Shown here: positions 1 through 57,062 of the stretch, piece by piece | Layout: every line of letters starts with the position of its first letter | Numbering within the stretch: position 1 is the first letter of the stretch | Source of the DNA: a virus | Virus record (IMG/VR): IMGVR_UViG_3300031623_000006 | Coordinates: 1 to 57,062 of that record | Direction: 5' to 3' (one strand) | Length of the DNA stretch: 57,062 bases | Notes under the pieces: model-generated | Seen by the model: only the letters and a program-made list of their open reading frames with translations | Database searches by the model: none | Told to the model about the DNA's origin: nothing | Position numbers and translations under genes: made by a program

Positions 1-11
1 GCCGTGGAGAA

Positions 12-317
12 TTGCCCACAAATTACCATTTGACCTTCAGCCGATCGGAATCGAATGAACGTCGCGCTATTGAGATCCTAATGCTGGGTGGAAACGTTGC
101 GACCGTATTCGAACGGACGTCGCGCTACAATCCGACAATTCCCGCAGAATGGCACGGGTTCCAGGTTGTCGATGGCGACAAAACCGACCTGCGATTCCTC
201 GAAGGCACGCAAGGCAAGGTTATCGGCTTGTACTTCAAAGGCAATAGCGACGATTCCACCGGATTTGTTGTGCCACTGGCAGACGCCCGACAGCCGCTAT
301 TGTCCGCAATTACATAG
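12..317 (+). CDS. unknown small protein, 5' end possibly cut by window edge
   Basis: The reading frame is open from the window edge and ends with TAG at 315-317. The first usable start is TTG at 12, but a GGAGA purine tract lies only one base before it, so the real start is probably upstream and outside the window. The ~101 residues are mixed alpha/beta in composition, with a glycine-rich second half and no motif I recognise. It heads a long same-strand series of small genes that look like phage early or accessory functions. Function unknown. Confidence 0.6.
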   Translation: MPTNYHLTFSRSESNERRAIEILMLGGNVATVFERTSRYNPTIPAEWHGFQVVDGDKTDLRFLEGTQGKVIGLYFKGNSDDSTGFVVPLADARQPLLSAIT

Positions 318-325
318 GGTAAACC

Positions 326-490
326 ATGGCCGAGCGGTTGAAGACAGCCACAAAGGCCCTCGTGGCCCTTGTGCGCGACGTGGCCGATACCATCATCAAA
401 GGAATCCCGCTAACCACAGGCGACGTTGACACTTTGCGATCGGTTGCCGATGCCGCGGAGATCGAACTCGAGTCTAAAGACACTGTCTGA
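326..490 (+). CDS. unknown 54-residue protein
   Basis: ATG at 326 lies 8 bases after the previous stop, with a GGGT tract just before it. The product is 54 residues, Ala/Val/Asp-rich and probably helical, without recognisable motifs. Tight spacing to the preceding gene suggests co-transcription and translational coupling. The downstream spacer starts with TGCCGCCAG, a motif seen after many genes in this region. Confidence 0.6.
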   Translation: MAERLKTATKALVALVRDVADTIIKGIPLTTGDVDTLRSVADAAEIELESKDTV

Positions 491-538
491 AATGCCGCCA
501 GAAACCATCATTGTACCCGTAACATGGAGAAAAGACCG

Positions 539-889
539 ATGCAAGAGTATTACACTTTTCACACTGATCCAGGACACGGCTGGCTCGAAGTGGAATTCGC
601 CGAACTTGAACGGCTTGGAATTGCAGGGGAGATCTCGCACTATTCCTACCGGAACGGAAGCATCGCATATCTGGAAGAGGATGGCGATGCGGCCCGGTTC
701 GCCAATGCCAAGGCGGCTGCAGGTGAGGAATTCGCCGATCACACTGTTAACGTCAACCATTCCCACAAAATCCGCAGCTATCGACCGTACACCGTACCTG
801 AACCGAAATTAGGCCGAACACCATTTCCGGCGCATTGTGCCGCCAGTGGCGATTGGATTGGACCGTCAGACGCTGATCCAGGCATGTAG
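539..889 (+). CDS. conserved phage-type protein of unknown function
   Basis: I chose the ATG at 539 because a GGAG ribosome-binding site sits 10 bases upstream, the spacing used by neighbouring genes. An in-frame ATG at 524 has no such site. The 116-residue product opens with a TDPGHGWLEV segment resembling small phage/plasmid proteins of unknown function. It is rich in charged and aromatic residues, with no signal peptide or membrane segment. Function unknown. Confidence 0.7.
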   Translation: MQEYYTFHTDPGHGWLEVEFAELERLGIAGEISHYSYRNGSIAYLEEDGDAARFANAKAAAGEEFADHTVNVNHSHKIRSYRPYTVPEPKLGRTPFPAHCAASGDWIGPSDADPGM

Positions 890-973
890 ACAACCAACCT
901 CCCCAACCTCGGGTGCAAGGCGAGCGCAGATTTGGCTGACCCCGACCACCTTTCTTTAGCTGGAGACGAGACC

Positions 974-1207
974 ATGTGGGTAAGAGGATGCGAAGGCGCG
1001 CCAAGTTGGATTCACCCGTCGATTTTGAAGTACGAGCGAGACCTGTTCGCCGGGCGGATCCGATGTCCGTTCAAGATTGACCGGAAGTTTGTCTCGGGCG
1101 AAGACGCGAAGCCAACCGGGCAGGTCGCGGCGGCCATTCTGTTGGACAAGACCACCGACAGCTTCCTGCCGATTGCGTTGACGCCGACCGGCAAGATTAA
1201 GTGCTGA
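974..1207 (+). CDS. unknown 77-residue protein
   Basis: ATG at 974 is preceded by GGAG at 962-965. The product is short, has two cysteines in its first half and ends in GKIKC. No family recognised. The leader before it (890-973) begins ACAACCAACCTCCCC, a sequence shared with the leaders of genes further along. Confidence 0.6.
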   Translation: MWVRGCEGAPSWIHPSILKYERDLFAGRIRCPFKIDRKFVSGEDAKPTGQVAAAILLDKTTDSFLPIALTPTGKIKC

Positions 1208-1226
1208 CGATAGCCGAACCAACTCC

Positions 1227-1249
1227 CCGCACGGGTGCAAGACGTGCGG
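1227..1249 (+). repeat. intergenic stem-loop CCGCACG-N9-CGTGCGG
   Basis: A perfect 7-bp inverted repeat (1227-1233 with 1243-1249) and 9-nt loop lie between two small genes. The same stem with the same loop length recurs at 3471-3493 after the same upstream words (ATAGCCGAACCAA), so the element is a repeated unit. There is no U-tract after it, so it is not a standard terminator. Confidence 0.75.
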
Positions 1250-1295
1250 CCAATTGGTCTGACTGTTTCCTTCAATCTCTAACTGGAGCCTTGCG

Positions 1296-1706
1296 ATGAT
1301 CGACAAGCTTAAAGAAATCGCCCCGAACTTTGTGTTTTCTGTGAGTCGAGAGATTGACGAATTGCATGTTTGGGACGGCGATGGACCCGATCCAACTGAC
1401 GATGGATTTGATCCGTTCGAGGTGACCGTCACCGCTCGCTGCGTTGTCGGTGGCGAGATCATCGAAGGAAATGCCTACATGGGCGGTTCCTACTTCAAGT
1501 TCGGTGAACCGTGTGGCGATGTCGGCGGATACCTGCCACAAATGCTTGAGGAAGCCGCTTCCGAACTGGGAAACTCTCACCAGTTTTTGGCAATTTCGAC
1601 GTGGAGAACATCACATCATGGAGAACTGCAAAACGCTATCGGTTTCATTAAACGAGAAATGAAACGAGAAATGTTAGACCGGTATCAGGCACAAGTGAAT
1701 AAGTAG
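1296..1706 (+). CDS. unknown 136-residue protein
   Basis: ATG at 1296 follows GGAG at 1284-1287. The protein is acidic in its first half (a DGDGPDPTDDGFD stretch) and more basic at the end, where a KREMKREM duplication is visible. No recognised domain, signal peptide or membrane helix. Function unknown. Confidence 0.7.
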   Translation: MIDKLKEIAPNFVFSVSREIDELHVWDGDGPDPTDDGFDPFEVTVTARCVVGGEIIEGNAYMGGSYFKFGEPCGDVGGYLPQMLEEAASELGNSHQFLAISTWRTSHHGELQNAIGFIKREMKREMLDRYQAQVNK

Positions 1707-1716
1707 CCACAACCAA

Positions 1717-1735
1717 CCTCCCCAACGTGGGGAGG
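1717..1735 (+). repeat. intergenic hairpin, 8-bp stem
   Basis: CCTCCCCA at 1717-1724 pairs perfectly with TGGGGAGG at 1728-1735 around a 3-nt loop. It follows the leader word ACAACCAA that is also found after the gene ending at 889. No U-run follows, so a processing or stability element is more likely than a terminator. Confidence 0.7.
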
Positions 1736-1786
1736 CGAGTTCTGCTTACTTTCCCTTTACCCTCACCTTAACTGGAGACCTGACCG

Positions 1787-2317
1787 ATGACGTTTGAGCA
1801 ATTCCAGCGAACCGGCTCCCACACCGATGACCTCGGCGCAATGCTGCGAGACGAATCGTGGATCGGCATTGCCGGTCGCATCTACTGCGGCACGCTGTTC
1901 ATCGCCCTCGACGAAGGTCGCTGGTCGGTCCTGATCGGCAATCAAGAGCCGTATTTCGATAACCTGCAGGATGCTGAGTTGTACCTCTTTGGATTCGCCA
2001 CAAGCGAAGGAATCGACCTGCCGTTGTGGTTCAAGGAGTTCTGCGACTACCGAGACATGCCCGCAATCCCGACCGACTGGGAAGACGTGAGTTGGCACAA
2101 CGACGTTTGCCCGTCGTTCAACTACGAGCCACATTTTCTCATCAACGCCAAATCGGCAGCCGTGCGAATCTTTGTTGACTACCTCGACGAATCGCTCCGA
2201 GAATGCCAAGGACACAAGCGATTCACAGCGTACCACAACAACGAGGAATTGATGCAACCGATTGGCTCTATGCTGATCGAAACCGACAACTGGTCCGAGC
2301 TATTGGGAGCGATCTAG
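1787..2317 (+). CDS. unknown 176-residue protein
   Basis: ATG at 1787 follows GGAG at 1773-1776. The product is acidic, rich in Trp, Tyr and Asp, and soluble in appearance. No domain recognised. Its TAG stop shares a base with the GTG start of the next gene, which argues for translational coupling. Confidence 0.7.
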   Translation: MTFEQFQRTGSHTDDLGAMLRDESWIGIAGRIYCGTLFIALDEGRWSVLIGNQEPYFDNLQDAELYLFGFATSEGIDLPLWFKEFCDYRDMPAIPTDWEDVSWHNDVCPSFNYEPHFLINAKSAAVRIFVDYLDESLRECQGHKRFTAYHNNEELMQPIGSMLIETDNWSELLGAI

Positions 2318-2490
2318 TGACTACCGAAACCATCCAAATTGTTGATTGCGGCGGGAAATACGAGGTACACCCAGCGGCGGACGGTGCAACGTGGTGCGTT
2401 GTCAACAGCGAGACCGGCGCGGTGCGAAATGAGGCCGTCACGCGACTGGCTGCAATTGCTCTCGCCAAAGAACTAAACGCAGGCGATTGA
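2317..2490 (+). CDS. unknown 57-residue protein (GTG start)
   Basis: GTG at 2317 overlaps the previous stop by one base and a GGGAG tract lies about 8 bases upstream. The 57 residues include a CGGKYEVHPAADGATW segment and an alanine-rich C-terminal helix, resembling small phage proteins of unknown function. An open frame upstream of 2317 lies within the previous gene, so the overlapping GTG is preferred. Confidence 0.6.
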   Translation: MTTETIQIVDCGGKYEVHPAADGATWCVVNSETGAVRNEAVTRLAAIALAKELNAGD

Positions 2491-2544
2491 TTAGACCGTG
2501 CCGCCAGAATACTCGCGTAAACCATTATTGAGAGGATGAAACCG

Positions 2545-2730
2545 ATGATCGGAAATCTTGATCTACATGAAATAATTGACCTGTGCGATGGGGGCGGAGG
2601 CATGATGGAAGCCGAGGCGCAACGCTTTAAGTCAATCGTGTTGGGTAGCGAATGGGGGGACACAAAGACGTCAGACATCCCTAACGGCGAGTGGGGGCGC
2701 ATGCTGGACGAGGCGACCATCGAGGAATAA
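2545..2730 (+). CDS. unknown 61-residue protein
   Basis: The ATG at 2545 is preferred over the one at 2536 because GAGAGG ends at 2535 and leaves proper spacing only for the second. The product is acidic, with a glycine run near residue 20. No family recognised. Confidence 0.55.
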   Translation: MIGNLDLHEIIDLCDGGGGMMEAEAQRFKSIVLGSEWGDTKTSDIPNGEWGRMLDEATIEE

Positions 2731-2772
2731 TGCCGCCCCACTACCCGCGTAAACCACTAACGAGGCCGACCA

Positions 2773-3021
2773 ATGACCCGTAAAGACCTGACGATCTACA
2801 CCGCAGCAATCCTGACGACGCTGGACGAGGAGCCTAGCGGTGGTTGCCCAGAATCTCACCTGTACATCGCGCTGGGAATGGATTTGCAGAAGTGGCACGC
2901 CGTCAGAGATTTCCTGCAGTCGTTCGACTGGATCACAATCCGCGTGAACTGGGTGGAAATCACCGCTGAAGGGCGGGACATTGCCGCCAAAGTGACCGCT
3001 GCACAGTCCGCACCCGCTTGA
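2773..3021 (+). CDS. small protein with winged-helix-like pattern
   Basis: ATG at 2773 has GAGG 8 bases upstream. The 82 residues alternate helices with a final pair of short strands (ITIRVNW...VEITAEGRDIA), the usual ending of winged helix-turn-helix domains. A DNA-binding role is therefore plausible, but the call rests on pattern only. The gene is followed by a 64-bp intergenic repeat. Confidence 0.6.
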   Translation: MTRKDLTIYTAAILTTLDEEPSGGCPESHLYIALGMDLQKWHAVRDFLQSFDWITIRVNWVEITAEGRDIAAKVTAAQSAPA

Positions 3022-3025
3022 TGCC

Positions 3026-3089
3026 GCCAGAATGCACACCGTGGCGCACGGTAGCGCGTGCTTCACATTGTCTATTTTGCAGCCTGTAA
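3026..3089 (+). repeat. 64-bp intergenic direct repeat, copy 1
   Basis: This stretch matches 4869-4932 with only two mismatches. It contains an ACCGTG-GCG-CACGGT hairpin (3038-3052) flanked by further pairable GCAC/GTGC. Each copy sits directly upstream of the ribosome-binding site of a small gene, so it behaves as a duplicated leader element. No clear promoter is visible in it. Confidence 0.85.
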
Positions 3090-3109
3090 CCTTTTAAGGA
3101 GTGGAGATC

Positions 3110-3445
3110 ATGAAGACCAAAACCAAAGCAACGCACACGCCGGGACCGTGGGTTGCCACATTCGACCACGCGACCAACAGGACCGTCGTTCAGAAAAGTG
3201 AGTTCGGGCCGTCGCCGCTGATTATGGAAACACCCGAGAACGGGTTGTCGCTGGATGAAATCGCCGCAAACGCCCGATTGATTAAAGCCGCACCCGAACT
3301 CTTACGGGACTTGTCCGAAATGATGGAACTCGCACAGGCTATCGTTAACAACTGGGAGAAAGGCGATTTGGCACAAGCCGTCATCGACTTGGAATGGTAC
3401 ACCGTCAATAAGGTTGCCGAGACCCTCGACGCCGCCACCAACTAA
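3110..3445 (+). CDS. conserved phage protein of the HTPGPW/ANARLI type, function unknown
   Basis: I chose the ATG at 3110 because AAGGAG and a second GGAG precede it, rather than the upstream in-frame GTG at 3101. The 111-residue product shows the two hallmarks of a widespread phage protein family: HTPGPW near the N-terminus and ANARLIKAAPELL in the middle. The family is common in phages of many hosts and its role is not established. Confidence 0.8.
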   Translation: MKTKTKATHTPGPWVATFDHATNRTVVQKSEFGPSPLIMETPENGLSLDEIAANARLIKAAPELLRDLSEMMELAQAIVNNWEKGDLAQAVIDLEWYTVNKVAETLDAATN

Positions 3446-3470
3446 ACGCACCGATAGCCGAACCAATCCC

Positions 3471-3493
3471 CCGCACGATTAGCGACCGTGCGG
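3471..3493 (+). repeat. intergenic stem-loop, second copy of CCGCACG-N9-CGTGCGG
   Basis: Bases 3471-3477 pair perfectly with 3487-3493 across a 9-nt loop. The stem matches 1227-1249 while the loop differs, which indicates that the paired structure is what is conserved. It is located between two small genes, with no U-tract after it. Confidence 0.75.
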
Positions 3494-3538
3494 CCCAGCG
3501 TGTACCGTTTGAAACCCCTATTGAGAGAGGCAAGAACC

Positions 3539-3712
3539 ATGAAGCACATCGAACCAGATCAAACACTCACAGTTGTGGAAGTTGAGGGACACCACGGAGA
3601 ACGTGGAGTCATCCTCACCGTCACTGTTGAAGACGACGACGGCGACCTCATCACTTTCGACATTGAGGCTCGCGGATTGCCGGGCAGCTATGCGAGCAGT
3701 GACCGCGCCTGA
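3539..3712 (+). CDS. unknown 57-residue acidic protein
   Basis: ATG at 3539 follows GAGAGAGG with good spacing. The product is mostly short beta strands around an EDDDGD acidic turn. No recognised family. An open frame reaches upstream to 3488, but that part falls inside the conserved stem-loop leader and is unlikely to be translated. Confidence 0.6.
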   Translation: MKHIEPDQTLTVVEVEGHHGERGVILTVTVEDDDGDLITFDIEARGLPGSYASSDRA

Positions 3713-3759
3713 AATGCCGCCAGTCTAACCCGTTCCCCCTAACCTTTGAGGCACGACCG

Positions 3760-4005
3760 ATGAACCGACCGACACGAGAAACGCGCCAGACACTGACAGG
3801 CCACCGGCGCGATGACCTTGACTTTGCGATGATGTTATTCAATTCCAATTGGAACTACCGACACGCGGCAACAGCCTATTGGCGCGCGGTTCATCGACAC
3901 TACACCCGCGAAGCGATTACGACCATTCGACGCATCACCGGCCGACGGCGCAAGCGATTGACGTTTCCGGCTATCGACTGGACCGTTTACGAATCATCAA
4001 TTTGA
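3760..4005 (+). CDS. unknown 81-residue basic protein
   Basis: ATG at 3760 follows GAGG at 3748-3751. The product is strongly basic (many Arg, with a GRRRKR run near residue 65) and probably helical, so nucleic-acid binding is possible. No family recognised. Confidence 0.6.
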   Translation: MNRPTRETRQTLTGHRRDDLDFAMMLFNSNWNYRHAATAYWRAVHRHYTREAITTIRRITGRRRKRLTFPAIDWTVYESSI

Positions 4006-4057
4006 AATGCAACCAGTCTGTTTCCCGTTTCCCCCCTCTTGCTGGAGCAGAGAGACC

Positions 4058-4285
4058 ATGATCACCCAAGATTGCATCGACCGAATGTTGCCCATCGTCG
4101 CGGATTCGTGGGAGCAGCTGCGCGGCTGCGACGTCTTCCGGCTGCTTGACTCCATTTCCTACGAGTCCCGCGAGTCTCTCGACAATGCCGCGCGGATCAT
4201 CGTCGGCAAGCGACCTGATCTGCTCGACCGCGTTGAGGATGCCGCCAGTGAAATACGTTGTGATCGCACCGAATTGCTCGTCTGA
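4058..4285 (+). CDS. unknown 75-residue protein
   Basis: ATG at 4058 follows GGAG at 4043-4046. The product appears all-helical and acidic. No motif recognised. Its downstream leader carries the CCCGCATAAACC...GAGG word shared with other genes here. Confidence 0.6.
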   Translation: MITQDCIDRMLPIVADSWEQLRGCDVFRLLDSISYESRESLDNAARIIVGKRPDLLDRVEDAASEIRCDRTELLV

Positions 4286-4327
4286 AATGCCCCCACTGCC
4301 CGCATAAACCCCTAATGAGGCCGACCA

Positions 4328-4651
4328 ATGCCAGCATTTTCACACTTCACAGGCTTACGCTGCGGACCATTCGCCGGACTACCGAAGTCTAAACCTCGCC
4401 GGGACCCGCTTATCTGGCGTGAATTCGCTGCACACTCGGACGGTTTTGTGCCAGCAGTGCGCCGGCAGTGGCATTTTGTCGGCACGTCGCGCGGCCAGAA
4501 ATGCCGAATGCAAGTGGAGTTGATCCGCGAGCTAATCGCCGGACGCTATGCCGTCCAATGCGTTTTTGCCATGAACGCCCTCTATTGCCCCGATGACGCC
4601 AACCTTGACGACCTGGAACCCATCAACGAATACCGAAAGGCGAACCAATGA
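4328..4651 (+). CDS. unknown 107-residue basic protein
   Basis: ATG at 4328 follows GAGG with 7-nt spacing. The N-terminal half is basic with a KSKPRRDP segment and the C-terminal half acidic. No domain recognised. The stop overlaps the next start (ATGA at 4648), so the two are probably translationally coupled. Confidence 0.65.
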   Translation: MPAFSHFTGLRCGPFAGLPKSKPRRDPLIWREFAAHSDGFVPAVRRQWHFVGTSRGQKCRMQVELIRELIAGRYAVQCVFAMNALYCPDDANLDDLEPINEYRKANQ

Positions 4652-4869
4652 ACGCAACGCCCGTCGAATACGACCACAATGGCAACACCGTCGCAGGCTG
4701 GATTATCGACAGTATGGAAAGCCCACTAACCGGAAAGCTACGATTTCTCGTGGCCGATAGCCCCAACGACTGCCCAACCGTTGACGGGAAATGGGTTGAC
4801 GCGATCGACTGCGAAGAACCCGAGGAACCCGGTTTCCGCAACGGACAGTGCTTGAGTCAATTCATCTAG
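4648..4869 (+). CDS. unknown 73-residue acidic protein
   Basis: ATG at 4648 overlaps the previous stop as ATGA. The product reads as a small beta-rich fold (DHNGNTVAGWIIDS...GKLRFLVADS) with an acidic C-terminal segment. No family recognised. It is followed at once by the second copy of the 64-bp intergenic repeat. Confidence 0.6.
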   Translation: MNATPVEYDHNGNTVAGWIIDSMESPLTGKLRFLVADSPNDCPTVDGKWVDAIDCEEPEEPGFRNGQCLSQFI

Positions 4870-4932
4870 CCAGAATGCACACCGTGGCGCACGGTAGCGC
4901 GTGCGTCACATTGTCTATTTTGCAGCCCGTAA
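4869..4932 (+). repeat. 64-bp intergenic direct repeat, copy 2
   Basis: This is the second copy of 3026-3089 (62 of 64 bases identical), with the same ACCGTG/CACGGT hairpin. It begins on the last base of the previous gene's TAG stop. Position and orientation relative to the next start are the same as in copy 1. Confidence 0.85.
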
Positions 4933-4953
4933 ACCTTTTGGGGATTTGAGATC

Positions 4954-5304
4954 ATGACGCGACAAGTAATCACAGACGGATCAGGTAGTTGGTTTGACGA
5001 TGCTACGGCGATTAAATTTGACGAGGACACCCGGTGGGACGGCAACAACCACATCAGCTTGGCGACCGGATCACAGTGGGATCACCAGTGGTTGTACTTC
5101 ACTAAATCGGAAAAGTGGGTGTTGCACGGTGACAGCCAGTACCAAGGCGGTGGGGAATCCTACGCGATTATCGACGACGATGAGGCCGTTAATTGGCTGA
5201 TCCAGAACGGATACGCTGGCCGATACAGGGCCGCCGAACTTGAAAAACTTCCCGCGAATATCCGCGATCAGGTCAACGCGGGGATCGCGTCACTTGAAGT
5301 TTGA
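4954..5304 (+). CDS. conserved protein of unknown function (RWDGNNHISLATGSQW type)
   Basis: ATG at 4954 lies after a GGGGATTTGAG tract. The 116-residue product carries TDGSGSWFD and TRWDGNNHISLATGSQW followed by a WVLH strand, which I recognise from small proteins on phages and integrative elements. The role of that family is not established. It looks soluble, beta-rich at the start and helical at the end. Confidence 0.75.
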   Translation: MTRQVITDGSGSWFDDATAIKFDEDTRWDGNNHISLATGSQWDHQWLYFTKSEKWVLHGDSQYQGGGESYAIIDDDEAVNWLIQNGYAGRYRAAELEKLPANIRDQVNAGIASLEV

Positions 5305-5362
5305 GACCAACTAAACGCGCCGCCAGACGGTGTATTCACTACCCTAAACTGAGGTTGACCAA

Positions 5363-5767
5363 ATGACCACGACAACATTCGACAGCGACCCGCGCAGCTT
5401 TGCAATCGAACTAACCGAGTCCGGTATGGTGAGTGCCGACCACTTGCTGCTTTGCGCCCTCAAGTACATGAGTCACGACGACTGCCGGGATATGCTGGAC
5501 TGTAACGAACTTTCCCCCCGGTTTGACGAGGAAGAGGAAGACCATGAGGAATTTGAGTTGGAAGATAAAGACGACGTTCGCAATGCATTTTGGTCCGACA
5601 ACTATGCGATCGAGTGCGACCGAGACGACGCCAAGTCGCAGAACGACTACAACGCCACCATTCGCACCATGTTCGTTGACTGGCTGGACAATGCGCACCG
5701 CACCGGCAGGTTGAGTGATGGCCTGGCCTCAGAACTGGTCTTTAGAGACGGCGATGTGGCCCTGTAG
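5363..5767 (+). CDS. unknown 134-residue highly acidic protein
   Basis: ATG at 5363 follows GAGG at 5352-5355. The protein is strongly acidic, with an EEEEDHEEFELEDKDD stretch around residues 55-70. Such DNA-mimic-like composition is seen in some phage anti-defence proteins, but nothing else supports that role here. Function unknown. Confidence 0.65.
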   Translation: MTTTTFDSDPRSFAIELTESGMVSADHLLLCALKYMSHDDCRDMLDCNELSPRFDEEEEDHEEFELEDKDDVRNAFWSDNYAIECDRDDAKSQNDYNATIRTMFVDWLDNAHRTGRLSDGLASELVFRDGDVAL

Positions 5768-5844
5768 GGAACCCCCAAGGCTGCGCCGTCACTTGGGCGG
5801 CGTATGCTTGGCGATTCTATTTCCTAACTTGAGAGGCTACGACC

Positions 5845-6114
5845 ATGACAAATTACCGCGAATTGATTCTAGCTGCAATGAACGACAACCAAACCGACCT
5901 TGACCGCATCGCCGCAGGTATCGCGCAGGCGTCCGGGCTGCTGATTGCCAACACTCACGCGCCGGGACCGTCCGATTCAGTCACCGTCACCAAAGACGGC
6001 TGGATTGCCGCGACCGTGGAACTCGCCCGACTTGAAGCGTGGGTTACTGGACTCAGCGAGACCCACAAAAGCCTACTCGACGACGGTCCCGACCCAGACG
6101 ACGTACACGCATAG
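5845..6114 (+). CDS. unknown 89-residue protein
   Basis: ATG at 5845 follows GAGAGG. The product has an N-terminal helix and an acidic tail (DDGPDPDDVHA). No family recognised. The leader upstream contains a GC-rich imperfect stem-loop around 5780-5803. Confidence 0.6.
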   Translation: MTNYRELILAAMNDNQTDLDRIAAGIAQASGLLIANTHAPGPSDSVTVTKDGWIAATVELARLEAWVTGLSETHKSLLDDGPDPDDVHA

Positions 6115-6159
6115 ACCGTGCCGCCAGACTACCCGCGTAAACCAAACGAGGATAAGACC

Positions 6160-6444
6160 ATGACCCAACGACCGCACGGCGAACACCCCACGCTCGGCGT
6201 CTGTGATTGCGACGACTGCCAGGCGTGGGACGAGGCAGAGAGGCACGAAAAAACCACGGACACAGCAGACCGCGACGAGTTTGTGACGCTGTTCGCAACG
6301 TGGCTATTGGATTCCGGCTACGCTGCCGTCACCACCGACGCTGAACGCATGGCTTGGGATTTCGTCTGTGGGGCGTGGAACGGAAACGCCGACTTGGCTG
6401 AGTGGGCCGCAGCATACGACGACGCAAACAAAGCAACCGAATAA
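6160..6444 (+). CDS. unknown 94-residue acidic protein
   Basis: The ATG at 6160 is chosen because GAGG precedes it by about 8 bases; the frame is open upstream but without a site. A CDCDDC cluster near residue 15 could bind a metal. The rest is helical and acidic. No family recognised. Confidence 0.6.
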   Translation: MTQRPHGEHPTLGVCDCDDCQAWDEAERHEKTTDTADRDEFVTLFATWLLDSGYAAVTTDAERMAWDFVCGAWNGNADLAEWAAAYDDANKATE

Positions 6445-6449
6445 ACAAC

Positions 6450-6555
6450 AGGCTGACCACCACAACCATCCATCCCCAGTCGCGCACGCAAGTCGTCGCT
6501 TTGGTCAGCCTCCGATAGCGTGTGGCGGCTGGGGAGTTTTCAGGAGGACTGACCA
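6450..6555 (+). promoter_or_regulatory. structured leader with competing stems (possible translational switch)
   Basis: AGGCTGACCA (6450-6459) is perfectly complementary to TGGTCAGCCT (6502-6511). The same TGGTCAG can instead pair with CTGACCA at 6549-6555, which lies between the GGAGG site (6543-6547) and the start codon at 6556. A further stem, CCCCAG (6474-6479) with CTGGGG (6529-6534) plus CACGC/GCGTG (6485-6489 with 6518-6522), interleaves with the first. The alternatives would expose or cover the start. No known riboswitch class is recognised, and the CTGACCA word also occurs in simpler leaders nearby. Confidence 0.45.
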
Positions 6556-6657
6556 ATGATCGAAGTAGACCCTCTCGTTGTGGATACAGTCATTGCCGCA
6601 TTGCTGGGCGGCTTGGTATTGGGAATCGCGTACCTTTGGATCGGGGGTGACCTATGA
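6556..6657 (+). CDS. 33-residue single-pass membrane peptide
   Basis: ATG at 6556 has a strong GGAGG site 8 bases upstream. The peptide begins with an acidic MIEVDP and continues as a hydrophobic helix (residues 7-29) long enough to cross a membrane. It overlaps the next start by ATGA at 6654. Small membrane peptides at such a place can be toxins, superinfection-exclusion factors or holin-like, but nothing discriminates here. Confidence 0.55.
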   Translation: MIEVDPLVVDTVIAALLGGLVLGIAYLWIGGDL

Positions 6658-6863
6658 AGGCTGGAATCTACCGACTGTCGCGCGGGTATTATCGCGGGTA
6701 TTTTGACCTAATCCGCGAGAGTCACGACGGCTTGACGCTGGAATTTGAGGAGGTGCAGCGGGTGAAGGGGGCAAGGGTGCGCGGGAAACGCATCTCAATT
6801 CGTGCCGCCAGTCACCGCATCACTCGCCCCAGACAGACAACACTGCGGCGTAAACTCGGCTGA
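6654..6863 (+). CDS. unknown 69-residue basic protein
   Basis: ATG at 6654 overlaps the previous gene by four bases, and GGGGG lies upstream for initiation. The product is strongly basic, with the pattern of a small beta barrel (YRGYFDLIR...LTLEFEEV) followed by an arginine-rich tail. Nucleic-acid binding is plausible. It is the last gene before a terminator. Confidence 0.55.
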   Translation: MKAGIYRLSRGYYRGYFDLIRESHDGLTLEFEEVQRVKGARVRGKRISIRAASHRITRPRQTTLRRKLG

Positions 6864-6872
6864 CTCCATCGC

Positions 6873-6910
6873 AGCCAAAGCCCATCGACTCACAATCGGT
6901 TGGCTTTTTT
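6873..6910 (+). terminator. intrinsic terminator-like hairpin after the small-gene operon
   Basis: AGCCAA at 6873-6878 pairs with TTGGCT at 6900-6905, followed directly by six T residues. An inner CGA/TCG pairing may compact the loop. It closes the leftmost set of small genes and separates them from the repressor promoter. Confidence 0.65.
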
Positions 6911-6918
6911 CGTTGACG

Positions 6919-6946
6919 TTGCGTGATATGGAGAAAATCGTATAAT
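6919..6946 (+). promoter_or_regulatory. sigma70-type promoter for the repressor gene
   Basis: A perfect TATAAT -10 box (6941-6946) has TTGCGT 16 bases upstream (6919-6924). A better-matching TTGACG at 6913-6918 is 22 bases away and too far. The expected transcription start, 6-7 bases after the -10 box, falls at about 6953, exactly at the ATG of the repressor gene, so the mRNA is probably leaderless. Confidence 0.65.
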
Positions 6947-6952
6947 GTGGAA

Positions 6953-7183
6953 ATGAAAACAGCGACCACAGAAACGGCAGCCGGCATCTTGGCTCGCAAC
7001 GTCAAGCGACTTCGCCTCTCTCGCGGCTGGTCACAAACGAAGCTGGCGCACAAGATGGCCCGCCCGCAACCGCGAATTTCCGAGATCGAACGCGCTGAGT
7101 TTTGTGTCGGCACGAGCGTGATTGACGCACTGGCTGAAGTGTTTGGCGTGTCTCAGTCATCGCTGCTCAGGAACCATTCTTAG
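6953..7183 (+). CDS. XRE-family helix-turn-helix regulator (likely phage repressor)
   Basis: The 76-residue protein is a single XRE/HTH_3 domain: helices at roughly residues 10-22, 26-33 (SQTKLAHKM), 37-46 (recognition helix, QPRISEIER) and a closing VIDALAEVFGVS. This is the Cro/cI-like DNA-binding fold without a C-terminal dimerisation or protease domain. The ATG at 6953 is chosen because it sits at the predicted transcription start; in-frame GTG codons at 6947 and 6923 overlap the promoter. It lies between two terminators as its own transcription unit, which fits a lysogeny or early-gene repressor. A regulator of the adjacent repeat array is also possible. Confidence 0.8.
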   Translation: MKTATTETAAGILARNVKRLRLSRGWSQTKLAHKMARPQPRISEIERAEFCVGTSVIDALAEVFGVSQSSLLRNHS

Positions 7184-7241
7184 AATCAGTAATATTTCTG
7201 CACAATGTGGCTTGCAATCATACGACCTATCGTCTAACCTT

Positions 7242-7275
7242 CCCTCGTCTGATGTGAATCGGGCGAGGGTTTTTT
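7242..7275 (+). terminator. intrinsic terminator after the repressor
   Basis: CCCTCG (7242-7247) pairs with CGAGGG (7264-7269) and is followed by a run of six T residues. It ends the repressor transcript a few bases before the first unit of the repeat array, so the array should either have its own promoter or rely on readthrough. Confidence 0.75.
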
Positions 7276-7280
7276 ATTGG

Positions 7281-7552
7281 AGTGCCAACCGAGCTTGGGG
7301 ACTGAAACAAGCCCACCGCGTGCCAGCCATTCCATCGGACTGAAACAGGAGTCAAGAGCGCAACCAGACACTCGGCCTGAAACATTGTCCAAGCGTGCAA
7401 CCATCAGTTTGGACTGAAACAACCTAATCGCGTGCAACCACGGTGCTGGACAGAAACACAAGCCGCGAGTGCTAACCAAGCCGGCCGACAGAACCACAAT
7501 ACTTGAGTGAAACCAACGTAGGCGACTGAAACAGAAACACCGCGTGCAAAGG
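7281..7552 (+). repeat. TIGR-like dual-spacer repeat array, upstream part (7 units plus a partial)
   Basis: Two short conserved blocks alternate. Block A is GCGTGCAACCA with variants GAGTGCTAACCA and GCGTGCCAGCCA; block B is GGACTGAAACA with variants. B copies start at 7299, 7337, 7374, 7411, 7448, 7486 and 7523. A copies start at 7281, 7318, 7356, 7393, 7430, 7467 and 7505, and a degenerate A is at 7542. The A-to-B gap is exactly 7 nt and the B-to-A gap exactly 8 nt each time. All gap sequences differ: AGCTTGG/AGCCCACC, TTCCATC/GGAGTCAA, GACACTC/TTGTCCAA, TCAGTTT/ACCTAATC, CGGTGCT/CAAGCCGC, AGCCGGC/CAATACTT, ACGTAGG/GAAACACC. The unit length is 37-38 nt. CTGA in block B recalls box D of C/D RNAs. 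This geometry matches TIGR arrays, whose ~36-nt guides have two spacers, and not CRISPR, whose spacers are longer. Confidence 0.85.
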
Positions 7553-7560
7553 AAACCGAA

Positions 7561-8472
7561 ATGTCAATCACGGCAGAACAAGCAAAAGCAGACGAAGTGA
7601 TTCGCGGCCTTACCGACCCATCAACGTGGGAACAACTCGCACGACTCGACAAAGACCTGAAGGATGCGGCAACCGATCTCGGACGTGTGCAAGCCCGCTA
7701 CCTCACTGACTGCTACTACCAATTGCAAGACTTCCGCATTGCATCCGCGGCTCAAGTTCGATCTGCCGAAGACGAGCCAAACCGCGTGCTTTCTTGGTTT
7801 TTCGCACAGATGCAAGTTCTGGAAAACGACATCAAGCGGGCGTTGAAAGAGTTCTCGTCGTCCTACGCTACCGGGCAATGGATGCAGTCGATCTGCGGCA
7901 TTGGCCCCGTCATCTCCGCTGGCATGTTGGCACAACTCGACATACGCGATTGCAAGACTGTAAGCCGCTGGTGGCGATTTGCCGGTCTCGACCCGACTGT
8001 GAAATGGGAGAAGAAATCCAAGCGACCCTGGAACGCCAAGCTCAAAGTTCTCTGTTGGAAACTCGGGGAATCGTTCATCAAAGTCCAGAACAAAAAAAAC
8101 GATTACTACGGCAAGATATTCCGCACCCGCAAGGACTACGAGATTGATCGCAACGAGAGCGGCGGCAACTCCGAGACGGCCGCACGCATCCTCACCGAGA
8201 AGAATTGGGACAAGACCACCGACGCTTTTAAGCACTACAGCGAGGGCCATTTGCCGCCAGCACAAATCAACGCTCGCGCCCGACGCTACGCCGTGAAGAT
8301 GTTCCTCTCGCATCTGCATCACGCGATGTTCGTCGATATGTACGGCAAGGAACCTCCTGTGCCTTACTCGTTCGAGCAGTTGGAGGGCGACCATCGGCAT
8401 TTCGTTGCGTTGCCGAACTGGCCGTTTGAGAGTAAGGGCGGCAAGCCGCTGTCTGATTTGTATGCGGAGTAA
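7561..8472 (+). CDS. tasA-like: TasA-like stand-alone Nop/Transposase_20-domain protein (TIGR-associated)
   Basis: The 303-residue protein has an N-terminal helical/coiled-coil part (about 1-105), then a helix-hairpin-helix core at 111-145 (GIGPVISAGMLAQLDI...RWWRFAGLDP). A basic stretch (KKSKRPWN) and further helices run to about 260. The core is what is annotated as Transposase_20 in IS110/IS116 transposases, related to the Nop domain of box C/D RNPs. The DEDD RuvC-like catalytic domain of IS110 enzymes is missing, as are any HNH or RuvC nuclease motifs. A Nop-only protein beside a dual-spacer array matches the TasA type of TIGR-Tas systems; RNA binding and guided DNA recognition are inferred. 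The start at 7561 follows AAAGGAAA, which grows out of the last, degenerate A block. The TAA stop lies inside the first block of the downstream array part. An inactive IS110 remnant is less likely, because the array is regular and the frame intact. Confidence 0.8.
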   Translation: MSITAEQAKADEVIRGLTDPSTWEQLARLDKDLKDAATDLGRVQARYLTDCYYQLQDFRIASAAQVRSAEDEPNRVLSWFFAQMQVLENDIKRALKEFSSSYATGQWMQSICGIGPVISAGMLAQLDIRDCKTVSRWWRFAGLDPTVKWEKKSKRPWNAKLKVLCWKLGESFIKVQNKKNDYYGKIFRTRKDYEIDRNESGGNSETAARILTEKNWDKTTDAFKHYSEGHLPPAQINARARRYAVKMFLSHLHHAMFVDMYGKEPPVPYSFEQLEGDHRHFVALPNWPFESKGGKPLSDLYAE

Positions 8473-8572
8473 CAACCAGCGATTGAGACTGAATCATATT
8501 ATCTGCGTGCAACCAAAATTGTGGACAGAAACAAGATAGCCGAGTGCCAACCACGACCCCGGAATGGAAACA
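8467..8572 (+). repeat. TIGR-like array, downstream part (3 units)
   Basis: The same A and B blocks continue after the gene. A blocks are at 8467-8478 (GAGTAACAACCA, overlapping the gene's stop codon), 8505-8515 (GCGTGCAACCA) and 8542-8553. B blocks are at 8486-8496 (AGACTGAATCA), 8523-8533 (GGACAGAAACA) and 8561-8572 (degenerate). Gaps again are exactly 7 nt (GCGATTG, AAATTGT, CGACCCC) and 8 nt (TATTATCT, AGATAGCC). The last B block is the most diverged, as expected at an array end. Confidence 0.85.
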
Positions 8573-8609
8573 CACCGCGATGACAGGAACGCGGCGGGGC
8601 GTGTTTTTT
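8571..8609 (+). terminator. terminator-like hairpin closing the array
   Basis: A GC-rich hairpin with CCGCG (8575-8579) pairing CGCGG (8589-8593), and ACAC able to pair with GTGT further out, is followed by six T residues ending at 8609. It directly follows the last repeat and would end the array/tas transcript before csrA. Confidence 0.6.
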
Positions 8610-8632
8610 AACCATCAACCAAGGGAATGAAT

Positions 8633-8860
8633 ATGTTGGTACTTTCTCGGAGAGCCGGACAGGTAATTTCAATCGGTGACAACATCACAGTTACCGTCAC
8701 CGACATTGGACCGCGTCACGTGAAGCTGGGAATCGTTGCGCCAAACCTGCCGATTGTTCGCGACGACGCAATCAGGCGCAACTACAGACCCGGCTCGATG
8801 CAGACGCCCGCCGATGTTGCGAAGCGAACGCGGGACCAAGACGACTGGATGTCGCCATGA
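8633..8860 (+). CDS. csrA: CsrA-family RNA-binding translational regulator
   Basis: The 75-residue protein begins MLVLSRRAGQ and continues through ISIGDNITVTV and VKLGIVAPNLPIVRDDAI, the five-strand core of CsrA/RsmA. The RNA-contacting N-terminal L-R-R and the Arg of the VRDD turn are present. CsrA dimers bind GGA motifs near ribosome-binding sites. The ATG at 8633 is chosen over 8627 because AAGGGA at 8621-8626 gives correct spacing and the family starts with MLVL. A ~15-residue C-terminal extension is not part of the core. The gene overlaps the following GNAT gene by four bases. Its target could be host or phage leaders, many of which carry GGA near the start. Confidence 0.9.
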   Translation: MLVLSRRAGQVISIGDNITVTVTDIGPRHVKLGIVAPNLPIVRDDAIRRNYRPGSMQTPADVAKRTRDQDDWMSP

Positions 8861-9348
8861 ATTTGATGCTCCGATGGATAATTCGCAGGGACGTGGACGA
8901 AGTTGTTCAAATCGAAGAATCATCGTTCGGTGCGCCGTGGACTGAAGGGGAATTTATGCGGTGCCTGAAACAACGGGAAGTGGTCGGCATGGTGGCCGAG
9001 CATGACCACGAAATCGCGGGCTTCATAATTTACGAACTGCACAAGTCGAAGCTCTGGATTTTGAATTTCGCCGTCTCACCATCAATGCGGCGGATGGGAG
9101 TGGGACAACAGTTGGTTGCCTGCCTCATCGGCAAGCTGTCGCAACAGCGGCGAAACCAAATTGTGTTGGACGTGCGAGAGACGAACCTCGACGCGCAACT
9201 GTTCTTTCGCGCACAGGGATTCAGCGCGGCTGGCATTATCCCTGAGCGGTACGACGACGGGGAAGACGCATATCACTTCCAACACAACCTGCAACCACTG
9301 GAGCATGAGCCAGTCAACCGACTGTCGGCGTTTTTTGATGAATCGTGA
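8857..9348 (+). CDS. RimI-like GNAT N-acetyltransferase
   Basis: The 163-residue protein follows the GNAT plan: an N-terminal IRRDVDEVVQIEESSF segment, the W-containing acceptor loop, a central strand LWILNFAVSP, motif A RRMGVGQQLV (R-x-x-G-x-G/A, acetyl-CoA pyrophosphate binding) and ETNLDAQLFFRAQGF (motif B). This resembles RimI, which acetylates the N-terminus of ribosomal protein S18; the phage substrate is unknown. It starts by ATGA overlap with csrA, so the two are co-translated. The ~25-residue tail after the domain is unusual. Confidence 0.85.
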   Translation: MNLMLRWIIRRDVDEVVQIEESSFGAPWTEGEFMRCLKQREVVGMVAEHDHEIAGFIIYELHKSKLWILNFAVSPSMRRMGVGQQLVACLIGKLSQQRRNQIVLDVRETNLDAQLFFRAQGFSAAGIIPERYDDGEDAYHFQHNLQPLEHEPVNRLSAFFDES

Positions 9349-9362
9349 AATGGAGTTCCGCC

Positions 9363-9560
9363 GTGCAACATGCCGATTACACACCGCAGAAATGCCGCAG
9401 GCTGCGTGAGTCAATATTTCAAAATTCGCCCAATTCAAAACCGGTTGACAACATAACGAGGGCAGAACGCATCTGGGAACAGTACGTCGCCTCGTGGGGC
9501 GGCGACAGGGAAGTGTCGGCGGAACTGCTGAGGCGACATCGAGAGGCGAGGGGACTGTAA
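9363..9560 (+). CDS. unknown 65-residue basic protein (GTG start)
   Basis: GTG at 9363 is preceded by GGAG at 9352-9355. An earlier in-frame GTG at 9345 overlaps the previous stop and is an alternative. The product is basic and helical, ending in LLRRHREARGL. No family recognised. Confidence 0.5.
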   Translation: MQHADYTPQKCRRLRESIFQNSPNSKPVDNITRAERIWEQYVASWGGDREVSAELLRRHREARGL

Positions 9561-9561
9561 G

Positions 9562-9921
9562 TTGCATTTTTACGAAACCACGATATGCGAGTTGGGCGGA
9601 ATGCTGTCCGTTTCGCTCGATGTTGAGGTTGAGTGCGATTTGTTTGAGGAAGAGAAGGCGACGAATGATTATCCAGGATCGCCCGGACACATCGACATTA
9701 CTGGCGTTGTTGTCCGCAGAATGGTTGGTGACGGGTACAGCATCAACCTTGACGACCGACCGGATTGGCGTGCTGACGCGGACGCAACCGCACTGGCCTG
9801 GGTTCGGGCGAACGACGAGAGCGTGTGCGAGGAAATCGCCGAGGATATCGCTGGGCGCGACGAGGCGGCACTGGAGTCTTACTACGAACACAAACGTGAA
9901 CAGAGGAGAGAAACCGAATGA
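9562..9921 (+). CDS. unknown 119-residue acidic protein (TTG start)
   Basis: TTG at 9562 follows a GAGGGGACTG tract. The protein opens with two beta strands (MLSVSLDVEVECDL) and ends in an acidic-then-basic helix. Small phage proteins with this strand-rich opening and an ITGVVVRR segment are common near replication genes, but their role is unknown. It overlaps the next start by ATGA. Confidence 0.6.
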   Translation: MHFYETTICELGGMLSVSLDVEVECDLFEEEKATNDYPGSPGHIDITGVVVRRMVGDGYSINLDDRPDWRADADATALAWVRANDESVCEEIAEDIAGRDEAALESYYEHKREQRRETE

Positions 9922-10175
9922 CCACAGATACGATTGAGCAGCCGATTATCGAAACCACCTACGAGGCACCGAAGCACATCCTGAAGCACCGCGACATCCC
10001 CGCATGCAGAATTACGGTGGTTGACACAAACCCACAGGCGACGTTCGACATTTCGAGTTTCTATATCTCGGACGACGTGAAGGGTATTAAGCAAATCAAC
10101 GCTCTCCGCGATCTGCTGGACGCGGCGGTTGGCAAGGCAAACGAACTGGACGCGGCGAACGGACGCGGCGATTGA
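9918..10175 (+). CDS. unknown 85-residue protein
   Basis: ATG at 9918 overlaps the previous stop, with GAGGAGA just upstream. The product has a disordered N-terminus, a central strand pair and a C-terminal alanine-rich helix. No family recognised. Confidence 0.6.
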   Translation: MTTDTIEQPIIETTYEAPKHILKHRDIPACRITVVDTNPQATFDISSFYISDDVKGIKQINALRDLLDAAVGKANELDAANGRGD

Positions 10176-10273
10176 CGGACCTTACTCGTACAACGGTGGA
10201 CTCTGCAAATGCCATTAGCTGAAGCGTCTCAGCGAATTTTCCACTCGGGCATCAAGATACGAGGAAGACGCCA

Positions 10274-10669
10274 ATGCCCAAGCAACTAACATTGCCAACC
10301 ATCCTGCCTGAACGACTGGAGAGGTTCCTGTTGTTCCACCGGGAAAATCCCGATGTCTATTCGATGTTCAGGTTTTTTGCCTTGGAGGCGAAGCGAAGCG
10401 GTGTGTCCCATTACGGTGGCCGAGCAATTGCCGAGAGAATTCGGTGGCACAAAACAGTTGAGAATCGTGTAGGCGAATTCAAATACAACGACCACCTAAC
10501 CGGTTACTACACGCGGCTGTTGATGCTGGTTGAGCCAATGCTGTTTGGGGGTTTCTTTGAAAGAAGAGACGCCCGGTTCGACGCCGATGATGAGACTCTG
10601 CTTTTCCATTTTAGTCAACTGCAAGGTGACACAGACCATGACACTCGAAAACGCAATCAACGCAATTAA
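10274..10669 (+). CDS. conserved phage protein (FHRENPxVY/AERIRWH type), function unknown
   Basis: ATG at 10274 follows GAGGAAG. The 131-residue protein carries FHRENPDVYSMFRFFA, the AIAERIRWHKTVE segment and YYTRLLMLVEPMLFGGFFERR. I know this arrangement from a widespread phage protein found next to recombination nucleases. It is probably DNA-associated, but no activity is established. The 98-bp spacer before it holds nothing I can identify. Its 3' end overlaps the next gene by 32 bases. Confidence 0.75.
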   Translation: MPKQLTLPTILPERLERFLLFHRENPDVYSMFRFFALEAKRSGVSHYGGRAIAERIRWHKTVENRVGEFKYNDHLTGYYTRLLMLVEPMLFGGFFERRDARFDADDETLLFHFSQLQGDTDHDTRKRNQRN

Positions 10670-11744
10670 CGACGCCATGCACGACGTCACCGACGAGATG
10701 CAGTTGCTCGCCGCAACGAAGGTCAAGTCTCTAATGCACGGCTACGACCGGAAGTGGAAGTACGCGGAATGGGCGACGATTTCCTTGGAAGACACCGTTC
10801 ACTTGCCAATCGTAAATCCAGCAACGGGCCGCTCGTCCCGCACCTACACGCAAGCGGGAAAGCATGATGGAATTATCGATGGGTACGGCAAACGACTGCT
10901 GCTCGAACACAAAACAACCAGCGACGACATCGAAGATCCGAACTCGACCTATTGGCGTCGGCTGGATATTGACGCACAGGTCTCGCAGTACATGCTCCAA
11001 AAATGGCAGGGCGGCGACAAACTCGACGGCACATTGTACGACGTGATTCGCAAACCGGGGATTCGTCCCAAAAAAATTGCGAATCGCGACCGGCAAGCAA
11101 TCCTGGCGACTGGCGAGTATTTCGGAATTAAAGTGTCTGAATTGACCATGCGGTCGTTTTCTGTTGGAAATGATCGCGAGAACAATGAGCTTTACTTCAA
11201 TCGCTTGCGTCGGGAAGTCCTCGATAATCCAGCAAAATACTTTCAGAGGAAACCAATCTATCGCATGGATCACGAGGTTGTCGAGTATGCAAGCGAACTG
11301 TGGAACATCGCGAAAACCATCGGCGAAGCATCGCGAGAAGATACGCACTACCGGAACTCAGAAGCGTGCATGACATGGGGTTCTCCATGCGAATACCTGG
11401 GAGTTTGTTCGGGTCACGACACGATCGATTCTGACAAGTGGGAATCAATCGAAACGGTTCACTCCGAACTGGACGGTGAGTTTCCAGACGGCGGGCGCAC
11501 CGTATTGACCTGTTCGCGAATGAAGACGTTTCAAACGTGTAGGCGTAAACACCAATACCGCTACATTCTCGGCAAACGTCGCCGAGATGACGAGGGGCGA
11601 GAAGCCCTGTTCTTAGGCACCATCATGCATCTTGCGTTAGAGGCTTGGTGGGGCCAATTTACGGAGGAAGCCAGCAATGGCGACAGCAGCAACGGGTCCC
11701 CGGCCATCGAGGTCGGCCAACCAAGAGAGTCCGAGATTTCTTGA
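10638..11744 (+). CDS. PD-(D/E)XK nuclease with apparently permuted Fe-S/N-terminal segment
   Basis: The 368-residue protein belongs to the RecB/AddB/Cas4-like PD-(D/E)XK exonucleases. D77 (AGKHDGII), E90-x-K92 (LLLEHKTT) and Q114 form the active site. C244, C251 and C257 are three of the four expected Fe-S cysteines. The segment that normally starts these proteins, SRMKTFQTCRRKHQYRY...FLGTIMHLALEAWW with the fourth cysteine C301 and conserved H331, is here at residues 293-338, after the catalytic core. The order is therefore circularly permuted relative to relatives I know. ATG at 10638 follows AAGGTGA; an open frame extends upstream to 10530 but encodes nothing similar. With the following ATPase it forms a recombination module that would process DNA ends. 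Confidence 0.8.
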   Translation: MTLENAINAINDAMHDVTDEMQLLAATKVKSLMHGYDRKWKYAEWATISLEDTVHLPIVNPATGRSSRTYTQAGKHDGIIDGYGKRLLLEHKTTSDDIEDPNSTYWRRLDIDAQVSQYMLQKWQGGDKLDGTLYDVIRKPGIRPKKIANRDRQAILATGEYFGIKVSELTMRSFSVGNDRENNELYFNRLRREVLDNPAKYFQRKPIYRMDHEVVEYASELWNIAKTIGEASREDTHYRNSEACMTWGSPCEYLGVCSGHDTIDSDKWESIETVHSELDGEFPDGGRTVLTCSRMKTFQTCRRKHQYRYILGKRRRDDEGREALFLGTIMHLALEAWWGQFTEEASNGDSSNGSPAIEVGQPRESEIS

Positions 11745-12531
11745 TCGTGTCAGTAGCAAAGGTTCTGGTTTGCCGAGCCGCGTGTGCATGCACGCTGTTG
11801 AAAAGTTTGGCAAAACGTCGTTCGCCGCTCATGCGCCGGGCGTGATCTTTGGCATGACGAAAGGTGAGACAGGATTAGAGTCACTCATTGACTCGAATCA
11901 GTTGCCAGCGGTGCCCCACTTCCCAACGTGGGAAACACACGCCGATATGATGCAGTCAATTGAGGAATTAACCACCCAGGACCACAACTACAAGACCCTC
12001 GCAATTGACACCCTGAACGGGGCTGCCGCGCTGGTGTGTGACCACGTCTGCCAGCGTGAATACAACGGCGACTGGGGACAGAAAGGATTTACCGGCTACA
12101 TGCGAGGCTATGAAGTCGCGACGACCGACTGGCGAGAATTGCTCGTGGCATTAGATCGTCTGCGATCTGAACGCAAGATGGGAATCATTTGTTTGGTGCA
12201 CACGAAGGTCAAGACCTTCAAGTCACCCGACACTGAAGATTACGACCGCTATCAGCCAGACATGCACGACAAGCTGTGGGGTCTGTCTCACAAATGGTTT
12301 GACGTGATTATGTTCGGTAATTTCTATACGGAAGTTGTCGAAACCGGCGCGAAGAGCAAAGGTAAAGGTGGACAGAATCGAGTGCTATATACCGAGCGTC
12401 ATGCTGCCTATGACGCAGGGAATCGCCTGGGACTCCCCGAGGAAATTGAGATGGGGTCGTCTGGGGCAGAAGCGTGGGACAATTTCAAAGCAGCAGTCAC
12501 TGAAGCACGAACCACGAAAGGCGGTGAATGA
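11677..12531 (+). CDS. Sak4-like / AAA_24 RecA-fold ATPase (recombination)
   Basis: The 284-residue protein has a RecA-type P-loop at residues 39-49 (AVEKFGKTSF; the first glycine is replaced, as is often seen in this phage family). A Walker B-like strand LAIDTLNG is near 105, and CLVHTKVK is the sensor strand. This is the arrangement of phage AAA_24/Sak4 proteins, single-strand annealing or Rad51-like recombinases. ATG at 11677 has GGAGG upstream and overlaps the nuclease gene by 68 bases in another frame. Neighbouring nuclease and SSB-like genes support the role. Confidence 0.75.
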   Translation: MATAATGPRPSRSANQESPRFLDRVSSKGSGLPSRVCMHAVEKFGKTSFAAHAPGVIFGMTKGETGLESLIDSNQLPAVPHFPTWETHADMMQSIEELTTQDHNYKTLAIDTLNGAAALVCDHVCQREYNGDWGQKGFTGYMRGYEVATTDWRELLVALDRLRSERKMGIICLVHTKVKTFKSPDTEDYDRYQPDMHDKLWGLSHKWFDVIMFGNFYTEVVETGAKSKGKGGQNRVLYTERHAAYDAGNRLGLPEEIEMGSSGAEAWDNFKAAVTEARTTKGGE

Positions 12532-13079
12532 ACATGAGACAGCCAGAATATAAAGAGGGAAACTACGTCGCCAAGGTGGTGGATCAGGCATTCACGGAAA
12601 CTCGGGAAAAAAAGAAGCCCATGATCGTTCTGCGGGTGACAATCAACAACCTGCTGGTGGATGCTGGAACAAAATTTGAGGAACTCCAGAACCTCGCAAA
12701 CCACTACGAACGCAAGATTCATCTTGTCATCAACCACGACAGCGATAAGGCGATGGAGTTTCTTCTCAAGAAGCTGCGATATGCAGGGTTTGAAAAACCA
12801 TCGTTCCGCGACTTTAACCTTGCCGGATCGACCGTTCGATGCACTTGCAGTCACGACCTTTCAAGCGAGTATCCAGAAAACTGGGACTTGATGCTCCCCC
12901 CTCGCGAAAGCACCCCGCTGGTGCATGACCCTAAACTGTCAAAAAAGATGGACGCGCTCTTCGGAAAGGCGCTCAAGGAACCGATCACCAATTCGGCTGA
13001 ATCGCCAATCGAAACGGACGTGGAACCACCGCGAGAGGACGCACCAATACTGCCACCGGACGATGAGGTTCCGTTCTAG
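12528..13079 (+). CDS. SSB-like single-stranded DNA-binding protein with acidic tail
   Basis: The start overlaps the ATPase stop (ATGA at 12528); a second ATG two codons on is an alternative. The first ~120 residues alternate strands and short helices, in the manner of the DUF669-type phage proteins that accompany Sak4-like ATPases. The C-terminus is an acidic, proline-rich linker ending DDEVPF, the signature of bacterial SSB tails (DDDIPF) that recruit repair proteins. It is probably the phage's own ssDNA-binding protein, working with the preceding nuclease and ATPase. Confidence 0.65.
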   Translation: MNMRQPEYKEGNYVAKVVDQAFTETREKKKPMIVLRVTINNLLVDAGTKFEELQNLANHYERKIHLVINHDSDKAMEFLLKKLRYAGFEKPSFRDFNLAGSTVRCTCSHDLSSEYPENWDLMLPPRESTPLVHDPKLSKKMDALFGKALKEPITNSAESPIETDVEPPREDAPILPPDDEVPF

Positions 13080-13149
13080 CGGCAGCCATCCCCGACGACG
13101 TGAGACAACAGGTCTAGCAGAAACTTGATCAACTACAGGAGTCCGGGGC

Positions 13150-13341
13150 ATGAACAACGACGAAATGGCGTGGCGAAAACGTCCATCATGCCCCGGAGCC
13201 TGGGTTTGCATCGGCGAGGGCAGACTGGCGGGACACGACACGGTGATGGATCTCACGCAGGACGATATCGACACCGGCGCACCGTTCTACTCGAGCGCGG
13301 TGTTCGGACCAATTCCATCCCAACCGGACACCGTTGAATAA
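13150..13341 (+). CDS. unknown 63-residue protein
   Basis: ATG at 13150 follows AGGAG and GGGGC. The product contains CPGAWVCIGEG and ends in a proline-rich tail. No family recognised. The TAA stop shares a base with the next ATG. Confidence 0.55.
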   Translation: MNNDEMAWRKRPSCPGAWVCIGEGRLAGHDTVMDLTQDDIDTGAPFYSSAVFGPIPSQPDTVE

Positions 13342-13805
13342 TGACACACGAAATCTCAATCACCCCCGAAGACGCTGCGAAGCTCGCGCACTCCCTCAGT
13401 CTGCTGAAAATCAACCGCAGTCTCGCGGCGTTGCGGAAGCATCTACCCGGCAGAATCAACGAAAAGAAGCTGTCGAGTACCAAAATGGGGCTGGTTCGCG
13501 CGTTTCGGGAGTTGAAAGGCCACAATATCAACCTGACAACGCTGGAATGCGGCCTGGTGGCGTGGATATGCGACAGGCGACTCATCTGCTGGGCAGTGCG
13601 TGCGTCGATTGAGCGGGCATTGTCGGCTCCCTCACGCGATGCAGAAGACGAACCACCCGACCCAGAGGTTGTTTGCGAGCTACGTGGGCTGATGGGCAGC
13701 GCAGAGGGCAGGGAGCAGATCGACGCGATGACGTGTTGGAATGAGCCGAAACCGGCGAAACGGCGGATGAAAGACCCGGCTGTCGGGCAGAAGGCGATGT
13801 TTTGA
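13341..13805 (+). CDS. unknown 154-residue basic protein
   Basis: ATG at 13341 overlaps the preceding stop (TAATG). The first ~90 residues look like a compact helical bundle with basic loops. The rest is a charged, likely flexible tail ending in KRRMKDPAVGQKAMF. No recognised domain. Its position before the replication genes suggests DNA metabolism, without further support. Confidence 0.6.
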   Translation: MTHEISITPEDAAKLAHSLSLLKINRSLAALRKHLPGRINEKKLSSTKMGLVRAFRELKGHNINLTTLECGLVAWICDRRLICWAVRASIERALSAPSRDAEDEPPDPEVVCELRGLMGSAEGREQIDAMTCWNEPKPAKRRMKDPAVGQKAMF

Positions 13806-13837
13806 GAAACCCCCTTGCTAAGTTTGGAGATTCTGCG

Positions 13838-13930
13838 ATGATGCCGGTGCTAGTCCTGCAAAGTGCAAATCATTCAAAAAGCGATGCAGTGACTTTTTCC
13901 GCTGACGGTGGTTTGCCATTGTTGGACTAG
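13838..13930 (+). CDS. 30-residue leader peptide candidate
   Basis: ATG at 13838 has TTGGAGA at a proper distance (13824-13830). The frame runs through the 5' arm and most of the loop of the strong hairpin at 13881-13952, and stops at 13928-13930. A short coding frame threading a hairpin is the layout of transcription attenuators, but the peptide has no run of a single regulatory codon. It may also be chance. Confidence 0.35.
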   Translation: MMPVLVLQSANHSKSDAVTFSADGGLPLLD

Positions 13931-13959
13931 CCGGAGGGAGTCACTGCATCGCCTTTTTT
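13881..13959 (+). terminator. 14-bp perfect stem, 44-nt loop, followed by U-tract
   Basis: GCGATGCAGTGACT (13881-13894) is perfectly complementary to AGTCACTGCATCGC (13939-13952). A C and six T residues follow (13954-13959), and five A residues precede the stem. This makes a strong intrinsic terminator or attenuator between the recombination and replication genes. The long loop could hold additional structure. Confidence 0.7.
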
Positions 13960-13993
13960 ATGCGCTGAATAATCACACTGACGGAACGACAAG

Positions 13994-14797
13994 ATGGCAC
14001 GGAAACTGCCGTGGTTCCAATTTTTTGCTGCTGACTGGCGAACTGACGCCAAGTTATCGCTCTGTACGCCCGCTACTCGCGGCGTCTGGATTGATCTGAT
14101 TTGCGCTATGCACGAACTCGACCGCTCGGGAGAACTGCGTGGTACGACCGAACAGCTCGCTCGTATTGCCCGTTGCTCGGCCGTTGAGATGAAAGCCGCG
14201 TTGACCGACCTCCAGGCCACCGAAGCTGCTGATGTCACAGAACGTAACGGCGTTGTCACAGTCACTAACAGGCGGATGAAGTCTGAGTTTGACGGGCGTA
14301 AGTCTAATGCCAGTAGGCAGAAGCGATGTCGCACAAGTCAGTCTCGGAACCGTCACGCAAAAAGTAACGGTGATGTCGCGCAGGAGAGTCAGAGTCAACA
14401 GTCAAATACAGACAGGGGGAGACCCCCTAAACCCCCCTCCGGTGGATTGTCGTTTTCTGCCGAGGATCGGAAACTTGCCGAGTGGATGTTCGTGCTGGTG
14501 GTGAAGATTCAGCCTCAAGCCAAAAACCCGAATTTCGACAAATGGGCAAACACAATCCGGTTGATGCGTGAACAAGACAAGCGGACATTGACCGAAATCC
14601 GAGAGTTGTTTGATCTGTCGAACAAGGATGATTTCTGGAAAGCCAACATTCGCAGTCCCGAGAAGCTCCGAAGTAAGTGGGACGACCTCGATGCTCGCCG
14701 CAGCACCGGGCGTCTCGGCAATTCAAAACCCCAGAAATCCGGCAAGGACTCAGCCAACTACACCACCGACTCGAAAGACACAGATGGCACTTTCTGA
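13994..14797 (+). CDS. replication initiator-like protein (DUF1376 N-terminus, DnaD-like C-terminus)
   Basis: The 267-residue protein starts PWFQFFAADWRTDAKLSLCTPATRGVWIDLICAMHE...GELRGTTEQLARIA, the winged-helix beginning typical of DUF1376-type phage replication proteins. A basic, low-complexity linker (about 95-150) follows, then a C-terminal helical part ending FWKANIRSPEKLRSKWDDL, which resembles DnaD/replisome-organiser tails. It would bind the phage origin and recruit the DnaC-like loader encoded downstream. ATG at 13994 has only a weak site (ACGACAAG). It precedes a cassette that separates it from the loader gene. Confidence 0.75.
   Translation: MARKLPWFQFFAADWRTDAKLSLCTPATRGVWIDLICAMHELDRSGELRGTTEQLARIARCSAVEMKAALTDLQATEAADVTERNGVVTVTNRRMKSEFDGRKSNASRQKRCRTSQSRNRHAKSNGDVAQESQSQQSNTDRGRPPKPPSGGLSFSAEDRKLAEWMFVLVVKIQPQAKNPNFDKWANTIRLMREQDKRTLTEIRELFDLSNKDDFWKANIRSPEKLRSKWDDLDARRSTGRLGNSKPQKSGKDSANYTTDSKDTDGTF
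14784..14797 (+). repeat. 14-bp direct repeat, left copy
   Basis: ATGGCACTTTCTGA here, covering the end of the replication gene, is repeated exactly at 15853-15866, where it begins the helicase loader gene. The two copies bracket the tRNA-like and Mom-like cassette. Confidence 0.6.
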
Positions 14798-14811
14798 AGG
14801 AACAACGAAAC

Positions 14812-14884
14812 GCGCCGGAGGTGTAAGGGTTGCACGTCCGCTATTCCATGCGGAAGGAGGCGGTTCAACTCCGACCTCGGCGCT
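14812..14884 (+). tRNA. tRNA-Gly(UCC)-like sequence with 8-nt anticodon loop (possible degenerate tRNA)
   Basis: The 73 bases fold as a cloverleaf. A 7-bp acceptor GCGCCGG (14812-14818) pairs TCGGCGC (14877-14883), followed by discriminator T, as in bacterial tRNA-Gly. The D stem is GTGT/GCAC with loop AAGGGTT, and the anticodon stem is TCCGC/GCGGA. The T arm matches the consensus GGTTCRANTCC (14862-14872). Departures are A instead of U at position 8, an 8-nt anticodon loop TATTCCAT containing TCC, and one bulged A in the T stem. No CCA is encoded. It fits exactly in the gap between two protein genes. It may be a functional variant, a pseudogene or a remnant of tRNA-based integration. Confidence 0.5.
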
Positions 14885-14918
14885 TTGCCATCAAAAATCA
14901 ATCAGAGACAAGGCCGCG

Positions 14919-15599
14919 ATGGAGTACCGGCCCAGCGGGCTATTTAATGATATCCCCAGCAGTCACGACCGGGCAGATATCGGCACAAGTGTCGTGAGAA
15001 GGGTTTCGTGGAGGGCGGCAAACGCCATTATTCTGAAATACGAATGGCTAGGCTCGATGGCAATGAAGACTACAGACTGCTTTGGTATCTATTTTGGGGG
15101 TTTTCTCGCCGGAGTCTGTTGCTTTTCGCCCCCACCCACACCCCACGTCGCGATGGGGGCGATTGGGAAAGATCACGTCAACCTTGTTAAAGTTCTCTCT
15201 CGCGGCGCATGTGTCTGGTGGGCGCACGAGCATTCCGCCAGCAAGCTCATTTCCCTCGCGACGAAAATCATGGTCAGTGAAACACGATATAGGGTGTTTT
15301 TAGCATTTTCTGATCCGAGAGCAATGGAAATCGGCACTGTGTACCAAGCGTCAAATTGGATTTACACCGGAATAACAAATTCTCACACTTCGTACTTCAT
15401 TGGCGGGGCATGGAGAACCGAAAGATCAGCACGGCAAGAAAGTTACCGGATTGCCGGTATCGACTTCCGAAAATGTCCCAAGAAGAAAGAACCGGGAAAG
15501 CACAGGTACTTGAAGCTGGACGCACCAACCAAGAGGGAACGGCAATATATTCGCGGCCTAATCAGGTATGAGGGGTTGCCGTATCCGAAGAGGACGTGA
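14919..15599 (+). CDS. Mom-like DNA-modification protein (GNAT-related fold)
   Basis: The 226-residue protein shows the core of Mu Mom-like proteins: YEWLGSMAMKTTDCFGIYFGGFLAGVCCF (about 41-69), RGACVWWAHEHSASKLIS (about 96-112) and the signature FLAFSDPRAMEIGTVYQASNWIYTG (about 127-151). Mom adds a carbamoylmethyl group to N6 of adenine and shields phage DNA from restriction. The modification made here cannot be read from sequence. The ATG at 14919, with AAGG upstream, is preferred because the frame upstream runs through the tRNA-like element. The C-terminus is basic. It sits inside a small cassette bounded by a 14-bp direct repeat. Confidence 0.7.
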   Translation: MEYRPSGLFNDIPSSHDRADIGTSVVRRVSWRAANAIILKYEWLGSMAMKTTDCFGIYFGGFLAGVCCFSPPPTPHVAMGAIGKDHVNLVKVLSRGACVWWAHEHSASKLISLATKIMVSETRYRVFLAFSDPRAMEIGTVYQASNWIYTGITNSHTSYFIGGAWRTERSARQESYRIAGIDFRKCPKKKEPGKHRYLKLDAPTKRERQYIRGLIRYEGLPYPKRT

Positions 15600-15850
15600 A
15601 CACCCTGATTTCATACCAAGACACCTGCAATCACACGGGAACGATATATCGGGCTGCGGGATGGTCAGAAGCGAAGGGTTACACCCATACGGCGCACGGG
15701 TGGGAAGTCCCGAATCGAGGCGGTAGGTCAGATCAATCCGTTAAACCGCGAATGCGATGGCATCGAGAACTGCGGGACACGCCGGCGACGACTCGCGTTG
15801 AGAAGCCGGAACCGGTGAAGCAACCAGAGTTATTTGGGGATGTGGAGTAA
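15596..15850 (+). CDS. short Mom/GNAT-like C-terminal fragment
   Basis: GTG at 15596 overlaps the previous stop. The 84-residue product begins LISYQDTCNHTGTIYRAAGW, equivalent to the SDPR...GTVYQASNW signature of the upstream Mom-like protein and related phage proteins, and then has a tail. Everything N-terminal to the signature is missing. It is therefore probably a remnant of a second, different Mom-like gene, or a small accessory piece. Its frame is intact and ribosome-accessible, so it may still be expressed. Confidence 0.5.
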   Translation: MNTLISYQDTCNHTGTIYRAAGWSEAKGYTHTAHGWEVPNRGGRSDQSVKPRMRWHRELRDTPATTRVEKPEPVKQPELFGDVE

Positions 15851-15852
15851 AC

Positions 15853-15866
15853 ATGGCACTTTCTGA
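15853..15866 (+). repeat. 14-bp direct repeat, right copy
   Basis: ATGGCACTTTCTGA is identical to 14784-14797. Here it provides the start codon and first codons of the helicase loader gene. Confidence 0.6.
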
Positions 15867-16638
15867 CGCACAATCGGCAGCACTCACGGCCGCCACGAAT
15901 GCGAACCGCGAAAAGCACGGCGTCGTCAATCAGCCTGAGACTCAGAAGATTCCGGTGCGGCAGGTAATGCGGGCAATTCCACCAAAACCGATTTCGGATG
16001 AGGCCGTGAACACTCGCCGTTCCGAGAAGGCAGCGTCCGAAAAACAAGTCAAATGCGAATCGCTCGTGAACGCAGTCCGAGCCGCCATAGGCAAGCGGTA
16101 CAGCGGGTGCACGCTGGCGAACTACGACTGCACAACTGACGAGCAGAGCGATGTTGTGACTCGCATCAGTGAGTACGCGGACGCTCTCGATGGCGGGAAG
16201 GCACCTGTGAGCAGCATTGTTCTCTACGGGCCAGTCGGAACAGGCAAAGACCACCTGCTGTCGGCATTGATGCTCACGGCTGCGAGGAACGGCCACAGCG
16301 TCCACTGGATCAACGGCATGGATTTGTACTCGCGATACCGCGACAGCATCGACAGCGAACGCACAGAGAAGCAGGTTGCGTCTGAGTTCACGACGCCCGA
16401 TGTGCTGTGTATCAGCGACCCGATACCGCCGTGGGGCGAACTGACGACGGGGCAGGTTGCTTTTATGTTCCGCGTTCTGGACAGGCGATATCGCGACATG
16501 AAGCCAACGTGGTGTTCGATGAATGCCGCGAGCAGCGAAGATGCGGCAGACCGGATGAGCAGCCAACTGATTGACCGGCTGAAAGATGGCGCGATTTGCT
16601 TGCACTGTAACTGGCCGAGCCACCGGAAATCACGATAG
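15853..16638 (+). CDS. DnaC-like AAA+ helicase loader
   Basis: The 261-residue protein has a disordered N-terminal region (about 1-75), then a DnaC/IstB-type ATPase with Walker A GPVGTGKDHL (126-135). A Walker B-like strand VLCISDP (about 184-190) and an arginine-rich DRRYRD helix follow. Such proteins place the replicative helicase on origin DNA opened by the initiator encoded upstream. The start is fixed by the ATG at 15853, two bases after the previous stop codon. Walker B reads S-D where D-D/E is usual, which is odd but seen in divergent loaders. Confidence 0.8.
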   Translation: MALSDAQSAALTAATNANREKHGVVNQPETQKIPVRQVMRAIPPKPISDEAVNTRRSEKAASEKQVKCESLVNAVRAAIGKRYSGCTLANYDCTTDEQSDVVTRISEYADALDGGKAPVSSIVLYGPVGTGKDHLLSALMLTAARNGHSVHWINGMDLYSRYRDSIDSERTEKQVASEFTTPDVLCISDPIPPWGELTTGQVAFMFRVLDRRYRDMKPTWCSMNAASSEDAADRMSSQLIDRLKDGAICLHCNWPSHRKSR

Positions 16639-16653
16639 CAACGAGAGGGAACC

Positions 16654-16824
16654 ATGACGCTTGAATCTCAAATAGCAGAAACGCTCCATCAAGGCCCAGC
16701 GACATTGCACTCGATTGTTCTGATGCTGGGAAACGATGATTCGCTGGTGAATCGTGTTGGCTGGATTCTATTCAGCCGCTCGCGGTTTGTCCGAAACACC
16801 GATGGAACCTGGAGAGTGAAGTGA
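16654..16824 (+). CDS. small winged-helix-like protein, 56 residues
   Basis: ATG at 16654 follows GAGAGGGA. The product has the short pattern helix-helix-recognition helix-beta hairpin (IAETLHQGPATLHSIVLML...RVGWILFSRSRFVRNTDGTWRV) typical of small wHTH proteins. Its stop overlaps the GTG of the HNH gene. A DNA-binding role is inferred from pattern only. Confidence 0.6.
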   Translation: MTLESQIAETLHQGPATLHSIVLMLGNDDSLVNRVGWILFSRSRFVRNTDGTWRVK

Positions 16825-17192
16825 AACCCACCCGCCAAGAACTCCGCATCGCCGGTAAAGCACGCCGCGATGCGTGGATGGACGGGCAGAAGCAGTTCTG
16901 CTGGGTGTGCGGAACGATGTTTCGTCTCTGCGTCCATCACATCATGGAGCGCCTTGGTTCACCTGAACGCTGGGATCAGACGCCGAATTTTTTCGTTATC
17001 TGTGACGATTGCCATACGAGTGAGTTTCACGACACCGCAGACGCCGACCAGCTTTGTCGAAAGAAGATGCACGATCCAGAACACTACGATCGGCTCGCGT
17101 GGAATCTGTCGCGGGATGAGAGGGCACCGGAGTTTGTTACTACGGCGGAAGTCGCCGCCGCAACGCAACGTATTTTTGGGGGAGCGATATGA
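16821..17192 (+). CDS. HNH-type nuclease/zinc protein (GTG start)
   Basis: GTG at 16821 has GGAG upstream. The 123-residue product has CWVCG (27-31), VHHIMERLG and ICDDCH (CxxC...HH...CxxCH), the zinc and catalytic arrangement of small HNH proteins. It is free-standing within the replication cluster and could nick or cut DNA in replication, or be a mobile-element relic. The active-site His pair is present, and the final Asn/His position is less clear. Confidence 0.7.
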   Translation: MKPTRQELRIAGKARRDAWMDGQKQFCWVCGTMFRLCVHHIMERLGSPERWDQTPNFFVICDDCHTSEFHDTADADQLCRKKMHDPEHYDRLAWNLSRDERAPEFVTTAEVAAATQRIFGGAI

Positions 17193-17572
17193 CCGAAGAC
17201 ATTGCGCAGGGACTGATTGATGATATTGCACATCTGGACGAACAGATTGAGTCACTGTCCAAGAAACGCAGTGGACGGCTACAGGCGTTCGCAGACGAGA
17301 CCTGTCCGTTCAAGGTGGGCGACACCGTCACGTCCTACGGATACTCACACACCGGAAAGCGGTGCGTGGTGTCAAGAATCATGTACGAAGGGAATTCGCG
17401 TAATGGATATCAGTGGAAAGCGAATGGCTGGCTGCTGAAGAAGAACGGCGAGAAGTCCAAGAACTTGGCTGAGTGGGATGCTTCGCAGCAGGCCAATGAG
17501 GGTGATTACTGTGTCGCGCCGCATGCTTGGCATGTATGGAAAGCGAGAGTGAGTGATGTCACGGGTGATTGA
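17189..17572 (+). CDS. unknown 127-residue protein
   Basis: ATG at 17189 overlaps the HNH stop, with GGGGGAG upstream. The protein has an N-terminal coiled-coil stretch (about 1-35) followed by a small beta domain (FKVGDTVTSYGYSHTGKRCVVSRI, like SH3-type KOW folds). Function unknown. It overlaps the RusA gene by 17 bases. Confidence 0.65.
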   Translation: MTEDIAQGLIDDIAHLDEQIESLSKKRSGRLQAFADETCPFKVGDTVTSYGYSHTGKRCVVSRIMYEGNSRNGYQWKANGWLLKKNGEKSKNLAEWDASQQANEGDYCVAPHAWHVWKARVSDVTGD

Positions 17573-18014
17573 ATTCATAGTGCCGGCGGTGCCGGTTGCA
17601 CAGCCACGGGCGAGAGCAACATCACGTGGTGGTCACGCAAGCGTCTACTCGCAGACAACCATCAAGAATCAACGGACGGGCGAGAGTCGTCCGCATCCGA
17701 TAGTGGCGTTCAAGGCGACAGTGCGGATGATGGCAAGCGCAGCGTACACGGGACCGCCGATGCTCGGACCATTGCGGGTTGATGTGCTGGCGGTGTTCCC
17801 TCGTCACGGAACAAAGATTTGGAAGAAGAAGCCGATGCCGCGATACCGTCACATCGAGAAGCCGGATCGTGATAATCTCGACAAGGCCGTCCTCGATTCT
17901 CTGAAAGGAATTATGTGGCGCGACGATTGTCAGATTTGCGACGGCCGGATTCAGAAATGGAGAGCGTCGGGCGACGAGCAGCCGCACGTGAAGGTAACGA
18001 TAACTGAGTTGTGA
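17556..18014 (+). CDS. rusA: RusA-family Holliday junction resolvase
   Basis: The 152-residue protein carries the RusA core: a strand opening IEFIVPAVPVAQPRAR, the EKPDRDNLDKAVLDSL motif whose aspartates bind Mg2+, and MWRDDCQICD with the third and fourth acidic residues. RusA dimers cleave four-way DNA junctions. The ATG at 17556 is used in preference to the GTG one codon earlier. It belongs with the recombination and replication genes to its left. Confidence 0.88.
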   Translation: MSRVIEFIVPAVPVAQPRARATSRGGHASVYSQTTIKNQRTGESRPHPIVAFKATVRMMASAAYTGPPMLGPLRVDVLAVFPRHGTKIWKKKPMPRYRHIEKPDRDNLDKAVLDSLKGIMWRDDCQICDGRIQKWRASGDEQPHVKVTITEL

Positions 18015-18023
18015 GGAAACGAC

Positions 18024-18200
18024 ATGCTCGACGAACATCTCAAAGAAGTGATTACCGAGCCGGTGTACGTGAAGGTGAGAGAGGGGGAAGTAGACAGCAC
18101 TACAGAATGGGTAGAGGGACTGTTGATTTGTGATTACGATAAAGGCGGGATGTTGTTGGGAGTTGAGATTCTGAACGTCACCTCACAGGACACTGACTAA
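18024..18200 (+). CDS. DUF2283-like 58-residue protein
   Basis: ATG at 18024 follows GAGG at 18013-18016. The sequence resembles the end of DUF2283 proteins, LICDYDKGGMLLGVEILNV, where the family has D-Y-D/N-x-x-G-x-x-x-G-I/V-E-I-L. DUF2283 proteins are small and of unknown function, often linked to toxin-antitoxin or phage loci. The TAA stop overlaps the next ATG. Confidence 0.65.
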   Translation: MLDEHLKEVITEPVYVKVREGEVDSTTEWVEGLLICDYDKGGMLLGVEILNVTSQDTD

Positions 18201-18397
18201 TGTCACGCCGCAGCGACAAAGCACCGTTCACGCCAACACCAGAACAAATCAGGCGTGGATGTGCGAAGATTCAGGCTGAATGGGATGACGAGAACGACCA
18301 TCGCGTCGATGCGTACAAGCAGGTTGAAACCCGTCACAGGGTGGCTCGACTCGGGCGAAAGTCACCGTCTATCGGCAACGAGGACTTCGGGGAGTGA
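18200..18397 (+). CDS. unknown 65-residue protein
   Basis: ATG at 18200 overlaps the previous stop. The product is highly charged with FTPTPEQIRRGCAKIQAEWDD. This segment resembles small phage proteins found near RusA, of unknown role. Basic and helical. Confidence 0.6.
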   Translation: MSRRSDKAPFTPTPEQIRRGCAKIQAEWDDENDHRVDAYKQVETRHRVARLGRKSPSIGNEDFGE

Positions 18398-18405
18398 GGC
18401 AGGGA

Positions 18406-18585
18406 ATGCCCGAAATTAAGCACCACCACACAGCACGTCACGACGGTGAGAAGACAATCATCCACCACCACGTCCCCGAGGGCATGGTGCTGAAGGAACG
18501 GACCAGCGTGCGAAATGGTGTGCGGCATCTGCATTTTGTGATTGAGAAACAGGAGAAACAAAGCAGACTGGACTCTGAACAGTAA
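18406..18585 (+). CDS. unknown 59-residue histidine-rich protein
   Basis: The ATG at 18406 has GGCAGGGA before it; a GTG at 18394 overlapping the previous stop is possible. The product is rich in His (HHHTARH, IIHHH) and could bind metal. No family recognised. Confidence 0.5.
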   Translation: MPEIKHHHTARHDGEKTIIHHHVPEGMVLKERTSVRNGVRHLHFVIEKQEKQSRLDSEQ

Positions 18586-18663
18586 AACAGGATAGGATAA
18601 CCGCACATACAGCCGTCTATTGATACGGCGAGGCGACAGACGACCAGAAGTCGATAACCAACT

Positions 18664-18706
18664 CGGCGGTCATTTCACCTTCACGGTGGGATACCGCCGT
18701 TTTTTT
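18664..18706 (+). terminator. intrinsic terminator between replication and lysis modules
   Basis: CGGCGGT (18664-18670) pairs with ACCGCCG (18693-18699). The loop contains CACC/GGTG that can extend the structure, and seven T residues follow. It separates the replication/recombination genes from the envelope-directed cluster. Confidence 0.8.
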
Positions 18707-18729
18707 ATGCCCACACGGAAAGTCCAGGA

Positions 18730-19020
18730 ATGTCTCGCAAGCAACTGGTTTCCACTTATGGGGTGCTGGCGGCAGTGTTTGCCACGGCGATTGCAGCGCA
18801 CGACGTGGTTGTGATACCGCTAATACGGCAGGCGGTTGCGGAAGACCGAGACAACGCCATCAAAGTGCATGGTGAGAGAACGCACAAGAATGCGGTTCAC
18901 AAAGACGAGTTTTCTCGTCTTGCAAAGACGCTGGAACGTCACGAGGTGGCAGCCAAGGCAGACCGCATCCGGCTTGAGGGCAAGGTGGACCGTCTAATTG
19001 AGATGGGGAGACATCGGTGA
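18730..19020 (+). CDS. small membrane protein with coiled coil (holin/spanin candidate)
   Basis: The 96-residue product has a hydrophobic N-terminal segment (about residues 8-34, TYGVLAAVFATAIAAHDVVVIPLI) followed by a charged coiled-coil region to the end. AGGA immediately precedes the ATG at 18730, giving short spacing; the ATG at 18709 is another candidate in the same frame. It heads a gene set of secreted hydrolases, so a holin or holin-like role is reasonable but unproven. Confidence 0.6.
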   Translation: MSRKQLVSTYGVLAAVFATAIAAHDVVVIPLIRQAVAEDRDNAIKVHGERTHKNAVHKDEFSRLAKTLERHEVAAKADRIRLEGKVDRLIEMGRHR

Positions 19021-19841
19021 CACCGAAGCTCGCAGCATCACTCTGCGGTGACATCTACGGCACCCCTGACGCTGCGATGTTAGCGGCGGGTGGACGTGGG
19101 CTGAAGGAAATCGTCTTTCTCGACGAAGGCAGCACGCAGGTTCTGCTCGGTCAACTCACCACCACCGGAGAATCAATCGTCGTATTCCGAGGCACTAAGA
19201 TCGATCCGATTCAAATTTACTGGCAGGACATCGCCAAGTTTAGAGTTCTACGGAAGATACTCAAGAGTCTTGCGGATATCGGCTCAGATATCGACGCAAA
19301 GATGGAATCGTGGGGCGGCAAGGGATTGGTACACAGCGGATTTCACGACGCCCTGAATTGTGTGTCTCTCGACATTCACGCATACCTCGGCAACCACCGC
19401 AGCGACAAGGTTCAGGTGATCGGGCATTCGCTCGGCGGTGCGTTGGCTCAACTATACGGCGGCTTGTACGCAGGGGAACTGGCTGATTTGACTCGTGTGA
19501 TGGTAACGACATTCGGTTGCCCGGCAGTTGGTAATGCAGAAGCCTGTCGCCACATCGACGAGAACTGTCAATCGAACGTCAACTGGGAATACTGCTCGGA
19601 TATCGTGGTGCGACTCTTGAACCACGTACCCCTCGGCTACCGACGCCCTGGACGAACCGAATACGTGAACCGAAAAGGCAAGACCCTGTACCACGCCACA
19701 CGGCGTCAGAAGTTCGTGGACCGCAGCATACTGCGGGCGCAGCGGTTCATGTCGGGTGGTCCGAAAAATGCGTTCCGGGCTGAGTGGGAACACCACAGCA
19801 TCCATAAATGGCAGACTCAGAAATGCTTGGGGGCGAAATGA
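19017..19841 (+). CDS. class 3 lipase, alpha/beta hydrolase
   Basis: The 274-residue protein matches Lipase_3: IVVFRGT (oxyanion region), LVHSGFHDAL, the nucleophile elbow VIGHSLGGA with S138, an acidic residue in CSDIVVRL (D195), and a His cluster in EWEHHSIHKW near the C-terminus. It would hydrolyse acyl esters of membrane or envelope lipids, probably at lysis. There is no signal peptide. The GTG at 19017 overlaps the previous stop, and the end overlaps the nuclease gene. Confidence 0.8.
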   Translation: MTPKLAASLCGDIYGTPDAAMLAAGGRGLKEIVFLDEGSTQVLLGQLTTTGESIVVFRGTKIDPIQIYWQDIAKFRVLRKILKSLADIGSDIDAKMESWGGKGLVHSGFHDALNCVSLDIHAYLGNHRSDKVQVIGHSLGGALAQLYGGLYAGELADLTRVMVTTFGCPAVGNAEACRHIDENCQSNVNWEYCSDIVVRLLNHVPLGYRRPGRTEYVNRKGKTLYHATRRQKFVDRSILRAQRFMSGGPKNAFRAEWEHHSIHKWQTQKCLGAK

Positions 19842-20245
19842 ACGCGATGCTACTTGCAGCGTTTCTCGTCGGACCACTACCGCCACAGTCGGTGCAAGCG
19901 GACGACTGGACACGAGAAATTACTGTCGTGCGAATCGTCGATGGTGACACCGTCGATTGCTTGCTCGATTTAGGATACGACATCCAGCTCAAGGTGAGGG
20001 TGCGTCTGTCTGGTATCGACGCGCCGGAAGTTCGTGGCAAAGAAAAAGTGAAGGGACTGGAGTCGTCGGCACACTTATTAAAGCTGCTGAAGGCACACAA
20101 AGGGAAGCTCACAGTTCGGCCACCGAAGAAGCAGCGGGGCAAGTTCGGTCGATGGCTGATGGTGATATACGGTGGAGACGTGAACCTGAACCAGCAGATG
20201 GTGAAGGATGGATTTGCGAAAGAATACCACGGGGGTAAGCGATGA
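19838..20245 (+). CDS. secreted staphylococcal-type (thermo)nuclease
   Basis: The 135-residue product has a hydrophobic leader with likely cleavage after SVQA (about residue 21), then an SNase domain. VDGDT (D35, D37, T38), VRLSGIDAPE (R56, D61, E64) and FGRWLMVIY (R105) cover the Ca2+ ligands and catalytic Arg/Glu/Arg. NLNQQMVKDGFAKEY is the usual C-terminal helix. It would degrade DNA or RNA outside the cytoplasm. ATG at 19838 is preferred over an in-frame ATG at 19808 because of the leader and the AGGGGGCG-like tract upstream. Confidence 0.85.
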   Translation: MNAMLLAAFLVGPLPPQSVQADDWTREITVVRIVDGDTVDCLLDLGYDIQLKVRVRLSGIDAPEVRGKEKVKGLESSAHLLKLLKAHKGKLTVRPPKKQRGKFGRWLMVIYGGDVNLNQQMVKDGFAKEYHGGKR

Positions 20246-21420
20246 GGTTCATAGCATCAGCCATCATGCTCTGCGCATCCGTGGCACAGGCGTCACCGCA
20301 AGAGGCAACAGGCACCATTGGGGGCGGCTGCTCCTGCGTGGTGATCTCGCCCGATGGGTACGTGCTGACGGCAGAGCATTGCGGCGCGAAAGACGGCGAG
20401 ACCGTCACGCTGAATGGCCGGGCATACAAAGCCAAGATGGTACACGCCCCGCACAATAACAACGTGGACGAGGCGGTGCTGCTCAAAATCAGCAGTCCCG
20501 ACCCGTTCCCCTACGCTCCGGTATCGAAGACGCATCCAGAAGCAGGAGACCACGTCACGTCGATGGGATTTCCCAACGGCAAGTGGGCCGAATCCAGCGG
20601 AGAGATACTGTCCGTGTCGGCCACTATCGGCAACCCGATGGGTGTGTTCGCTACGGCTTACACAACACACGTCAACTTCGGAGCAGCAGGCGGCAACAGC
20701 GGGGGTCCGTTATTCAACGCAGAGGGCGAGGTCATTGGCCTAACATCAACGACGTCGCCCGACGGCAGTCGGTGCATCGGATGGGCGTCAATCAACACAG
20801 CAACCAAGGGCATCACGTTCGTTCAACAGTTCCGGCGCAAGCCGCACGTGCTGTTCTTCGGCTTCGAGGAATGCCCGCCCTGCCAGTCAGTCAAGCGGGA
20901 CATCAAGGCGGGGCTGCTCGACGACATCGACATCGAATACGTTGACATCCAGACGGTTGAGGGCAACAAGCGGTGGGTGGCACTGACGGACGCCATCAAG
21001 AAGGCGAACCCGAACTTCAAGTACGAATACACCTTCCCTGCCTTTCATCGGGCGGGAGACGCGAACATCGTCTACGGCTACAACCAGAGGGGCGGCGACA
21101 GGCGATTGCTCAAGTGGGTGCTGGACACCATCAGGCTGCCGCTGACGCTGACCGAGGGCATTCTCGGACTGGTGTATCCAAAGTCGAGCGGAACGCAGTC
21201 ACCGCCTGCACCTGTGCCGCCTGCTGAAGACGATCCGCCGAGTCCGAAGTCAACGACGCCACCGAATGCTCCCGTCGCACCTGTTGACGATGAGCCAACC
21301 GTTGACGACGACCCACCTGTCGAGGCACCGGAACCGGAAGCCGATTCACTAATGCTCGTGCTACTGGCGGCGGGCATGGGCTTGGTAGAGACGTTTATCA
21401 AGAAGAAGGTGAAGCCATGA
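20242..21420 (+). CDS. membrane-anchored trypsin-like protease fused to a thioredoxin-like domain
   Basis: The 392-residue protein has a Sec signal (residues 1-18, cleaved near AQA-SP). A trypsin-fold peptidase follows with H46 (TAEHC), D76 (NVDEAVL) and S153 (GGNSGGP). Next comes a thioredoxin-like domain (about 200-290) with CPPC at 211-214 and a cis-Pro candidate at TFPAF. A Pro/Asp-rich linker (about 315-368) and a C-terminal transmembrane helix (369-385) with KKK end it. The protease would act in the periplasm or at the cell surface, and the CPPC suggests redox activity or a docking fold. It overlaps its neighbours by four bases on both sides, so it belongs to the lipase-nuclease operon. 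Lysis, envelope remodelling or superinfection exclusion are all possible. Confidence 0.8.
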   Translation: MRFIASAIMLCASVAQASPQEATGTIGGGCSCVVISPDGYVLTAEHCGAKDGETVTLNGRAYKAKMVHAPHNNNVDEAVLLKISSPDPFPYAPVSKTHPEAGDHVTSMGFPNGKWAESSGEILSVSATIGNPMGVFATAYTTHVNFGAAGGNSGGPLFNAEGEVIGLTSTTSPDGSRCIGWASINTATKGITFVQQFRRKPHVLFFGFEECPPCQSVKRDIKAGLLDDIDIEYVDIQTVEGNKRWVALTDAIKKANPNFKYEYTFPAFHRAGDANIVYGYNQRGGDRRLLKWVLDTIRLPLTLTEGILGLVYPKSSGTQSPPAPVPPAEDDPPSPKSTTPPNAPVAPVDDEPTVDDDPPVEAPEPEADSLMLVLLAAGMGLVETFIKKKVKP

Positions 21421-21674
21421 CTGCTGCACTGGCATTCCTCACAAGCCCTATCGGTGCCTACATCGTGTCCCGCCTCGGCAGCAAGTTGATGAGGGAGCAC
21501 GGCGGCACGCTCTGGTTCAAGATTGGGTCCGTTTTGTTCAAGCGGTTCCTGAAGCCCAAGAAGACCGACGCACAGAATCTGCTCGACAGACTCGACGCCG
21601 AGGGGGTCAAGCTGACGAAGGCGCAGCGAGCCAAGCTGTCGCAGGAAGACCAAGACCTGATTGATCACGTATAA
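21417..21674 (+). CDS. unknown 85-residue protein with amphipathic N-terminus
   Basis: ATG at 21417 overlaps the protease stop. The first ~50 residues are hydrophobic and basic (ALAFLTSPIGAYIVSRLGSKLM), able to associate with a membrane. The rest is a charged helix. It could belong to the lysis set. No family recognised. Confidence 0.6.
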   Translation: MTAALAFLTSPIGAYIVSRLGSKLMREHGGTLWFKIGSVLFKRFLKPKKTDAQNLLDRLDAEGVKLTKAQRAKLSQEDQDLIDHV

Positions 21675-21683
21675 GGAGTGCCA

Positions 21684-21989
21684 ATGTCTCTTGTCGCAAG
21701 ATTTCAGCAACCCGGATTAGATGACGACACCGATGGCATCCCCGTCCATCAGTTCGCGGCAGCGTTGAGGCTGTGGTCGCGCGGGAAGACCACAAGAGGC
21801 AATGTCATCTCTACCTTTGCAATCAGTGTCGCAGAAGAAGCGCAACTGGACTTGATTAAGGCAAACTATCTGGGCAAGGCGGCGGGCATCGACCGTGCCG
21901 ACTACCTGTCTGACGTGGAGTCCGCGCAGTTCCTGCTTGAGGGCGGCACAATTACATTGGCGCAGGCCGAGTCCATTATTGAACTGTAG
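21684..21989 (+). CDS. unknown 101-residue protein
   Basis: ATG at 21684 follows AAGGAG. The product reads as a helical protein, HQFAAALRLWSRGKTTRGNVISTFAISVAEEAQLDLIKANYL. I recognise this as similar to small proteins located before tail fibre genes in some phages. No function known. Confidence 0.6.
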   Translation: MSLVARFQQPGLDDDTDGIPVHQFAAALRLWSRGKTTRGNVISTFAISVAEEAQLDLIKANYLGKAAGIDRADYLSDVESAQFLLEGGTITLAQAESIIEL

Positions 21990-21994
21990 CAGCA

Positions 21995-23599
21995 ATGGCA
22001 GACGTAAAATACAAAGTGGTCGAGGCTGCACTCCCGTCGTCAGGGACGGCTGAAGTTACGGACATTACTTGCCCTGCTGATACGATGGGAGACCTGACAG
22101 ACACGTACTTCACGTTTCGCAACGGGGCCGACGCTGCGTTTTATGCGTGGTTTAATGCTGATGGAATTGGGGCTGATCCTACCCCCGGTGGTACGGGGAT
22201 CGAGGTTGGTATCATGTCAGACGATACAGCAACCGCCGTGGCAACCGCGACGGCAAGTGCGATTGATGCAAACGGCAACTTCAGTTGTACTTCGTCATCG
22301 GCGGTAGCAACAATCACGAACGCAGCGGGTGGGGCCGCAACAGATGCAGCCGATGGGAATGCAGGCGTCAGCGTTAATGTCACAACGCAGGGTGCTGCCG
22401 GTACAACTGACTTCACGTCGGCGGGATTCGGTACGGTCAAGGCGGCTGTGATATTTCACACGTCCTGCATCACTCTTGGCACACGGGCTGATGGGTATGA
22501 GTTTGGCGTTGGGTTCTGGGACGGGACAAATCAGGGGGCTGCGCAGGTAACGGCTGAAGACGCTGTAGGAACGACGGCAACACACAGAATTGGCGTGCAA
22601 AACAGAGCCGCTCTTGTAGGCATTAGCGGAACACTCACTGAGTACACGGCTTCTGCGATAACGGATGGTATTCGATTGACTCTGACAGTTGACAATACAG
22701 CGGTGCAGCGACGGTGCGTTGTTTTGCTGATTGGTGGGGCAGACGCGGCGGGGGCAACTGGCAGTTTCGCCCTGCATACAGCCCAGAATTCAGCGACGAC
22801 AAAAGCACACGGTATGGGGGTAACTCCTGACGCGGTTCTGTTTACGTGCAGTTCAAAACCAAATACCAATCGAGGAAATGACGCCCGGTTGGCGTTTGGC
22901 GTTTGTTCGTCGGACCTAACCCAACGATGCGTGTTGTGGTCGAGCAACAATGCAGTGTCTGCTGCTGACGTGACGGCTAGGCTCGAAACTAACTCAGCAA
23001 CGGGGGTGGTATCTTCCGCCGGGCTTGGTGCAACTGGCGAAATCACAACGCTTGACGCGACAAACATTATATGCACGACACGAGATGCGGCCACAAAAGC
23101 TTACTTTGTCAACTACCTCGCACTCGACCTTAACGGTGCTGGCGTTGATTTAAGAACGCTGACATCTCCAACTAGTACCGGGGACAACGCAGTGTCTGGT
23201 GTTGGGTTTGCACCGTCCGCATTACTCCAGTGTTTGACGAAAATTGCGACGGCAGATTCAACAATCACAGACGCGGCTGCAAACTCCCTCCAAGTTGGGG
23301 TGACAGACGGTACAAATACATTCAGCCTATGCTCGGTTGACGAGGAAGCGGCAGCTACTACCAACACATTCTCAGTCACGACATCAGGAAAACTGATTGA
23401 CCTCGACAATTCAGCGTCTGGGTCAGCAGCCGACTTAATCACGGCGACGACGACACTTGACGGAGACGGGCGAACCCACAACTACACGGCGGTTGATGGA
23501 ACTGCTAGGCTAGGTTGGGAGTTAATGTTTGGAGTCCCAGCATCGGGACTCAGCATTCCTATAGCAGCCTATCATTACAATCACAGCTTGAGGTCATAA
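21995..23599 (+). CDS. virion/tail surface protein, beta-rich
   Basis: The 534-residue protein is rich in Ala, Thr, Ser and Val with few charged residues, typical of phage tail-spike, fibre or decoration proteins. The N-terminal part (about 1-150) is a Thr/Ala-rich beta region; later segments repeat a pattern of FGVG/FGVCSSDLTQR/VGVTDGTNTF strands. It starts 6 bases after the previous stop and precedes a repeat fibre. It probably contributes to receptor recognition or the virion surface; no catalytic motif is visible. Confidence 0.6.
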   Translation: MADVKYKVVEAALPSSGTAEVTDITCPADTMGDLTDTYFTFRNGADAAFYAWFNADGIGADPTPGGTGIEVGIMSDDTATAVATATASAIDANGNFSCTSSSAVATITNAAGGAATDAADGNAGVSVNVTTQGAAGTTDFTSAGFGTVKAAVIFHTSCITLGTRADGYEFGVGFWDGTNQGAAQVTAEDAVGTTATHRIGVQNRAALVGISGTLTEYTASAITDGIRLTLTVDNTAVQRRCVVLLIGGADAAGATGSFALHTAQNSATTKAHGMGVTPDAVLFTCSSKPNTNRGNDARLAFGVCSSDLTQRCVLWSSNNAVSAADVTARLETNSATGVVSSAGLGATGEITTLDATNIICTTRDAATKAYFVNYLALDLNGAGVDLRTLTSPTSTGDNAVSGVGFAPSALLQCLTKIATADSTITDAAANSLQVGVTDGTNTFSLCSVDEEAAATTNTFSVTTSGKLIDLDNSASGSAADLITATTTLDGDGRTHNYTAVDGTARLGWELMFGVPASGLSIPIAAYHYNHSLRS

Positions 23600-23602
23600 C
23601 CG

Positions 23603-25270
23603 ATGCTGATAATCAGGCAAAACGCAACGCACAAAGTGGTCATCGGGCCGGTGGTGGCCGTCGGCGATGGCTTCACGCCAGTGACCACGCTTGACGAAGG
23701 TACGGCTGACGAAGCGGAAGCCATCCTGCACAACAACGGCACCGTCGTTGATATTTCCGGCGTTGGCTATCCGCTCGTGGCGATAACGACAGCCGATGGA
23801 TACTACCACCTGACGTTGGCAACGGGGATTACCAGCACCGTCGGTCACCTGACTGTGATTTACAACGACGACTCGCTGTGCCTGCCTGTCAGGGCTGACT
23901 TCACTGTGGTTGAGGAAGCGGTCTACGACAAGACATACAAGGCAGCGGCAACAGGTGTCGATGCGGACTGGACTCCACTTGGACGCTTGGACGTTTTGCT
24001 TGACGCTATCCCAACGACTGCCATGCGAGGCACGGACTCGGGAGCGTTGGCATCTGTTGCAACTGAGGCGAGGCTGGCTGAACTGGACGCCGCAAATCTC
24101 CCCACCGATGTTGCCGCTATCCCAACGACCGCAATGCGTGGAACTGATTCCGCCCTGACCGACAAGGCAGGCTTCTCGCTCTCGACGGCTGGGATTCTCG
24201 CGGTGTGGCATCAGGCGTTGACTGCGGTTGTGACGGCTGGAACGGTGGGCAAGCTGTTGAAAGATGAGATCACAGCCGCGAGGATGGCGGTGCTAACCGA
24301 CTGGATTGACGCTGGGCGATTGGACGCTCTGCTTGACGCTATCCCGACAACGGCGATGCGAGGCACAGACTCGGCAGCGTTGGCGAGTGTTGCCACAGAG
24401 GCGAGATTGGCGGAACTCGATGCTGCAAATCTTCCGACCGACATTGCAGCGATCCCGACGACCGCAATGCGCGGAACAGATTCAGCCGCGTTGGCATCTG
24501 TTGCGACCGAGGCGAGATTGGCTGAATTAGACGCAGCTAATATCCCAGCGGACATTGCAGCAATACCAACGACGGCCATGCGAGGTACAGACTCGGCCAA
24601 CACAACAACCCCGCCCACGGTCAACGCCATCGTCGATCAAGTGTGGGATGAAGCACAGGCCGACCACGTTGCGGTTGGCAGCTTCGGCGTAACCGCCAGT
24701 GAAATTGCAGCAATACCAACGACGGCCATGCGAGGCACAGACTCGGCGGCACTTGCTTCCGTTGCAACTGAGGCTCGCCTTGCCGAGTTGGATGCTGCAA
24801 ATCTCCCCACCGACATTGCAGCGATTCCGACGACAGCGATGAGGGGAACGGATTCGGCGGCACTCGCTTCCGTTGCAACTGAGGCTCGGCTTGCCGAGTT
24901 GGATGCTGCGAACCTTCCGACTGATATTGCAGCTATTCCGACGACAGCGATGAGGGGAACGGACAACGTGGTTCTGGCCGGTCCAACAAAAGCAGAGATG
25001 GATACGGCGCACGCGCTGCTTGCAACCCCCGCACAGGTTAACACTCAGGTCGTCGATGTGCTGCGAACCGACACGGCAGCCGAACTGTCCGCCGTTCCCG
25101 CAGCAAGCCCCGCGCTGCACACGATGATTCAGCTTCTCTACATGGCGCTAAGAAACAAAGTGGACGTGACTGCGAACAACAAGGAAGTCCATGTCGATGC
25201 TGGGACAGTCCTTGGAACGAAAACTCTTTCCGATGATGCCACAACCTACTCTGAAACGAAGATGGCATAA
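23603..25270 (+). CDS. repeat-containing tail fibre-like protein
   Basis: The 555-residue protein has an N-terminal beta domain (about 1-115). A long stretch of tandem repeats follows, with eight copies of AIPTTAMRGTDS/N and five of LASVATEARLAELDAAN. A C-terminal helix and a short trimer-like end complete it. Such repeats form elongated, probably trimeric, coiled or beta-spiral shafts in phage fibres. The start at 23603 follows AGGTCATAACCG. The repeat DNA is much less conserved than the protein. A minus-strand HNH gene sits directly after the stop. Confidence 0.7.
   Translation: MLIIRQNATHKVVIGPVVAVGDGFTPVTTLDEGTADEAEAILHNNGTVVDISGVGYPLVAITTADGYYHLTLATGITSTVGHLTVIYNDDSLCLPVRADFTVVEEAVYDKTYKAAATGVDADWTPLGRLDVLLDAIPTTAMRGTDSGALASVATEARLAELDAANLPTDVAAIPTTAMRGTDSALTDKAGFSLSTAGILAVWHQALTAVVTAGTVGKLLKDEITAARMAVLTDWIDAGRLDALLDAIPTTAMRGTDSAALASVATEARLAELDAANLPTDIAAIPTTAMRGTDSAALASVATEARLAELDAANIPADIAAIPTTAMRGTDSANTTTPPTVNAIVDQVWDEAQADHVAVGSFGVTASEIAAIPTTAMRGTDSAALASVATEARLAELDAANLPTDIAAIPTTAMRGTDSAALASVATEARLAELDAANLPTDIAAIPTTAMRGTDNVVLAGPTKAEMDTAHALLATPAQVNTQVVDVLRTDTAAELSAVPAASPALHTMIQLLYMALRNKVDVTANNKEVHVDAGTVLGTKTLSDDATTYSETKMA
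23999..24963 (+). repeat. tandem coding repeats of the fibre shaft
   Basis: Units of roughly 33-36 codons encode near-identical protein segments. Third-codon positions vary widely: the IPTTAMRGTDS segment is written with different synonymous codons in most copies, although the last copies are more alike. One 40-residue insertion (NTTTPPTVNAIVDQVWDEAQ) interrupts the series near 24600-24700. Confidence 0.75.
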
Positions 25271-25273
25271 TGG

Positions 25274-25699
25274 CTATTTCTCGCGAGCTAACACGCAAGA
25301 ACATTTTCTTGAACAGCATGGACGTGATGTCCTTGGTTTTCTCTTTGGAGTAAAGTCGATTCCACATGCCGAACATTCCAGAACCATCTCAGTTTTCCAT
25401 GTTGTGTGCTTGCGTGGGTGATCTGCGCGGTTTGTAAGTTCCAAGTTTTTTAGGCGGTTGTCTGTTTTTATGCCGTTGATATGATGAACAAGTTCATGCG
25501 GAGAAAGGGGTCGGCCAAGTGATTCAGACATTACGAGTCGATGCTCCAGAACGTAACCTCTGCTGGTGCGCATTGGATGATCTGGCGGAACCAGTACAAG
25601 CACGTAGCCACTATCGAAGGAGCGACCAGTACGAAACCCATTACTGCGTTGGCCGAATCGCCCCTTGAGGGACTCGCCAGTTTTTCCGCGTTTTCCCAT
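25274..25699 (-). CDS. free-standing HNH endonuclease, antisense in the tail cluster
   Basis: The 141-residue product contains GYVLEHRLVMSESLGRPLSPHELVHHINGIKTDNRLKNLEL, the HNH_3-type homing endonuclease core with H-H and N residues. A C-terminal zinc-like region (CSACG...CCSRKC) follows. The start at 25699 (MGKRG) is chosen over a longer upstream frame. The gene occupies the whole interval between two plus-strand structural genes and opposes their direction, as mobile HNH genes often do. No intron or intein is visible around it, so it looks like a solitary homing gene. Confidence 0.8.
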   Translation of the reverse strand: MGKRGKTGESLKGRFGQRSNGFRTGRSFDSGYVLVLVPPDHPMRTSRGYVLEHRLVMSESLGRPLSPHELVHHINGIKTDNRLKNLELTNRADHPRKHTTWKTEMVLECSACGIDFTPKRKPRTSRPCCSRKCSCVLAREK

Positions 25700-25730
25700 A
25701 GTTTTTTTATTGCACCTTAGTGTTGCCAAT

Positions 25731-26030
25731 ATGACAATAGACACAGCAGAAAAGAGAAAGTCAGCAGCCAGCGTTGGGCATGTCTCCACCATGCCGAGCG
25801 TGACGCCGAATGCGTCGGCAGACTCGGAATGGCGACAGCAATCGGCGTGGAGCTATTCTGGGATTGACGTTGACGTTGACGTTCCCGCAGCCGGAAATCC
25901 GTTCTACCGTCCACTGGCTACGTCAGTATCCAGTACACGTAGGCTGTCACCAGCACAATCTGATACAATGCGTTCGCGTCCGTCAGTGAGTGACACCCGG
26001 CGAATTGCACCACCACAGGAAACCATGTAA
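25731..26030 (+). CDS. phage structural-cluster protein (MTIDTAEKR type)
   Basis: The 99-residue protein begins TAEKRKSAASVGHVS...VTPNASADSEWRQQSAWSYSGI. I know this segment from a family of short proteins between tail and adaptor genes in many phages, function unestablished. The ATG at 25731 is chosen by this conserved start. Its stop shares a base with the next ATG (TAATG). Confidence 0.7.
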   Translation: MTIDTAEKRKSAASVGHVSTMPSVTPNASADSEWRQQSAWSYSGIDVDVDVPAAGNPFYRPLATSVSSTRRLSPAQSDTMRSRPSVSDTRRIAPPQETM

Positions 26031-27241
26031 TGGCCGAACAGCCACTATTCACATTCCAAGACGCTGTTGACCACGTAAGTGATGTGTTCGACATCGCCGG
26101 ACTGGACGCTACGTCAAAGCACTTCCGCGCCGCAAAGCGTGCCGTCGCCGATGCTTACCGGGATATCGTTCGGCTGCACGAGTGGAGTTACTACGAGCGG
26201 CACGGACAGATTACCACGGAAGCCGAACAGTCGTCATCGACTATCACATATGATCATACTGGCGGAACTTACGAGCGGATGGTGACCATCGCCGCTGGCA
26301 CATGGCCGACGAACGCTCGCTACATGCACATCATCATCGAAAGCCAGCGGTACAAGGTGGCAACACGAGAATCATCCACCGTCATCACGCTGACTCCCGA
26401 CACCAACCCCGGTGCTGACGTAGCCGCTGGAACGTCGTACAACATCTTCCGATCTGTTTACCCATTGCCGGTGAACTTCCGCCGCATGAGTCCGCTGATC
26501 GACTTGAAAAACAACTGGATGCTCAAGTACATCCCACCCGGAAAAGTCATGCACGCGCTGGTGGGGCGATACCAGCCACAAGATCCCGACAGTTTCACGA
26601 TTAGGAATCAGGGCGACTTCTACGGTGGGCTTTCTGTTGAGATGCTCCCGCCGCCATCAATTGCACGCACCTACGACTTCGCCGGAGAATTCGATCCCCG
26701 GGCATTGACAACGTACAAATACAATACGGGAACGGTGAGCAGCACAGCCGGGACGACTACTGTCACGGGTTCCGCTACGGTGTTTGCCGACGCACATATC
26801 GGTGACGTGATCCGCTTTGCCAAAGACAGCACCGACACACCGGACGGGCTGTATGGCGATCCGGGTGGAACCGACACGCCGTATGTTTCACAGAGGGTGA
26901 TTCTGGCAGTGGCAAGCACGACGTCAGTGACAATCGACGCCAGTGTTCCAGCCACAATATCTGGAGTCAACTACTCAATCAGTTCACCGTTGGACATCCC
27001 GACAAACGACATGATGAATCTGTTCCAGAGGATGTGTGAATCGGGGTATCGCAACCTCAACCCGAGAGAGTGCGGAATAAAGGAACGGCAGGAAGCTCGC
27101 ATGGAAGTCCAGTCTGCGCTAATACTTGCGATGCGTGCCGATGTTCACGACCGCAGCGACGGGCTGTATGACCGCTCAGGGTGGAGTACGCTGGACGACT
27201 TGGCGTTGCGGGGAACCGCAGCAGTTAACAGTTCTATCTAA
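26030..27241 (+). CDS. head-tail connector/adaptor-like protein with inserted beta domain
   Basis: The 403-residue protein starts with a helical segment FRAAKRAVADAYRDIVRLHEWSYY and ends with a helical part (FQRMCESGYRNLNPRECGIKERQEAR). Similar proteins lie between capsid and tail genes and act as adaptors or neck proteins. The middle (about 225-315) is a Thr/Gly-rich beta insertion. The assignment is by position and pattern, not by a diagnostic motif. Confidence 0.55.
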   Translation: MAEQPLFTFQDAVDHVSDVFDIAGLDATSKHFRAAKRAVADAYRDIVRLHEWSYYERHGQITTEAEQSSSTITYDHTGGTYERMVTIAAGTWPTNARYMHIIIESQRYKVATRESSTVITLTPDTNPGADVAAGTSYNIFRSVYPLPVNFRRMSPLIDLKNNWMLKYIPPGKVMHALVGRYQPQDPDSFTIRNQGDFYGGLSVEMLPPPSIARTYDFAGEFDPRALTTYKYNTGTVSSTAGTTTVTGSATVFADAHIGDVIRFAKDSTDTPDGLYGDPGGTDTPYVSQRVILAVASTTSVTIDASVPATISGVNYSISSPLDIPTNDMMNLFQRMCESGYRNLNPRECGIKERQEARMEVQSALILAMRADVHDRSDGLYDRSGWSTLDDLALRGTAAVNSSI

Positions 27242-27250
27242 GACGACCTG

Positions 27251-27763
27251 ATGGCAGACGCAGTTCAATACGACATCATGCTGGCTGTCCAGACGGGACT
27301 GCGAGCTTTGACGTTCGCGGCACAGGGTAGCGAACCTATCCCAACAATAACTGACGCAGCAATCGTCTTCGCAAAGTCGGGACACAAGACACGTCGGACA
27401 AATCGAAAAATGCCGGGCTGGCTGATTTCACCCGGAAATCGAATCGAGATGCAAAGAACGGCAGGAGAGAACAAGCGTGACGACGTGTGGTATCCGTTCC
27501 TTTGCCAGTTACTGATAAGCGACCACCAGCACGACACGTTGTTTCTGCGGACATCCATGAAGTGGCTGGAGCAGGCGTGCAAGAAGTTTCGGAACCAAGA
27601 TATCGGCGTAAGTTCAATCAGCAGCAACGAGGGTGGAGTCACGTGGAACTGCGAAGCGTCGGTGGTTTACACAGTCGATGAGAGCCAGTGGCTGAAATGC
27701 GAAGGTTTTATTGGCGGCGTGGAATTACGATTCGGGGCATACGAACCACGCGGCACATCTTAA
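27251..27763 (+). CDS. tail completion/terminator-like protein
   Basis: The 170-residue protein (MADAVQYDIMLAVQTGLRAL...) alternates helices and strands as tail-terminator proteins do, and is located directly before the tail tube gene, the usual place. No invariant motif supports it further. Confidence 0.5.
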   Translation: MADAVQYDIMLAVQTGLRALTFAAQGSEPIPTITDAAIVFAKSGHKTRRTNRKMPGWLISPGNRIEMQRTAGENKRDDVWYPFLCQLLISDHQHDTLFLRTSMKWLEQACKKFRNQDIGVSSISSNEGGVTWNCEASVVYTVDESQWLKCEGFIGGVELRFGAYEPRGTS

Positions 27764-27778
27764 TACGAGGGACAGACT

Positions 27779-28702
27779 ATGACCGGACAATCCCAAGGCG
27801 CACTCGCCCAACTCTGCATGGACACGGCACTGCCGATTGACACGTCCAGCCTGCCGTTGCATTTTTACAAATCAACGCTGTCGGCAAAGTACGAGTTGAT
27901 TGATGACGGTTCCCAATCTATGCGTGGCGAGCGTTCGCATATCGAGGAGCGTGTCAGCACAGGATTGATCGACGTGTCGGGTTCGATCTTCGCCTACGCC
28001 TCACCAGACGAACTCGACAACTGGTTGCCGTTTGCGTTGGGTACGGCCGCTGCAGGTGATGTGTTCGCAGTGGCCGACGTTGGACTTGAACGGTGGTTTG
28101 AAATCGACAATGTCACCAAAGTCCACACTTTCAACTCGTGCTTCTGCGATCAGATGATTATCTCCGGGCAGAAGGGACAGCCGGTTTCTTACGAGTTTCG
28201 CATCATTGGAACTTCCGTGACTGAATCTGCGGCTGGAGACTTCCCTGCGCTGACGTTCAGCACGCAAAGGTTCTCGGCGTTCCATGAGGGTGTATTGACG
28301 ATGCAGAGTACGTCGCACCTGTTCGATCGGTTCGTTCTGGTAATCGATAACCACCTGGAGCGAAATTACAACAGCTTACCGACAGCGACCGACATTGTTC
28401 CTCGCGACCGCACAGTGACTCTCTACACATCCACGCCGTACACTAGCACGGAGTCGGGATTGCTTACGACTCCCGCCGCGTTGGATGGAACATGGGCCAC
28501 GTTCGACCCCGCTGGTGCTGCCGCGTCTCTCGTCTTCACTAACGGTGCAACATCAACTTCGATTGCCATCGGTAATCTTAAAATCACCCCACGCACGCCA
28601 GAGAACGCGGGCAAGCGACAGATTCGACTGCCGATTAAGGCCAAGGCATACAAGACAGGTTCCACTGACGAAATCAAGATTACTCACGATGCGACTCCAT
28701 GA
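27779..28702 (+). CDS. tail tube protein-like
   Basis: The 307-residue protein has the sequence pattern of phage tail tube proteins: MRGERSHIEERVSTGLIDVSGSIFAYASPDELDNWLPFALG (about 43-85), then a strand-rich domain with VRDRTVTLYT-like strands. Tube proteins polymerise into the tail bore. The second half has a Thr/Ala-rich extra domain. GAGGGAC precedes ATG 27779. It is followed by an acidic protein at the position where tail assembly chaperones usually lie. Confidence 0.65.
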   Translation: MTGQSQGALAQLCMDTALPIDTSSLPLHFYKSTLSAKYELIDDGSQSMRGERSHIEERVSTGLIDVSGSIFAYASPDELDNWLPFALGTAAAGDVFAVADVGLERWFEIDNVTKVHTFNSCFCDQMIISGQKGQPVSYEFRIIGTSVTESAAGDFPALTFSTQRFSAFHEGVLTMQSTSHLFDRFVLVIDNHLERNYNSLPTATDIVPRDRTVTLYTSTPYTSTESGLLTTPAALDGTWATFDPAGAAASLVFTNGATSTSIAIGNLKITPRTPENAGKRQIRLPIKAKAYKTGSTDEIKITHDATP

Positions 28703-29469
28703 ACGACGGTGACCTCAGACGCGAACTTAAAGAGCAGTTGGCAAACGCTGCAAGCCGACGCGATGAAGATGCGCAGCAAGAACGGGTTACTCAGGAACGC
28801 CAAGAACAGAACGACGATGCTTCTGCCGACGTGGCGGAAGTGGACGATGACGCTGAACCCGTAGAAGCTGAAGAGCAATCCGAACCGCTGGAGATAACAC
28901 AGGAGACCCCCGAGACTGTTGCGGACGTATCCGAAGTTGATGATGACGCAGCACCCGTCGAACAGCCAAAACCGATGGATGTGCCACAGGAGTCACCCGA
29001 GACTGTTGCGGATGTGTCTGAGGTTGATACCGACACCGAACGACCGTCGATACCGGACGCCATCGAGATACCATCAATAGAGTCAGAAGCCGACGTCGCT
29101 GAGGTAGACGAGGAACCAAAGCCTGAATCGCCGGTTCCACTGGAGATGCCACAGACTGCAGCACAGCAGCCATTCTCGCAATCCGCTGCACCCAGCGAGT
29201 CTGTGCAAGATGTTGCGGAAGTGGATGAGGATGCACCCCCACAACTAGAACGCCCACAACCGTCGGATGCCATTCAATCGGAAACGCAACAGGCTGAACT
29301 CACCCTGAATATCAACGTGACTGTCGGGATGGCTGAAGATGCAGGGCAGCAGATTGCCGACAAGGTGACTCCAGTTATCCAAACCATGCTTGCCGACTTC
29401 CAAGCGCAGGCCGAGGATTCCGTTGCAGACGCAATCGGACTGGCTGACCGTGGGGGGACAACCTCTTGA
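28699..29469 (+). CDS. acidic repeat protein at the tail chaperone position
   Basis: The 256-residue protein is extremely acidic and built on a repeated ADVAEVDDDAEP/ETVADVSEVDDDA motif (about five copies, spaced by proline-rich stretches), with a short folded C-terminal part (ELTLNINVTVGMAEDAGQQ). It is likely disordered. It overlaps both neighbours by four bases. Tail assembly chaperones are often small and acidic, but no frameshift site is visible. Function uncertain. Confidence 0.6.
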   Translation: MNDGDLRRELKEQLANAASRRDEDAQQERVTQERQEQNDDASADVAEVDDDAEPVEAEEQSEPLEITQETPETVADVSEVDDDAAPVEQPKPMDVPQESPETVADVSEVDTDTERPSIPDAIEIPSIESEADVAEVDEEPKPESPVPLEMPQTAAQQPFSQSAAPSESVQDVAEVDEDAPPQLERPQPSDAIQSETQQAELTLNINVTVGMAEDAGQQIADKVTPVIQTMLADFQAQAEDSVADAIGLADRGGTTS

Positions 29470-30206
29470 TAGGAACCTACGGAAACTACTCGCACGCCAA
29501 CAATGAAATTTGGCTGCACAACATCAGCTACGACCAGAAGTACAGCGCCGTTGGGCGTCCGACATTCAAAACAGCCCGATTCACCATCAGGGGCGTTAAG
29601 AAAGCTGCTTCTGTCGCCGCGTTGACGACTGCACTGCAATCACTCCAGAACGCATACGACTTCGACGGGTACAATTTCCAGCTAACAGACAACGACGGCA
29701 ACAGCACGGTCCACAGGATTCAGAGCAATCTGATGGTTGATGGCATACAGGTCAAGAACTTTTCCTACCTGACAGGCACGGTTTCAGTTGGTGGCTCATA
29801 CGGCTCTGGTTCAGAGTACGTCCAGACACGCACGTTCCAGATTGTTCTTGAAGGCAAGATTCTCAACGGCAACTCAGAGTATTCTCAGTTCAGGGAATCA
29901 GTACGGCTGATGGGTAACGGAGGCCCGAGGTTCAAGATGGCCGGTTCGCTTACGGGAGCGGTTCAAGTTCAAGTCCTGCAGCAGTTCACACCCTACAAGG
30001 TGATTCAATCAGGTTTTGCTGTAGGGTTCCTCGATTACCCATCCGTTCCGTCTCCGATATGGCCGGGTGCGCTGCACGGCGACACGATAGTCGAAGAGAT
30101 AGTTACCCCACAGTTTGGGACGACGTTCAATACAAACTACCCAGTGCGGTGGCGGTATGAGTTCGAGTCGGCAGTCGCCCTGTCAGGCTCCCCATTAGGA
30201 ATTTGA
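29466..30206 (+). CDS. tail-associated protein (TTG start)
   Basis: TTG at 29466 overlaps the preceding stop. The 246-residue protein is beta-rich with aromatic residues (GTYGNYSHANNEIWLHNISYDQKYSAVG) and ends in RWRYEFESAVAL. Position after the tail tube suggests a distal tail or baseplate component. No family firmly recognised. Confidence 0.55.
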   Translation: MIGTYGNYSHANNEIWLHNISYDQKYSAVGRPTFKTARFTIRGVKKAASVAALTTALQSLQNAYDFDGYNFQLTDNDGNSTVHRIQSNLMVDGIQVKNFSYLTGTVSVGGSYGSGSEYVQTRTFQIVLEGKILNGNSEYSQFRESVRLMGNGGPRFKMAGSLTGAVQVQVLQQFTPYKVIQSGFAVGFLDYPSVPSPIWPGALHGDTIVEEIVTPQFGTTFNTNYPVRWRYEFESAVALSGSPLGI

Positions 30207-30209
30207 ATC

Positions 30210-30392
30210 ATGGCAGAGAAACCAAAAAGCAAGTTATTCAAAGATATTGAAGGCATGCCATTTGGAAGACTGACAGTCGTGTCCTGTGCCGGGAGTGACC
30301 ACAAAAGGAGATCCATGTGGAACTGCAAGTGCGAGTGTGGGAATGAAGAGAACCACACTCCAGCAGAGAGTCTATTGTTGCGGATGGTCTGA
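30210..30392 (+). pseudogene. truncated HNH/AP2-type homing endonuclease N-terminus
   Basis: The 60-residue frame contains FGRLTVVSCAGSDHKRRSMWNCKCECGNE, the N-terminal zinc-binding segment (CxC-x-C) of many phage HNH/AP2 homing endonucleases. No HNH core follows before the stop at 30390-30392 or in the 56-bp spacer after it. It is most likely the remnant of a decayed homing gene between two tail genes. Confidence 0.65.
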
Positions 30393-30448
30393 CGAGAGGG
30401 CTGTCCTTACTCCAGTGCGTACAACACAGAAGAAAGTAGAGGTGTCCA

Positions 30449-31792
30449 ATGGCTGAGCCGTGCTGGGTGGGCGGATCATCTTGGATTCCGCAGAAATCCA
30501 CAATAACGATTGCATTGACGTGGGCGACAGCAGACACCGCTACGATTACGATCAACGGCAACGACCTCGTTGTAACAGTAGGGACAGACGCCACGACTGC
30601 GAATGTTGCCACACTCATCAAGGAGGCAATTAACGGCGATACGCAGACAGGCACTGGAGACCACACGATCTTGCCGACGTTCGCCAACAGCGGCGGGCAG
30701 GCGATCAATGAGTTCACAGAAGTCATTGCCACAGTGGCGGCATCCGTCGTCACGGTAACGACAACCGATGCAGTGAACGCCAACAAGCCGGGCAAGCCAT
30801 TCACGATGACTGAGGTCGTTGTAACTGCTGGTAACGGCACTGCCGTTGTGGCTGAATCTCAGGCACCCACGGGTCCGCACCACGCAGACAACTTGGACAA
30901 CTGGAGTACAGGAGCCATCCCAACCACTTCTGACAATGTGGTATTTGACGGCAGAGCGTTGTACGACTGCCTGTATGGACTGGACTTCTCGTCCGTGGTT
31001 ACGACTTCAGTTAAGGTCACCAACGGGTTCATTAAGAACCTCGGCTTGCCTGCGATCAACTCTGACTCACAGACCAAAAAGTATGAGGAGTACCGGGGGA
31101 CGTACTTTCAGATAAGAACCTCGACGGTGGACGTTGTCGGAGCAGGCAGCGGTTCACAGCGAGTTAAGATTGACGCCGGTTCTGCAACAGCGACTACCGT
31201 CAACGTATCGTCGAACGGCAGGAAATCCGGTGGTGGACAAGAGGCTGCGATTCCAGCGTTTCTGTTCAAGGGAACCAATGCAGCCAATATCCTGCGAGTC
31301 ACGAAGGGTGACGTTGGGGTTGCGTTCTTCGACGGAGAGGCTGCACATCTTGCAACTCTGCACGTTGGACCCGGACAGGATGCCGTTGTTCAATGCGGAG
31401 ACGGCGTGGATATTGCCAACGCTGCAATCACGCAGTCTGGTGGACTGCTGACAATCGACGCTGCCACCGGGACTGGAACCATCATCCAGACAGGCGGGAA
31501 CATCACGATTAAGTCAGGCGCACACGCTGCGATTACGGCACAGGACTCGTTCGTTGTGTATGAGTCATCCGGCACAGTCACCACCCTCACGGCAAGGGCT
31601 GGTGGGAACGTGACATTCAGCACAGACGTCGCAAGGACTGTCACCAACACGGTTCTGTACGCAGACTGCACCATGTCAGACTTAGGAAAGACTGTCACCC
31701 CAACGAACGGGTGGGATCTCAGTGGGTGCGGATTAGAAGACGTTACACTGGCAGTCGGCAAACACCTGACAATAACCCCAACGGCAATATGA
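30449..31792 (+). CDS. tail/virion protein with beta-helix-like repeats
   Basis: The 447-residue protein is Thr/Val/Gly-rich. Its first part (about 10-130) is immunoglobulin-like (ITIALTWATADTATITINGNDLVVTVG). The rest has repeated short strands of the type GGLLTIDAATGTGTIIQTGGNITIKSG, a parallel beta-helix pattern. The start at 30449 is preceded by AGAGGTGTCC. It is likely a tail fibre or baseplate surface protein. Confidence 0.6.
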   Translation: MAEPCWVGGSSWIPQKSTITIALTWATADTATITINGNDLVVTVGTDATTANVATLIKEAINGDTQTGTGDHTILPTFANSGGQAINEFTEVIATVAASVVTVTTTDAVNANKPGKPFTMTEVVVTAGNGTAVVAESQAPTGPHHADNLDNWSTGAIPTTSDNVVFDGRALYDCLYGLDFSSVVTTSVKVTNGFIKNLGLPAINSDSQTKKYEEYRGTYFQIRTSTVDVVGAGSGSQRVKIDAGSATATTVNVSSNGRKSGGGQEAAIPAFLFKGTNAANILRVTKGDVGVAFFDGEAAHLATLHVGPGQDAVVQCGDGVDIANAAITQSGGLLTIDAATGTGTIIQTGGNITIKSGAHAAITAQDSFVVYESSGTVTTLTARAGGNVTFSTDVARTVTNTVLYADCTMSDLGKTVTPTNGWDLSGCGLEDVTLAVGKHLTITPTAI

Positions 31793-31793
31793 C

Positions 31794-33452
31794 ATGGCAG
31801 ACCAGCTTGGACACGTTTCATTTCCAGGCGTCAACCAAGTCCGAAGCTGCACATACACTCGGGGATTGGGGACGCTGCCGGACGTATTCCACATGCGGAT
31901 TGTTCCGCAGACGGGTGCGATACTGAGTTCTGGAACCGTCGCCATGTCGTTCCACGGAACGGGCGTGTCGTTCCCAAACTGCGTTGTTGACCGTGCCAGC
32001 ATGAACCTGACGCAACGACTGCAGGTTGTGACAATCAAGATCTTCGACAGGCGGATACACTGGAAGTACAAAGTAGTCAACGGGTACTACAATGCCCGGT
32101 TCGCCGATGGGACAATCCAGAGCGGAACTGAGCAGACCCCACAGCAGCTTGCCGAGAAACTGCTGGATGCGATGGGTGAGTTCGGGTACGACGTTTCTGC
32201 ACTTCCGAATACGGACAACCCGACGGTTGATTGGGACTACGCCAACGCTGGCAATGAACTGAGTAAGCTCTGCGAACGCAGGGGCTGCGTCATTTCCCTT
32301 GACCTCGATAACAGGGTGAGGATATATCAGGCTGGAAGCGGCGCAAGCAACCCGACCGCTGACATTGTCTCCATCTCGTTCGGCGTCAACCCGCCTGAAC
32401 CACCCAGCCAGATACTGGTCATCGGAAATTACACCCTCGTGCAATCCAAACTGCTGCTGGAAGCGGTGGGACTGGACACTGACGGGACAATCAAGCTGAT
32501 TGATGACCTGTCGTACAAACCCGCTGCGGGGTGGGATGACGAGACTCCCAAAATGACTAACACGAGGGCACAAGCCCGAGCGCTGTTGCTTCAGGGGGAA
32601 GAAGAGGTTTTGTACGAACTCGCCAAGAAGTCTGTCTGGAAGTGGTATCGAATCAAGTCACAGTCGGACGGGTCATTGGATATCCCTGGGTACAACGGTG
32701 ACTCGACTGGACTCTGGCAGATACTACCAGTCAGGAACCGCAAGGTTGATACGACACCCGATATCGATGGTATCGAGAGGCCACAGACGGCAACTGTCCA
32801 GGGCGTTCATTTTACACATGATATCCAAGGAAACACCGCTGCAAAGGAAGTTGTTGTTACGCCATTCTCAATCGACAAGGAGCTTGGAATAGTCAAGTTC
32901 AGTGAGCCTGTGTATCGGAAGTCAACGATAGCGGACTTCATTGGTGAGGGAAAATTATTCCCAGCCACCCTGTACCTCGAAACGTCCTACTACGTCCAAC
33001 ACTCTGACACACGCCGGTTCGAGAGATACGAGAGAGGACTGACACTTGGGCCAGGAAACGGCACGCAGATCATTCGACGGAACGACATCTATCAGATCGT
33101 CATTGGTGAATACAAGACAGACGACCCAACCGTGCTAGAGAATGTCACCACCAACACTCAGGCAGCGGACGCCGAAGCAGAGGCGAACCTGACAGCAGCG
33201 GCAGCGAATTACCCGACTGCCAAAACAATCAACGTCAACTACAATGGCATCATCAGAATCTCAACCAGCGGCGTTACGAGACAGGTGACGTGGGTGATGG
33301 ACATGCAGCGTGGATTCAATACACTGGCGTTTATGAACAACGAAGCACAGGTGGGTGTCCTGTCGGGGTTTGAGCGACGACGCATTGAACACCTCAGAGA
33401 CGAGCAGCACCGGTCTGACAGGATCGGCGACGTTCGTTGGGAGAATCACTAA
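31794..33452 (+). CDS. tail hub/baseplate-like protein
   Basis: The 552-residue protein contains VVTIKIFDRRIHWKYKVVNGYYN, QTPQQLAEKLLDAMGE and NELSKLCERRGCVISLDLDNRVRIYQ. This is a layout seen in phage tail hub or tail-tip proteins, where a beta barrel is followed by a LysM-like or hub domain. Its place after the tail genes fits. No enzymatic motif. The stop overlaps the next ATG (TAATG). Confidence 0.55.
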   Translation: MADQLGHVSFPGVNQVRSCTYTRGLGTLPDVFHMRIVPQTGAILSSGTVAMSFHGTGVSFPNCVVDRASMNLTQRLQVVTIKIFDRRIHWKYKVVNGYYNARFADGTIQSGTEQTPQQLAEKLLDAMGEFGYDVSALPNTDNPTVDWDYANAGNELSKLCERRGCVISLDLDNRVRIYQAGSGASNPTADIVSISFGVNPPEPPSQILVIGNYTLVQSKLLLEAVGLDTDGTIKLIDDLSYKPAAGWDDETPKMTNTRAQARALLLQGEEEVLYELAKKSVWKWYRIKSQSDGSLDIPGYNGDSTGLWQILPVRNRKVDTTPDIDGIERPQTATVQGVHFTHDIQGNTAAKEVVVTPFSIDKELGIVKFSEPVYRKSTIADFIGEGKLFPATLYLETSYYVQHSDTRRFERYERGLTLGPGNGTQIIRRNDIYQIVIGEYKTDDPTVLENVTTNTQAADAEAEANLTAAAANYPTAKTINVNYNGIIRISTSGVTRQVTWVMDMQRGFNTLAFMNNEAQVGVLSGFERRRIEHLRDEQHRSDRIGDVRWENH

Positions 33453-34465
33453 TGCCTGCGTCTAAGCCAATTGCAATCAAGTTCAAGAACGACAGCACTA
33501 CCCAGAATGAAATCAAGACCATCACCATAACGGGCACGCCGACTGGTGGAACTTTTACACTCACAATTTACGGAAAAATCACTGGGACAATTGCGTATAA
33601 CGCATCATCTTCTACCGTTGTGACAGCCCTGGTCAACATGGACTCTGGTAACCTGTTTGCTTCAGCCGACCTATCTGGTGGCGGTGGATCACTTCCGGGT
33701 ACTGCAGTTACGGTGGAATTTCAGGGCAGCTACGCTTTGACAGACATCCCCGCAATGACAGCCGACGCAACCGGATTGACTGGTGGTTCGTCACCGGCTG
33801 TGTCGATTACTGAGACCACATCAGGAAGTGACGGAATTGTTCCTGCCTACGGAGTCATCAAGATCACTGGTAGCGCGGCTGTTGGATCAAGCACGGCCCT
33901 GACTGCAGATGTGTCTAGCGCAGACGGATCAGAGGGAAAGCACTACATCAACGGGCCATTCGCAGTCCCCATTGGCAAGTACGGAGACTGTTATCACCCA
34001 TCGTCTCCGACGTGGGCGCTGTACGACACAGCCCAGACTCCCGCCTTTGATGAAAGCTGGGGTCCGGTCAGTGGGTCATTTGAATTAAAGAATACGACTA
34101 ACGGCTTCACTATTGTAGGGTCTGCGACGAATGGCAGAGTTCTGGTGAGAGAGGAATCGGGAGGAGGCGGAGTTTCTATAATAAGGTTCCAGATCCTCAC
34201 TGTGGATTGCTCGATATGCACAGCAACAGCAACAGTCATGGCCAGACCACCTGGAGTTGTGTCAGTTCAAGGGGAGGCTGCCGGTGTCGTCAGCGTGTTT
34301 GATTTCGCAGGATGCTTTTTGAATGCTCCCTCTCTGGACCTCGTCGGAAAGCAGGGGTTTGCTGCGTATCTCGACGGAGGCGTAGGGGACTGCGGAGTCG
34401 ATCCTGATGTTGTCAATCGGTGGGAAATACACAGCATCTGCTGTGCCGAGGAAGATTGTCCATGA
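33452..34465 (+). CDS. virion surface-type protein, 337 residues
   Basis: The first ~140 residues repeat the Thr/Gly-rich beta pattern ITGTPTGGTFTLTIYG...GGSSPAVSITETT, common in phage decoration and fibre proteins. The last ~90 residues become cysteine-rich (CSICTAT, CCAEEDC), like the following gene. The start at 33452 overlaps the upstream stop and is preferred over a TTG at 33437. The end overlaps the next gene by ATGA. Confidence 0.55.
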   Translation: MPASKPIAIKFKNDSTTQNEIKTITITGTPTGGTFTLTIYGKITGTIAYNASSSTVVTALVNMDSGNLFASADLSGGGGSLPGTAVTVEFQGSYALTDIPAMTADATGLTGGSSPAVSITETTSGSDGIVPAYGVIKITGSAAVGSSTALTADVSSADGSEGKHYINGPFAVPIGKYGDCYHPSSPTWALYDTAQTPAFDESWGPVSGSFELKNTTNGFTIVGSATNGRVLVREESGGGGVSIIRFQILTVDCSICTATATVMARPPGVVSVQGEAAGVVSVFDFAGCFLNAPSLDLVGKQGFAAYLDGGVGDCGVDPDVVNRWEIHSICCAEEDCP

Positions 34466-36102
34466 CCAACTGTAGCCAACCCCAGAAGGCTTGCTGTTGC
34501 GAACCATGCCACGTAAACGAAGGATGCCCGGCGTCCACGCCACCGCCGTACTGCTGCAGGTGCATGCCCCAAAGGCTGTGTGCAAGGCTGTACGTTGAGG
34601 AAGGCGGATGTATCTGTGCGCCCGTCACGGGCGCAGGGACGGCGCTGGGGACCAGCTCCGCGTACCTTTCTGATGGATTCCAGTTGGCTTGGGACTGCGC
34701 AGCGAGGAAATATACCGGTGAAGGGTTCCTCTGTGGAACAACAACAGTAGACATATCTATCAGTTTCGATACGACTGATGGCGAATGTTCGGCGATGCTG
34801 ACGTCAACCTGCCTGAATTACGACACAGGCACAGGCGCAATCGATACCAGACTGACATTGCCGATGGGCGGGACTGGAACATACGACAATGATGTCAAGA
34901 AGCAGAGTTGCTTGGACTTCACGTTCCTGTTCGAGATCGATCTGAGTACGTGTGACGCATCCTGTGAGACCGCACTCATACTGATTGAGCCAGAGGACAC
35001 GGAGTGCATCGGTACGCCGATGGAGTCGGAAGCCAAGACGGGCACTGGAACACTGGAGAACTGCTACTACACCAAAGCGTGTATGACGTTCACTCAACAT
35101 TCAACCGGAACTGGTACAGGGAACACCGAGAGTGAGGTTTGCATAACGACGCACACCGGGACTGGGGACGACACATGGGTCGCCACATTCCTGGGAGGCA
35201 GTGTTACGGCAACCGTATCACAGGACGCCACTAACCTCGACGAACTAACGCTGTCCATCACATCTGGCACTCCCAACACCCCAACCCAAACTATTACAGA
35301 CTGCCTCAATGGCTTCGACATTACTTGGACGATAGACAACGGAGACACGCTAAGGTTGCAGGGTAATCAACGAGTAGGGTGCACTGACTGCAAGTGCCTG
35401 TGCCGATGCCTGTGTGTTACCAGGGTGAACACCGCTGACGGATCGGCCACAAGAACAACTACGTGCTGGGACACATCTCCCGGCACTGGTCCCGAGGGGT
35501 GGGTGGGAACAGGGATTGGCGTCAACGTCGCATGTAACTACTGCACAGAGACAACGATTGTCACGCTGGACCTCGGGACGGGAACCCTGTCTGCCACGCC
35601 GGGAACCTGCCCTGACATAGACATATCCACCTCAGCACTGGTGAGTGGAGTCAACGAGGACATTTACATCGAGTGCCAAAAATGTACTCCATGTGTTCTC
35701 CCAGACACAATTTCAGGATTCTGCTTCTGTGCAGACACCCCATACTCCCTGACGGCCACGATAGAGAACGTGACCGACTGTGCCTGTGCGGACACAGCCA
35801 CGGCTACGATGTACTATAACTTCAACGAAGATTCACCTGCATGGTTCGGGGTGTTTCCATCCCTGTGCAGCGGAGCCGACCTCGATGTCACACTTGAGTG
35901 CGATGTGGGAGATTGCGATGGAAACTCTGGTTGCGACAGGTTCCGGTTGACCACCTGCACGAACTCAGTGTGTGCCGACGCAGCGGTAGGGACAGCAGAC
36001 TGTTGCGATCCGTTTGAGCAATTGTTCACAGGAGTTGGAGCAGGCTGCTCATCGTGCGATGACCCGGCAACCGCAGACTTTGATGTAAGAGTCACAGCAT
36101 GA
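34462..36102 (+). CDS. very cysteine-rich virion-cluster protein
   Basis: The 546-residue protein has 51 cysteines by my count (about 9%). They come in clusters such as CCCEPC near the N-terminus, CTDCKCLCRCLC near the middle and ADCCDPF near the end. They are interspersed with Thr/Gly/Asp-rich beta segments carrying TGTGTG words. No signal peptide is visible. Such a protein could be a disulphide-bonded exterior virion component or a metal-binding one. It lies in an operon with overlapping stops (ATGA at both ends). No family recognised. Confidence 0.6.
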   Translation: MTNCSQPQKACCCEPCHVNEGCPASTPPPYCCRCMPQRLCARLYVEEGGCICAPVTGAGTALGTSSAYLSDGFQLAWDCAARKYTGEGFLCGTTTVDISISFDTTDGECSAMLTSTCLNYDTGTGAIDTRLTLPMGGTGTYDNDVKKQSCLDFTFLFEIDLSTCDASCETALILIEPEDTECIGTPMESEAKTGTGTLENCYYTKACMTFTQHSTGTGTGNTESEVCITTHTGTGDDTWVATFLGGSVTATVSQDATNLDELTLSITSGTPNTPTQTITDCLNGFDITWTIDNGDTLRLQGNQRVGCTDCKCLCRCLCVTRVNTADGSATRTTTCWDTSPGTGPEGWVGTGIGVNVACNYCTETTIVTLDLGTGTLSATPGTCPDIDISTSALVSGVNEDIYIECQKCTPCVLPDTISGFCFCADTPYSLTATIENVTDCACADTATATMYYNFNEDSPAWFGVFPSLCSGADLDVTLECDVGDCDGNSGCDRFRLTTCTNSVCADAAVGTADCCDPFEQLFTGVGAGCSSCDDPATADFDVRVTA

Positions 36103-37316
36103 ATGACCTGTCGCACCTGCCCGCTGGACGACTACGAATTGCAGATGGGACCAGCGGACTTCCACTCCCCACAGTCAACAAGTACAGGGCAGCGTGGGGA
36201 CTGGAGCCGCTCGCTGCTCTTCCACCTGGGGTCAAGGTTCGAGCGTCCAACAAAGTGCAGGAGGCTGTAGCGAGGAAGGCGGCAGCCAAGGAACGGGTGG
36301 CTAAGTCTGGTCCCGGCACAGAACTCAAGGCGATATTCAAATCAAACGGAGTCCCGTCATGCCAGTCGTGCACAGCTTTGGCGAACCAGATGGATGAGTG
36401 GGGTGCTGACGAATGCGAGTCGAAGATAGACGAAATCGTTGAGGACATGCTCCCCCGAGCGAAGGAGTGGGTGAAGGATAACCGGAGATTCATCCACAAG
36501 TTGCTGCCGGACGCTATCGAGTCATCGGCCATCAAGTTCAAGCTGAAGGGTTACGTCAAGCAGGCAATAGCGAACGACCGGGCGAACGCATTGGTACGCC
36601 GACAAGAGACGACTTGGGAGTACGGCGTCACGACAGTTCCCGAGAGAATGGGAGACATGCTGCCTAGAACTCTTGAGAGTTTGAGTGCTGCTGGGTTCGA
36701 CAAGCCCAGACTGTTCGTTGACGGGGAAAGTGACGCAAAACTGTATGAACACTTCGGGTTGGATGTTACGACACGGTATCCCAAGATCAGGACGTTCGGA
36801 AACTGGCTGCTATCGCTCTGGGAACTCTATTTGAGAAACCCGAACGCTGATCGATATGCGATCTTCCAAGACGACCTTGTCACGTACAAGAACCTCAAGT
36901 CATACCTGAACCTGTGCGATGTGCCAGACAAGGGGTACTGGAATCTGTTCTCATTCATGGAGAACGAGAAGGTGATCGTTGGCAAGAGCGGTTGGGTCGA
37001 AGCCAAGAAGCTGACCGGAAGGGGTGCTGTGGCGCTCGTATTCAGCAAGGCTGCCGTTAAGGTGCTGCTGACAAACTCACACATGGTGAACAGGGTGGAA
37101 GACCCAGCCAGGGGGCACAAGCTGATAGACGGTGGGGTTGTCGAAGCATTCAACAACGAGGGGTGGAAAGAGCATGTGCATTCACCCAGTCTCGTACACC
37201 ACACTGGTGTCGTCAGCCAGACCAGCCGCAACAAGTACAAGCCTGCCGAGTCGTTCAGGGGTGAGGACTTTGACGCAATGGATTTAATCGAGGAGCAGAA
37301 GCATGCAGGGGACTGA
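36099..37316 (+). CDS. glycosyltransferase-like protein with N-terminal accessory domain
   Basis: The 405-residue protein has an N-terminal part (about 1-165) with a CQSC...C possible metal site (MDEWGADECESKIDEIV), then a GT-A-like domain. WEYGVTTVPERMGDMLPRTLESLSAAGF is the nucleotide-sugar strand and helix, and NADRYAIFQDDLVTYKNL contains a D-D pair that would hold the metal. GYWNLFSF and an acceptor-side SKAAVKVLL helix follow. It would glycosylate a virion or host molecule. It overlaps the methyltransferase gene by 14 bases. Confidence 0.65.
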   Translation: MNDLSHLPAGRLRIADGTSGLPLPTVNKYRAAWGLEPLAALPPGVKVRASNKVQEAVARKAAAKERVAKSGPGTELKAIFKSNGVPSCQSCTALANQMDEWGADECESKIDEIVEDMLPRAKEWVKDNRRFIHKLLPDAIESSAIKFKLKGYVKQAIANDRANALVRRQETTWEYGVTTVPERMGDMLPRTLESLSAAGFDKPRLFVDGESDAKLYEHFGLDVTTRYPKIRTFGNWLLSLWELYLRNPNADRYAIFQDDLVTYKNLKSYLNLCDVPDKGYWNLFSFMENEKVIVGKSGWVEAKKLTGRGAVALVFSKAAVKVLLTNSHMVNRVEDPARGHKLIDGGVVEAFNNEGWKEHVHSPSLVHHTGVVSQTSRNKYKPAESFRGEDFDAMDLIEEQKHAGD

Positions 37317-37869
37317 GGTCAGCATGTACGACAAGCTGAAGGATGAGTGGGTGCACGCTGGTGGATCGGAAGACTACGTCATAGGCGAACTCCTGTGGCG
37401 TGCAATATCGAGTCAGATTCTCAGGGGCATGCGGACGCTGGAGACTGGAACCGGACTGAGTACGATGCTGTTCTCAGAGGAGTGGGTACACCACACGGCA
37501 CTGGAAAACTCTCGCGAATGGCATGCTACACTTACAGAGACGGGGGTCCAGAACATTCCGTCAGTCGAAGTCCACCTCAGCGAGTTGCAGCAGGGCGAGT
37601 CAGGCCAGTGGTACAAGTGGAGGCCAAATAACGGGATCAAATACGACCTCATCCTGATAGACGGACCCACAGGAAACATTGGAAGAGATGGGATATTGGA
37701 CGTGCTGGACGTGCTGGCACACAAAGACACCATCATATTCCTCGACGATACCAACAGGGATGCCGAGAAGATGCTGGCCAAGAAGATCGCCAGTGCCAGG
37801 GGTCCCAGCGTCAGTTATTACAAAGCGTCACTGTCTGATGGCAGGGAATACGCCCAGATCGGTGAATAA
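37303..37869 (+). CDS. class I SAM-dependent methyltransferase (Methyltransf_24 type)
   Basis: The 188-residue product has the Rossmann signature ETGTGLSTMLFSEEW (motif I, about 45-59), a second acidic strand HTALENSREW and YDLILIDGPTGNIGRDGILDVLDVL (about 114-138). DTIIFLDDTNRDAEK completes it. These are the arrangements of methyltransferases acting on small molecules or sugars. It may modify the product of the adjacent glycosyltransferase. The start at 37303 has GAGGAG upstream; a later ATG at 37324 is possible. Confidence 0.75.
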   Translation: MQGTEVSMYDKLKDEWVHAGGSEDYVIGELLWRAISSQILRGMRTLETGTGLSTMLFSEEWVHHTALENSREWHATLTETGVQNIPSVEVHLSELQQGESGQWYKWRPNNGIKYDLILIDGPTGNIGRDGILDVLDVLAHKDTIIFLDDTNRDAEKMLAKKIASARGPSVSYYKASLSDGREYAQIGE

Positions 37870-37907
37870 GACCTAACCCGACCGGCTTCGCTACCGCCTG
37901 GATCGGG

Positions 37908-37943
37908 CCTCTGGGGAATAACCTTTCCCCGGAGGTTTTCTTT
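37908..37943 (+). terminator. intrinsic terminator after the tail/glycosylation genes
   Basis: CCTCTGGGGAA (37908-37918) pairs with TTCCCCGGAGG (37925-37935) with one T-G wobble and a 6-nt loop. TTTTCTTT follows. A second weaker stem (CCCGA/TCGGG) lies just upstream. It ends the tail operon ahead of the next gene. Confidence 0.75.
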
Positions 37944-37981
37944 GATTACAATGAATCCCAAATCACTCTGGAGGGATATCG

Positions 37982-40546
37982 ATGGCATCGGACGGCAACA
38001 AGGCACGCGGTGGACGACAGAAGCGCAAAGTAGATGCGAAGGCACTCTACGCTGCACGCGCGGCAGACCGGGTGAAGAGGGGCATTGGGCAGCAGCAGCA
38101 GGCTATCAATGCGTTTGCTGCGGATAGGGATGCTGCTAAGTCCTATGGCAATACAGACACCCTGTCCCCCCCAGGATCGCCATTTCCTGCTCAAATGCAG
38201 AGTTCCTACGCCGGTAGAATGGACGGTGCCCCATACCCCAACGTACCACAACCAGCACCGATGCCGCAGCCACAACAGCAGCAGGGTGGCCCGGTTGAAG
38301 CACCAGTTCCATTCAATTGGACCGACGTAACAAGTAGTCTCATAAAAGGTACACCACTCCCTGCCGGGGCAAGGCAGCAACTCCAAAGAGTCAGCCCAAG
38401 CCCTCCGTATGAAGAGGGTTTGTCGCCAGGAACCAGAGCATTCCAGCGGGATATTCGTAACTTTGAAGGAATAATGGCGGACGGGGAGCCACCGGTTCTA
38501 GCACCGGTTCCCCAGCAGCAGGGTGGTGGCCCGGTTGCTGCACCGATGCCACAGCCACAGGGTGGTCGTGGTTACACGCAGGAGTACAGGATAGGCGAGG
38601 ACGGACCTGGCGTTGGAGGTCCGATTGGCGCTGCATTGACGCCACAAGCCAGAGCCATGACGGGGCTTCCTGAACAGGGTGGACCGGAGCTACTGGGTGG
38701 CAATGCACGGGAACAGTCTCTCCCCGGTGGGCAGTTCAGGGGTGACGCACGTCACACCTATGGACCTGACGAACAACCGCAAGGCCGAGCAATCGAAGCT
38801 GAAAATAAGTACGGACGAAAAAGCACTATCGGAAATAGCTACCGCGCCCCGTCTGGACCGAACGGCGAACCGGGACAATACATCGGCGATGCCGCACAGT
38901 ACGACGACCCGCGCACAGGACGCCCCGGTGAACCACCCACAGCCATCGCACAGCCTGCACGTCCCGGTCCCCAGCCAGTGGGGCAGCAGGCTGGCGTACC
39001 ACAACAAGGTGGTGGATCGCAGATGCTGCAACAGTTCAACGACAGGGCACCGGTTTGGCCGGACGGCAGCCAGAACTCAACTGCATGGGGTGTGTTCTCC
39101 CCGAAGCAGATGATTGGTGACATGGCTGGCCCCACCGGATCAACGGGACAGAGCCACACTCCATATACCCCGCCACCTATCGACGAGCCTCAGATCGCAG
39201 AACAGAGGGGGCTACTCGCCCAAGAACGGAATCAGGAACTTCTCGACCAGCAGAGGCAACAGGCGATAATTGACGACCCGAACGGCGTCGAGGCACAGGC
39301 TGCCAGAGCAGAAGGACTGGATGTGTTCAACGCCAGCCCGCAAAGCATCCGGTCACGAACCATTGCGAGACAGCAAGGTCTGCGTGACGAAGGTGCGCAG
39401 CAAGCAGAACAGATTGAGCAGCAGGCTATCAGCGGGGTGCGTAATCGACGCATGGAAGTCAGTCCCCAAGCCAATTCCGCTATGGCGCGACGATTCATCA
39501 ATCCAGACGGCACCCCGATTCGACTTCCCGGTGACCAAGTTGGCGGGCAAGCTGCTGTTCCCGAGAAGCAGGGATTGAGTGATGGGACTCAGGCGCGGAT
39601 GGACGCGATGCAGACTGAAGAAGGTGGATACGCGCCGGGGCAGCAAGTTGGGAACTCGATTGCATTTGAGACAAAGTCGGGCGGTATCGGACTTCGCGGC
39701 ATCAATCGGAAAGACGCACAGGGCAATGCACTTCCAGACACTGACCTGTCAGACCCGTCAACATACGGACGCAAAGGCCCGCTGGCAGGCCGATACGCAG
39801 CCCAAGTCGCACGCCACGCTGCAGCCAAGCAGGGCATCCGTGGTAGGCAGGCAATCAACGAAGGCGAGTCAGCCCAAGATGCAATCACACGACACTCTGG
39901 GGTAGCGTCGAAACTGCGAGAGAAGCAGGGCAAAGAGTCCAAGCTGCTTCGCAAGGCCCGATCGTTCAAGAAAGCTGGCAACCAAGCTGGCTACCAGATG
40001 GCGATGTCTGAGTTGCGGAAGACGATGGGTGGGGAACAGGATGCGGGTGGTAAGGATGACGGGTGGACGCCAAGAGACTCAAGCAAAGCGTCCATAGCCG
40101 ATCGAGCAAAGGGGACCACCAAATGGATGGGTGATCTTGAAAACAACGCAACAGCCACTCGACTCGGAATCAATGCGGAATCCGCATCTTCGATGAGTGC
40201 TGAGGATTATGGCGATTCCATCGTGAGCGCAATGTCCAAGGCTGATACGCGGTTGACTGAAGACGACTTGATGGAGTTTCGTCAGCACATGGTTGACAGG
40301 GCCGGTTCGGATAATAAATTTGGCGGTGGTCACGGCAATGGCGCTGGTGGAGCTATCACACAGGCAATCCTAAAGGCAAAGCCGGGTGAGTCACTGATTG
40401 ATGCGATTGAGGTAGGGAAGGCGGCATACGCCAAGAGGCAAGAGGAAGCGCACATTCCAGGGTATAAAAAGCCTCCGGTTCCAGGTGACGCATTCACCAA
40501 AAGAGTGGAAGCAGCGAGAAAGTTCCGTAAGAAATGGGGATTCTGA
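37982..40546 (+). CDS. large Q/P/G-rich virion-associated protein (internal or tape-measure candidate)
   Basis: The 854-residue protein is low-complexity for most of its length: basic start (KARGGRQKRKVDAK), Pro/Gln/Gly-rich middle (PQPAPMPQPQQQQGG repeated variants), then charged helical segments and a basic end. It has no transmembrane stretch. Such proteins in phage genomes are ejection proteins or long structural scaffolds. It starts after a terminator, so it probably has its own promoter, which I cannot place. Confidence 0.5.
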   Translation: MASDGNKARGGRQKRKVDAKALYAARAADRVKRGIGQQQQAINAFAADRDAAKSYGNTDTLSPPGSPFPAQMQSSYAGRMDGAPYPNVPQPAPMPQPQQQQGGPVEAPVPFNWTDVTSSLIKGTPLPAGARQQLQRVSPSPPYEEGLSPGTRAFQRDIRNFEGIMADGEPPVLAPVPQQQGGGPVAAPMPQPQGGRGYTQEYRIGEDGPGVGGPIGAALTPQARAMTGLPEQGGPELLGGNAREQSLPGGQFRGDARHTYGPDEQPQGRAIEAENKYGRKSTIGNSYRAPSGPNGEPGQYIGDAAQYDDPRTGRPGEPPTAIAQPARPGPQPVGQQAGVPQQGGGSQMLQQFNDRAPVWPDGSQNSTAWGVFSPKQMIGDMAGPTGSTGQSHTPYTPPPIDEPQIAEQRGLLAQERNQELLDQQRQQAIIDDPNGVEAQAARAEGLDVFNASPQSIRSRTIARQQGLRDEGAQQAEQIEQQAISGVRNRRMEVSPQANSAMARRFINPDGTPIRLPGDQVGGQAAVPEKQGLSDGTQARMDAMQTEEGGYAPGQQVGNSIAFETKSGGIGLRGINRKDAQGNALPDTDLSDPSTYGRKGPLAGRYAAQVARHAAAKQGIRGRQAINEGESAQDAITRHSGVASKLREKQGKESKLLRKARSFKKAGNQAGYQMAMSELRKTMGGEQDAGGKDDGWTPRDSSKASIADRAKGTTKWMGDLENNATATRLGINAESASSMSAEDYGDSIVSAMSKADTRLTEDDLMEFRQHMVDRAGSDNKFGGGHGNGAGGAITQAILKAKPGESLIDAIEVGKAAYAKRQEEAHIPGYKKPPVPGDAFTKRVEAARKFRKKWGF

Positions 40547-40560
40547 GATGGGCGGTTCTC

Positions 40561-40788
40561 GTGGACTCAATACGAACTGAGTGTGTTGGTTGCGGAGAAA
40601 CATTCCCGCGTTGGTCTGACTCCCGCGCTATCTGCCCCATGTGCGGGAAAACGTCAGAGCCACTCGCAACTGTCGCCCCACAGAAACTGCAATTGACCAC
40701 CGTTGCCAACGACGATGTAGTTCTATGGGTGTTTGTCTTTTTTGCCGTCTCCCTTCCAATTTGCATTTGGCTACTGTACCGTGCATAA
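40561..40788 (+). CDS. zinc-ribbon protein with C-terminal membrane helix
   Basis: The short product (about 75 residues from GTG 40561; ATG 40534, overlapping the previous gene, is the alternative) has CVGCGETF and ICPMCG, a two-knuckle zinc ribbon. A C-terminal hydrophobic helix VLWVFVFFAVSLPICIWLLY ends it. It resembles small zinc-ribbon membrane proteins of unknown role. A short spacer separates it from the integrase. Confidence 0.6.
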   Translation: MDSIRTECVGCGETFPRWSDSRAICPMCGKTSEPLATVAPQKLQLTTVANDDVVLWVFVFFAVSLPICIWLLYRA

Positions 40789-40826
40789 CCAATTGAGTCA
40801 TCCCCCCTAAGAGAAGGGAACACCCA

Positions 40827-41921
40827 ATGGCATCTGCAGGACAACTGAAGCGAGATAAAGAGAAGTACGGTAAGCGAAAATCGCCGTGGTACTGCTTCTG
40901 GAGGAACCCGGAAGGCAGGGCGAGGCAGCGAAAGTGTGGTGTCGGACCAGACGGCAAGAAGCTCGCCGACCGGTTGGCCATGAAAATCAATGGCGAACTG
41001 GTGATGGAAACCTACACGGAACGCGGACCCAAGACGTGGAAGGCGTTCTACCACGAATACTACCGGCTAGTCATCAGCCAAGGCGAACTCGAGAACGGCG
41101 AACTGGCGATAACATCCATCGGTCATTTCGTCCGCATCTGCGCCCCGTTGCGAGCCAGCGCCATTAACCGAATGATGCTCGATGAGTTCGTCGCAGTACG
41201 ACGCAAAGAACCGGGACGACGCAGAGGTTCGAGAGTGTCCAGAAGCACCATCAACAAGGAGCTTCGGTACATTCGCAACGCACTTCGCACGGCGTTCAAG
41301 TGGGGATTCACCACGCGCGAACCGGACATCCCATTTGTTAAAGAGATGCAGCGAATCGAGACGTTCATCTCAATGGACGAGTTCAGCGCCCTGTACGCTC
41401 AATGCAACGCGGCAACGTCACCGGCAGTCCACGGCATCGAACCTGAGACGTGGTGGCGTGCATTCATCGTCACCATGTATATGACAGGTTGGCGAGTGTC
41501 TGAAGTGCTGTCCCTCAGATGGGAACACGTTGACTTTGAGAAAGGCACAATCTTCTCACCAGCCGAAGAACAGAAGGGACGTCGAGACGAGGAAATCCCG
41601 CTGCACAATCTCATCGTCGAGAGACTGGAAACCATCAAGGGAGACCGTGAACTCATCTTCCCAATCAAGACTGACTGTCGCCGACTCTACGACGAGTTCC
41701 AGAAGATTCAGGATGCCGCAGAGGTGAAGTCGAAAGACGGATACTACGCATTCCACGACTTGCGTCGAGGGTTCGCCACCGAGAACGCGGACAGTATGGA
41801 CCTGTTTGAACTGCAGAAGCTGATGAAGCACCGCAGCCTCGGGACAACGCAGAAGTACGCGGCTATGGCACATCGGTTGCGAAAGCCGGTTGACAACCTC
41901 AAGGTGCCGGTTCTGGCGTAG
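40827..41921 (+). CDS. int: tyrosine recombinase (phage integrase)
   Basis: The 364-residue protein has an arm-type N-terminal domain (about 1-70), a core-binding helical SAM-like domain (about 70-175) and the catalytic domain. That domain has R223 in GWRVSEVLSL, H310-x-x-R313 in FHDLRRGFA, H335 in LMKHRSLGTTQKY and nucleophile Y344. All catalytic residues are present. It would integrate and excise the phage genome. A GAGAAGGGA site lies upstream of ATG 40827. The attachment site should be nearby but cannot be identified without host sequence. Its stop is one base from the convergent minus-strand gene's stop. Confidence 0.92.
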   Translation: MASAGQLKRDKEKYGKRKSPWYCFWRNPEGRARQRKCGVGPDGKKLADRLAMKINGELVMETYTERGPKTWKAFYHEYYRLVISQGELENGELAITSIGHFVRICAPLRASAINRMMLDEFVAVRRKEPGRRRGSRVSRSTINKELRYIRNALRTAFKWGFTTREPDIPFVKEMQRIETFISMDEFSALYAQCNAATSPAVHGIEPETWWRAFIVTMYMTGWRVSEVLSLRWEHVDFEKGTIFSPAEEQKGRRDEEIPLHNLIVERLETIKGDRELIFPIKTDCRRLYDEFQKIQDAAEVKSKDGYYAFHDLRRGFATENADSMDLFELQKLMKHRSLGTTQKYAAMAHRLRKPVDNLKVPVLA

Positions 41922-41922
41922 G

Positions 41923-44900
41923 CTACTTCTTTTCCTTCTTCGCTTTGGCTCGTGCCTTGGCTTGCTTCTGTTTGAGTCGGCGAAATGCGTTCCGCCGTTC
42001 CATGTGCGCGGCGAGTTCAGGATCAGTCTTGCGGGTTTCTTCGATGTCCGCTTTGCTGAAATACGTTTGAGTGAACTGTCTGGCACCCATCGCACGGTCT
42101 TCGGCGTCCATTGTCTCTCGCAACACAGCGTCTCTGGCGGCTTGGCTGACGTCCGTAACCCTCAGACCAGTCAGCGTATTGAGTGCGGCCATCGAACCGG
42201 GGAACGGGCCACCCTTGTATTTCCGCTTGTCCGTCAATGTTCGGGCTGTGCTTGCCGCCCGTGACAATGGACTGTTCCCAATCAAGAACTCTAATCCCTG
42301 CGAACCAAGCAGCGGCGATGCCTTCCCACTCGGTGTCTCGTCTTGGATTCCGAGATTCGTCAACAGCCGCCCGACAGTCGGGTCCATGTCCGACAGTTCT
42401 CGCCCACCACCGGGACCACGCTGGAAGAATGACTCTCCAGCCGCCCACTCGATAGGTGCTTTGGCTAACGGGTTCAACTGGCTGGCACCCTGCGCCAGCG
42501 CACCGCGAACACCACCACCGAAATACGACATCGGCACTTCGTGCATCAATCCGAGACCACTGAGGAACCGCTGCGATCCGTCTTCTGATTCCCCAAGCGG
42601 AATGGATGCCGTTTGTGAGATGTGTTCTGGAAGCGGTTCGTCCTGTTGGGTGGTTTGGTTCTGTCCCCGAATCGACTGCCCAAGTTTTCCACCGGGGCGT
42701 TCCACCAGTTCCTTGGTTACAAACTTTGCCATGCGAGATGAAAAGCTGTAGAACGGAAACGCTTTTTTAAGATACGCCCGTTCCGTCGCAGTGAAAGACT
42801 CTGGCAGATAGTTTACTTGGGACGCATTGGCAATCCGCTTCGCCACCGTCACGTCAACGCCACGTTCCAAATTGGCGACAAACGATACGCCACGCCCCAT
42901 GCTGTCTGTGTAGCGACTGGCTCTCTCGGCGATGGCTGCTGGCTTGAACGTCGTCTGAGTTCTACCACCAACACCACGAATTCCCAGCGGGTTAATCGCT
43001 TCAAGGGACAGTGCTTTTGCACCAGCATTGAATGTTGATGGACGAAACGGCGACAGGGGGTCACGTCCAGCAAACTCAGACGATATGTCCGCAGCCTGAC
43101 TCGGACCCATCCCTGAAATATCTCCCGCAACCTCAGATACTCCCTGCGCACCAACCGATGAGGAATGCAACCGATGCGTGTAGAGTAGTTGTCGCATCAT
43201 CTCCGTAGAGTTTTCCGCCGTTGCCAGCATCCCCTGCTCTTGCATCATCTTGCGGATCACTGGGATCTTAGTGAAGTCGGCGACTCCCCCTGCAAGCAGT
43301 GTGTGCATCCCCTTCGATGCGCTTGCGCTCCAGTTGCCAGTCAAGACATTCATCGCTTGACTGGATGTGAAGTCACGGACAATACGCGCAGGCCAACTCA
43401 GTACGCCGACTTTGAATATATTCGTCGCTTGGTCGTACAGGCTGGACATCGGGCCTGCGACAGACTTAATGTCGTCACCCTTAACCAACCGGACAATGTC
43501 GTCCGCGATGCGTTCGGGGACACGCATCGCCCGTAGCTGCTGTTGTCCTGCTGTGGTTCGGTGATCGATTCCAATCTTCTCTCCGACAGCCTCTCCAAAC
43601 TTGAACAGCGCACCGCCCTGTTCGGTTATCTCTTCCATTCCCGCCTTGCCAATGGCTTCCCCAACAGAAATCGATTGTCCGAGTGCCCTGTCGTACTGCA
43701 TGATTGGAGTCGCATGCTCAGACAACGCCTCGATGAATGACGCACTCTTGGCAATTCCGATCTGCATCCCGATTTTTGCGTTCTGTGCATCAAGCAGCGG
43801 GTTCCCACCGAAGCCACCAGACGCTCGCTGACTCGGCGTGTACTTCGTCTGAATCTGGTGTACGAGTTCTTCGATCTGCTGTTCTCTGGCAAGAGCCGCC
43901 TGCGAGTGTGCTTCGGCCTTAGTCGCGCTGGCGGCTTGGCCAGATCGAACAGTTTCGGCATCCGACGCGGCGTTGGCTGGCCTGGCTGTTCCACGCGGAT
44001 TGGATTCCGTGACTGTGGTTGTTCTTCCCAGTGCCTCACTTGATCTATGACCGGAATCGATTTTCCTTCTGAGGTCGTCAAGTTGGGATTCGATTATTTG
44101 TTTCTGGTGGGCAAATGTCGCGCCGTCAATCTCTCCGTGCCGAAACTGCCTCCCAGCCTCACTGAGGGCATCGGTGTGTTCCGCAATCTGTTCCTGTGCG
44201 TCAATAATCACCCTGGCAACACTTGATGAACCCTGTGCGCTCCCCGTCGCCTTGGCAGCACCGGCATTACCTGCGTGATCCTTGGTGCGTCCCAATGGGT
44301 TCTCAGGGAACACGGACTCAAGTTCCTTGCCGTATGTCGCCTTGAAATATGCAACTGCGTCTTCAACACTCCCCTCGTGCATCTTCGGGTCTGCAATCAC
44401 CTTCCTGAAATGTTCGGTTCCTTCCTTCAACCCGCGTAGATAATCTTTACGGTGCATTAAATTGGCGTTGTTGGAGATGACTTCAACGAACTCTCGTGGG
44501 AAATAGTTGATTCCAGCGGGGTCTGCGAAGTCATCGATATTCCGCCCAAGGCTGGTTGCCTGATCAAACAGTCCGGGGAACGAATCATCTGCGACTTTGT
44601 TCCGCAGTTCGCCCATCAGGTCGCCCACGTTCGATGCGTCAATCGCGTCGTCAGCAATCCCATTCTTATTCAGTATCCGCCGCACCTGTGGCGTGACATG
44701 ATTCGCGTTGGTGTCAATCTGAGACGCGACAGCTTTCCCATCCAGCTTGTCGAGTAGTTCCTGTGCCTCGTCCGTGATTCCGCCCCGCTTGGTGTATGAC
44801 TCAAGCACTTCACCATACACGGCAGCTTTCTCGGCGGCTTCCGGTGACAGCTTTCCCATGTCCAAGACACCTTCAGCGTGCATCCGCCCGAGCATCGCCG

Positions 44901-45876
44901 ACTCATCATCAACAGCACCCTTGGCGAACAGTGTCGAGAACTTCTCGGCAGTTTCCTGACGAACTCCTTGGTGTATCAGTTCCCTTGTGTCAAAGTTCCG
45001 CTCGGCATACGGCGACACTTCCGGCGTGTGCAGTCCACCAGCCTTGGGACTAAACATTCTGGCGACGTGCTGTCCTGGCGATACCTGAGTGCCGGGAATC
45101 TTGCCGTATCGCATCGCGCGTCCGGCTGCGTCCATTCCGCCAGCGAGTGTCTCGCCAATACCACCAGCCTTACCAAAGACAATGGATGCGTTATTGCTTA
45201 ACGGCATACCGAAGCCCATCGCACCACCCAACGGCTGGTTGAGATGGTCGGCTAGATTCACCCCCTGCTTCGCTGCCAGTTGTTCGACGCCTGCACGTTC
45301 TGCCGTAGACGCGCCTTCCATCAGGTCGCCCAGAGTATGTCGCATTCGCCCGACACGCGGACCAACACCCTTACCGGCTACCTTGCCGAGTCGCCCCATT
45401 ACGCCCGACTGCTTCGCCAGCTCACCACCGACAGTCAGTGAGCGTGCGGGTCCAGTCATCCATGAGAGGGGGTCAGTCAGAACATCGAACCCGAACCCCA
45501 CCATGTCACGGACGCCCTCCATTGGGTCGTCCAGCCACCCCGACATGCCCGTCTCTTTGTTGGGGTTTAGGATGCCAGCGTCCGAAAGCATGTCCCGACC
45601 GTAGTTCCGGTTCTCGCTGGTGGTTGGCGTCAGCAGTTGGTCGAACGGGTTGTACTTGTCCCAGTCTCCCGTAGACAGCAGCCCGATGGTGTCGCGGAAC
45701 ATCGAACCGGGTACGTCTATGAAATTGCCAACAGCACCCAGACCAGATAGCCCAGCATTGGCTACAGAACCCATCAGTGATTGTTCATCTGGGGCACTCT
45801 GTTGCGCAGCGGGCGCACCAGAAGCAGCCCTAGCGGCAGTTGAAACCAGTCGCCCATTTACGAGTTGGTACGCCAT
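41923..45876 (-). CDS. 1,317-residue large virion/internal protein
   Basis: The longest gene in the window. The protein is Ala/Gly-rich and mainly helical. It has an N-terminal segment typical of large phage internal proteins (WDKYNPFDQLLTPTT...DPLSWMTGP), a coiled region around 560-700 and a C-terminal basic tail (KQAKARAKAKKEKK). It has no recognisable enzymatic domain. By length and position at the end of the head operon it could be an ejection/internal virion protein or a substitute tape measure. It ends converging with the integrase. Confidence 0.6.
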   Translation of the reverse strand: MAYQLVNGRLVSTAARAASGAPAAQQSAPDEQSLMGSVANAGLSGLGAVGNFIDVPGSMFRDTIGLLSTGDWDKYNPFDQLLTPTTSENRNYGRDMLSDAGILNPNKETGMSGWLDDPMEGVRDMVGFGFDVLTDPLSWMTGPARSLTVGGELAKQSGVMGRLGKVAGKGVGPRVGRMRHTLGDLMEGASTAERAGVEQLAAKQGVNLADHLNQPLGGAMGFGMPLSNNASIVFGKAGGIGETLAGGMDAAGRAMRYGKIPGTQVSPGQHVARMFSPKAGGLHTPEVSPYAERNFDTRELIHQGVRQETAEKFSTLFAKGAVDDESAMLGRMHAEGVLDMGKLSPEAAEKAAVYGEVLESYTKRGGITDEAQELLDKLDGKAVASQIDTNANHVTPQVRRILNKNGIADDAIDASNVGDLMGELRNKVADDSFPGLFDQATSLGRNIDDFADPAGINYFPREFVEVISNNANLMHRKDYLRGLKEGTEHFRKVIADPKMHEGSVEDAVAYFKATYGKELESVFPENPLGRTKDHAGNAGAAKATGSAQGSSSVARVIIDAQEQIAEHTDALSEAGRQFRHGEIDGATFAHQKQIIESQLDDLRRKIDSGHRSSEALGRTTTVTESNPRGTARPANAASDAETVRSGQAASATKAEAHSQAALAREQQIEELVHQIQTKYTPSQRASGGFGGNPLLDAQNAKIGMQIGIAKSASFIEALSEHATPIMQYDRALGQSISVGEAIGKAGMEEITEQGGALFKFGEAVGEKIGIDHRTTAGQQQLRAMRVPERIADDIVRLVKGDDIKSVAGPMSSLYDQATNIFKVGVLSWPARIVRDFTSSQAMNVLTGNWSASASKGMHTLLAGGVADFTKIPVIRKMMQEQGMLATAENSTEMMRQLLYTHRLHSSSVGAQGVSEVAGDISGMGPSQAADISSEFAGRDPLSPFRPSTFNAGAKALSLEAINPLGIRGVGGRTQTTFKPAAIAERASRYTDSMGRGVSFVANLERGVDVTVAKRIANASQVNYLPESFTATERAYLKKAFPFYSFSSRMAKFVTKELVERPGGKLGQSIRGQNQTTQQDEPLPEHISQTASIPLGESEDGSQRFLSGLGLMHEVPMSYFGGGVRGALAQGASQLNPLAKAPIEWAAGESFFQRGPGGGRELSDMDPTVGRLLTNLGIQDETPSGKASPLLGSQGLEFLIGNSPLSRAASTARTLTDKRKYKGGPFPGSMAALNTLTGLRVTDVSQAARDAVLRETMDAEDRAMGARQFTQTYFSKADIEETRKTDPELAAHMERRNAFRRLKQKQAKARAKAKKEKK

Positions 45877-45890
45877 TGCTCACATCCTGC

Positions 45891-46256
45891 CTATTTCCCA
45901 CAGGGAAACATTGGGGTGGGAAAACCAATCGTCCCACTTTTCAAGCAGATGGTGCAATCGAAGTAGGCGGCGTGAGCCGAGACGAGTTTCCCACCATCAA
46001 CGGTGATTGTTCCGTACTTCCTGTCAGGGTTCATCTGATACGTGCCACCCTCGGGAACCAGCACGTCCATCTTGTCGGTGCGAAAGTTGTACGTCGTGAC
46101 CACGCCGTCATTAAAGACATTAACGCTCTTCATGTCCGGTCGGCCAGCCTTGTAGTTCCTCTCTGCGAACTCATCAGACTTGGCGAACCCCAGCTTCGCA
46201 GCCACCAGAGATACGCCAGTACCGATTGTCGATAACAGGAATCCACGTCGTTTCAT
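45891..46256 (-). CDS. exported protein with Tat-like leader, 121 residues
   Basis: The N-terminus MKRRGFLLSTIGTGVSLVAAKLGFA shows the twin-arginine pattern (RRxFL followed by a moderately hydrophobic stretch and an alanine cleavage zone). The mature part is strand-rich, with cysteines in CTIC and a final PCGK. No family recognised. A Tat-type leader is unusual in a capsid operon. It might carry a folded cofactor protein or be a decoy leader. Confidence 0.6.
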   Translation of the reverse strand: MKRRGFLLSTIGTGVSLVAAKLGFAKSDEFAERNYKAGRPDMKSVNVFNDGVVTTYNFRTDKMDVLVPEGGTYQMNPDRKYGTITVDGGKLVSAHAAYFDCTICLKSGTIGFPTPMFPCGK

Positions 46257-46318
46257 TTCTCTCTCTCCTCTGAATGGTTCTGTAATTCACAAACCATCCT
46301 ACGACGCGCCACCCCAAA

Positions 46319-46648
46319 TCACAAGACGTAGTACGAACCACACCCAGTCAATGCCACCGTGCCGGGATTCGTCAGATTCAACGCCTCACCCTTCGCAGTC
46401 TCGAAATACCCATTGTCCCCGTCCGGCAGAACCAAACCGGGGTCTGTCGCCTTGAATACGTGCGGGAATATGATAGTCGTTGCCGACTTGAAATCGACTG
46501 TATCCGCACCGACCCCAGTCAGCACTAAGCTGAGAACGACAATCTGTTCGGTGGAAGCCGGTGCAGCCACACACACGATCGTCGCGTCAGCGCTGTCAAT
46601 CTTGAAATACAGCACCTTACGCCGGTAATGTTCTCGCAAACCTGCCAT
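46319..46648 (-). CDS. small structural protein, 109 residues
   Basis: The product (MAGLREHYRRKVLYFKIDSADATIVCVAAPASTEQIVVLSLVL...) is strand-rich with a C-terminal GSYYVL. The gene sits among head genes and has AAGGGG upstream of its start at 46648. It may be a head decoration or minor tail component. No motif confirms it. Confidence 0.55.
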   Translation of the reverse strand: MAGLREHYRRKVLYFKIDSADATIVCVAAPASTEQIVVLSLVLTGVGADTVDFKSATTIIFPHVFKATDPGLVLPDGDNGYFETAKGEALNLTNPGTVALTGCGSYYVL

Positions 46649-46660
46649 CGCTCATTCCCC

Positions 46661-46732
46661 TTAGTCGTCCACTGACACTGGCCCCAGAACGGTGTCCCGT
46701 CTCCCCCTCACTGTAACCGTCAGATTGCTCAT
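46661..46732 (-). CDS. 23-residue peptide candidate
   Basis: This short frame (MSNLTVTVRGRRDTV...) begins by ATGA overlap with the upstream gene's stop and ends shortly before the AAGGGG site of the next gene. It would otherwise be a 79-bp spacer. The overlap and codon pattern make it plausible but not proven. Confidence 0.35.
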   Translation of the reverse strand: MSNLTVTVRGRRDTVLGPVSVDD

Positions 46733-47052
46733 TTCTTTTTCTTCGACTTCGGCTTGGTTTCCTTGGGGGTCTCTTTGTCGAGTTCCCCTATCGGCTTAAT
46801 CGTTCCGTCGGCGTCGATACCAACCGCTTCCAAGTTTTCCACCACCTCGTCCACCACAAGAGCCACCGGCAGCACATGCGTACCGGCAGGTTCCCCATTG
46901 GCGAAGTCGATAGCGTTCTGAAGACTGCCGAACGTCACGCCTGCAGAACAGGAAGTCTGATACTGCCTGCCCTGCACGGCGACGTTGTTGGATATAACAT
47001 GTCCGTTGACGACTGAACTGAACGTCTTCGGATCGTTGATGTCGAACTGCAT
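46729..47052 (-). CDS. small structural-cluster protein with basic tail, 107 residues
   Basis: Product MQFDINDPKTFSSVVNGHVISNNVAVQGRQYQTSC... has a compact N-terminal domain and an acidic-to-basic C-terminal tail (PKETKPKSKKKK). It is located in the head operon. Unknown function; head-tail connector or decoration possible. Confidence 0.55.
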   Translation of the reverse strand: MQFDINDPKTFSSVVNGHVISNNVAVQGRQYQTSCSAGVTFGSLQNAIDFANGEPAGTHVLPVALVVDEVVENLEAVGIDADGTIKPIGELDKETPKETKPKSKKKK

Positions 47053-47067
47053 GATACTCTACTCCGA

Positions 47068-48015
47068 TTAGGGGATGGCGTGTGACGAGGCCGGTTCAAG
47101 CAAACCGGATTCAGCAACGGTGTTGCTAAACAAGTTCTGAATCCACCAAATCGCTGCACCCTTTGTCATTTCCGCATCGACCTTATTGTAGGCACCCTTG
47201 TTGTACGATGCGATACCTGTTGAGGACGCATGGAAGTCCAGCACGTAGCCAGCGGCCCCCGTGTCTTGATTCACGAGAATGTTGTTGGATATCGTGACGT
47301 TCGTCGCAGCAGCAACCAGGTGATCCACAACGGAATCTGACGAGTCCACGAAGAACGTGTTGTTGCTGATGACGACGTCCGAGGTTGTTCCAGCGAACAG
47401 AATCGAGTTTGACAGCGTCCCGGCGAGACTGACGAAACTGCACCCATCAACAGTCAGGTCGGTGACAGTCGTCGCCACACTGACGTGAATCAGGAACTCG
47501 TTCGCGGCACTGGTGTCACGCATCTTGATTCCACGCAACGTGCAGTTGTCGCCCGCTGCGGCAATCGTAACGCCCGAGGTCGTTCCAGTCGCGAAGTTCG
47601 CAACCAGCTTCAGGTTCTGCAACAGCACGCTGGCAGCACCAACGGTAATCGAACCGGCAGCAGCCGTGAACGAAATCGTCGGCACGTCAGCACCGTGACC
47701 AAGACCGATAATCGACACACCAGCGACATCGCAGTTGATGCCGGTTGCCGTGGTGATGTCTTCCGCGTGACCCGGCATGACGTAAATCACGTCGCCGATG
47801 TTCGCCGTGCATTGCCCGATGGCGTAGTCGATAGTCGCAAACGGCTTCTGCTGTGAACCACTGGCGGTTCCATCAGAACCCGAATCGTCCACGTAGTACA
47901 CCGTACCAGTGGTGTTTGCCAACGCGAAGTCGAGTGCGTTCGTGACTTCACGAACCACAGACCGGTTGTTGAGTGACGCCAAGAGAACGCCGTCTGCTTT
48001 TGAACTTAGACTCAT
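47068..48015 (-). CDS. parallel beta-helix protein (tailspike/decoration-like)
   Basis: The 315-residue protein shows successive short-strand turns of the pectate-lyase/right-handed beta-helix type: GSQQKPFATIDYAIGQCTANIGDVIYVMPGHAE, TLRGIKMRDTSAANEFLIHVSV and DVVISNNTFFV. The start at 48015 (MSLSSKADG) follows AAGGAG on the minus strand; an upstream frame adds nine residues without a site. It would be a virion surface protein. Confidence 0.65.
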   Translation of the reverse strand: MSLSSKADGVLLASLNNRSVVREVTNALDFALANTTGTVYYVDDSGSDGTASGSQQKPFATIDYAIGQCTANIGDVIYVMPGHAEDITTATGINCDVAGVSIIGLGHGADVPTISFTAAAGSITVGAASVLLQNLKLVANFATGTTSGVTIAAAGDNCTLRGIKMRDTSAANEFLIHVSVATTVTDLTVDGCSFVSLAGTLSNSILFAGTTSDVVISNNTFFVDSSDSVVDHLVAAATNVTISNNILVNQDTGAAGYVLDFHASSTGIASYNKGAYNKVDAEMTKGAAIWWIQNLFSNTVAESGLLEPASSHAIP

Positions 48016-48069
48016 CACAAATCTCCTTGTGCGAGACACACACTTTCGTGCGTGACCAAGTGAATGGAG

Positions 48070-48639
48070 CTACTGCGCCCCATGTTTATCAACGATACTC
48101 TCTCTGAGTTCTCTCTGATCTGCACGCTTCAAGTCGGGGTTCGCCCGTATCTTCTGCTTGCGAATCTTCTCTACCATCTTCGGTGACAGTTTCACCTGCT
48201 GACTCTTGTCCCACGGGTCTACTTCCGGCTCGCGGGTTTCCACCCCAACCACAGCGTCCGTTCCTACGCCGGACGATGCCTTGTATCCACGTCGTTCCAT
48301 CGTCTGTTTGATGTGTCCCCTGCCCTGCCCGTGATTGATGAACGCTGCGGGGTCTGCTTCAGAACTGGCTACCGCACTGTTGTACCAATCGCTTCCCTTT
48401 GGCTTGTAGCCACGCTTCATCGCCAACTGACACAGCCTGTCGGTCATCGCCGGGTCTCTGTCATACATGTGGGAAATCGTCTCGACGCCCTGCATCATCA
48501 CGTCGTCCGTCATAATCCGTGGTGGCTGGCGTAGGGCCAGCATCTCAGCCATTCGCTGACTATTCCCCCTCTCTTCCATCAGGTAGAGGAAGTAGAGAAC
48601 GGTGTCGTCACCGGCTGCTTCGATGTCGTATGGAATCAT
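48070..48639 (-). CDS. unknown 189-residue protein after the portal gene
   Basis: The product is acidic at first and basic at the end (KLSPKMVEKIRKQKIRANP). Its start overlaps the portal gene's stop by ATGA at 48636-48639. Proteins in this position can be scaffolds or proteases; no protease catalytic residues or recognised domain are visible. Function unknown. Confidence 0.55.
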   Translation of the reverse strand: MIPYDIEAAGDDTVLYFLYLMEERGNSQRMAEMLALRQPPRIMTDDVMMQGVETISHMYDRDPAMTDRLCQLAMKRGYKPKGSDWYNSAVASSEADPAAFINHGQGRGHIKQTMERRGYKASSGVGTDAVVGVETREPEVDPWDKSQQVKLSPKMVEKIRKQKIRANPDLKRADQRELRESIVDKHGAQ

Positions 48640-51089
48640 TTGGCACTTCCATTCTTCGGGGCTTGTGCCTTCATTCGATTTTGCATCTGCATCCCTTCAA
48701 TCTTAATTTGGTTCTCTGCTCTTTTCTGGAAGATGCCCATGGCGTGCTTCAGCTTGTCCTGCGACATATCTTGGACGAACTTCTGCTGGTCCTGCTGGAC
48801 ATCCTGAACGTGCTTCTGGCTATCCTTCTGCATCTCTTGGCCGTGCTTAATCTTGTCTATCTTCAACTCTTGGCCCAGCTTCAATTGTTCAATCTGTAAC
48901 TCTTGGGCGTTTTTGGCTTGGTCGAATTGTAGTTCCATTTGCTGTTTCTTGACATCCACGCCGCCCGTCGCAGCCTGTATCTGGGTTTCCACTTGAGTCT
49001 TCTGTATCTCAGCTTGGGACTTTTGCACTTCCATCATCGTCTTTTGCAAGTCGGCTTGCAGTTGCTGCTGTTCAAGCTGTGCAGCCTGCTGCTGTTCTTC
49101 GGACGGTTCAGGACGCCAAGGACCAAGCGCCCACTTACCAAAGTCCTGCTCCATCGAGTCGCCCATCGCATCGAAGTATGCGTTGAGTTGAGACGTGTCC
49201 CCAGTATCGACTGAGTATTTCTCCAAGACAGGCAAGAGAGTTTGCATCATGTTCCGCAGGTTGCTCGACAGTCGCTCTCTGTTCGGCTTGCGAATGTCCG
49301 ATGATTCCACAGTCGCACGCATCTCGCGAACGAAGACTTCCGGGTCTTCCGACGCAATTAACTGATCCCAGAAGTACGCACCGTATTTCCCGAGTAGCGG
49401 TAGAAGATCACCCCCCTCCACGGTCCAGCCGGCTAGGAACTTCTCCAAGTCGGCACCTTCAGTCATAAACCGGGCAACGTCCTGTGCCATCTTGTCCGGT
49501 CGGATACTCGCCTTCTCTTCCTTCGATTCAACATCACGCGCTGTCCGAGACGCCGAACCACCGACGTTCATCGAGTACATGATTTCCGTCAGTCCGGTTC
49601 GCTTGTCGAACATCCCAGACAAGACGCCAATCGCATCCAGCAAGTCGTTGTTCATTCCCGGTCGATTGAGGAACCCAATCATCTTGTCAATCGACTGCTG
49701 TGCCGCGTCGTTGATTTCCAATAACGCAGGATTCTCTCTCGACTTCAGTGCTTCCCTAATCTTCTTTCCAGCACTACCCATGTAAGCGATAAGCTGCTTG
49801 CGGTTCTCATACGCCTGATCGACAAACGCCGAGATCAGGACGTTCATGCAAATCAATTCACCAAGAGCCGGTGCCAGCGGTGCAATCGGCCACGCACTGT
49901 CGGGGTTTCTGTTGAAGTCAAGCAGAGCCACCGGCCAACGCTTATCCAAGTACGACGGGAATGGCGAACCATAGTTCCCAGTTCGCCACTGGAATCGTTC
50001 CTTAACCTGCTCGTTGTTCATCTTCGACAGTGAACTGCGAGGACAATTCAGCGGCCACGGAATAGACGGCGACACGCACAAGTAAGCAAAGTCACCGACA
50101 TTCTTGTCGAACTCATTGTGGACATCGGAGTTGAAATCGGAATTCCCATCCCCAGTGAAGTCAGACCGAGTTGCAACACCAGACTTAGACCAGATTTCAA
50201 ACCACGGAATCAGGTCGTTTGTCATCCCATTGCGTCGGTACTGGCCGGCAGTCCCACCGTTGTTCGCGGCTTGACTGGCGGCACTCTCCGCTTTCCCCAG
50301 ATGCTTCAGTGCATCCTTTGGGAGTTCAAACAGTTCTTCCAGTTCCCACGAGTGATTCCAATGCTTGCGGATGATGTAGTTTGCATCGTCCAATGTGGGG
50401 GAGATACTGTCGGGGTCAATCAGCAGGTTATCAACGCTATCGAAGAACCGACCAGTCAGTCGGCGATCGGAACCGGGGAACGTGTAATCCTCAACCCACG
50501 TACAGCCGCGACCTTTCACCAACGCTTCGGTGATTGCCAACTCTGCATGAACGGCAAGTCCACCACCCGGCTGTTCTCGCTGGCTGTAGTTCAGGTACTT
50601 CTCCATCAGGTCATTGCGTAAGTCCTGACGCTTCAGGTCAGCAGCAGACTCCATCTGGGCCTGCTCGAACATCTGCATGACATTCGGGTCGTTCGGATCT
50701 CCGAACAGTTCAGGACTCAACTCAATCGGCTCTTCAGTCTGAATCCACACATTCGGATTCTTCCAGAACAGGTACGGTCCAAAGATGGCGACCAACTCAA
50801 ACGCCTTCTGCAACGTCACCTGAAACTTCGGCGTCTGAATCCCTGATCCCATGTGCTTCTTGAGGTATTCGGATTCCCACATAAATCCAGAAGACTTCGA
50901 GTAGAACTGAGAACACTGATCGGCAATCTCCTGAAACGGTGCCTTCGCCGATTCAGCCTGCTGAATCTTTATCAGCCACTGATTGACCAGCGGACGCAAG
51001 AACTCCACCGGACCATCGGACGCACCGGTCCCAGGTCGGGCTGATGCCCTCGGGACCAGTGAGCCGTCTTGATGGGTGTATTCAGGCAT
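48636..51089 (-). CDS. portal protein with long C-terminal coiled coil
   Basis: The 817-residue protein follows the portal plan: an N-terminal LIKIQQAESAKAPFQEIADQCSQFY region, wing domain sequences (CTWVEDYTFPGS...DNLLIDPDSISPTLDDANYIIRKHW), a crown/barrel region and a Gln/Lys-rich coiled coil from about residue 660 to 805. P22-type portals end in such a barrel. Portals form the dodecameric DNA gate to which terminase docks. It lies downstream of terL and a 119-residue protein, the normal order on the minus strand. Confidence 0.75.
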   Translation of the reverse strand: MPEYTHQDGSLVPRASARPGTGASDGPVEFLRPLVNQWLIKIQQAESAKAPFQEIADQCSQFYSKSSGFMWESEYLKKHMGSGIQTPKFQVTLQKAFELVAIFGPYLFWKNPNVWIQTEEPIELSPELFGDPNDPNVMQMFEQAQMESAADLKRQDLRNDLMEKYLNYSQREQPGGGLAVHAELAITEALVKGRGCTWVEDYTFPGSDRRLTGRFFDSVDNLLIDPDSISPTLDDANYIIRKHWNHSWELEELFELPKDALKHLGKAESAASQAANNGGTAGQYRRNGMTNDLIPWFEIWSKSGVATRSDFTGDGNSDFNSDVHNEFDKNVGDFAYLCVSPSIPWPLNCPRSSLSKMNNEQVKERFQWRTGNYGSPFPSYLDKRWPVALLDFNRNPDSAWPIAPLAPALGELICMNVLISAFVDQAYENRKQLIAYMGSAGKKIREALKSRENPALLEINDAAQQSIDKMIGFLNRPGMNNDLLDAIGVLSGMFDKRTGLTEIMYSMNVGGSASRTARDVESKEEKASIRPDKMAQDVARFMTEGADLEKFLAGWTVEGGDLLPLLGKYGAYFWDQLIASEDPEVFVREMRATVESSDIRKPNRERLSSNLRNMMQTLLPVLEKYSVDTGDTSQLNAYFDAMGDSMEQDFGKWALGPWRPEPSEEQQQAAQLEQQQLQADLQKTMMEVQKSQAEIQKTQVETQIQAATGGVDVKKQQMELQFDQAKNAQELQIEQLKLGQELKIDKIKHGQEMQKDSQKHVQDVQQDQQKFVQDMSQDKLKHAMGIFQKRAENQIKIEGMQMQNRMKAQAPKNGSAK

Positions 51090-51090
51090 A

Positions 51091-51450
51091 TTATGCTGTT
51101 ACCGTTTCCAGTTTGGCTTTTGCGACTCTGTCACGAGCTTCCTTCTGCGACTTATCCCACACGGACTCAGCAGCCTTCTCTTCGGCGTTCGGCTTGTATT
51201 CCATGCCGGGCAAGTATCGCCACGCACCACATCCGATACCCTGGAGGGACTGCGGATGTTCTTTGAAATGCGGGTCATCGACGTGACGAACGTAGTTCCG
51301 TAGCTGCTTGAGCGTTCCTCCGTTGGCAGGTTGGGTGTTCAACTTCACCGCCCCATGCGCACCGCGAAACGTCACGTCAGCTACGAATATGCTGCCCTCG
51401 TCGCCTTGATTCAAATACTGAACTCTCCAACCAATCGGGGGGCTAACCAT
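51091..51450 (-). CDS. unknown 119-residue protein between terminase and portal
   Basis: The start at 51450 (MVSPPIGW) has GAGAGGAAAG upstream on its strand. The product has a beta-rich first half (WRVQYLNQGDEGSIFVADVTF) and a charged helical end. Its location between terL and portal suggests a packaging-linked role, but no family is recognised. Confidence 0.6.
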   Translation of the reverse strand: MVSPPIGWRVQYLNQGDEGSIFVADVTFRGAHGAVKLNTQPANGGTLKQLRNYVRHVDDPHFKEHPQSLQGIGCGAWRYLPGMEYKPNAEEKAAESVWDKSQKEARDRVAKAKLETVTA

Positions 51451-51469
51451 GTTCTCTTTCCTCTCTGAG

Positions 51470-54244
51470 TTACGCTGCTGTTCCCGGACCACAATAGACC
51501 GTGAACTCATCCTGCTCTTCTTTCTCGTTGACTTCATCATCGTACCACTTATCGAACCGCTGGGAAGCCGCTAAACCCTTCCCACCCAAGACATTCGTCA
51601 AGTCCGGCATCTTGTACGTTGGGTGGCGTGAAGCCCAATATTCGAGACAGTTCCCTGCAACCAGCGGACTGCCGTTTCTCCTGACAACCAACGTACCGTT
51701 CGGTACGGTAGCACAATACACCATTCCATCATATTGTTTTTCGTGGTGGTTTGGCTCTCCGCTGTGCCTGTGCAGGCCAGCGCGGGGGTGTTCCAGTTCT
51801 GACACAATGTATTGTCGCCTCGACATTCCGCTTCTGCCCTTGATGTTCCACGGCTCTGGTTCTTTCTCTTTGATGCTAGCTGATATTCCGAGTTTCAAAT
51901 ACAACTCCTGAATATCGTCAGCCAGCCCCAAGCACGCCGTGCTGCTTCTACGTCGTGTTCCGTTTTCAATCCACCCGTCACCCATTAAGTAACCAGCAAT
52001 GAATCGCCGGATTATCCTTGGCGAAGCCCATTTAACCCAGTCGGGGACACGCTTAGTGTAGACGTTTCCAATTGGATTGACGTGATGCCACAACTGCTTA
52101 CTGGAGCATGAGTAGCCTTGTGGGTATCTTGTCCACTTCCACGGCATCGAATCGAGCAAAGGCTCCAGCACTGGCTTGAATTTTGTCTTTGTCTGAGAAA
52201 TCTGAACTCGATACCCATTCCCAGGGCACCGTGGATTGGAGTCTGAGCACCCTTCAGCAACATACCACCCAATGAATTCAGCAAAATCACCTGCGTCCAT
52301 ATCAAATTCTCCGCCCCTGGAGCGGGGTGGCTTGGGGACTAAATGAACATCGTAGTCCTTCCCGTCCCCGTATATACCTGCGTGCATTTTCAGTCTGTCA
52401 TGTCGCCGCATGTCCGTAGCTCGCAACATCACGGGCGATTCGTCTTCAAATCTTGGGTAAACTACCATTCGGTGATCTGGGGTTACCATTGCATTCAGCT
52501 TGTGGCCGCCAAATTCAATCATCTCACCGCTGAATCGCTTCGCAATCAAACCAGTTGGGCTTTGGTACTCCATCCGATTTGACTTCAGGTTCGATGTCGC
52601 CAGCTTATCGGACATCACCACATCCCTAAACGGCTTCCACCCACTGTCGGTCAGTGCTTCTGTTTTCTCATCAAAACAAACTCTCACGTCATCGCGCTGA
52701 CCGGTTGCCGCCTTCTCTTCGACAATCGTGATGCCCTCTGGACCCGTAACTGTCTTCTTCAGGTTGTTCTCAATCTGCCACACAAGATTCGGACAACGCT
52801 TCGTGACAATCCGCAACTGGGGGCATCCGCTCGGGCGGTAGGACATCATCGTTTCAACCAATCCCTTGCGGGCCGCGAAGTCTGGATCACCGGGAATGAA
52901 GTTCGACTGCGTTTCTTGGCACAGAATTCCCAACCTCTGAAACTCTTTCGAGTAGTTCGCGCCAACCGTTCCACTGAAGCCCATCGGTGTCTGACGTGAC
53001 GCCTGTCCGTCGATGATGAACCGCTGGAACTGATACCCACCCGCCTTGGCTTTCACGGCTTTAGCGATTCCACGAGCATCGAGTCGGGGAATGTAGATTT
53101 CTGCATACGGCACATAGCTTGGCTCGTGTCCTTCCCAGAATTCCGGGGGAGGCACAGCACAAAACAGAACTGCCGGCTTGGCTGTACCTGGATCGAGAAT
53201 CAGTTCACGAGTCCAGTCTGCCGGCGGCTCACCGTTTCGTTCTCGTAGAACCTTGCTGATTGCGTCGTCTTGGTCGGGGTTCTCGTAAATCGCTCTGTGA
53301 ATCGCACGGTCAAACGTCGGGTAAATCTTAATCGTGTCTGTCAGGAACTCGCCTTCGTCACGCATGCGACGGTCATCGTCGCTCCAGCCGTCAAGACGCT
53401 TACGCTTTTCGTCGTCGTCGATGTGTGGGTTGGCACTGAATCGCAACGTCAACTCATCGCAATCAGCCGACTCACGCTCGCCACGTTGAACTTCCTCAGC
53501 CTGTTCCTGCGCACGGTGACTCAATCGAATCATCGCACCATTGTCGGCACGAGGCATCGTTGACCAGACAATCCTGCCCTTCGTGTCAGACAGCCGAGCT
53601 TGCCATTCCGCGTAGTGACCGGGAATCGAAATGCGTTCGTCAACCCAGATATAGTCAACAGGGTCGCCCTGCTTCACTTCGCCCGTCGAAGCCCATGCCT
53701 TGATGACCGTTCCGTTCTTCATCGGGATGTGGCTGAACTGTCGCTCTTTCTTGTTCTCCCAACCAATGCCGTCCATTCCGCCTTCAACTTCACTCAGTGG
53801 AATGAGGGGAAACGATGGCCTGCAGTCCAGCTCTCTGCCGGCATCTATCGCCGGGTCGAACGCTCGCCACGGACCCGAACCGTCCGGCTGGTCTCGGAGA
53901 ATCCTGTAGAGACCCCGCTTGAACAGAACTCGCCATATTGTGTCGCCGATGTGGTCCCACTGTAATCCCACAACCCAAGCAAGCAAGGGACGCTTCAACT
54001 GCCACGGGAGTCGCTGCTCAATTGGGTTGCCGTCCTTGTCGTGAATCGGCTTCCCGCGAACCACAGCGGCAAACTTCGCTGCTGCACTGATTGTCTTGCC
54101 GGCACGGTTTCCGCCGCGAAGCAAAAACTCACTGCACTGAGACTGAAAGAACGGAAGCTGCGTCGGAAACGCGCGGAACATCCCCAGTCCGTCGTTACGA
54201 CGACGAGCCAGTTCTACCGCATTGCGAATCTGACGATCACTCAT
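51470..54244 (-). CDS. terL: terminase large subunit interrupted by an intein
   Basis: Of 924 residues, 523-865 are an intein; the joined extein is about 581 residues, a normal TerL size. The ATPase has a Walker A-like LLRGGNRAGKT (41-51) and a Walker B VDYIWVDE (196-203). The nuclease domain includes ELILDPGTAKPAVL (D351) and FIIDG (D412), acidic positions expected for the RNase H-like metal site. TerL packages and cuts concatemeric DNA at the portal. The intein splits RDDVRV from CLEYWASRH. The gene overlaps the upstream gene by four bases. Confidence 0.88.
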   Translation of the reverse strand: MSDRQIRNAVELARRRNDGLGMFRAFPTQLPFFQSQCSEFLLRGGNRAGKTISAAAKFAAVVRGKPIHDKDGNPIEQRLPWQLKRPLLAWVVGLQWDHIGDTIWRVLFKRGLYRILRDQPDGSGPWRAFDPAIDAGRELDCRPSFPLIPLSEVEGGMDGIGWENKKERQFSHIPMKNGTVIKAWASTGEVKQGDPVDYIWVDERISIPGHYAEWQARLSDTKGRIVWSTMPRADNGAMIRLSHRAQEQAEEVQRGERESADCDELTLRFSANPHIDDDEKRKRLDGWSDDDRRMRDEGEFLTDTIKIYPTFDRAIHRAIYENPDQDDAISKVLRERNGEPPADWTRELILDPGTAKPAVLFCAVPPPEFWEGHEPSYVPYAEIYIPRLDARGIAKAVKAKAGGYQFQRFIIDGQASRQTPMGFSGTVGANYSKEFQRLGILCQETQSNFIPGDPDFAARKGLVETMMSYRPSGCPQLRIVTKRCPNLVWQIENNLKKTVTGPEGITIVEEKAATGQRDDVRVCFDEKTEALTDSGWKPFRDVVMSDKLATSNLKSNRMEYQSPTGLIAKRFSGEMIEFGGHKLNAMVTPDHRMVVYPRFEDESPVMLRATDMRRHDRLKMHAGIYGDGKDYDVHLVPKPPRSRGGEFDMDAGDFAEFIGWYVAEGCSDSNPRCPGNGYRVQISQTKTKFKPVLEPLLDSMPWKWTRYPQGYSCSSKQLWHHVNPIGNVYTKRVPDWVKWASPRIIRRFIAGYLMGDGWIENGTRRRSSTACLGLADDIQELYLKLGISASIKEKEPEPWNIKGRSGMSRRQYIVSELEHPRAGLHRHSGEPNHHEKQYDGMVYCATVPNGTLVVRRNGSPLVAGNCLEYWASRHPTYKMPDLTNVLGGKGLAASQRFDKWYDDEVNEKEEQDEFTVYCGPGTAA
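51650..52678 (-). mobile_element. intein with LAGLIDADG endonuclease in terL
   Basis: The 343-residue insertion starts at C523 (CFDEKTEALTDSGWKPFRDV, block A) with TPDHR in block B. It carries two LAGLIDADG-like helices (FAEFIGWYVAEG at 654-665 and FIAGYLMGDGW at 748-758). It ends with VYCATVPNGTLVVRRNGSPLVAGN, then C as the +1 extein residue. The last Asn and Cys+1 are present. The penultimate residue is Gly where His is usual, a known but less common variant. Both endonuclease helices carry their acidic residue, so homing activity is plausible. Confidence 0.85.
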
Positions 54245-54678
54245 GGCAAGAGCACCTGTTCGCTTTCTATCGCTGCGATGTCATCCAGCAGATCGGGGTT
54301 GTGCTTGACAGCTTCCATCAAACACGCCTGCCGGAAATCGCCATCCGTTGACAACAGTTTCACCGCAAGTTCCGTGACGCACGCCTTGAGGTCTTCCTCA
54401 TCCACTTCACTCAGGTCCATTGCCGACGCATTTCGCGTGTCGTACATCTCTCCAGCCTGAAGCAATATCTTGGCCCAATCGATCCGGACCCTTGGGTTCT
54501 CACCCATCGCATCTTCGTGGCCCTTAATCAGAACCTGTCCGATGGCTTGCTCTGGACCTCCCAATTCCTCGAACAGCGCATTCAGGCCGGACATTACGAC
54601 CGACTCCTCGCGCGCCCGGTTTTTAGACCGATCCGCAGCTCGCTCAAATGCTTTTAAGATGGTTGTTTGATTTGCCAT
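54241..54678 (-). CDS. terminase small subunit candidate
   Basis: The 145-residue, mostly helical acidic protein (MANQTTILKAFERAADRSKNRAREE...) lies immediately upstream of terL with a four-base overlap, the usual TerS position. No helix-turn-helix is clear, so this is a call by position. The start at 54678 has no ribosome-binding site and follows a hairpin with a T-tract; an in-frame ATG at 54594 is an alternative. Confidence 0.45.
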   Translation of the reverse strand: MANQTTILKAFERAADRSKNRAREESVVMSGLNALFEELGGPEQAIGQVLIKGHEDAMGENPRVRIDWAKILLQAGEMYDTRNASAMDLSEVDEEDLKACVTELAVKLLSTDGDFRQACLMEAVKHNPDLLDDIAAIESEQVLLP

Positions 54679-54681
54679 ATT

Positions 54682-54719
54682 AAAAATGCGGACGACGCAC
54701 AGAGGCGCACGTCCGCATT
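54682..54719 (-). terminator. terminator-like hairpin before the terminase genes
   Basis: Read on the minus strand, AATGCGGACG (54719-54710 region) pairs perfectly with CGTCCGCATT (54694-54685) across a 15-nt loop. A run of T residues follows, then the ATG of the TerS candidate. It could attenuate transcription from capsid genes into terminase genes. Confidence 0.65.
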
Positions 54720-54741
54720 CCAGAGAAGAGAGTCCAATGTG

Positions 54742-54882
54742 TTACTTGTTGCCCTTCTGCTTCGTCGTGCGATTCGTAGCCTTGGCAATCTTGTCGCCGC
54801 TGGATACGTTGCTGATCGGCGTCTTGGGCAATCGTGGAGAACCCTCACCAGAGTTCTTGCTGACTTTCTGTTTCTTGTGCAT
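54742..54882 (-). CDS. 46-residue basic peptide
   Basis: ATG at 54882 has a strong AAGGAG site 7 bases upstream. The product MHKKQKVSKNSGEG... is lysine-rich, ending KQKGNK. It lies between the decoration gene and the terminator. Nucleic-acid binding is possible; no family recognised. Confidence 0.6.
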   Translation of the reverse strand: MHKKQKVSKNSGEGSPRLPKTPISNVSSGDKIAKATNRTTKQKGNK

Positions 54883-54893
54883 ATGGGAACTCC

Positions 54894-55442
54894 TTAGAAC
54901 CGGCAGTCAACGAATCCACGGAACAGAGTACCGGCTGCCGTGCCTGAAGCAACGACTGCCAGCGATTTCCCGCAGCGGAACAACGTGTCCTCTGCATCTG
55001 CAGACGCTTCGGCGTAAACCACCGCGCGACCGGATGCACCCAGAGTCAACAGTTCGTCAACGGCAACGGCAGTTCCGGTAGTCGAAAGGAACTTGGCTGG
55101 ACCGTAATAGAACAGAAGGAACGTCTCAGCAGCAGCGACGGTTCCAGTGATCCACGGATCAACGACACCGGCTGGCAACTGCGTCGAACCAATAGCAGCC
55201 AGACCGTCAACTTCCATGCCAGGACCGTTGGTGGCAGTGTCCCATCGACAAAGCGCACCGGGTGCCAATGTACCGCCACTGCCATTCAGGACAATACGCG
55301 CGTAGGTCGGCATTCCCGAAAGAATCGGATTGATACCGACAGAGTTGCGAGTCTGATCGGTGAAACGAGCAACCGAACCAAGCCGAGTCGTCTTGGTAAC
55401 CCGATTCGTTGTTCCAATCGGAAAGTCTGTAATGTATTCCAT
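54894..55442 (-). CDS. capsid decoration-like protein
   Basis: The 182-residue protein is Ala/Gly/Thr-rich and strand-heavy (GSGGTLAPGALCRWDTATNG...GTAVAVDELLTLGASGRAVVY), in the pattern of DUF2190-type capsid decoration proteins. The position directly after the major capsid gene fits. AAGGG lies upstream of the start. Confidence 0.6.
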   Translation of the reverse strand: MEYITDFPIGTTNRVTKTTRLGSVARFTDQTRNSVGINPILSGMPTYARIVLNGSGGTLAPGALCRWDTATNGPGMEVDGLAAIGSTQLPAGVVDPWITGTVAAAETFLLFYYGPAKFLSTTGTAVAVDELLTLGASGRAVVYAEASADAEDTLFRCGKSLAVVASGTAAGTLFRGFVDCRF

Positions 55443-55489
55443 CAGATGTACCCTTGAATGTTAATGGGACGATATTTAAGAGACGAGCA

Positions 55490-56626
55490 TCAAGCGTAGG
55501 CTTTGTACTTCGTGAAGAACTTGGGCTGGAATCGCAAGTTGCCGTAGGTTCGGGCGTAGTACAGGTACGACGCCTTGCTCTTGCTCCAGTCGGGACCGTT
55601 CGCCTTAATCAACTGGCTGAACAGGCAGAACATGTCCATCTGGCTCGGTGCGATTCCGTAGCCCGTACCAACGGGCGTGTCGGATTCGTAATGAACCATG
55701 TCACCTTCAAAGTTCATCGTGTTGCCAAAGCCAAGATTCGTGGCTTCGGCGTGCGGAACGTACATCCGCAACTTGGCACTGTAGTAGGACAGGAACTGTT
55801 CGTAGAGGTCTGTCGCCAGCATGTGCATGAACGGGATGCCTTCGTTGGCGTCCATCGCACCACGGGACGACTGAGTGATACGGGCAAAACGCAAGACGTC
55901 TTCCGCGTTGTCCACCCATGCCGCAGACGCACTCGGCCATGCCGTCGAACTGGTGTTGACGAGCAGCGGCGAGAGGTAGTCGTATTCGGCACTGCCGGTT
56001 CCGTAGGGCCAGTCCGTTGCCACAACAGCGTTCGGGGAAGTCGATAGGTCGGAAGACCACGTCCCCTCAGCGCCGGGCGCTGTGCTTTTTCCGCCGTAGG
56101 TGTCGGCCGGACGTGCAATTTTGTCGGCAGCAACCGTTGCGGCATCATCACCCGTGAACGACTCGATTCCGTGGAACCTGTCAGCGTTCGCGGCAGTGTA
56201 GCCATCGACGTACAGTTCGCCGTACAGCTTCTGTTGAACACTCTTGGCGAGACGAGCCGACTTCGCACGATAGTAATTCGTGATCTGAGTCGCGCCCTTG
56301 TTCATCTCCATTTTCTTTTCGGTGAGCATGTCGGTGGCGCGATAACCACGCACATCGAGAGTCAACTGCTCTTCCGCATCGTGTTCTTGGAAATCCAAGT
56401 CGCCGCCATCAGGTGCCTGTTGCACATCCGGCTGGCTCTTTTCCACGTTCCAAACACAAGCGAATGAGCTTGCGTTGTACTCAACTCGACCGTATTTCTG
56501 AATCATCCCAAGCCACAGACGCTTGCGAAACGTCAGGTCTGAGACCTCTTTGAAGAACTTTGGCGCATTGCCTTTGGCAGCAATGAGTGATTCTTCGGTT
56601 GTCGCCGGAACGAGATTGACTGCCAT
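55490..56626 (-). CDS. major capsid protein (HK97-fold candidate)
   Basis: The 378-residue protein shows features of HK97-like capsid proteins: FRKRLWLGMIQKYGRVEYNASSFACVW early, an Asp/Gly-rich E-loop-like region, a central LYGELYVDGYTAANADRFHG segment, and a C-terminal GNLRFQPKFFTKYKAYA strand pair. It lies upstream of decoration and terminase genes, and its length is right. AAGGACT precedes the start. Call by pattern and context rather than a strict motif. Confidence 0.65.
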   Translation of the reverse strand: MAVNLVPATTEESLIAAKGNAPKFFKEVSDLTFRKRLWLGMIQKYGRVEYNASSFACVWNVEKSQPDVQQAPDGGDLDFQEHDAEEQLTLDVRGYRATDMLTEKKMEMNKGATQITNYYRAKSARLAKSVQQKLYGELYVDGYTAANADRFHGIESFTGDDAATVAADKIARPADTYGGKSTAPGAEGTWSSDLSTSPNAVVATDWPYGTGSAEYDYLSPLLVNTSSTAWPSASAAWVDNAEDVLRFARITQSSRGAMDANEGIPFMHMLATDLYEQFLSYYSAKLRMYVPHAEATNLGFGNTMNFEGDMVHYESDTPVGTGYGIAPSQMDMFCLFSQLIKANGPDWSKSKASYLYYARTYGNLRFQPKFFTKYKAYA

Positions 56627-56637
56627 AGCTTAGTCCT

Positions 56638-57057
56638 TTATCCCTGCTGAGAGATTGAGTCGTACAAGTCTTCGTAATGAACGGAAGGCTGGACCTCAGC
56701 CAATGCCGCAGCCTCAGCAATTGAAACATCGCTGTTTGTCAGCCGGTTCTTGTGACCGTTACTCTTCGCTGACTCAACGAACTTCTCTCTCTTCTCTTGC
56801 TTTGTCGGAGACGGGTCTTCCGGTGGTTCCTCGACGGGAGGAGTTGCCGTAACATTGGCAGCGGACTCGCCAGCGAATTCCAGAATTTGGATTCTCTGCT
56901 TGTCGGTTGCCTTGCTGTACTCAACTCCAAGTAGATTTTCAGCCTGAGACATCGCCGCGCTGTGTGCTGCACCCTTATCACTCAAGTGCGCGTACCCGGC
57001 ACTGTCGCGGAGAACCTGTCCGGCTTTATCGACTTGATACATGCCATCGGACAACAT
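56638..57057 (-). CDS. unknown protein before the capsid gene, scaffold-like; may extend past the window
   Basis: The 139-residue frame (from ATG 57057) has an N-terminal MYQVDKAGQVLRDSAGYAHLSDKGAAHSAA part, a Pro/Glu-rich middle (PPVEEPPEDPSPTKQEKREK) and an acidic C-terminal helix. This flexible, charged composition suits a scaffolding or capsid-assembly protein, and its place just before the capsid gene agrees. No ribosome-binding site is visible at the edge, so the gene may be cut by the window. Confidence 0.5.
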   Translation of the reverse strand: MLSDGMYQVDKAGQVLRDSAGYAHLSDKGAAHSAAMSQAENLLGVEYSKATDKQRIQILEFAGESAANVTATPPVEEPPEDPSPTKQEKREKFVESAKSNGHKNRLTNSDVSIAEAAALAEVQPSVHYEDLYDSISQQG

Positions 57058-57062
57058 GCGCT

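What the first reader, a model, noticed from the sequence alone, without database searches (positions are those of the whole stretch)
7281..8609. Phage-borne TIGR-Tas-like locus: Nop/Transposase_20 protein inside a dual-spacer repeat array
Seen: a regular array of two alternating conserved 11-12-nt blocks with all-different 7-nt and 8-nt gaps, ten full units in total, beside a 303-residue protein that keeps the helix-hairpin-helix Transposase_20/Nop core but lacks the IS110 DEDD domain and any HNH or RuvC nuclease. Known: TIGR-Tas systems combine tandem dual-spacer guide RNAs of ~36 nt with Nop-domain proteins, the nuclease-less type being TasA. Inferred: this locus makes many short dual-guide RNAs that direct the protein to DNA, possibly for silencing or competition with other phages.
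Basis: partly seen in the sequence, partly recalled or inferred. Interest (0 to 1): 0.95.

Follow-up and report, generated by a model that had tools for sequence, protein, structure and literature searches.

The report
Phage TIGR-TasA dual-guide RNA locus
A temperate phage carries a nuclease-less member of the recently described TIGR-Tas family, an RNA-guided DNA-binding protein with its own array of paired 8-letter guides; the locus is genuine, and a cultured bacterium with a related prophage gives a first, still unproven hint that such guides may be aimed at other mobile elements in the same cell.

Summary
The finding holds up. The 303-aa protein at 7561-8472 matches the NCBIfam TIGR-Tas model at 179 bits (cut-off 100) and IS110 at 21 (cut-off 140). 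Its AlphaFold model matches only TasR and TasH in the PDB at E<=0.001, and no nuclease domain is seen, so it is TasA type. The flanking array is real: period 37, 0.53 self-identity against 0.35 +/- 0.02 in shuffles. It has seven units upstream and two complete plus one partial downstream, with 8+8-nt spacers; the first downstream edge repeat overlaps the tas stop codon.

A search found 463 relatives in IMG/VR. At least 94 of 106 close tas loci examined have parsed arrays, against 0 of 17 IS110-like controls. In related phages, spacers are co-inherited across the loop repeat (median 0.80) rather than the edge repeat (0.40): the inherited unit is the guide pair, as the dual-guide model predicts.

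No target was found for the window's own guides. In the cultured acidobacterium KBS 96, one of six guide pairs of a TasA prophage matches 16/16 an early gene of a 10.15-kb satellite-like element in the same genome (about 0.06 expected by chance): a lead, not proof. Verdict: new member of a known kind; function inferred.

The parts
7280..7552 (+). Upstream TIGR array: seven edge-A-loop-B units, 37-38 nt spacing; final edge repeat truncated just before the tas start
   Evidence: Sequence and repeat search; periodicity above 500 shuffles
7561..8472 (+). tasA: 303-aa Nop/Transposase_20-type protein without nuclease domain
   Evidence: NCBIfam NF052498 179 bits, cut-off 100; phrog_4285 6.5e-43; PDB 9mty_A 6e-12 by sequence; fold match to TasR/TasH
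8467..8589 (+). Downstream TIGR array: edge overlapping the tas stop codon (8467-8478), two complete units, one partial last unit
   Evidence: Sequence and repeat search
8566..8608 (+). Weak terminator-like hairpin with T run closing the array
   Evidence: Fold -14 kcal/mol, z -1.5, not significant on its own; the T run is visible in the sequence
7242..7269 (+). Strong intrinsic terminator 11 nt before the first edge repeat; probably ends the upstream transcript or acts as an attenuator of the array
   Evidence: 12-bp stem plus T6; -22 kcal/mol, z -4.0

Best explanation
This is a TIGR-TasA locus of a temperate tailed phage. Shown: a Tas-family protein without nuclease, embedded in a dual-repeat, dual-spacer array, in a family where guide pairs are inherited as units. 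Inferred from TasR, TasH and TasA biochemistry: the array is transcribed through the gene and cut by a host RNase into about 37-nt tigRNAs, each with two 8-nt spacers; a TasA dimer holds one tigRNA, and the spacers pair with opposite strands of about 16 bp of DNA, unwinding and bending it without cutting. Inferred, less sure: bound TasA blocks transcription or replication of rival mobile elements, such as other temperate phages or satellites. Membership is about 0.97 likely, guide-directed DNA binding about 0.85, and silencing of rival mobile elements as the main role about 0.5.
For: Family model above cut-off. Best sequence and structure matches are TasR and TasH. Array above chance. Arrays beside tas in at least 94 of 106 close relatives and in 0 of 17 IS110-like controls. 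Shared spacers keep their slot, 574 same slot versus 25 swapped, and are co-inherited across the loop more than across the edge, 29 of 30 related phage pairs, p about 3e-6. The KBS 96 TasA prophage has a guide pair identical to a site 25-40 nt into an early gene of a 10.15-kb satellite-like element, plus a 14/16 match 0.9 kb away. Published: TasA binds 36-nt tigRNAs; tandem spacers target both DNA strands (PMC12045711).
Against: No RNA or binding data for this locus. No target of the window's own guides in its own genome; its host is unknown. The KBS 96 match is one event with chance expectation of about 0.06, and the search was not pre-planned as a test of satellites. Halomonas NO4 gave 0 exact matches for 7 guide pairs in 57% of its genome. 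Three Propionivibrio guide pairs gave none. Two conserved guide pairs matched the viral collection only at chance level. All guide pairs against DNA around tas loci showed no excess over control geometries.
Confidence: 0.75

Rival explanations
1. TIGR-TasA serves the phage itself: it marks or bends sites in phage or host DNA to help integration, replication or regulation, as suggested in the TIGR paper (DNA bend like that used by integrases, ParB partners).
For: tas lies in the early replication/recombination region in the window (RecB-like exonuclease and Sak4 at 10530-12531) and in KBS 96. PMC12045711 raises integrase help and reports ParB-linked TasA.
Against: No guide pair matches the window's own genome above mispaired controls. 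Guides turn over quickly between related phages, which fits moving targets better than fixed own sites.
Confidence: 0.2
2. TasA silences host chromosomal genes during lysogeny or infection (phage-encoded gene regulation).
For: A nuclease-less RNA-guided binder would suit repression; the window also carries a CsrA-like regulator next door (8627-8860).
Against: Exact matches in two lysogen genomes: none in the 2.29 Mb of Halomonas searched; in KBS 96 the only exact match is in a mobile element. CsrA recurs beside tas only in one other phage population.
Confidence: 0.2
3. A decayed IS110-type transposase with unrelated tandem repeats.
For: Transposase_20 core detectable; PHROGs names the family 'transposase'.
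Against: IS110 model 21 bits versus cut-off 140, Tas model 179 versus 100; no DEDD domain; open frame conserved across diverse phages, nearly always near arrays; IS110-like controls lack arrays.
Confidence: 0.02

Closest known systems
TIGR-TasA, dual-repeat type (Faure et al. 2025, PMC12045711)
   Same: Solo Nop-type protein, alternating edge and loop repeats of about 10 nt, paired spacers, arrays up- and downstream of tas, mobile-element location.
   Different: Units of 37-38 nt instead of 36, 8-nt spacers (FpTasA 9), edge repeat 11-12 nt, repeats more variable within the array, downstream edge overlaps the stop codon. RNA and DNA binding untested.
TIGR-TasH (Salicola phage CGphi29) and TasR
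   Same: Same Nop fold by Foldseek and phmmer; SpTasH also uses 16 nt of total spacer.
   Different: No HNH or RuvC domain here.
TasA of Microcystis phage Mvi-JY20 (PP438412)
   Same: NF052498 at 193 bits with a nine-unit array directly downstream, not annotated in the record.
   Different: 26% identical; repeats ATGCGAGCC/ACGAAACCC.
IS110-family RNA-guided recombinases (IS621, ISCro4)
   Same: Shared Nop/Transposase_20 domain; next-best fold matches.
   Different: No DEDD domain, no bridge RNA, guide array instead.

Membership tests
TIGR-Tas | Tas-family Nop-domain protein | tested here: met
   NF052498 179 bits, cut-off 100; fold matches TasR and TasH
TIGR-Tas | Array of two alternating short repeats with paired spacers, adjacent to tas | tested here: met
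   same arrangement in relatives
TIGR-Tas | Similar terminal motifs in edge and loop repeats (box C / box D) | tested here: met
   Both repeats end in CCA or ACA and carry TG (AG in some loops); equal 11-nt distance between the motifs in both halves of the unit (read from the units)
TIGR-Tas | Array processed into about 36-nt tigRNAs bound by Tas | not testable with these tools
   Needs small-RNA sequencing or pull-down
TIGR-Tas | Tandem-spacer targeting of both DNA strands | tested here: inconclusive
   No target for this locus; guide-pair co-inheritance in the family and one exact match in KBS 96 are consistent with it
TIGR-TasA subtype | No nuclease domain | tested here: met
   All-helical model; no nuclease family in Pfam, PHROGs or NCBIfam scans
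IS110 transposase | N-terminal DEDD domain and family score | tested here: not met
   21 bits versus cut-off 140; no such domain in the model
CRISPR array | One repeat of about 25-36 nt with spacers of similar length | tested here: not met
   Two alternating blocks of 10-12 nt with 8-nt spacers

The most novel reading that the evidence does not exclude
Phage TIGR-TasA is a non-cleaving, RNA-guided weapon against rival integrative elements, including phage satellites, and phages exchange complete guide pairs as cassettes. In KBS 96 a TasA prophage guide matches 16/16 the start of an early HTH gene of a satellite-like element inserted at a tRNA-Glu gene of the same genome.
Probability: 0.3. Interest if true: 0.9.

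Novelty: new member of a known kind. Interest (0 to 1): 0.6.

Why it matters
The natural targets and the role of nuclease-less TasA are stated as open in the paper that described the family. This window adds a divergent phage member. The comparison set built from it shows that the guide pair is the unit of inheritance, and it yields one concrete, testable natural target candidate in a bacterium sequenced as an isolate.

Tried and rejected
Single-protein scans of viral contigs and genome contigs found nothing; an alignment with the Microcystis phage protein was needed. The repeat-pattern scan gave three chance hits without arrays. CsrA as a conserved partner was rejected: it is beside tas only here and in one other phage population.

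Target searches without a positive result: own genome; all guide pairs against about 0.9 Mb around tas loci; two guide pairs conserved in related phages against viral contigs, 35 and 34 hits with no shared target; Halomonas NO4; Propionivibrio. The apparent enrichment of CACTGGTAN{0,2}GTTAYTTC spreads over many unrelated genes and low-complexity TG(x)VTS-type motifs, so it was rejected as a target.

One search followed up those contigs and is likewise uninformative about targets. The window's own guides were therefore not searched in the viral collection; at a background of about 35 chance hits per guide pair that search would have been weak anyway.

Full report
Observation. The window is a whole 57,062-bp IMG/VR record. 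It has a tyrosine integrase, a Sak4-like annealing protein, a RecB-like exonuclease, RusA and a weakly matched major head protein, so it is a temperate tailed phage. The repeats at 7280-7552 and 8467-8589 and the ORF at 7561-8472 are as described. Self-identity at period 37 is 0.533 against 0.353 +/- 0.019 in 500 dinucleotide shuffles.

Anatomy. The unit is edge G[C/A]GTGC(N)AACCA, spacer A 8 nt, loop GAC[T/A]GAAACA, spacer B 8 nt. The 8+8 reading follows from relatives, whose consensus is 10+8+10+8, for example GAGCGAGCCA/GAGAGAACCA. Seven units lie upstream of tas and two plus a degenerate third lie downstream, all on the coding strand. The first downstream edge, GAGTAACAACCA, contains the tas stop codon. 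Spacing of 37-38 nt excludes a coding repeat. A strong terminator lies 11 nt before the first edge, so the array is either started downstream of it or reached by read-through; this is unresolved.

Protein. NCBIfam NF052498 (TIGR-Tas) scores 179 bits (cut-off 100) and IS110 21 bits (cut-off 140). By sequence the best PDB chains are 9mty_A (TasR, E 6e-12) and 21kl_A (TasH, E 5e-6). The AlphaFold model (pLDDT 84, pTM 0.81) is helical. All ten Foldseek hits at E<=0.001 are TasR or TasH, followed by ISCro4 and IS621 at weaker E-values. TM-scores are moderate (about 0.5), as can happen when a monomer model is compared with RNA- and DNA-bound dimers. No nuclease domain is found.

Relatives. An alignment with the Mvi-JY20 protein found 12 and then 463 viral relatives and 32 genome hits, of which 13 lie in genomes with NF052498 over cut-off. 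Of 106 close tas loci, 94 have at least four automatically parsed units (median 19.5, maximum 67). L016 and L020 also have arrays on direct inspection of the repeat listings or sequence. None of 17 IS110-like loci does.

Evolution of arrays. Phages 80-97% identical share part of their spacers. Whole units are gained, lost, duplicated and occasionally shared between groups. Shared 8-mers keep the same slot (574) far more often than they swap (25). A shared spacer's partner across the loop is also shared in a median 0.80 of cases, and its neighbour across the edge in 0.40; 29 of 30 unequal phage pairs favour the loop (Wilcoxon p about 3e-6; phage pairs are not fully independent). This is what selection or exchange of edge-A-loop-B units, that is tigRNAs, would give. 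I know of no earlier report of it, but only the held papers were searched.

Targets. Following the published C-5 rule and 8-nt 3' overhangs (PMC12045711), I derive the target as A + 0-2 nt + revcomp(B). The window's guides do not match its own genome above mispaired controls. In Acidobacteriaceae KBS 96, guide pair TAAAAGCA/TTCGATTC of the TasA prophage (about 43 kb, tRNA-Phe side) matches exactly, gap 0, at C1:6329962-6329977. The other five pairs have no exact match. Expected exact matches for six pairs over the genome are 0.064 by a Markov model, and about 0.09 from the rate of unrelated guides in Halomonas DNA (15 hits for about 2,960 pairs in 2.29 Mb). The site is 25-40 nt into an HTH_17 gene of a 10,153-bp element bounded by 26-bp repeats at tRNA-Glu. 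That element carries an integrase, a repressor, two HTH_17 proteins, a replication-like gene, a small terminase, an S78 prohead protease and a capsid gene. No large terminase, portal or tail gene was recognised, which resembles capsid-encoding phage satellites. A second guide pair (CTCCAGGT/ACTTACAA) matches 14/16 in the same operon, 0.9 kb away; about 0.08 such near matches are expected in the element by chance (own arithmetic). I treat this as a lead: one genome, examined after the fact, with negative or uninformative results elsewhere.

Conclusion. The locus is a genuine TIGR-TasA member. How it works at the molecular level is inferred from its family. Its role is most likely interference with rival mobile elements without cleavage, supported by one candidate target in a relative and open to direct test.

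Noticed in passing
L199 (KBS 96, G002:C1:6322000-6338000), 7963-7979 and 7053-7068: Exact 16/16 and 14/16 matches of two guide pairs of the KBS 96 TasA prophage within one early operon of a 10.15-kb satellite-like element.
   Followed up: partly
L063/L064/L065/L069, L087/L094/L100/L104/L106, L082/L097/L109/L116/L123 and others: Related phages share TIGR units as cassettes, with duplications, losses and occasional exchange between groups; guide pairs stay together across the loop repeat.
   Followed up: partly
L024 (Ca. Propionivibrio aalborgensis): Two guide pairs differ by a single base (GAAATAAC/CACTGGTA and GAAGTAAC/CACTGGTA), as if tracking target variants or after duplication.
   Followed up: partly
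L002, Microcystis phage Mvi-JY20 (PP438412), 3612-3932: Unannotated nine-unit TIGR array directly downstream of a TasA annotated as hypothetical protein.
   Followed up: partly
window 7242-7269: Strong intrinsic terminator 11 nt before the array; possible attenuation of array transcription.
   Followed up: partly
window 8627-8860: CsrA-like gene directly after the array; also just upstream of tas in L052/L053. The loop repeats contain GGA, the core of CsrA-binding sites, but most relatives lack both.
   Followed up: partly
window 7299-8571: In 8 of 9 units the loop variant (CTG or CAG) goes with the next edge variant (GCGTG or GAGTG); weak statistics, cause unknown.
   Followed up: no
window 51470-54244 (minus): Terminase-like protein that seems to carry an intein with a LAGLIDADG domain.
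   Followed up: no
L006 3370-3517: The tas frame runs into its array, giving a C-terminal RSAKPxxxRAP peptide repeat.
   Followed up: no
window 24341-24964: 111-bp coding tandem repeats in a putative structural protein (23603-25270).
   Followed up: no

What the first reader, a model, noticed from the sequence alone, without database searches (positions are those of the whole stretch)
7281..7552. Constant 7- and 8-nt gaps with variable sequence
Seen: in every upstream unit the A-to-B gap is exactly 7 nt and the B-to-A gap exactly 8 nt, although gap sequences share no consensus. Length constancy with sequence freedom is what guide segments require and is too regular for decayed tandem repeats. 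If the outer block bases are partly variable, the true spacers may be about 9 nt each.
Basis: seen in the sequence. Interest (0 to 1): 0.8.

Follow-up and report, generated by a model that had tools for sequence, protein, structure and literature searches.

The report
Phage TIGR guide-RNA array with TasA
The evenly spaced short blocks are a TIGR array, a string of paired 8-letter RNA guides flanking the phage gene for their partner protein TasA, so this is a new example of an RNA-guided DNA-targeting system first described in 2025 rather than a new kind of system.

Summary
The blocks are the two alternating repeats (edge, loop) of a TIGR array, the guide array of TIGR-Tas systems (Faure et al. 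2025, PMC12045711). Seven units (7279-7549) precede a 303-aa gene (7561-8472). Its product scores 179 bits against NCBI's TIGR-Tas model (cut-off 100) and only 21 against IS110 (cut-off 140). It has no nuclease domain, so it is a TasA. The 7/8-nt asymmetry comes from where the blocks were cut: conservation per column gives 8 + 8 nt spacers, as in the characterised Salicola phage array. I found 85 relatives; 76 carry a period-35 to -37 array next to tas. No spacer pair matches its own phage or 32 related phages better than shuffled pairs, so targets are unknown and self-regulation is unlikely. Guide processing and DNA binding are inferred from relatives, not shown for this phage.

The parts
7279..7549 (+). 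Upstream TIGR array: seven edge-spacerA-loop-spacerB units plus a 3'-truncated final edge repeat (CGCGTGCAA)
7299..7309 (+).
7317..7328 (+).
7561..8472 (+). tasA: 303-aa nuclease-less TIGR-associated Nop-domain protein; the final upstream edge repeat runs into its AGGA Shine-Dalgarno-like sequence
   Evidence: NF052498 TIGR_Tas_endo 179.2 bits, cut-off 100; PDB TasR 9mty 6e-12 and TasH 21kl 5.5e-6, 7e-40 and 2e-22 with the family profile
8467..8579 (+). Downstream TIGR array: two full units and a third, degenerate one; its first edge repeat (GAGTAACAACC, 8467-8477) contains the tasA stop codon TAA (8470-8472)
8552..8609 (+). Predicted intrinsic terminator at the array end (stem pairs the last spacer with GGGGCGTG, then TTTTTT); z-score only -1.55
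   Evidence: sequence
7242..7275 (+). Strong terminator-like hairpin (12 pairs, then TTTTTT) ending 3 nt before the first edge repeat; terminator of the upstream HTH gene or a control point for the array
   Evidence: z -6.0
6954..7183 (+). Small HTH (Cro/C1-type) regulator gene upstream of the array (the scanned ORF starts at GTG 6923; ATG at 6954). A neighbour; link to the array untested
   Evidence: Pfam HTH_31 2.6e-8, HTH_3 4.5e-8

Best explanation
This is a TIGR-TasA locus of a tailed phage. Inferred steps: the array is transcribed, with or without tasA, and cut within the edge repeats into RNAs of about 37 nt, each laid out as half edge, spacer A (8 nt), loop, spacer B (8 nt), half edge. 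A TasA dimer holds the two pseudo-symmetric repeats. Spacer A pairs with one strand and spacer B with the other strand of a DNA target of the form 5'-A-(0-2 nt)-revcomp(B)-3'. Because TasA has no nuclease, it would bind and bend the target and block its transcription or replication rather than cut it. The targets are most likely in competing mobile elements or in the host, not in the phage itself. Shown here: array anatomy, Tas membership, absence of a fused nuclease, conserved repeats with changing spacers among relatives, no self-match. Inferred from the published TasA, TasR and TasH work: processing, dimer, DNA pairing, effect.
For: Curated NCBI TIGR-Tas model at 179 bits versus cut-off 100, also matched by all 47 aligned relatives. 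Closest solved structures are TasR and TasH. Two alternating repeats of 10-11 nt with 8-nt spacers, the layout of the SpTIGR array of Salicola phage CGphi29 read directly here. Both repeats share a TG motif and end ..ACCA or ..AACA, the box D and box C positions of the paper. Arrays on both sides of tas, a 5'-truncated edge at the start of the downstream one, a 3'-truncated edge at the end of the upstream one, and a terminator at the end of the downstream one, as the paper describes. 76 of 85 related loci have such arrays. Spacers are replaced between close relatives while repeats persist.
Against: No RNA or binding data exist for this phage. The unit is 37-38 nt instead of the usual 36, and the array is short and somewhat degenerate (loop CTGA becomes CAGA in three copies). 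No target was found. No promoter match lies before the array, and a strong terminator-like hairpin stands 3 nt upstream of it.
Confidence: 0.94

Rival explanations
1. The gene is an IS110-family transposase remnant and the repeats are bridge-RNA debris or transposon ends.
For: Pfam Transposase_20 weak match (18.6 bits); PHROG 4285 labelled transposase; IS621 is a distant structural hit (8e-6 with the profile).
Against: IS110 equivalog model scores 21.3 against a cut-off of 140, TIGR-Tas 179 against 100. No room for an N-terminal DEDD catalytic domain (the Nop-like match starts near residue 24-45). Bridge RNAs are single two-loop units, not ten-unit arrays. The gene with its array recurs in dozens of phages.
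Confidence: 0.02
2. Decayed tandem repeat or satellite with no guide role.
For: Repeats are imperfect and the unit length varies between 37 and 38 nt.
Against: Repeats and spacers differ sharply in conservation column by column; repeats persist across relatives that share few spacers; arrays sit beside tas in 76 of 85 loci.
Confidence: 0.02
3. A structured or regulatory leader of the downstream gene: an attenuator or protein-binding repeats in the 5' untranslated region.
For: The upstream array lies directly before the tasA start codon and runs into its ribosome-binding site, so the RNA could also bind TasA and autoregulate it; a terminator-like hairpin precedes it.
Against: 117 nt of the array fold no better than shuffles (z +0.9); no Rfam match; a second array lies after the gene; related arrays reach well over 100 motifs; spacers are not conserved. 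It may hold as a secondary role.
Confidence: 0.05
4. TIGR-like guides aimed at the phage's own genome for self-regulation.
For: TasA has no nuclease, so self-binding would not be lethal.
Against: Best own-genome matches for the ten spacer pairs have 2-4 mismatches, the same as pairs with shuffled partners and as the wrong-layout control; over 1502 pairs of related phages self-matches equal controls. The records may be incomplete.
Confidence: 0.06

Closest known systems
SpTIGR-TasH of Salicola phage CGphi29 (HQ634153; Faure et al. 2025, PMC12045711)
   Same: Phage-borne; alternating 10-nt repeats (AAGCGAGCCA / AAGACAACCA) with 8-nt spacers and an array-end terminator; homologous Nop-like protein
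   Different: TasH carries an N-terminal HNH nuclease; the window protein has none; repeats are GNGTGC(C)AACCA / GACTGAAACA and the unit is 37-38 nt
FpTIGR-TasA (Flavonifractor plautii) and other TasA loci in PMC12045711
   Same: Nuclease-less Tas protein with a dual-repeat array
   Different: FpTIGR spacers total 18 nt, here 16; sequence of FpTasA not compared here
TasA-like phage loci found here, e.g. L130 (54% protein identity), L165/L166, L174, L198; Microcystis phage Mvi-JY20 protein XAI95461.1
   Same: tas gene with flanking dual-repeat arrays
   Different: Mostly 36-nt units with GAGTGAACC/GAGAGCACC-type repeats, often far longer arrays
IS110 transposases with bridge RNA (IS621, ISCro4)
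   Same: Shared Nop-like RNA-binding core
   Different: No DEDD domain, no bridge RNA, array instead; the curated IS110 model is not met
Box C/D snoRNP (Nop5)
   Different: DNA rather than RNA target, no k-turn or fibrillarin; not compared here by sequence

Membership tests
TIGR-Tas (TasA type) | Tas protein of the Nop-domain clade | tested here: met
   NF052498 179.2 bits, cut-off 100; TasR and TasH are the nearest solved structures. Fold not modelled.
TIGR-Tas (TasA type) | No fused nuclease (TasA rather than TasR or TasH) | tested here: met
   303 aa; the match begins near residue 24-45; no RuvC or HNH domain by Pfam
TIGR-Tas (TasA type) | Array of two alternating 8-12-nt repeats with short constant-length variable spacers, beside tas | tested here: met
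   Edge 10-11 nt, loop 10 nt, spacers 8 + 8 nt; arrays on both sides
TIGR-Tas (TasA type) | Box D (TG) and box C (CCA-like) motifs shared by both repeats | tested here: met
   GNGTG..AACCA and GACTGAAACA; T of the loop TG is A in three of nine copies
TIGR-Tas (TasA type) | 5'-truncated first edge, 3'-truncated last edge, terminator | tested here: met
   First downstream edge cut by the tasA stop codon; last upstream edge truncated; terminator after the downstream array, weak by z-score. The upstream array has a full first edge and no terminator after it.
TIGR-Tas (TasA type) | Spacers vary while repeats are kept between related loci | tested here: met
   In relatives of this clade; no close relative of this very phage was found
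TIGR-Tas (TasA type) | Processing to about 36-nt tigRNAs bound by Tas | not testable with these tools
   Needs small-RNA sequencing
TIGR-Tas (TasA type) | Tandem-spacer recognition of both DNA strands | tested here: inconclusive
   No target of the expected layout above control in 1.9 Mb of related phage DNA or in the own genome
IS110 transposase | Match to the curated IS110 model (DEDD plus Transposase_20 domains) | tested here: not met
   21.3 bits, cut-off 140; Pfam PF02371 18.6 bits, cut-off 21.3
CRISPR array | One repeat of 25-36 nt, similar-size spacers, cas genes | tested here: not met
   Two alternating repeats of 10-11 nt, spacers 8 nt; the families assigned to neighbours were HTH, CsrA and GNAT; no PADLOC match for the tas product

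The most novel reading that the evidence does not exclude
TIGR-TasA arrays of phages are fast-changing guide libraries against rival mobile elements or hosts, in which whole two-spacer units are gained, lost and exchanged throughout the array without any dedicated acquisition gene, while tas stays nearly the same; the nuclease-free TasA silences or excludes its targets by binding alone.
Probability: 0.45. Interest if true: 0.65.

Novelty: new member of a known kind. Interest (0 to 1): 0.42.

Why it matters
TIGR-Tas targets, array growth and the role of nuclease-free TasA are open questions in the founding paper. This locus adds a compact TasA with 8 + 8 nt spacers and arrays on both sides of the gene. 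The sister phages found on the way allow direct comparison of arrays: pairs with 94-99% identical tas share only part of their spacers, and gained or lost blocks more often hold an even number of spacers (49 even, 20 odd, pairs not independent), as expected if whole units move. That makes spacer turnover measurable.

Tried and rejected
Single-protein homology scans found nothing because the peptide patterns were too specific; a 3-protein alignment with the Salicola and Microcystis phage proteins opened the family. The first repeat-pattern scan of viral contigs gave single hits per contig, judged to be chance; a stricter one gave none. No plasmid relative was found. Target searches: own genome in four layouts, own genome with 8 + 8 nt spacers and shuffled-partner controls, 1502 related spacer pairs against 32 related phages and this one, and two guides of a relative in a bacterial contig against three bacterial genomes: nothing above control. 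Exact matching against whole collections was not tried, since 16-18-nt split patterns are expected to hit by chance several to many times in tens of Gb. A csrA link was rejected: CsrA over the cut-off in 0 of 50 related records. Rfam: no match. Structure prediction was interrupted, then unavailable.

Full report
What is there. In 7279-7549 two motifs alternate: loop GGACTGAAACA and edge CGCGTGC(C)AACC, with gaps of exactly 7 nt after each loop and exactly 8 nt before each loop, seven times. Self-match at lag 37 is 0.549 against at most 0.438 in 1000 dinucleotide shuffles. The edge block is 11 or 12 nt long, so the repeat unit is 37 or 38 nt.

Re-reading the gaps. Information per column over nine full units shows that the first base of the 8-nt gap is almost always A, and so belongs to the repeat, whereas the first base of each block is variable, and so belongs to the spacer. 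The symmetric reading is ..AACCA-N8-GACTGAAACA-N8-GNGTGC(C)AACCA: two 8-nt spacers, each preceded by a CA-ending motif and followed by G-N-[C/G]-TG. The 7 versus 8 asymmetry disappears. The characterised SpTIGR array of Salicola phage CGphi29 reads the same way, AAGCGAGCCA-N8-AAGACAACCA-N8, and the paper gives 16 nt of variable sequence for it.

The gene and the second array. The ORF at 7561-8472 (303 aa) matches NCBI's TIGR-Tas model with 179.2 bits (cut-off 100) and IS110 with 21.3 (cut-off 140). The nearest solved structures are TasR and TasH (7e-40 and 2e-22 with a 47-sequence profile). It has no nuclease domain, so it is a TasA. After its stop codon the array resumes: GAGTAACAACC (8467-8477) is an edge repeat containing the TAA stop, followed by two full units and a third that is merged with the predicted terminator. 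The last upstream edge repeat is truncated and runs into the ribosome-binding site of tasA. Stop codons fused to the first box C are a habit of the family: 43 of 72 distinct tas ends have CC within 4 nt after the stop, against 10% for all stop triplets in the same DNA.

Relatives. Eighty viral contigs and five genome contigs encode relatives; all 47 aligned ones match the TIGR-Tas model. In 76 of 85 loci the DNA beside tas has a repeat period of 35-37, mostly 36; several of the other nine have short arrays visible by eye (for example L210, L211 and L130). The arrays can be long: about 150 guide pairs were read in each of two 120-kb phages.

In sister phages, repeats keep their place and spacers change. 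L178/L179 (tas 98.7% identical) have 41 identical spacers out of 49 and 57; L165/L166 (98.3%) 19 out of 54 and 55 in the downstream array; L150/L154 (96.1%) only 5 out of 27 and 26. Changes lie throughout the array, not at one end. Inserted or deleted blocks hold an even number of spacers in 49 of 69 cases, which suggests that whole two-spacer units move; parsing errors and shared ancestry limit this count.

Targets. From the published cut geometry (8-nt 3' overhangs) I derived the target layout 5'-A-(0-2)-revcomp(B)-3'. In the own 57 kb the best matches have 2-4 mismatches, the same as shuffled partners. For 1502 spacer pairs against 1.9 Mb of 32 related phages plus this one, the expected layout gives 17 hits with at most one mismatch, against 13-18 for wrong layouts and shuffled partners, and exact 8 + 8 matches show no preferred spacing. 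So there is no sign that the phages target themselves or these siblings. The true targets remain unknown, as in the founding paper.

Mechanism. Shown here: anatomy, family, absence of a nuclease, variable spacers between kept repeats, no self-targets. Inferred from PMC12045711: cutting in the edge repeats, binding to a TasA dimer, pairing of each spacer with a different DNA strand. Further inference: without a nuclease, TasA acts by binding and bending, thus blocking transcription or replication of rival elements or host genes; the paper itself leaves this open.

Loose ends. A strong terminator-like hairpin (7242-7275, z -6.0) ends 3 nt before the first edge repeat and no sigma-70-like promoter was found on this strand between it and tasA, so how the upstream array is transcribed is not explained. 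The neighbouring csrA is not part of the system (0 of 50 related records above the cut-off).

Noticed in passing
window 8627-8860: csrA-like global regulator gene (Pfam CsrA 5e-15) directly after the array, followed by a GNAT acetyltransferase at 8857-9348; not conserved in related phages (0 of 50 records above the cut-off)
   Followed up: yes
window 7242-7275: Very stable terminator-like hairpin 3 nt before the first edge repeat, with no recognisable promoter after it
   Followed up: partly
window 1-6600: Many small ORFs separated by recurring intergenic elements (GCCGCCAGA..CCCGCGTAAACC, and a 70-nt element 94% identical at 3026 and 4869); possibly repeated translation or processing signals
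   Followed up: no
L009 (Microcystis phage Mvi-JY20, PP438412) 2875-3600 and downstream: Protein XAI95461.1, annotated hypothetical, is a nuclease-less Tas relative followed by an ATGCGAGCC / ACGAAACCC dual-repeat array ending in a terminator
   Followed up: partly
L165, L166, L176, L181, L198: Very long arrays (up to about 150 guide pairs per phage) with extensive spacer replacement between near-identical tas genes (L165/L166)
   Followed up: partly
window 24341-24964: Two tandem arrays of a 111-nt unit inside the ORF at 23603-25270, i.e. a repeated 37-aa segment
   Followed up: no
L205 (IMGVR_UViG_3300018492_000150): Distant Tas relative with a period-35 array of very different, AT-rich repeats (AAAAGATTCA / ATATATC)
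   Followed up: no

Follow-up and report, generated by a model that had tools for sequence, protein, structure and literature searches.

A predicted Fe-S PD-(D/E)XK exonuclease with a circularly permuted segment order in a virus, and a second rotation within its family

Introduction

Circular permutation of proteins is a known event, and one viral gene raises the question of whether a PD-(D/E)XK recombination nuclease has undergone it with all of its parts kept. The gene lies in the window, by which we mean the whole stretch of 57,062 bases analysed here (virus record IMGVR_UViG_3300031623_000006). A first-pass annotation had read its product as a circular permutation with both parts intact, in which a catalytic D...ExK...Q core and three cysteines come first and the segment that usually starts such nucleases comes last; it knew of no described permuted member. 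The larger superfamily survey made by Steczkiewicz and others in 2012 reportedly may mention other permutations. We conclude that the gene very probably encodes a circularly permuted PD-(D/E)XK exonuclease, predicted to be active and to belong to the Fe-S (AddB/Cas4-like) nucleases. It would act with the Sak4 annealase and the SSB-like protein of the next genes, in a family that also has a separate second rotation (type 2). The predicted cluster would be of the 4Fe-4S type.

Results

The usual N-terminal segment stands at the C-terminal end

A ribosome-site-like AAGGTGA lies 8 bases upstream of the nuclease ATG (Table 1). Along the chain follow GKHDG with the catalytic D77 (codon 10866-10868) in segment C1; E90-H-K92 (the E90xK92 motif, 10905-10913), Q114xxxY118 (10977-10991) and the cysteine triad C244/C251/C257 (11367-11408) in segment C2; and, in segment NSEG, S293...C301...G327...H331-L-A-L-E-A-W-W, where C301 is the fourth cysteine (11538-11540) and H331 (11628-11630) precedes the ALEAWW stretch. 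The AlphaFold2 model of the window protein places helices at residues 2-13 and 20-40 and strands at 46-59 and 66-82 of C1. In usual members of the family NSEG is the first segment and C1 the second.

Two profiles bear on this order. phrog_1218 (exonuclease, 364 positions) matches the protein in two stretches, the better of which aligns residues 14-257 with profile positions 85-329 (E 1.5e-26), and Pfam PDDEXK_1 (247 positions) aligns residues 290-344 with positions 2-56 (E 2.6e-10). Both partial matches have E-values far below chance, so the usual N-terminal part sits at the C-terminal end, as the first-pass annotation had claimed. Judged by a sequence match over most of the profile, the protein belongs to PHROG 1218, whose Sak4-associated exonucleases share its segments, catalytic residues, four cysteines and operon slot before Sak4; judged by segment order it does not, the profile running NSEG-C1-C2 and the window protein C1-C2-NSEG. 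The linker before NSEG reads as the usual C-tail merged with the N-head (HSEL-DGEFPDGGRTV-LTCS). The whole 57,062-base record contains one match to the nuclease protein at E <= 0.001.

Table 1 Features of the nuclease locus in the window and the evidence for each.
Feature	Position	Strand	Evidence
Predicted circularly permuted Fe-S PD-(D/E)XK nuclease, whole gene	10638..11744	+	368 aa and stop; Pfam and PHROG matches, Tunturi matches, AlphaFold2
Segment C1, residues 1-84	10638..10889	+	phrog_1218 alignment, predicted secondary structure; catalytic D kept in 143/143
Segment C2, residues 85-285	10890..11492	+	includes the linker toward the C-terminal segment
Segment NSEG, residues 286-344	11493..11669	+	Pfam PDDEXK_1 positions 2-56; C301, G327 and H331 kept in 143/143
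C-terminal tail, residues 345-368	11670..11741	+	pLDDT <50; overlaps the start of the next gene (11677)
Sak4-like single-strand annealing/RecA-like partner gene	11677..12531	+	phrog_124 E 3.8e-32; AAA_24 E 2.3e-30
Probable single-strand DNA binding protein	12528..13079	+	position, acidic PDDEVPF end

Relatives occur in all three cyclic orders

A tblastn search of 50,697 phage records returned two matches, both colinear with the window protein: Tunturiibacter phage Tunturi_2 (window residues 1-343, 43.2% identity) and Tunturiibacter phage Tunturi_1 (residues 24-341, 45.0% identity). Both are isolated phages with complete circular records, and in each record the first 59 positions of phrog_1218 match downstream of positions 105-329. 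The proteins concerned, Tunturi_1 gp59 and Tunturi_2 gp56, have the same rotation as the window protein and are annotated only as exonuclease. The paper on these phages reports Illumina sequencing; its main text is without the word 'nuclease', uses 'permut' twice, for statistics only, and leaves the rotation unmentioned (PMC11924767).

The wider family was collected by eight scans of viral_contigs and one of genome_contigs. As a single sequence the window protein found no match in viral_contigs, and alignments were needed as queries; genome_contigs gave one relative, in the usual order, and a search of the plasmid collection matched none. Each of the three segments, namely NSEG (S...C...G...H-x-A-L-E-A-W-W), C1 (two helices and strands to GKxDG) and C2 (ExK to the cysteine triad), was scored with its own HMM in all frames of at least 60 codons. 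An interim set of 148 distinct sequences held 81 usual, 54 type-1, 8 type-2 and 5 cut or incomplete members. In the final set of 202 distinct relatives, 120 had the order NSEG-C1-C2 (usual), 56 had C1-C2-NSEG (type 1, the order of the window) and 22 had C2-NSEG-C1 (type 2); the remaining four were three C1-C2 proteins whose frame is open at the contig end and one NSEG-C2 protein with C1 undetected. All three cyclic orders are present among these 202, in proportions that are not frequencies, because the scans kept the best 80 of 81, 212, 179 and 130 confirmed stretches per query and the sample is non-random. The window gene is thus a member of a widespread type-1 lineage and not a singleton, and the search for further permuted homologues that the first-pass annotation had proposed was fruitful for both rotated classes.

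Type 2 was first met in the protein L117. Its chain opens a little ahead of EHKTTS, continues with the triad, the usual first segment and C1, and stops just after GKLDG. Seven further type-2 members (L148-L154) came from the next scan, followed by 14 more distinct ones. Two of the type-2 genes, L152 (3986-5116) and L154 (3980-5233), encode a CxxC insert (CPEC, CAAC) after a YDVIRK stretch, perhaps a small metal-binding insert. In Weizmannia phage Youna2 (L226, 2662-3735) NSEG stands before C2, C1 is too diverged for the segment model, and an AAA gene comes next.

Among the 202 relatives we found no non-cyclic order and no doubled segment, and among those listed no broken C2 in inverted order. 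The main frames of the interim 148 contained no second NSEG or C1 copy above 2 bits, and the flanks (2-4 kb or less) of the 78 permuted loci, read in six frames and through stops, contained no remnant above 6 bits. Outside the main frames, lone segments gave two weak hits that were taken as chance (10.1 bits over 12 residues in L220; 12.3 bits, on the opposite strand, in L132). The claim of a circular permutation with both parts intact agrees with this picture: each segment occurs once, in cyclic order, with no second copy above 6 bits.

Catalytic residues, cysteines and the moved segment are conserved

The residue counts, spans, Mantel test and neighbourhood counts reported here and below refer to 143 interim sequences (81 usual, 54 type 1, 8 type 2) and not to the final set. 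D77, K92, Q114, C244, C251, C257, C301, G327 and H331 are kept in all 143; position 90 is E in 133 and D in 10, and Y118 is kept in 142. The D...(D/E)xK...QxxxY signature of the RecB/AddB branch of PD-(D/E)XK nucleases is therefore present, as are the four cysteines of the Fe-S (AddB/Cas4-like) nucleases, with the single cysteine placed after the three and not, as in the usual order, before them.

Among the 25 of 36 close type-1 pairs that are listed, dN is well below dS in the core; in the moved segment of the same listed pairs dN is well below dS wherever changes can be counted, and two pairs show zero changes. Across the 143 sequences identity in the segment tracks identity in the core (Mantel r 0.79, reached in none of 500 shuffles), as would be expected if the gene had been rotated on its own and the segment had not come from another source. 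The two Tunturi genes (Tunturi_2, L002, 4007-5044; Tunturi_1, L003, 3947-4981) differ by a pN of 0.024 in the core and of 0.223 in the C-terminal segment; the segments are far apart despite a near-alike core, as though only this block had been exchanged or were evolving faster.

Both rotated chains are predicted to fold as one domain

AlphaFold2, run on the window protein with 40 type-1 relatives, gave a model with a pLDDT of 92.2 and a pTM of 0.86, in which only residues 345-368 fall below 50. The model of the type-2 protein L149 with seven relatives reached a pLDDT of 90.0 and a pTM of 0.83. Type-1 and type-2 chains are thus each predicted to fold as one confident domain, type 1 up to residue 344, and the model confidence suggests that the C-terminal segment would pack in its usual place.

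Fold comparison was made with VIA-align, which is bound to chain order. Residues 1-259 of the type-1 model fit residues 841-1038 of AdnA (9np6_A; Z 9.1, rmsd 3.3, 179 aligned). The model also fits the Argonaute-associated Cas4 (ACE1) from residue 70 or 78 onward (Z 7.5-7.6); the C-terminal segment is left over. Residues 186-315 of the type-2 model, comprising NSEG and C1, fit AdnA 9np6_A 792-927 (Z 4.6) and ACE1 3-155 (Z 3.9); the type-2 Z values are all below 5, although a method tied to chain order is bound to score lower when the chain is rotated. The type-1 and type-2 fits to AdnA overlap in C1 and together span the usual chain in its usual order. In nuclease domains of the AddB/AdnA/Cas4/Dna2 type the part fitting NSEG comes first, whereas in the window protein it comes last.

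Foldseek against solved structures returned no match at E <= 0.001 for either model, and the type-2 model gave weak mixed matches in the PDB, cytochromes P450 among them. A phmmer search of solved structures found nothing credible (best E 0.42), so the relation to solved folds is drawn from fold comparison alone. In BFVD, A0A6J5NSY1 aligns with the type-1 model along its length (TM 0.76/0.81), and the other 49 matches listed have a TMq of at most 0.52.

The break points differ and the family has been permuted at least twice

Alignments together with predicted helices and strands indicate that the old termini have been joined and that the new termini lie at a former loop. The window lineage starts at the helix after EAWW (LENAINAI). 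In L185, a protein present in two records (L185 and L187), the helix ERIEAALAAL stays with the C-terminal segment and the protein starts at the following helix. The type-2 break falls in the hairpin between the strand of the catalytic D and the strand of the catalytic ExK. The type-1 junction from C257 to S293 has a median length of 34 residues (range 24-41, 54 sequences), against a median of 28 residues after C257 in 81 usual members; the rotation is probably tolerated because the old N- and C-ends lie close, as these medians suggest.

Pfam and PHROG profiles have the usual order, which we take as ancestral for that reason. In its core, L185 shares 63.6% identity with the usual-order L222 and at best 49.2% with any other type 1; its segment is 73% identical to the segment of the usual-order L218. 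L117, of type 2, reaches 56.9% identity to usual-order proteins versus 46.4% to the nearest type 1. A quick tree of 189 rows, from which nine far usual-order rows had been dropped, placed type 1 in three places (25 rows, 30 rows and L185) and type 2 in two (17 and 5, weakly supported); across the trees, type 1 occupies three positions and type 2 at least two. Cut sequences without a segment were left out of most trees (L087 and L005 were in one early tree), and some cut but classifiable ones, such as L080, L082 and L324, were kept.

AU tests gave outcomes that depend on the row set. With 81 rows, a single clade of 55 type 1 and the cut L087 was not rejected (p 0.341). With 39 rows (one per 52% identity, L222 dropped), a single clade of all type 1 was again not rejected (p 0.325), clades A and B joined without L185 had p 0.616 and a better likelihood than the free tree, and type 2 as one clade had p 0.2. 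With 47 rows (L222 and all eight type 2 then known added; L034, L039, L099 and L135 removed), p was 0.0372 for type 1 and 0.00964 for type 2, in a test whose rows and groups were picked after earlier trees had been seen and whose bootstrap had not settled. Given this dependence, clades A and B may share one origin, and type 2 may have one. The two different rotations by themselves show two permutation events, and the family has been permuted at least twice. The break point of L185 is likely a third event, and further events are possible.

Sak4 usually lies downstream of the nuclease gene in all three forms

The product of the gene after Sak4 in the window had no PHROG or NCBIfam match and only Pfam matches of E 0.15 or worse. 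In Tunturi_1 and Tunturi_2 a small gene, Sak4 and SSB come after the nuclease gene, SSB being annotated as single strand DNA binding protein. A Sak4 gene lies within 3 kb downstream in 47 of 52 type-1, 64 of 78 usual and 8 of 8 type-2 loci with enough flanking DNA (2, 3 and 0 set aside); the gene next to L117, of type 2, is a Sak4 homologue. The Sak4 of phage HK620 is described as annealing single strands with the help of its SSB (PMC5928155).

The type-1 protein would have arisen by fusion of the usual C-tail and N-head into a short linker, with the new chain ends placed in the loop that separates the EAWW helix from the one after it. The fold would then close in the normal way, the middle triad and the C-terminal cysteine together holding the Fe-S cluster. 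Judging by family and operon, the nuclease would resect one strand at DNA ends, the SSB-like protein would coat the single strand and Sak4 would pair it with a partner strand; the rotation itself would not be needed for this role. The type-2 rotation, with its break between the D strand and the ExK strand, would be an independent event within this family and operon slot. The most economical origin would be tandem gene duplication followed by loss of the outer parts.

Other genes of the window were also noted. A 303-aa protein (7561-8472, +) matches NCBIfam NF052498.1, 'TIGR-Tas system RNA-guided endonuclease' (179.2 bits, cut-off 100), and imperfect direct repeats of 37 nt just upstream (7282-7547) resemble a TIGR array; Tandem Repeats Finder reported no repeat at 7282-7547. 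A frame at 8627-8860 (+) resembles the N-terminal half of CsrA (43.3 bits, below the cut-off of 73) and is followed at 8857-9348 (+) by a RimI-like ribosomal protein acetyltransferase (91.8 bits, cut-off 86.4). A Mom-like DNA modification protein (14703-15599, +; phrog_1384 E 8.4e-26) overlaps a DnaD-like loader gene (13994-14797).

Discussion

Could the rotated order be something other than a working permuted enzyme? The window comes from one virus record, 57,062 bases long, which would leave room for an assembly or sequencing artefact, one of the objections raised by the first-pass annotation. Yet two isolated phages, Tunturi_1 and Tunturi_2, and 56 distinct sequences have the same order colinearly within a single open frame and, for the most part, with the same operon neighbours, and both parts of the gene have dN well below dS in the listed close type-1 pairs; we regard an artefact as practically ruled out. 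Its other objection was that the C-terminal piece is a separate partial second domain. Tandem fusions of nuclease domains are known in principle, so a complete core followed by the remnant of a second domain, or by a functionless leftover, is conceivable; but the core has no other copy of the segment, the flanks of the 78 permuted loci contain no remnant above 6 bits, the four cysteines and the segment residues C301, G327 and H331 are invariant, the segment has dN well below dS in listed pairs with enough changes, and the chain is modelled as one domain. We consider this reading very unlikely. In a domain swap, one chain would lend its C-terminal segment to the core of a second chain, and the enzyme would work only as a dimer or chain of subunits; a segment at the chain end behind a linker of the length given above would make this easy. 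Against it, the chain modelled by itself gives one confident domain, and the linker roughly equals the usual C-tail plus N-head in length, so that closing within one chain is possible; we hold swapping to be improbable, though less remote than a remnant. Translation from a rearranged or circular RNA is a needless assumption, one plain frame encoding the protein.

If the permutation is real, a gene that underwent fission and was later re-fused, or a gene piece that moved, might account for it instead of tandem duplication. No duplicated intermediate or leftover was found in the relatives and loci scanned, which favours such a route; but only cyclic orders occur among the 202 relatives, and no convincing gene for a separate lone segment was seen. 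Duplication with truncation predicts cyclic-only orders directly, while under fission and re-fusion two separate steps would have to yield them by coincidence. We hold this route to be unlikely, yet a serious competitor of tandem duplication, which we prefer. A more far-reaching reading, for and against which we see the balance as even, is that the family has undergone three or more permutations, with three different break points: ahead of helix B in the window lineage, behind helix B in L185 and within the D/ExK hairpin in type 2. All rotations would then coexist in one operon slot; the enzyme would be a closed ring with movable ends, and the recombination module may itself make the tandem duplications that rotate it.

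HsdS families IA, IB and IC form a natural circular-permutation set of one protein and are described as functionally equivalent (PMC3874165). There, two alternating specificity and dimerisation parts ease rotation, whereas no repeated segment was found in the nuclease, and its break can fall inside the active-site hairpin. For XPF/Hef, migrated active-site residues and a topological variant are described (PMC1189080), and the type III Cas10 protein has a circularly permuted HD domain (PMC3150331), so permuted nuclease-type domains as such were already known. The available texts on Cas4 families (PMC5704561) and type II restriction enzymes (PMC4081073) are without 'permut', and PMC3482391 is indexed with one 'circularly permuted' and 13 'endonuclease fold', its main text being without 'circularly permuted'. 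The first-pass view that a permuted member is undescribed held for the open-licence literature, most subscription papers lying outside it, where we found no paper describing one; it was incomplete in that the protein is not a singleton and other permuted members had been deposited unrecognised.

We know of no other small single-domain nuclease that occurs in all rotations alongside sisters of usual order, with one break between catalytic residues on neighbouring strands. Whole-length profile annotation can truncate permuted genes; Pfam covers 55 residues of the window protein. The matched natural proteins make it testable which termini are needed for an Fe-S nuclease to fold, whether cluster loading depends on the order of synthesis, and whether tandem duplication drives permutation. 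The presence of all rotations in viral relatives suggests that the ends of this chain can be moved while the enzyme stays intact.
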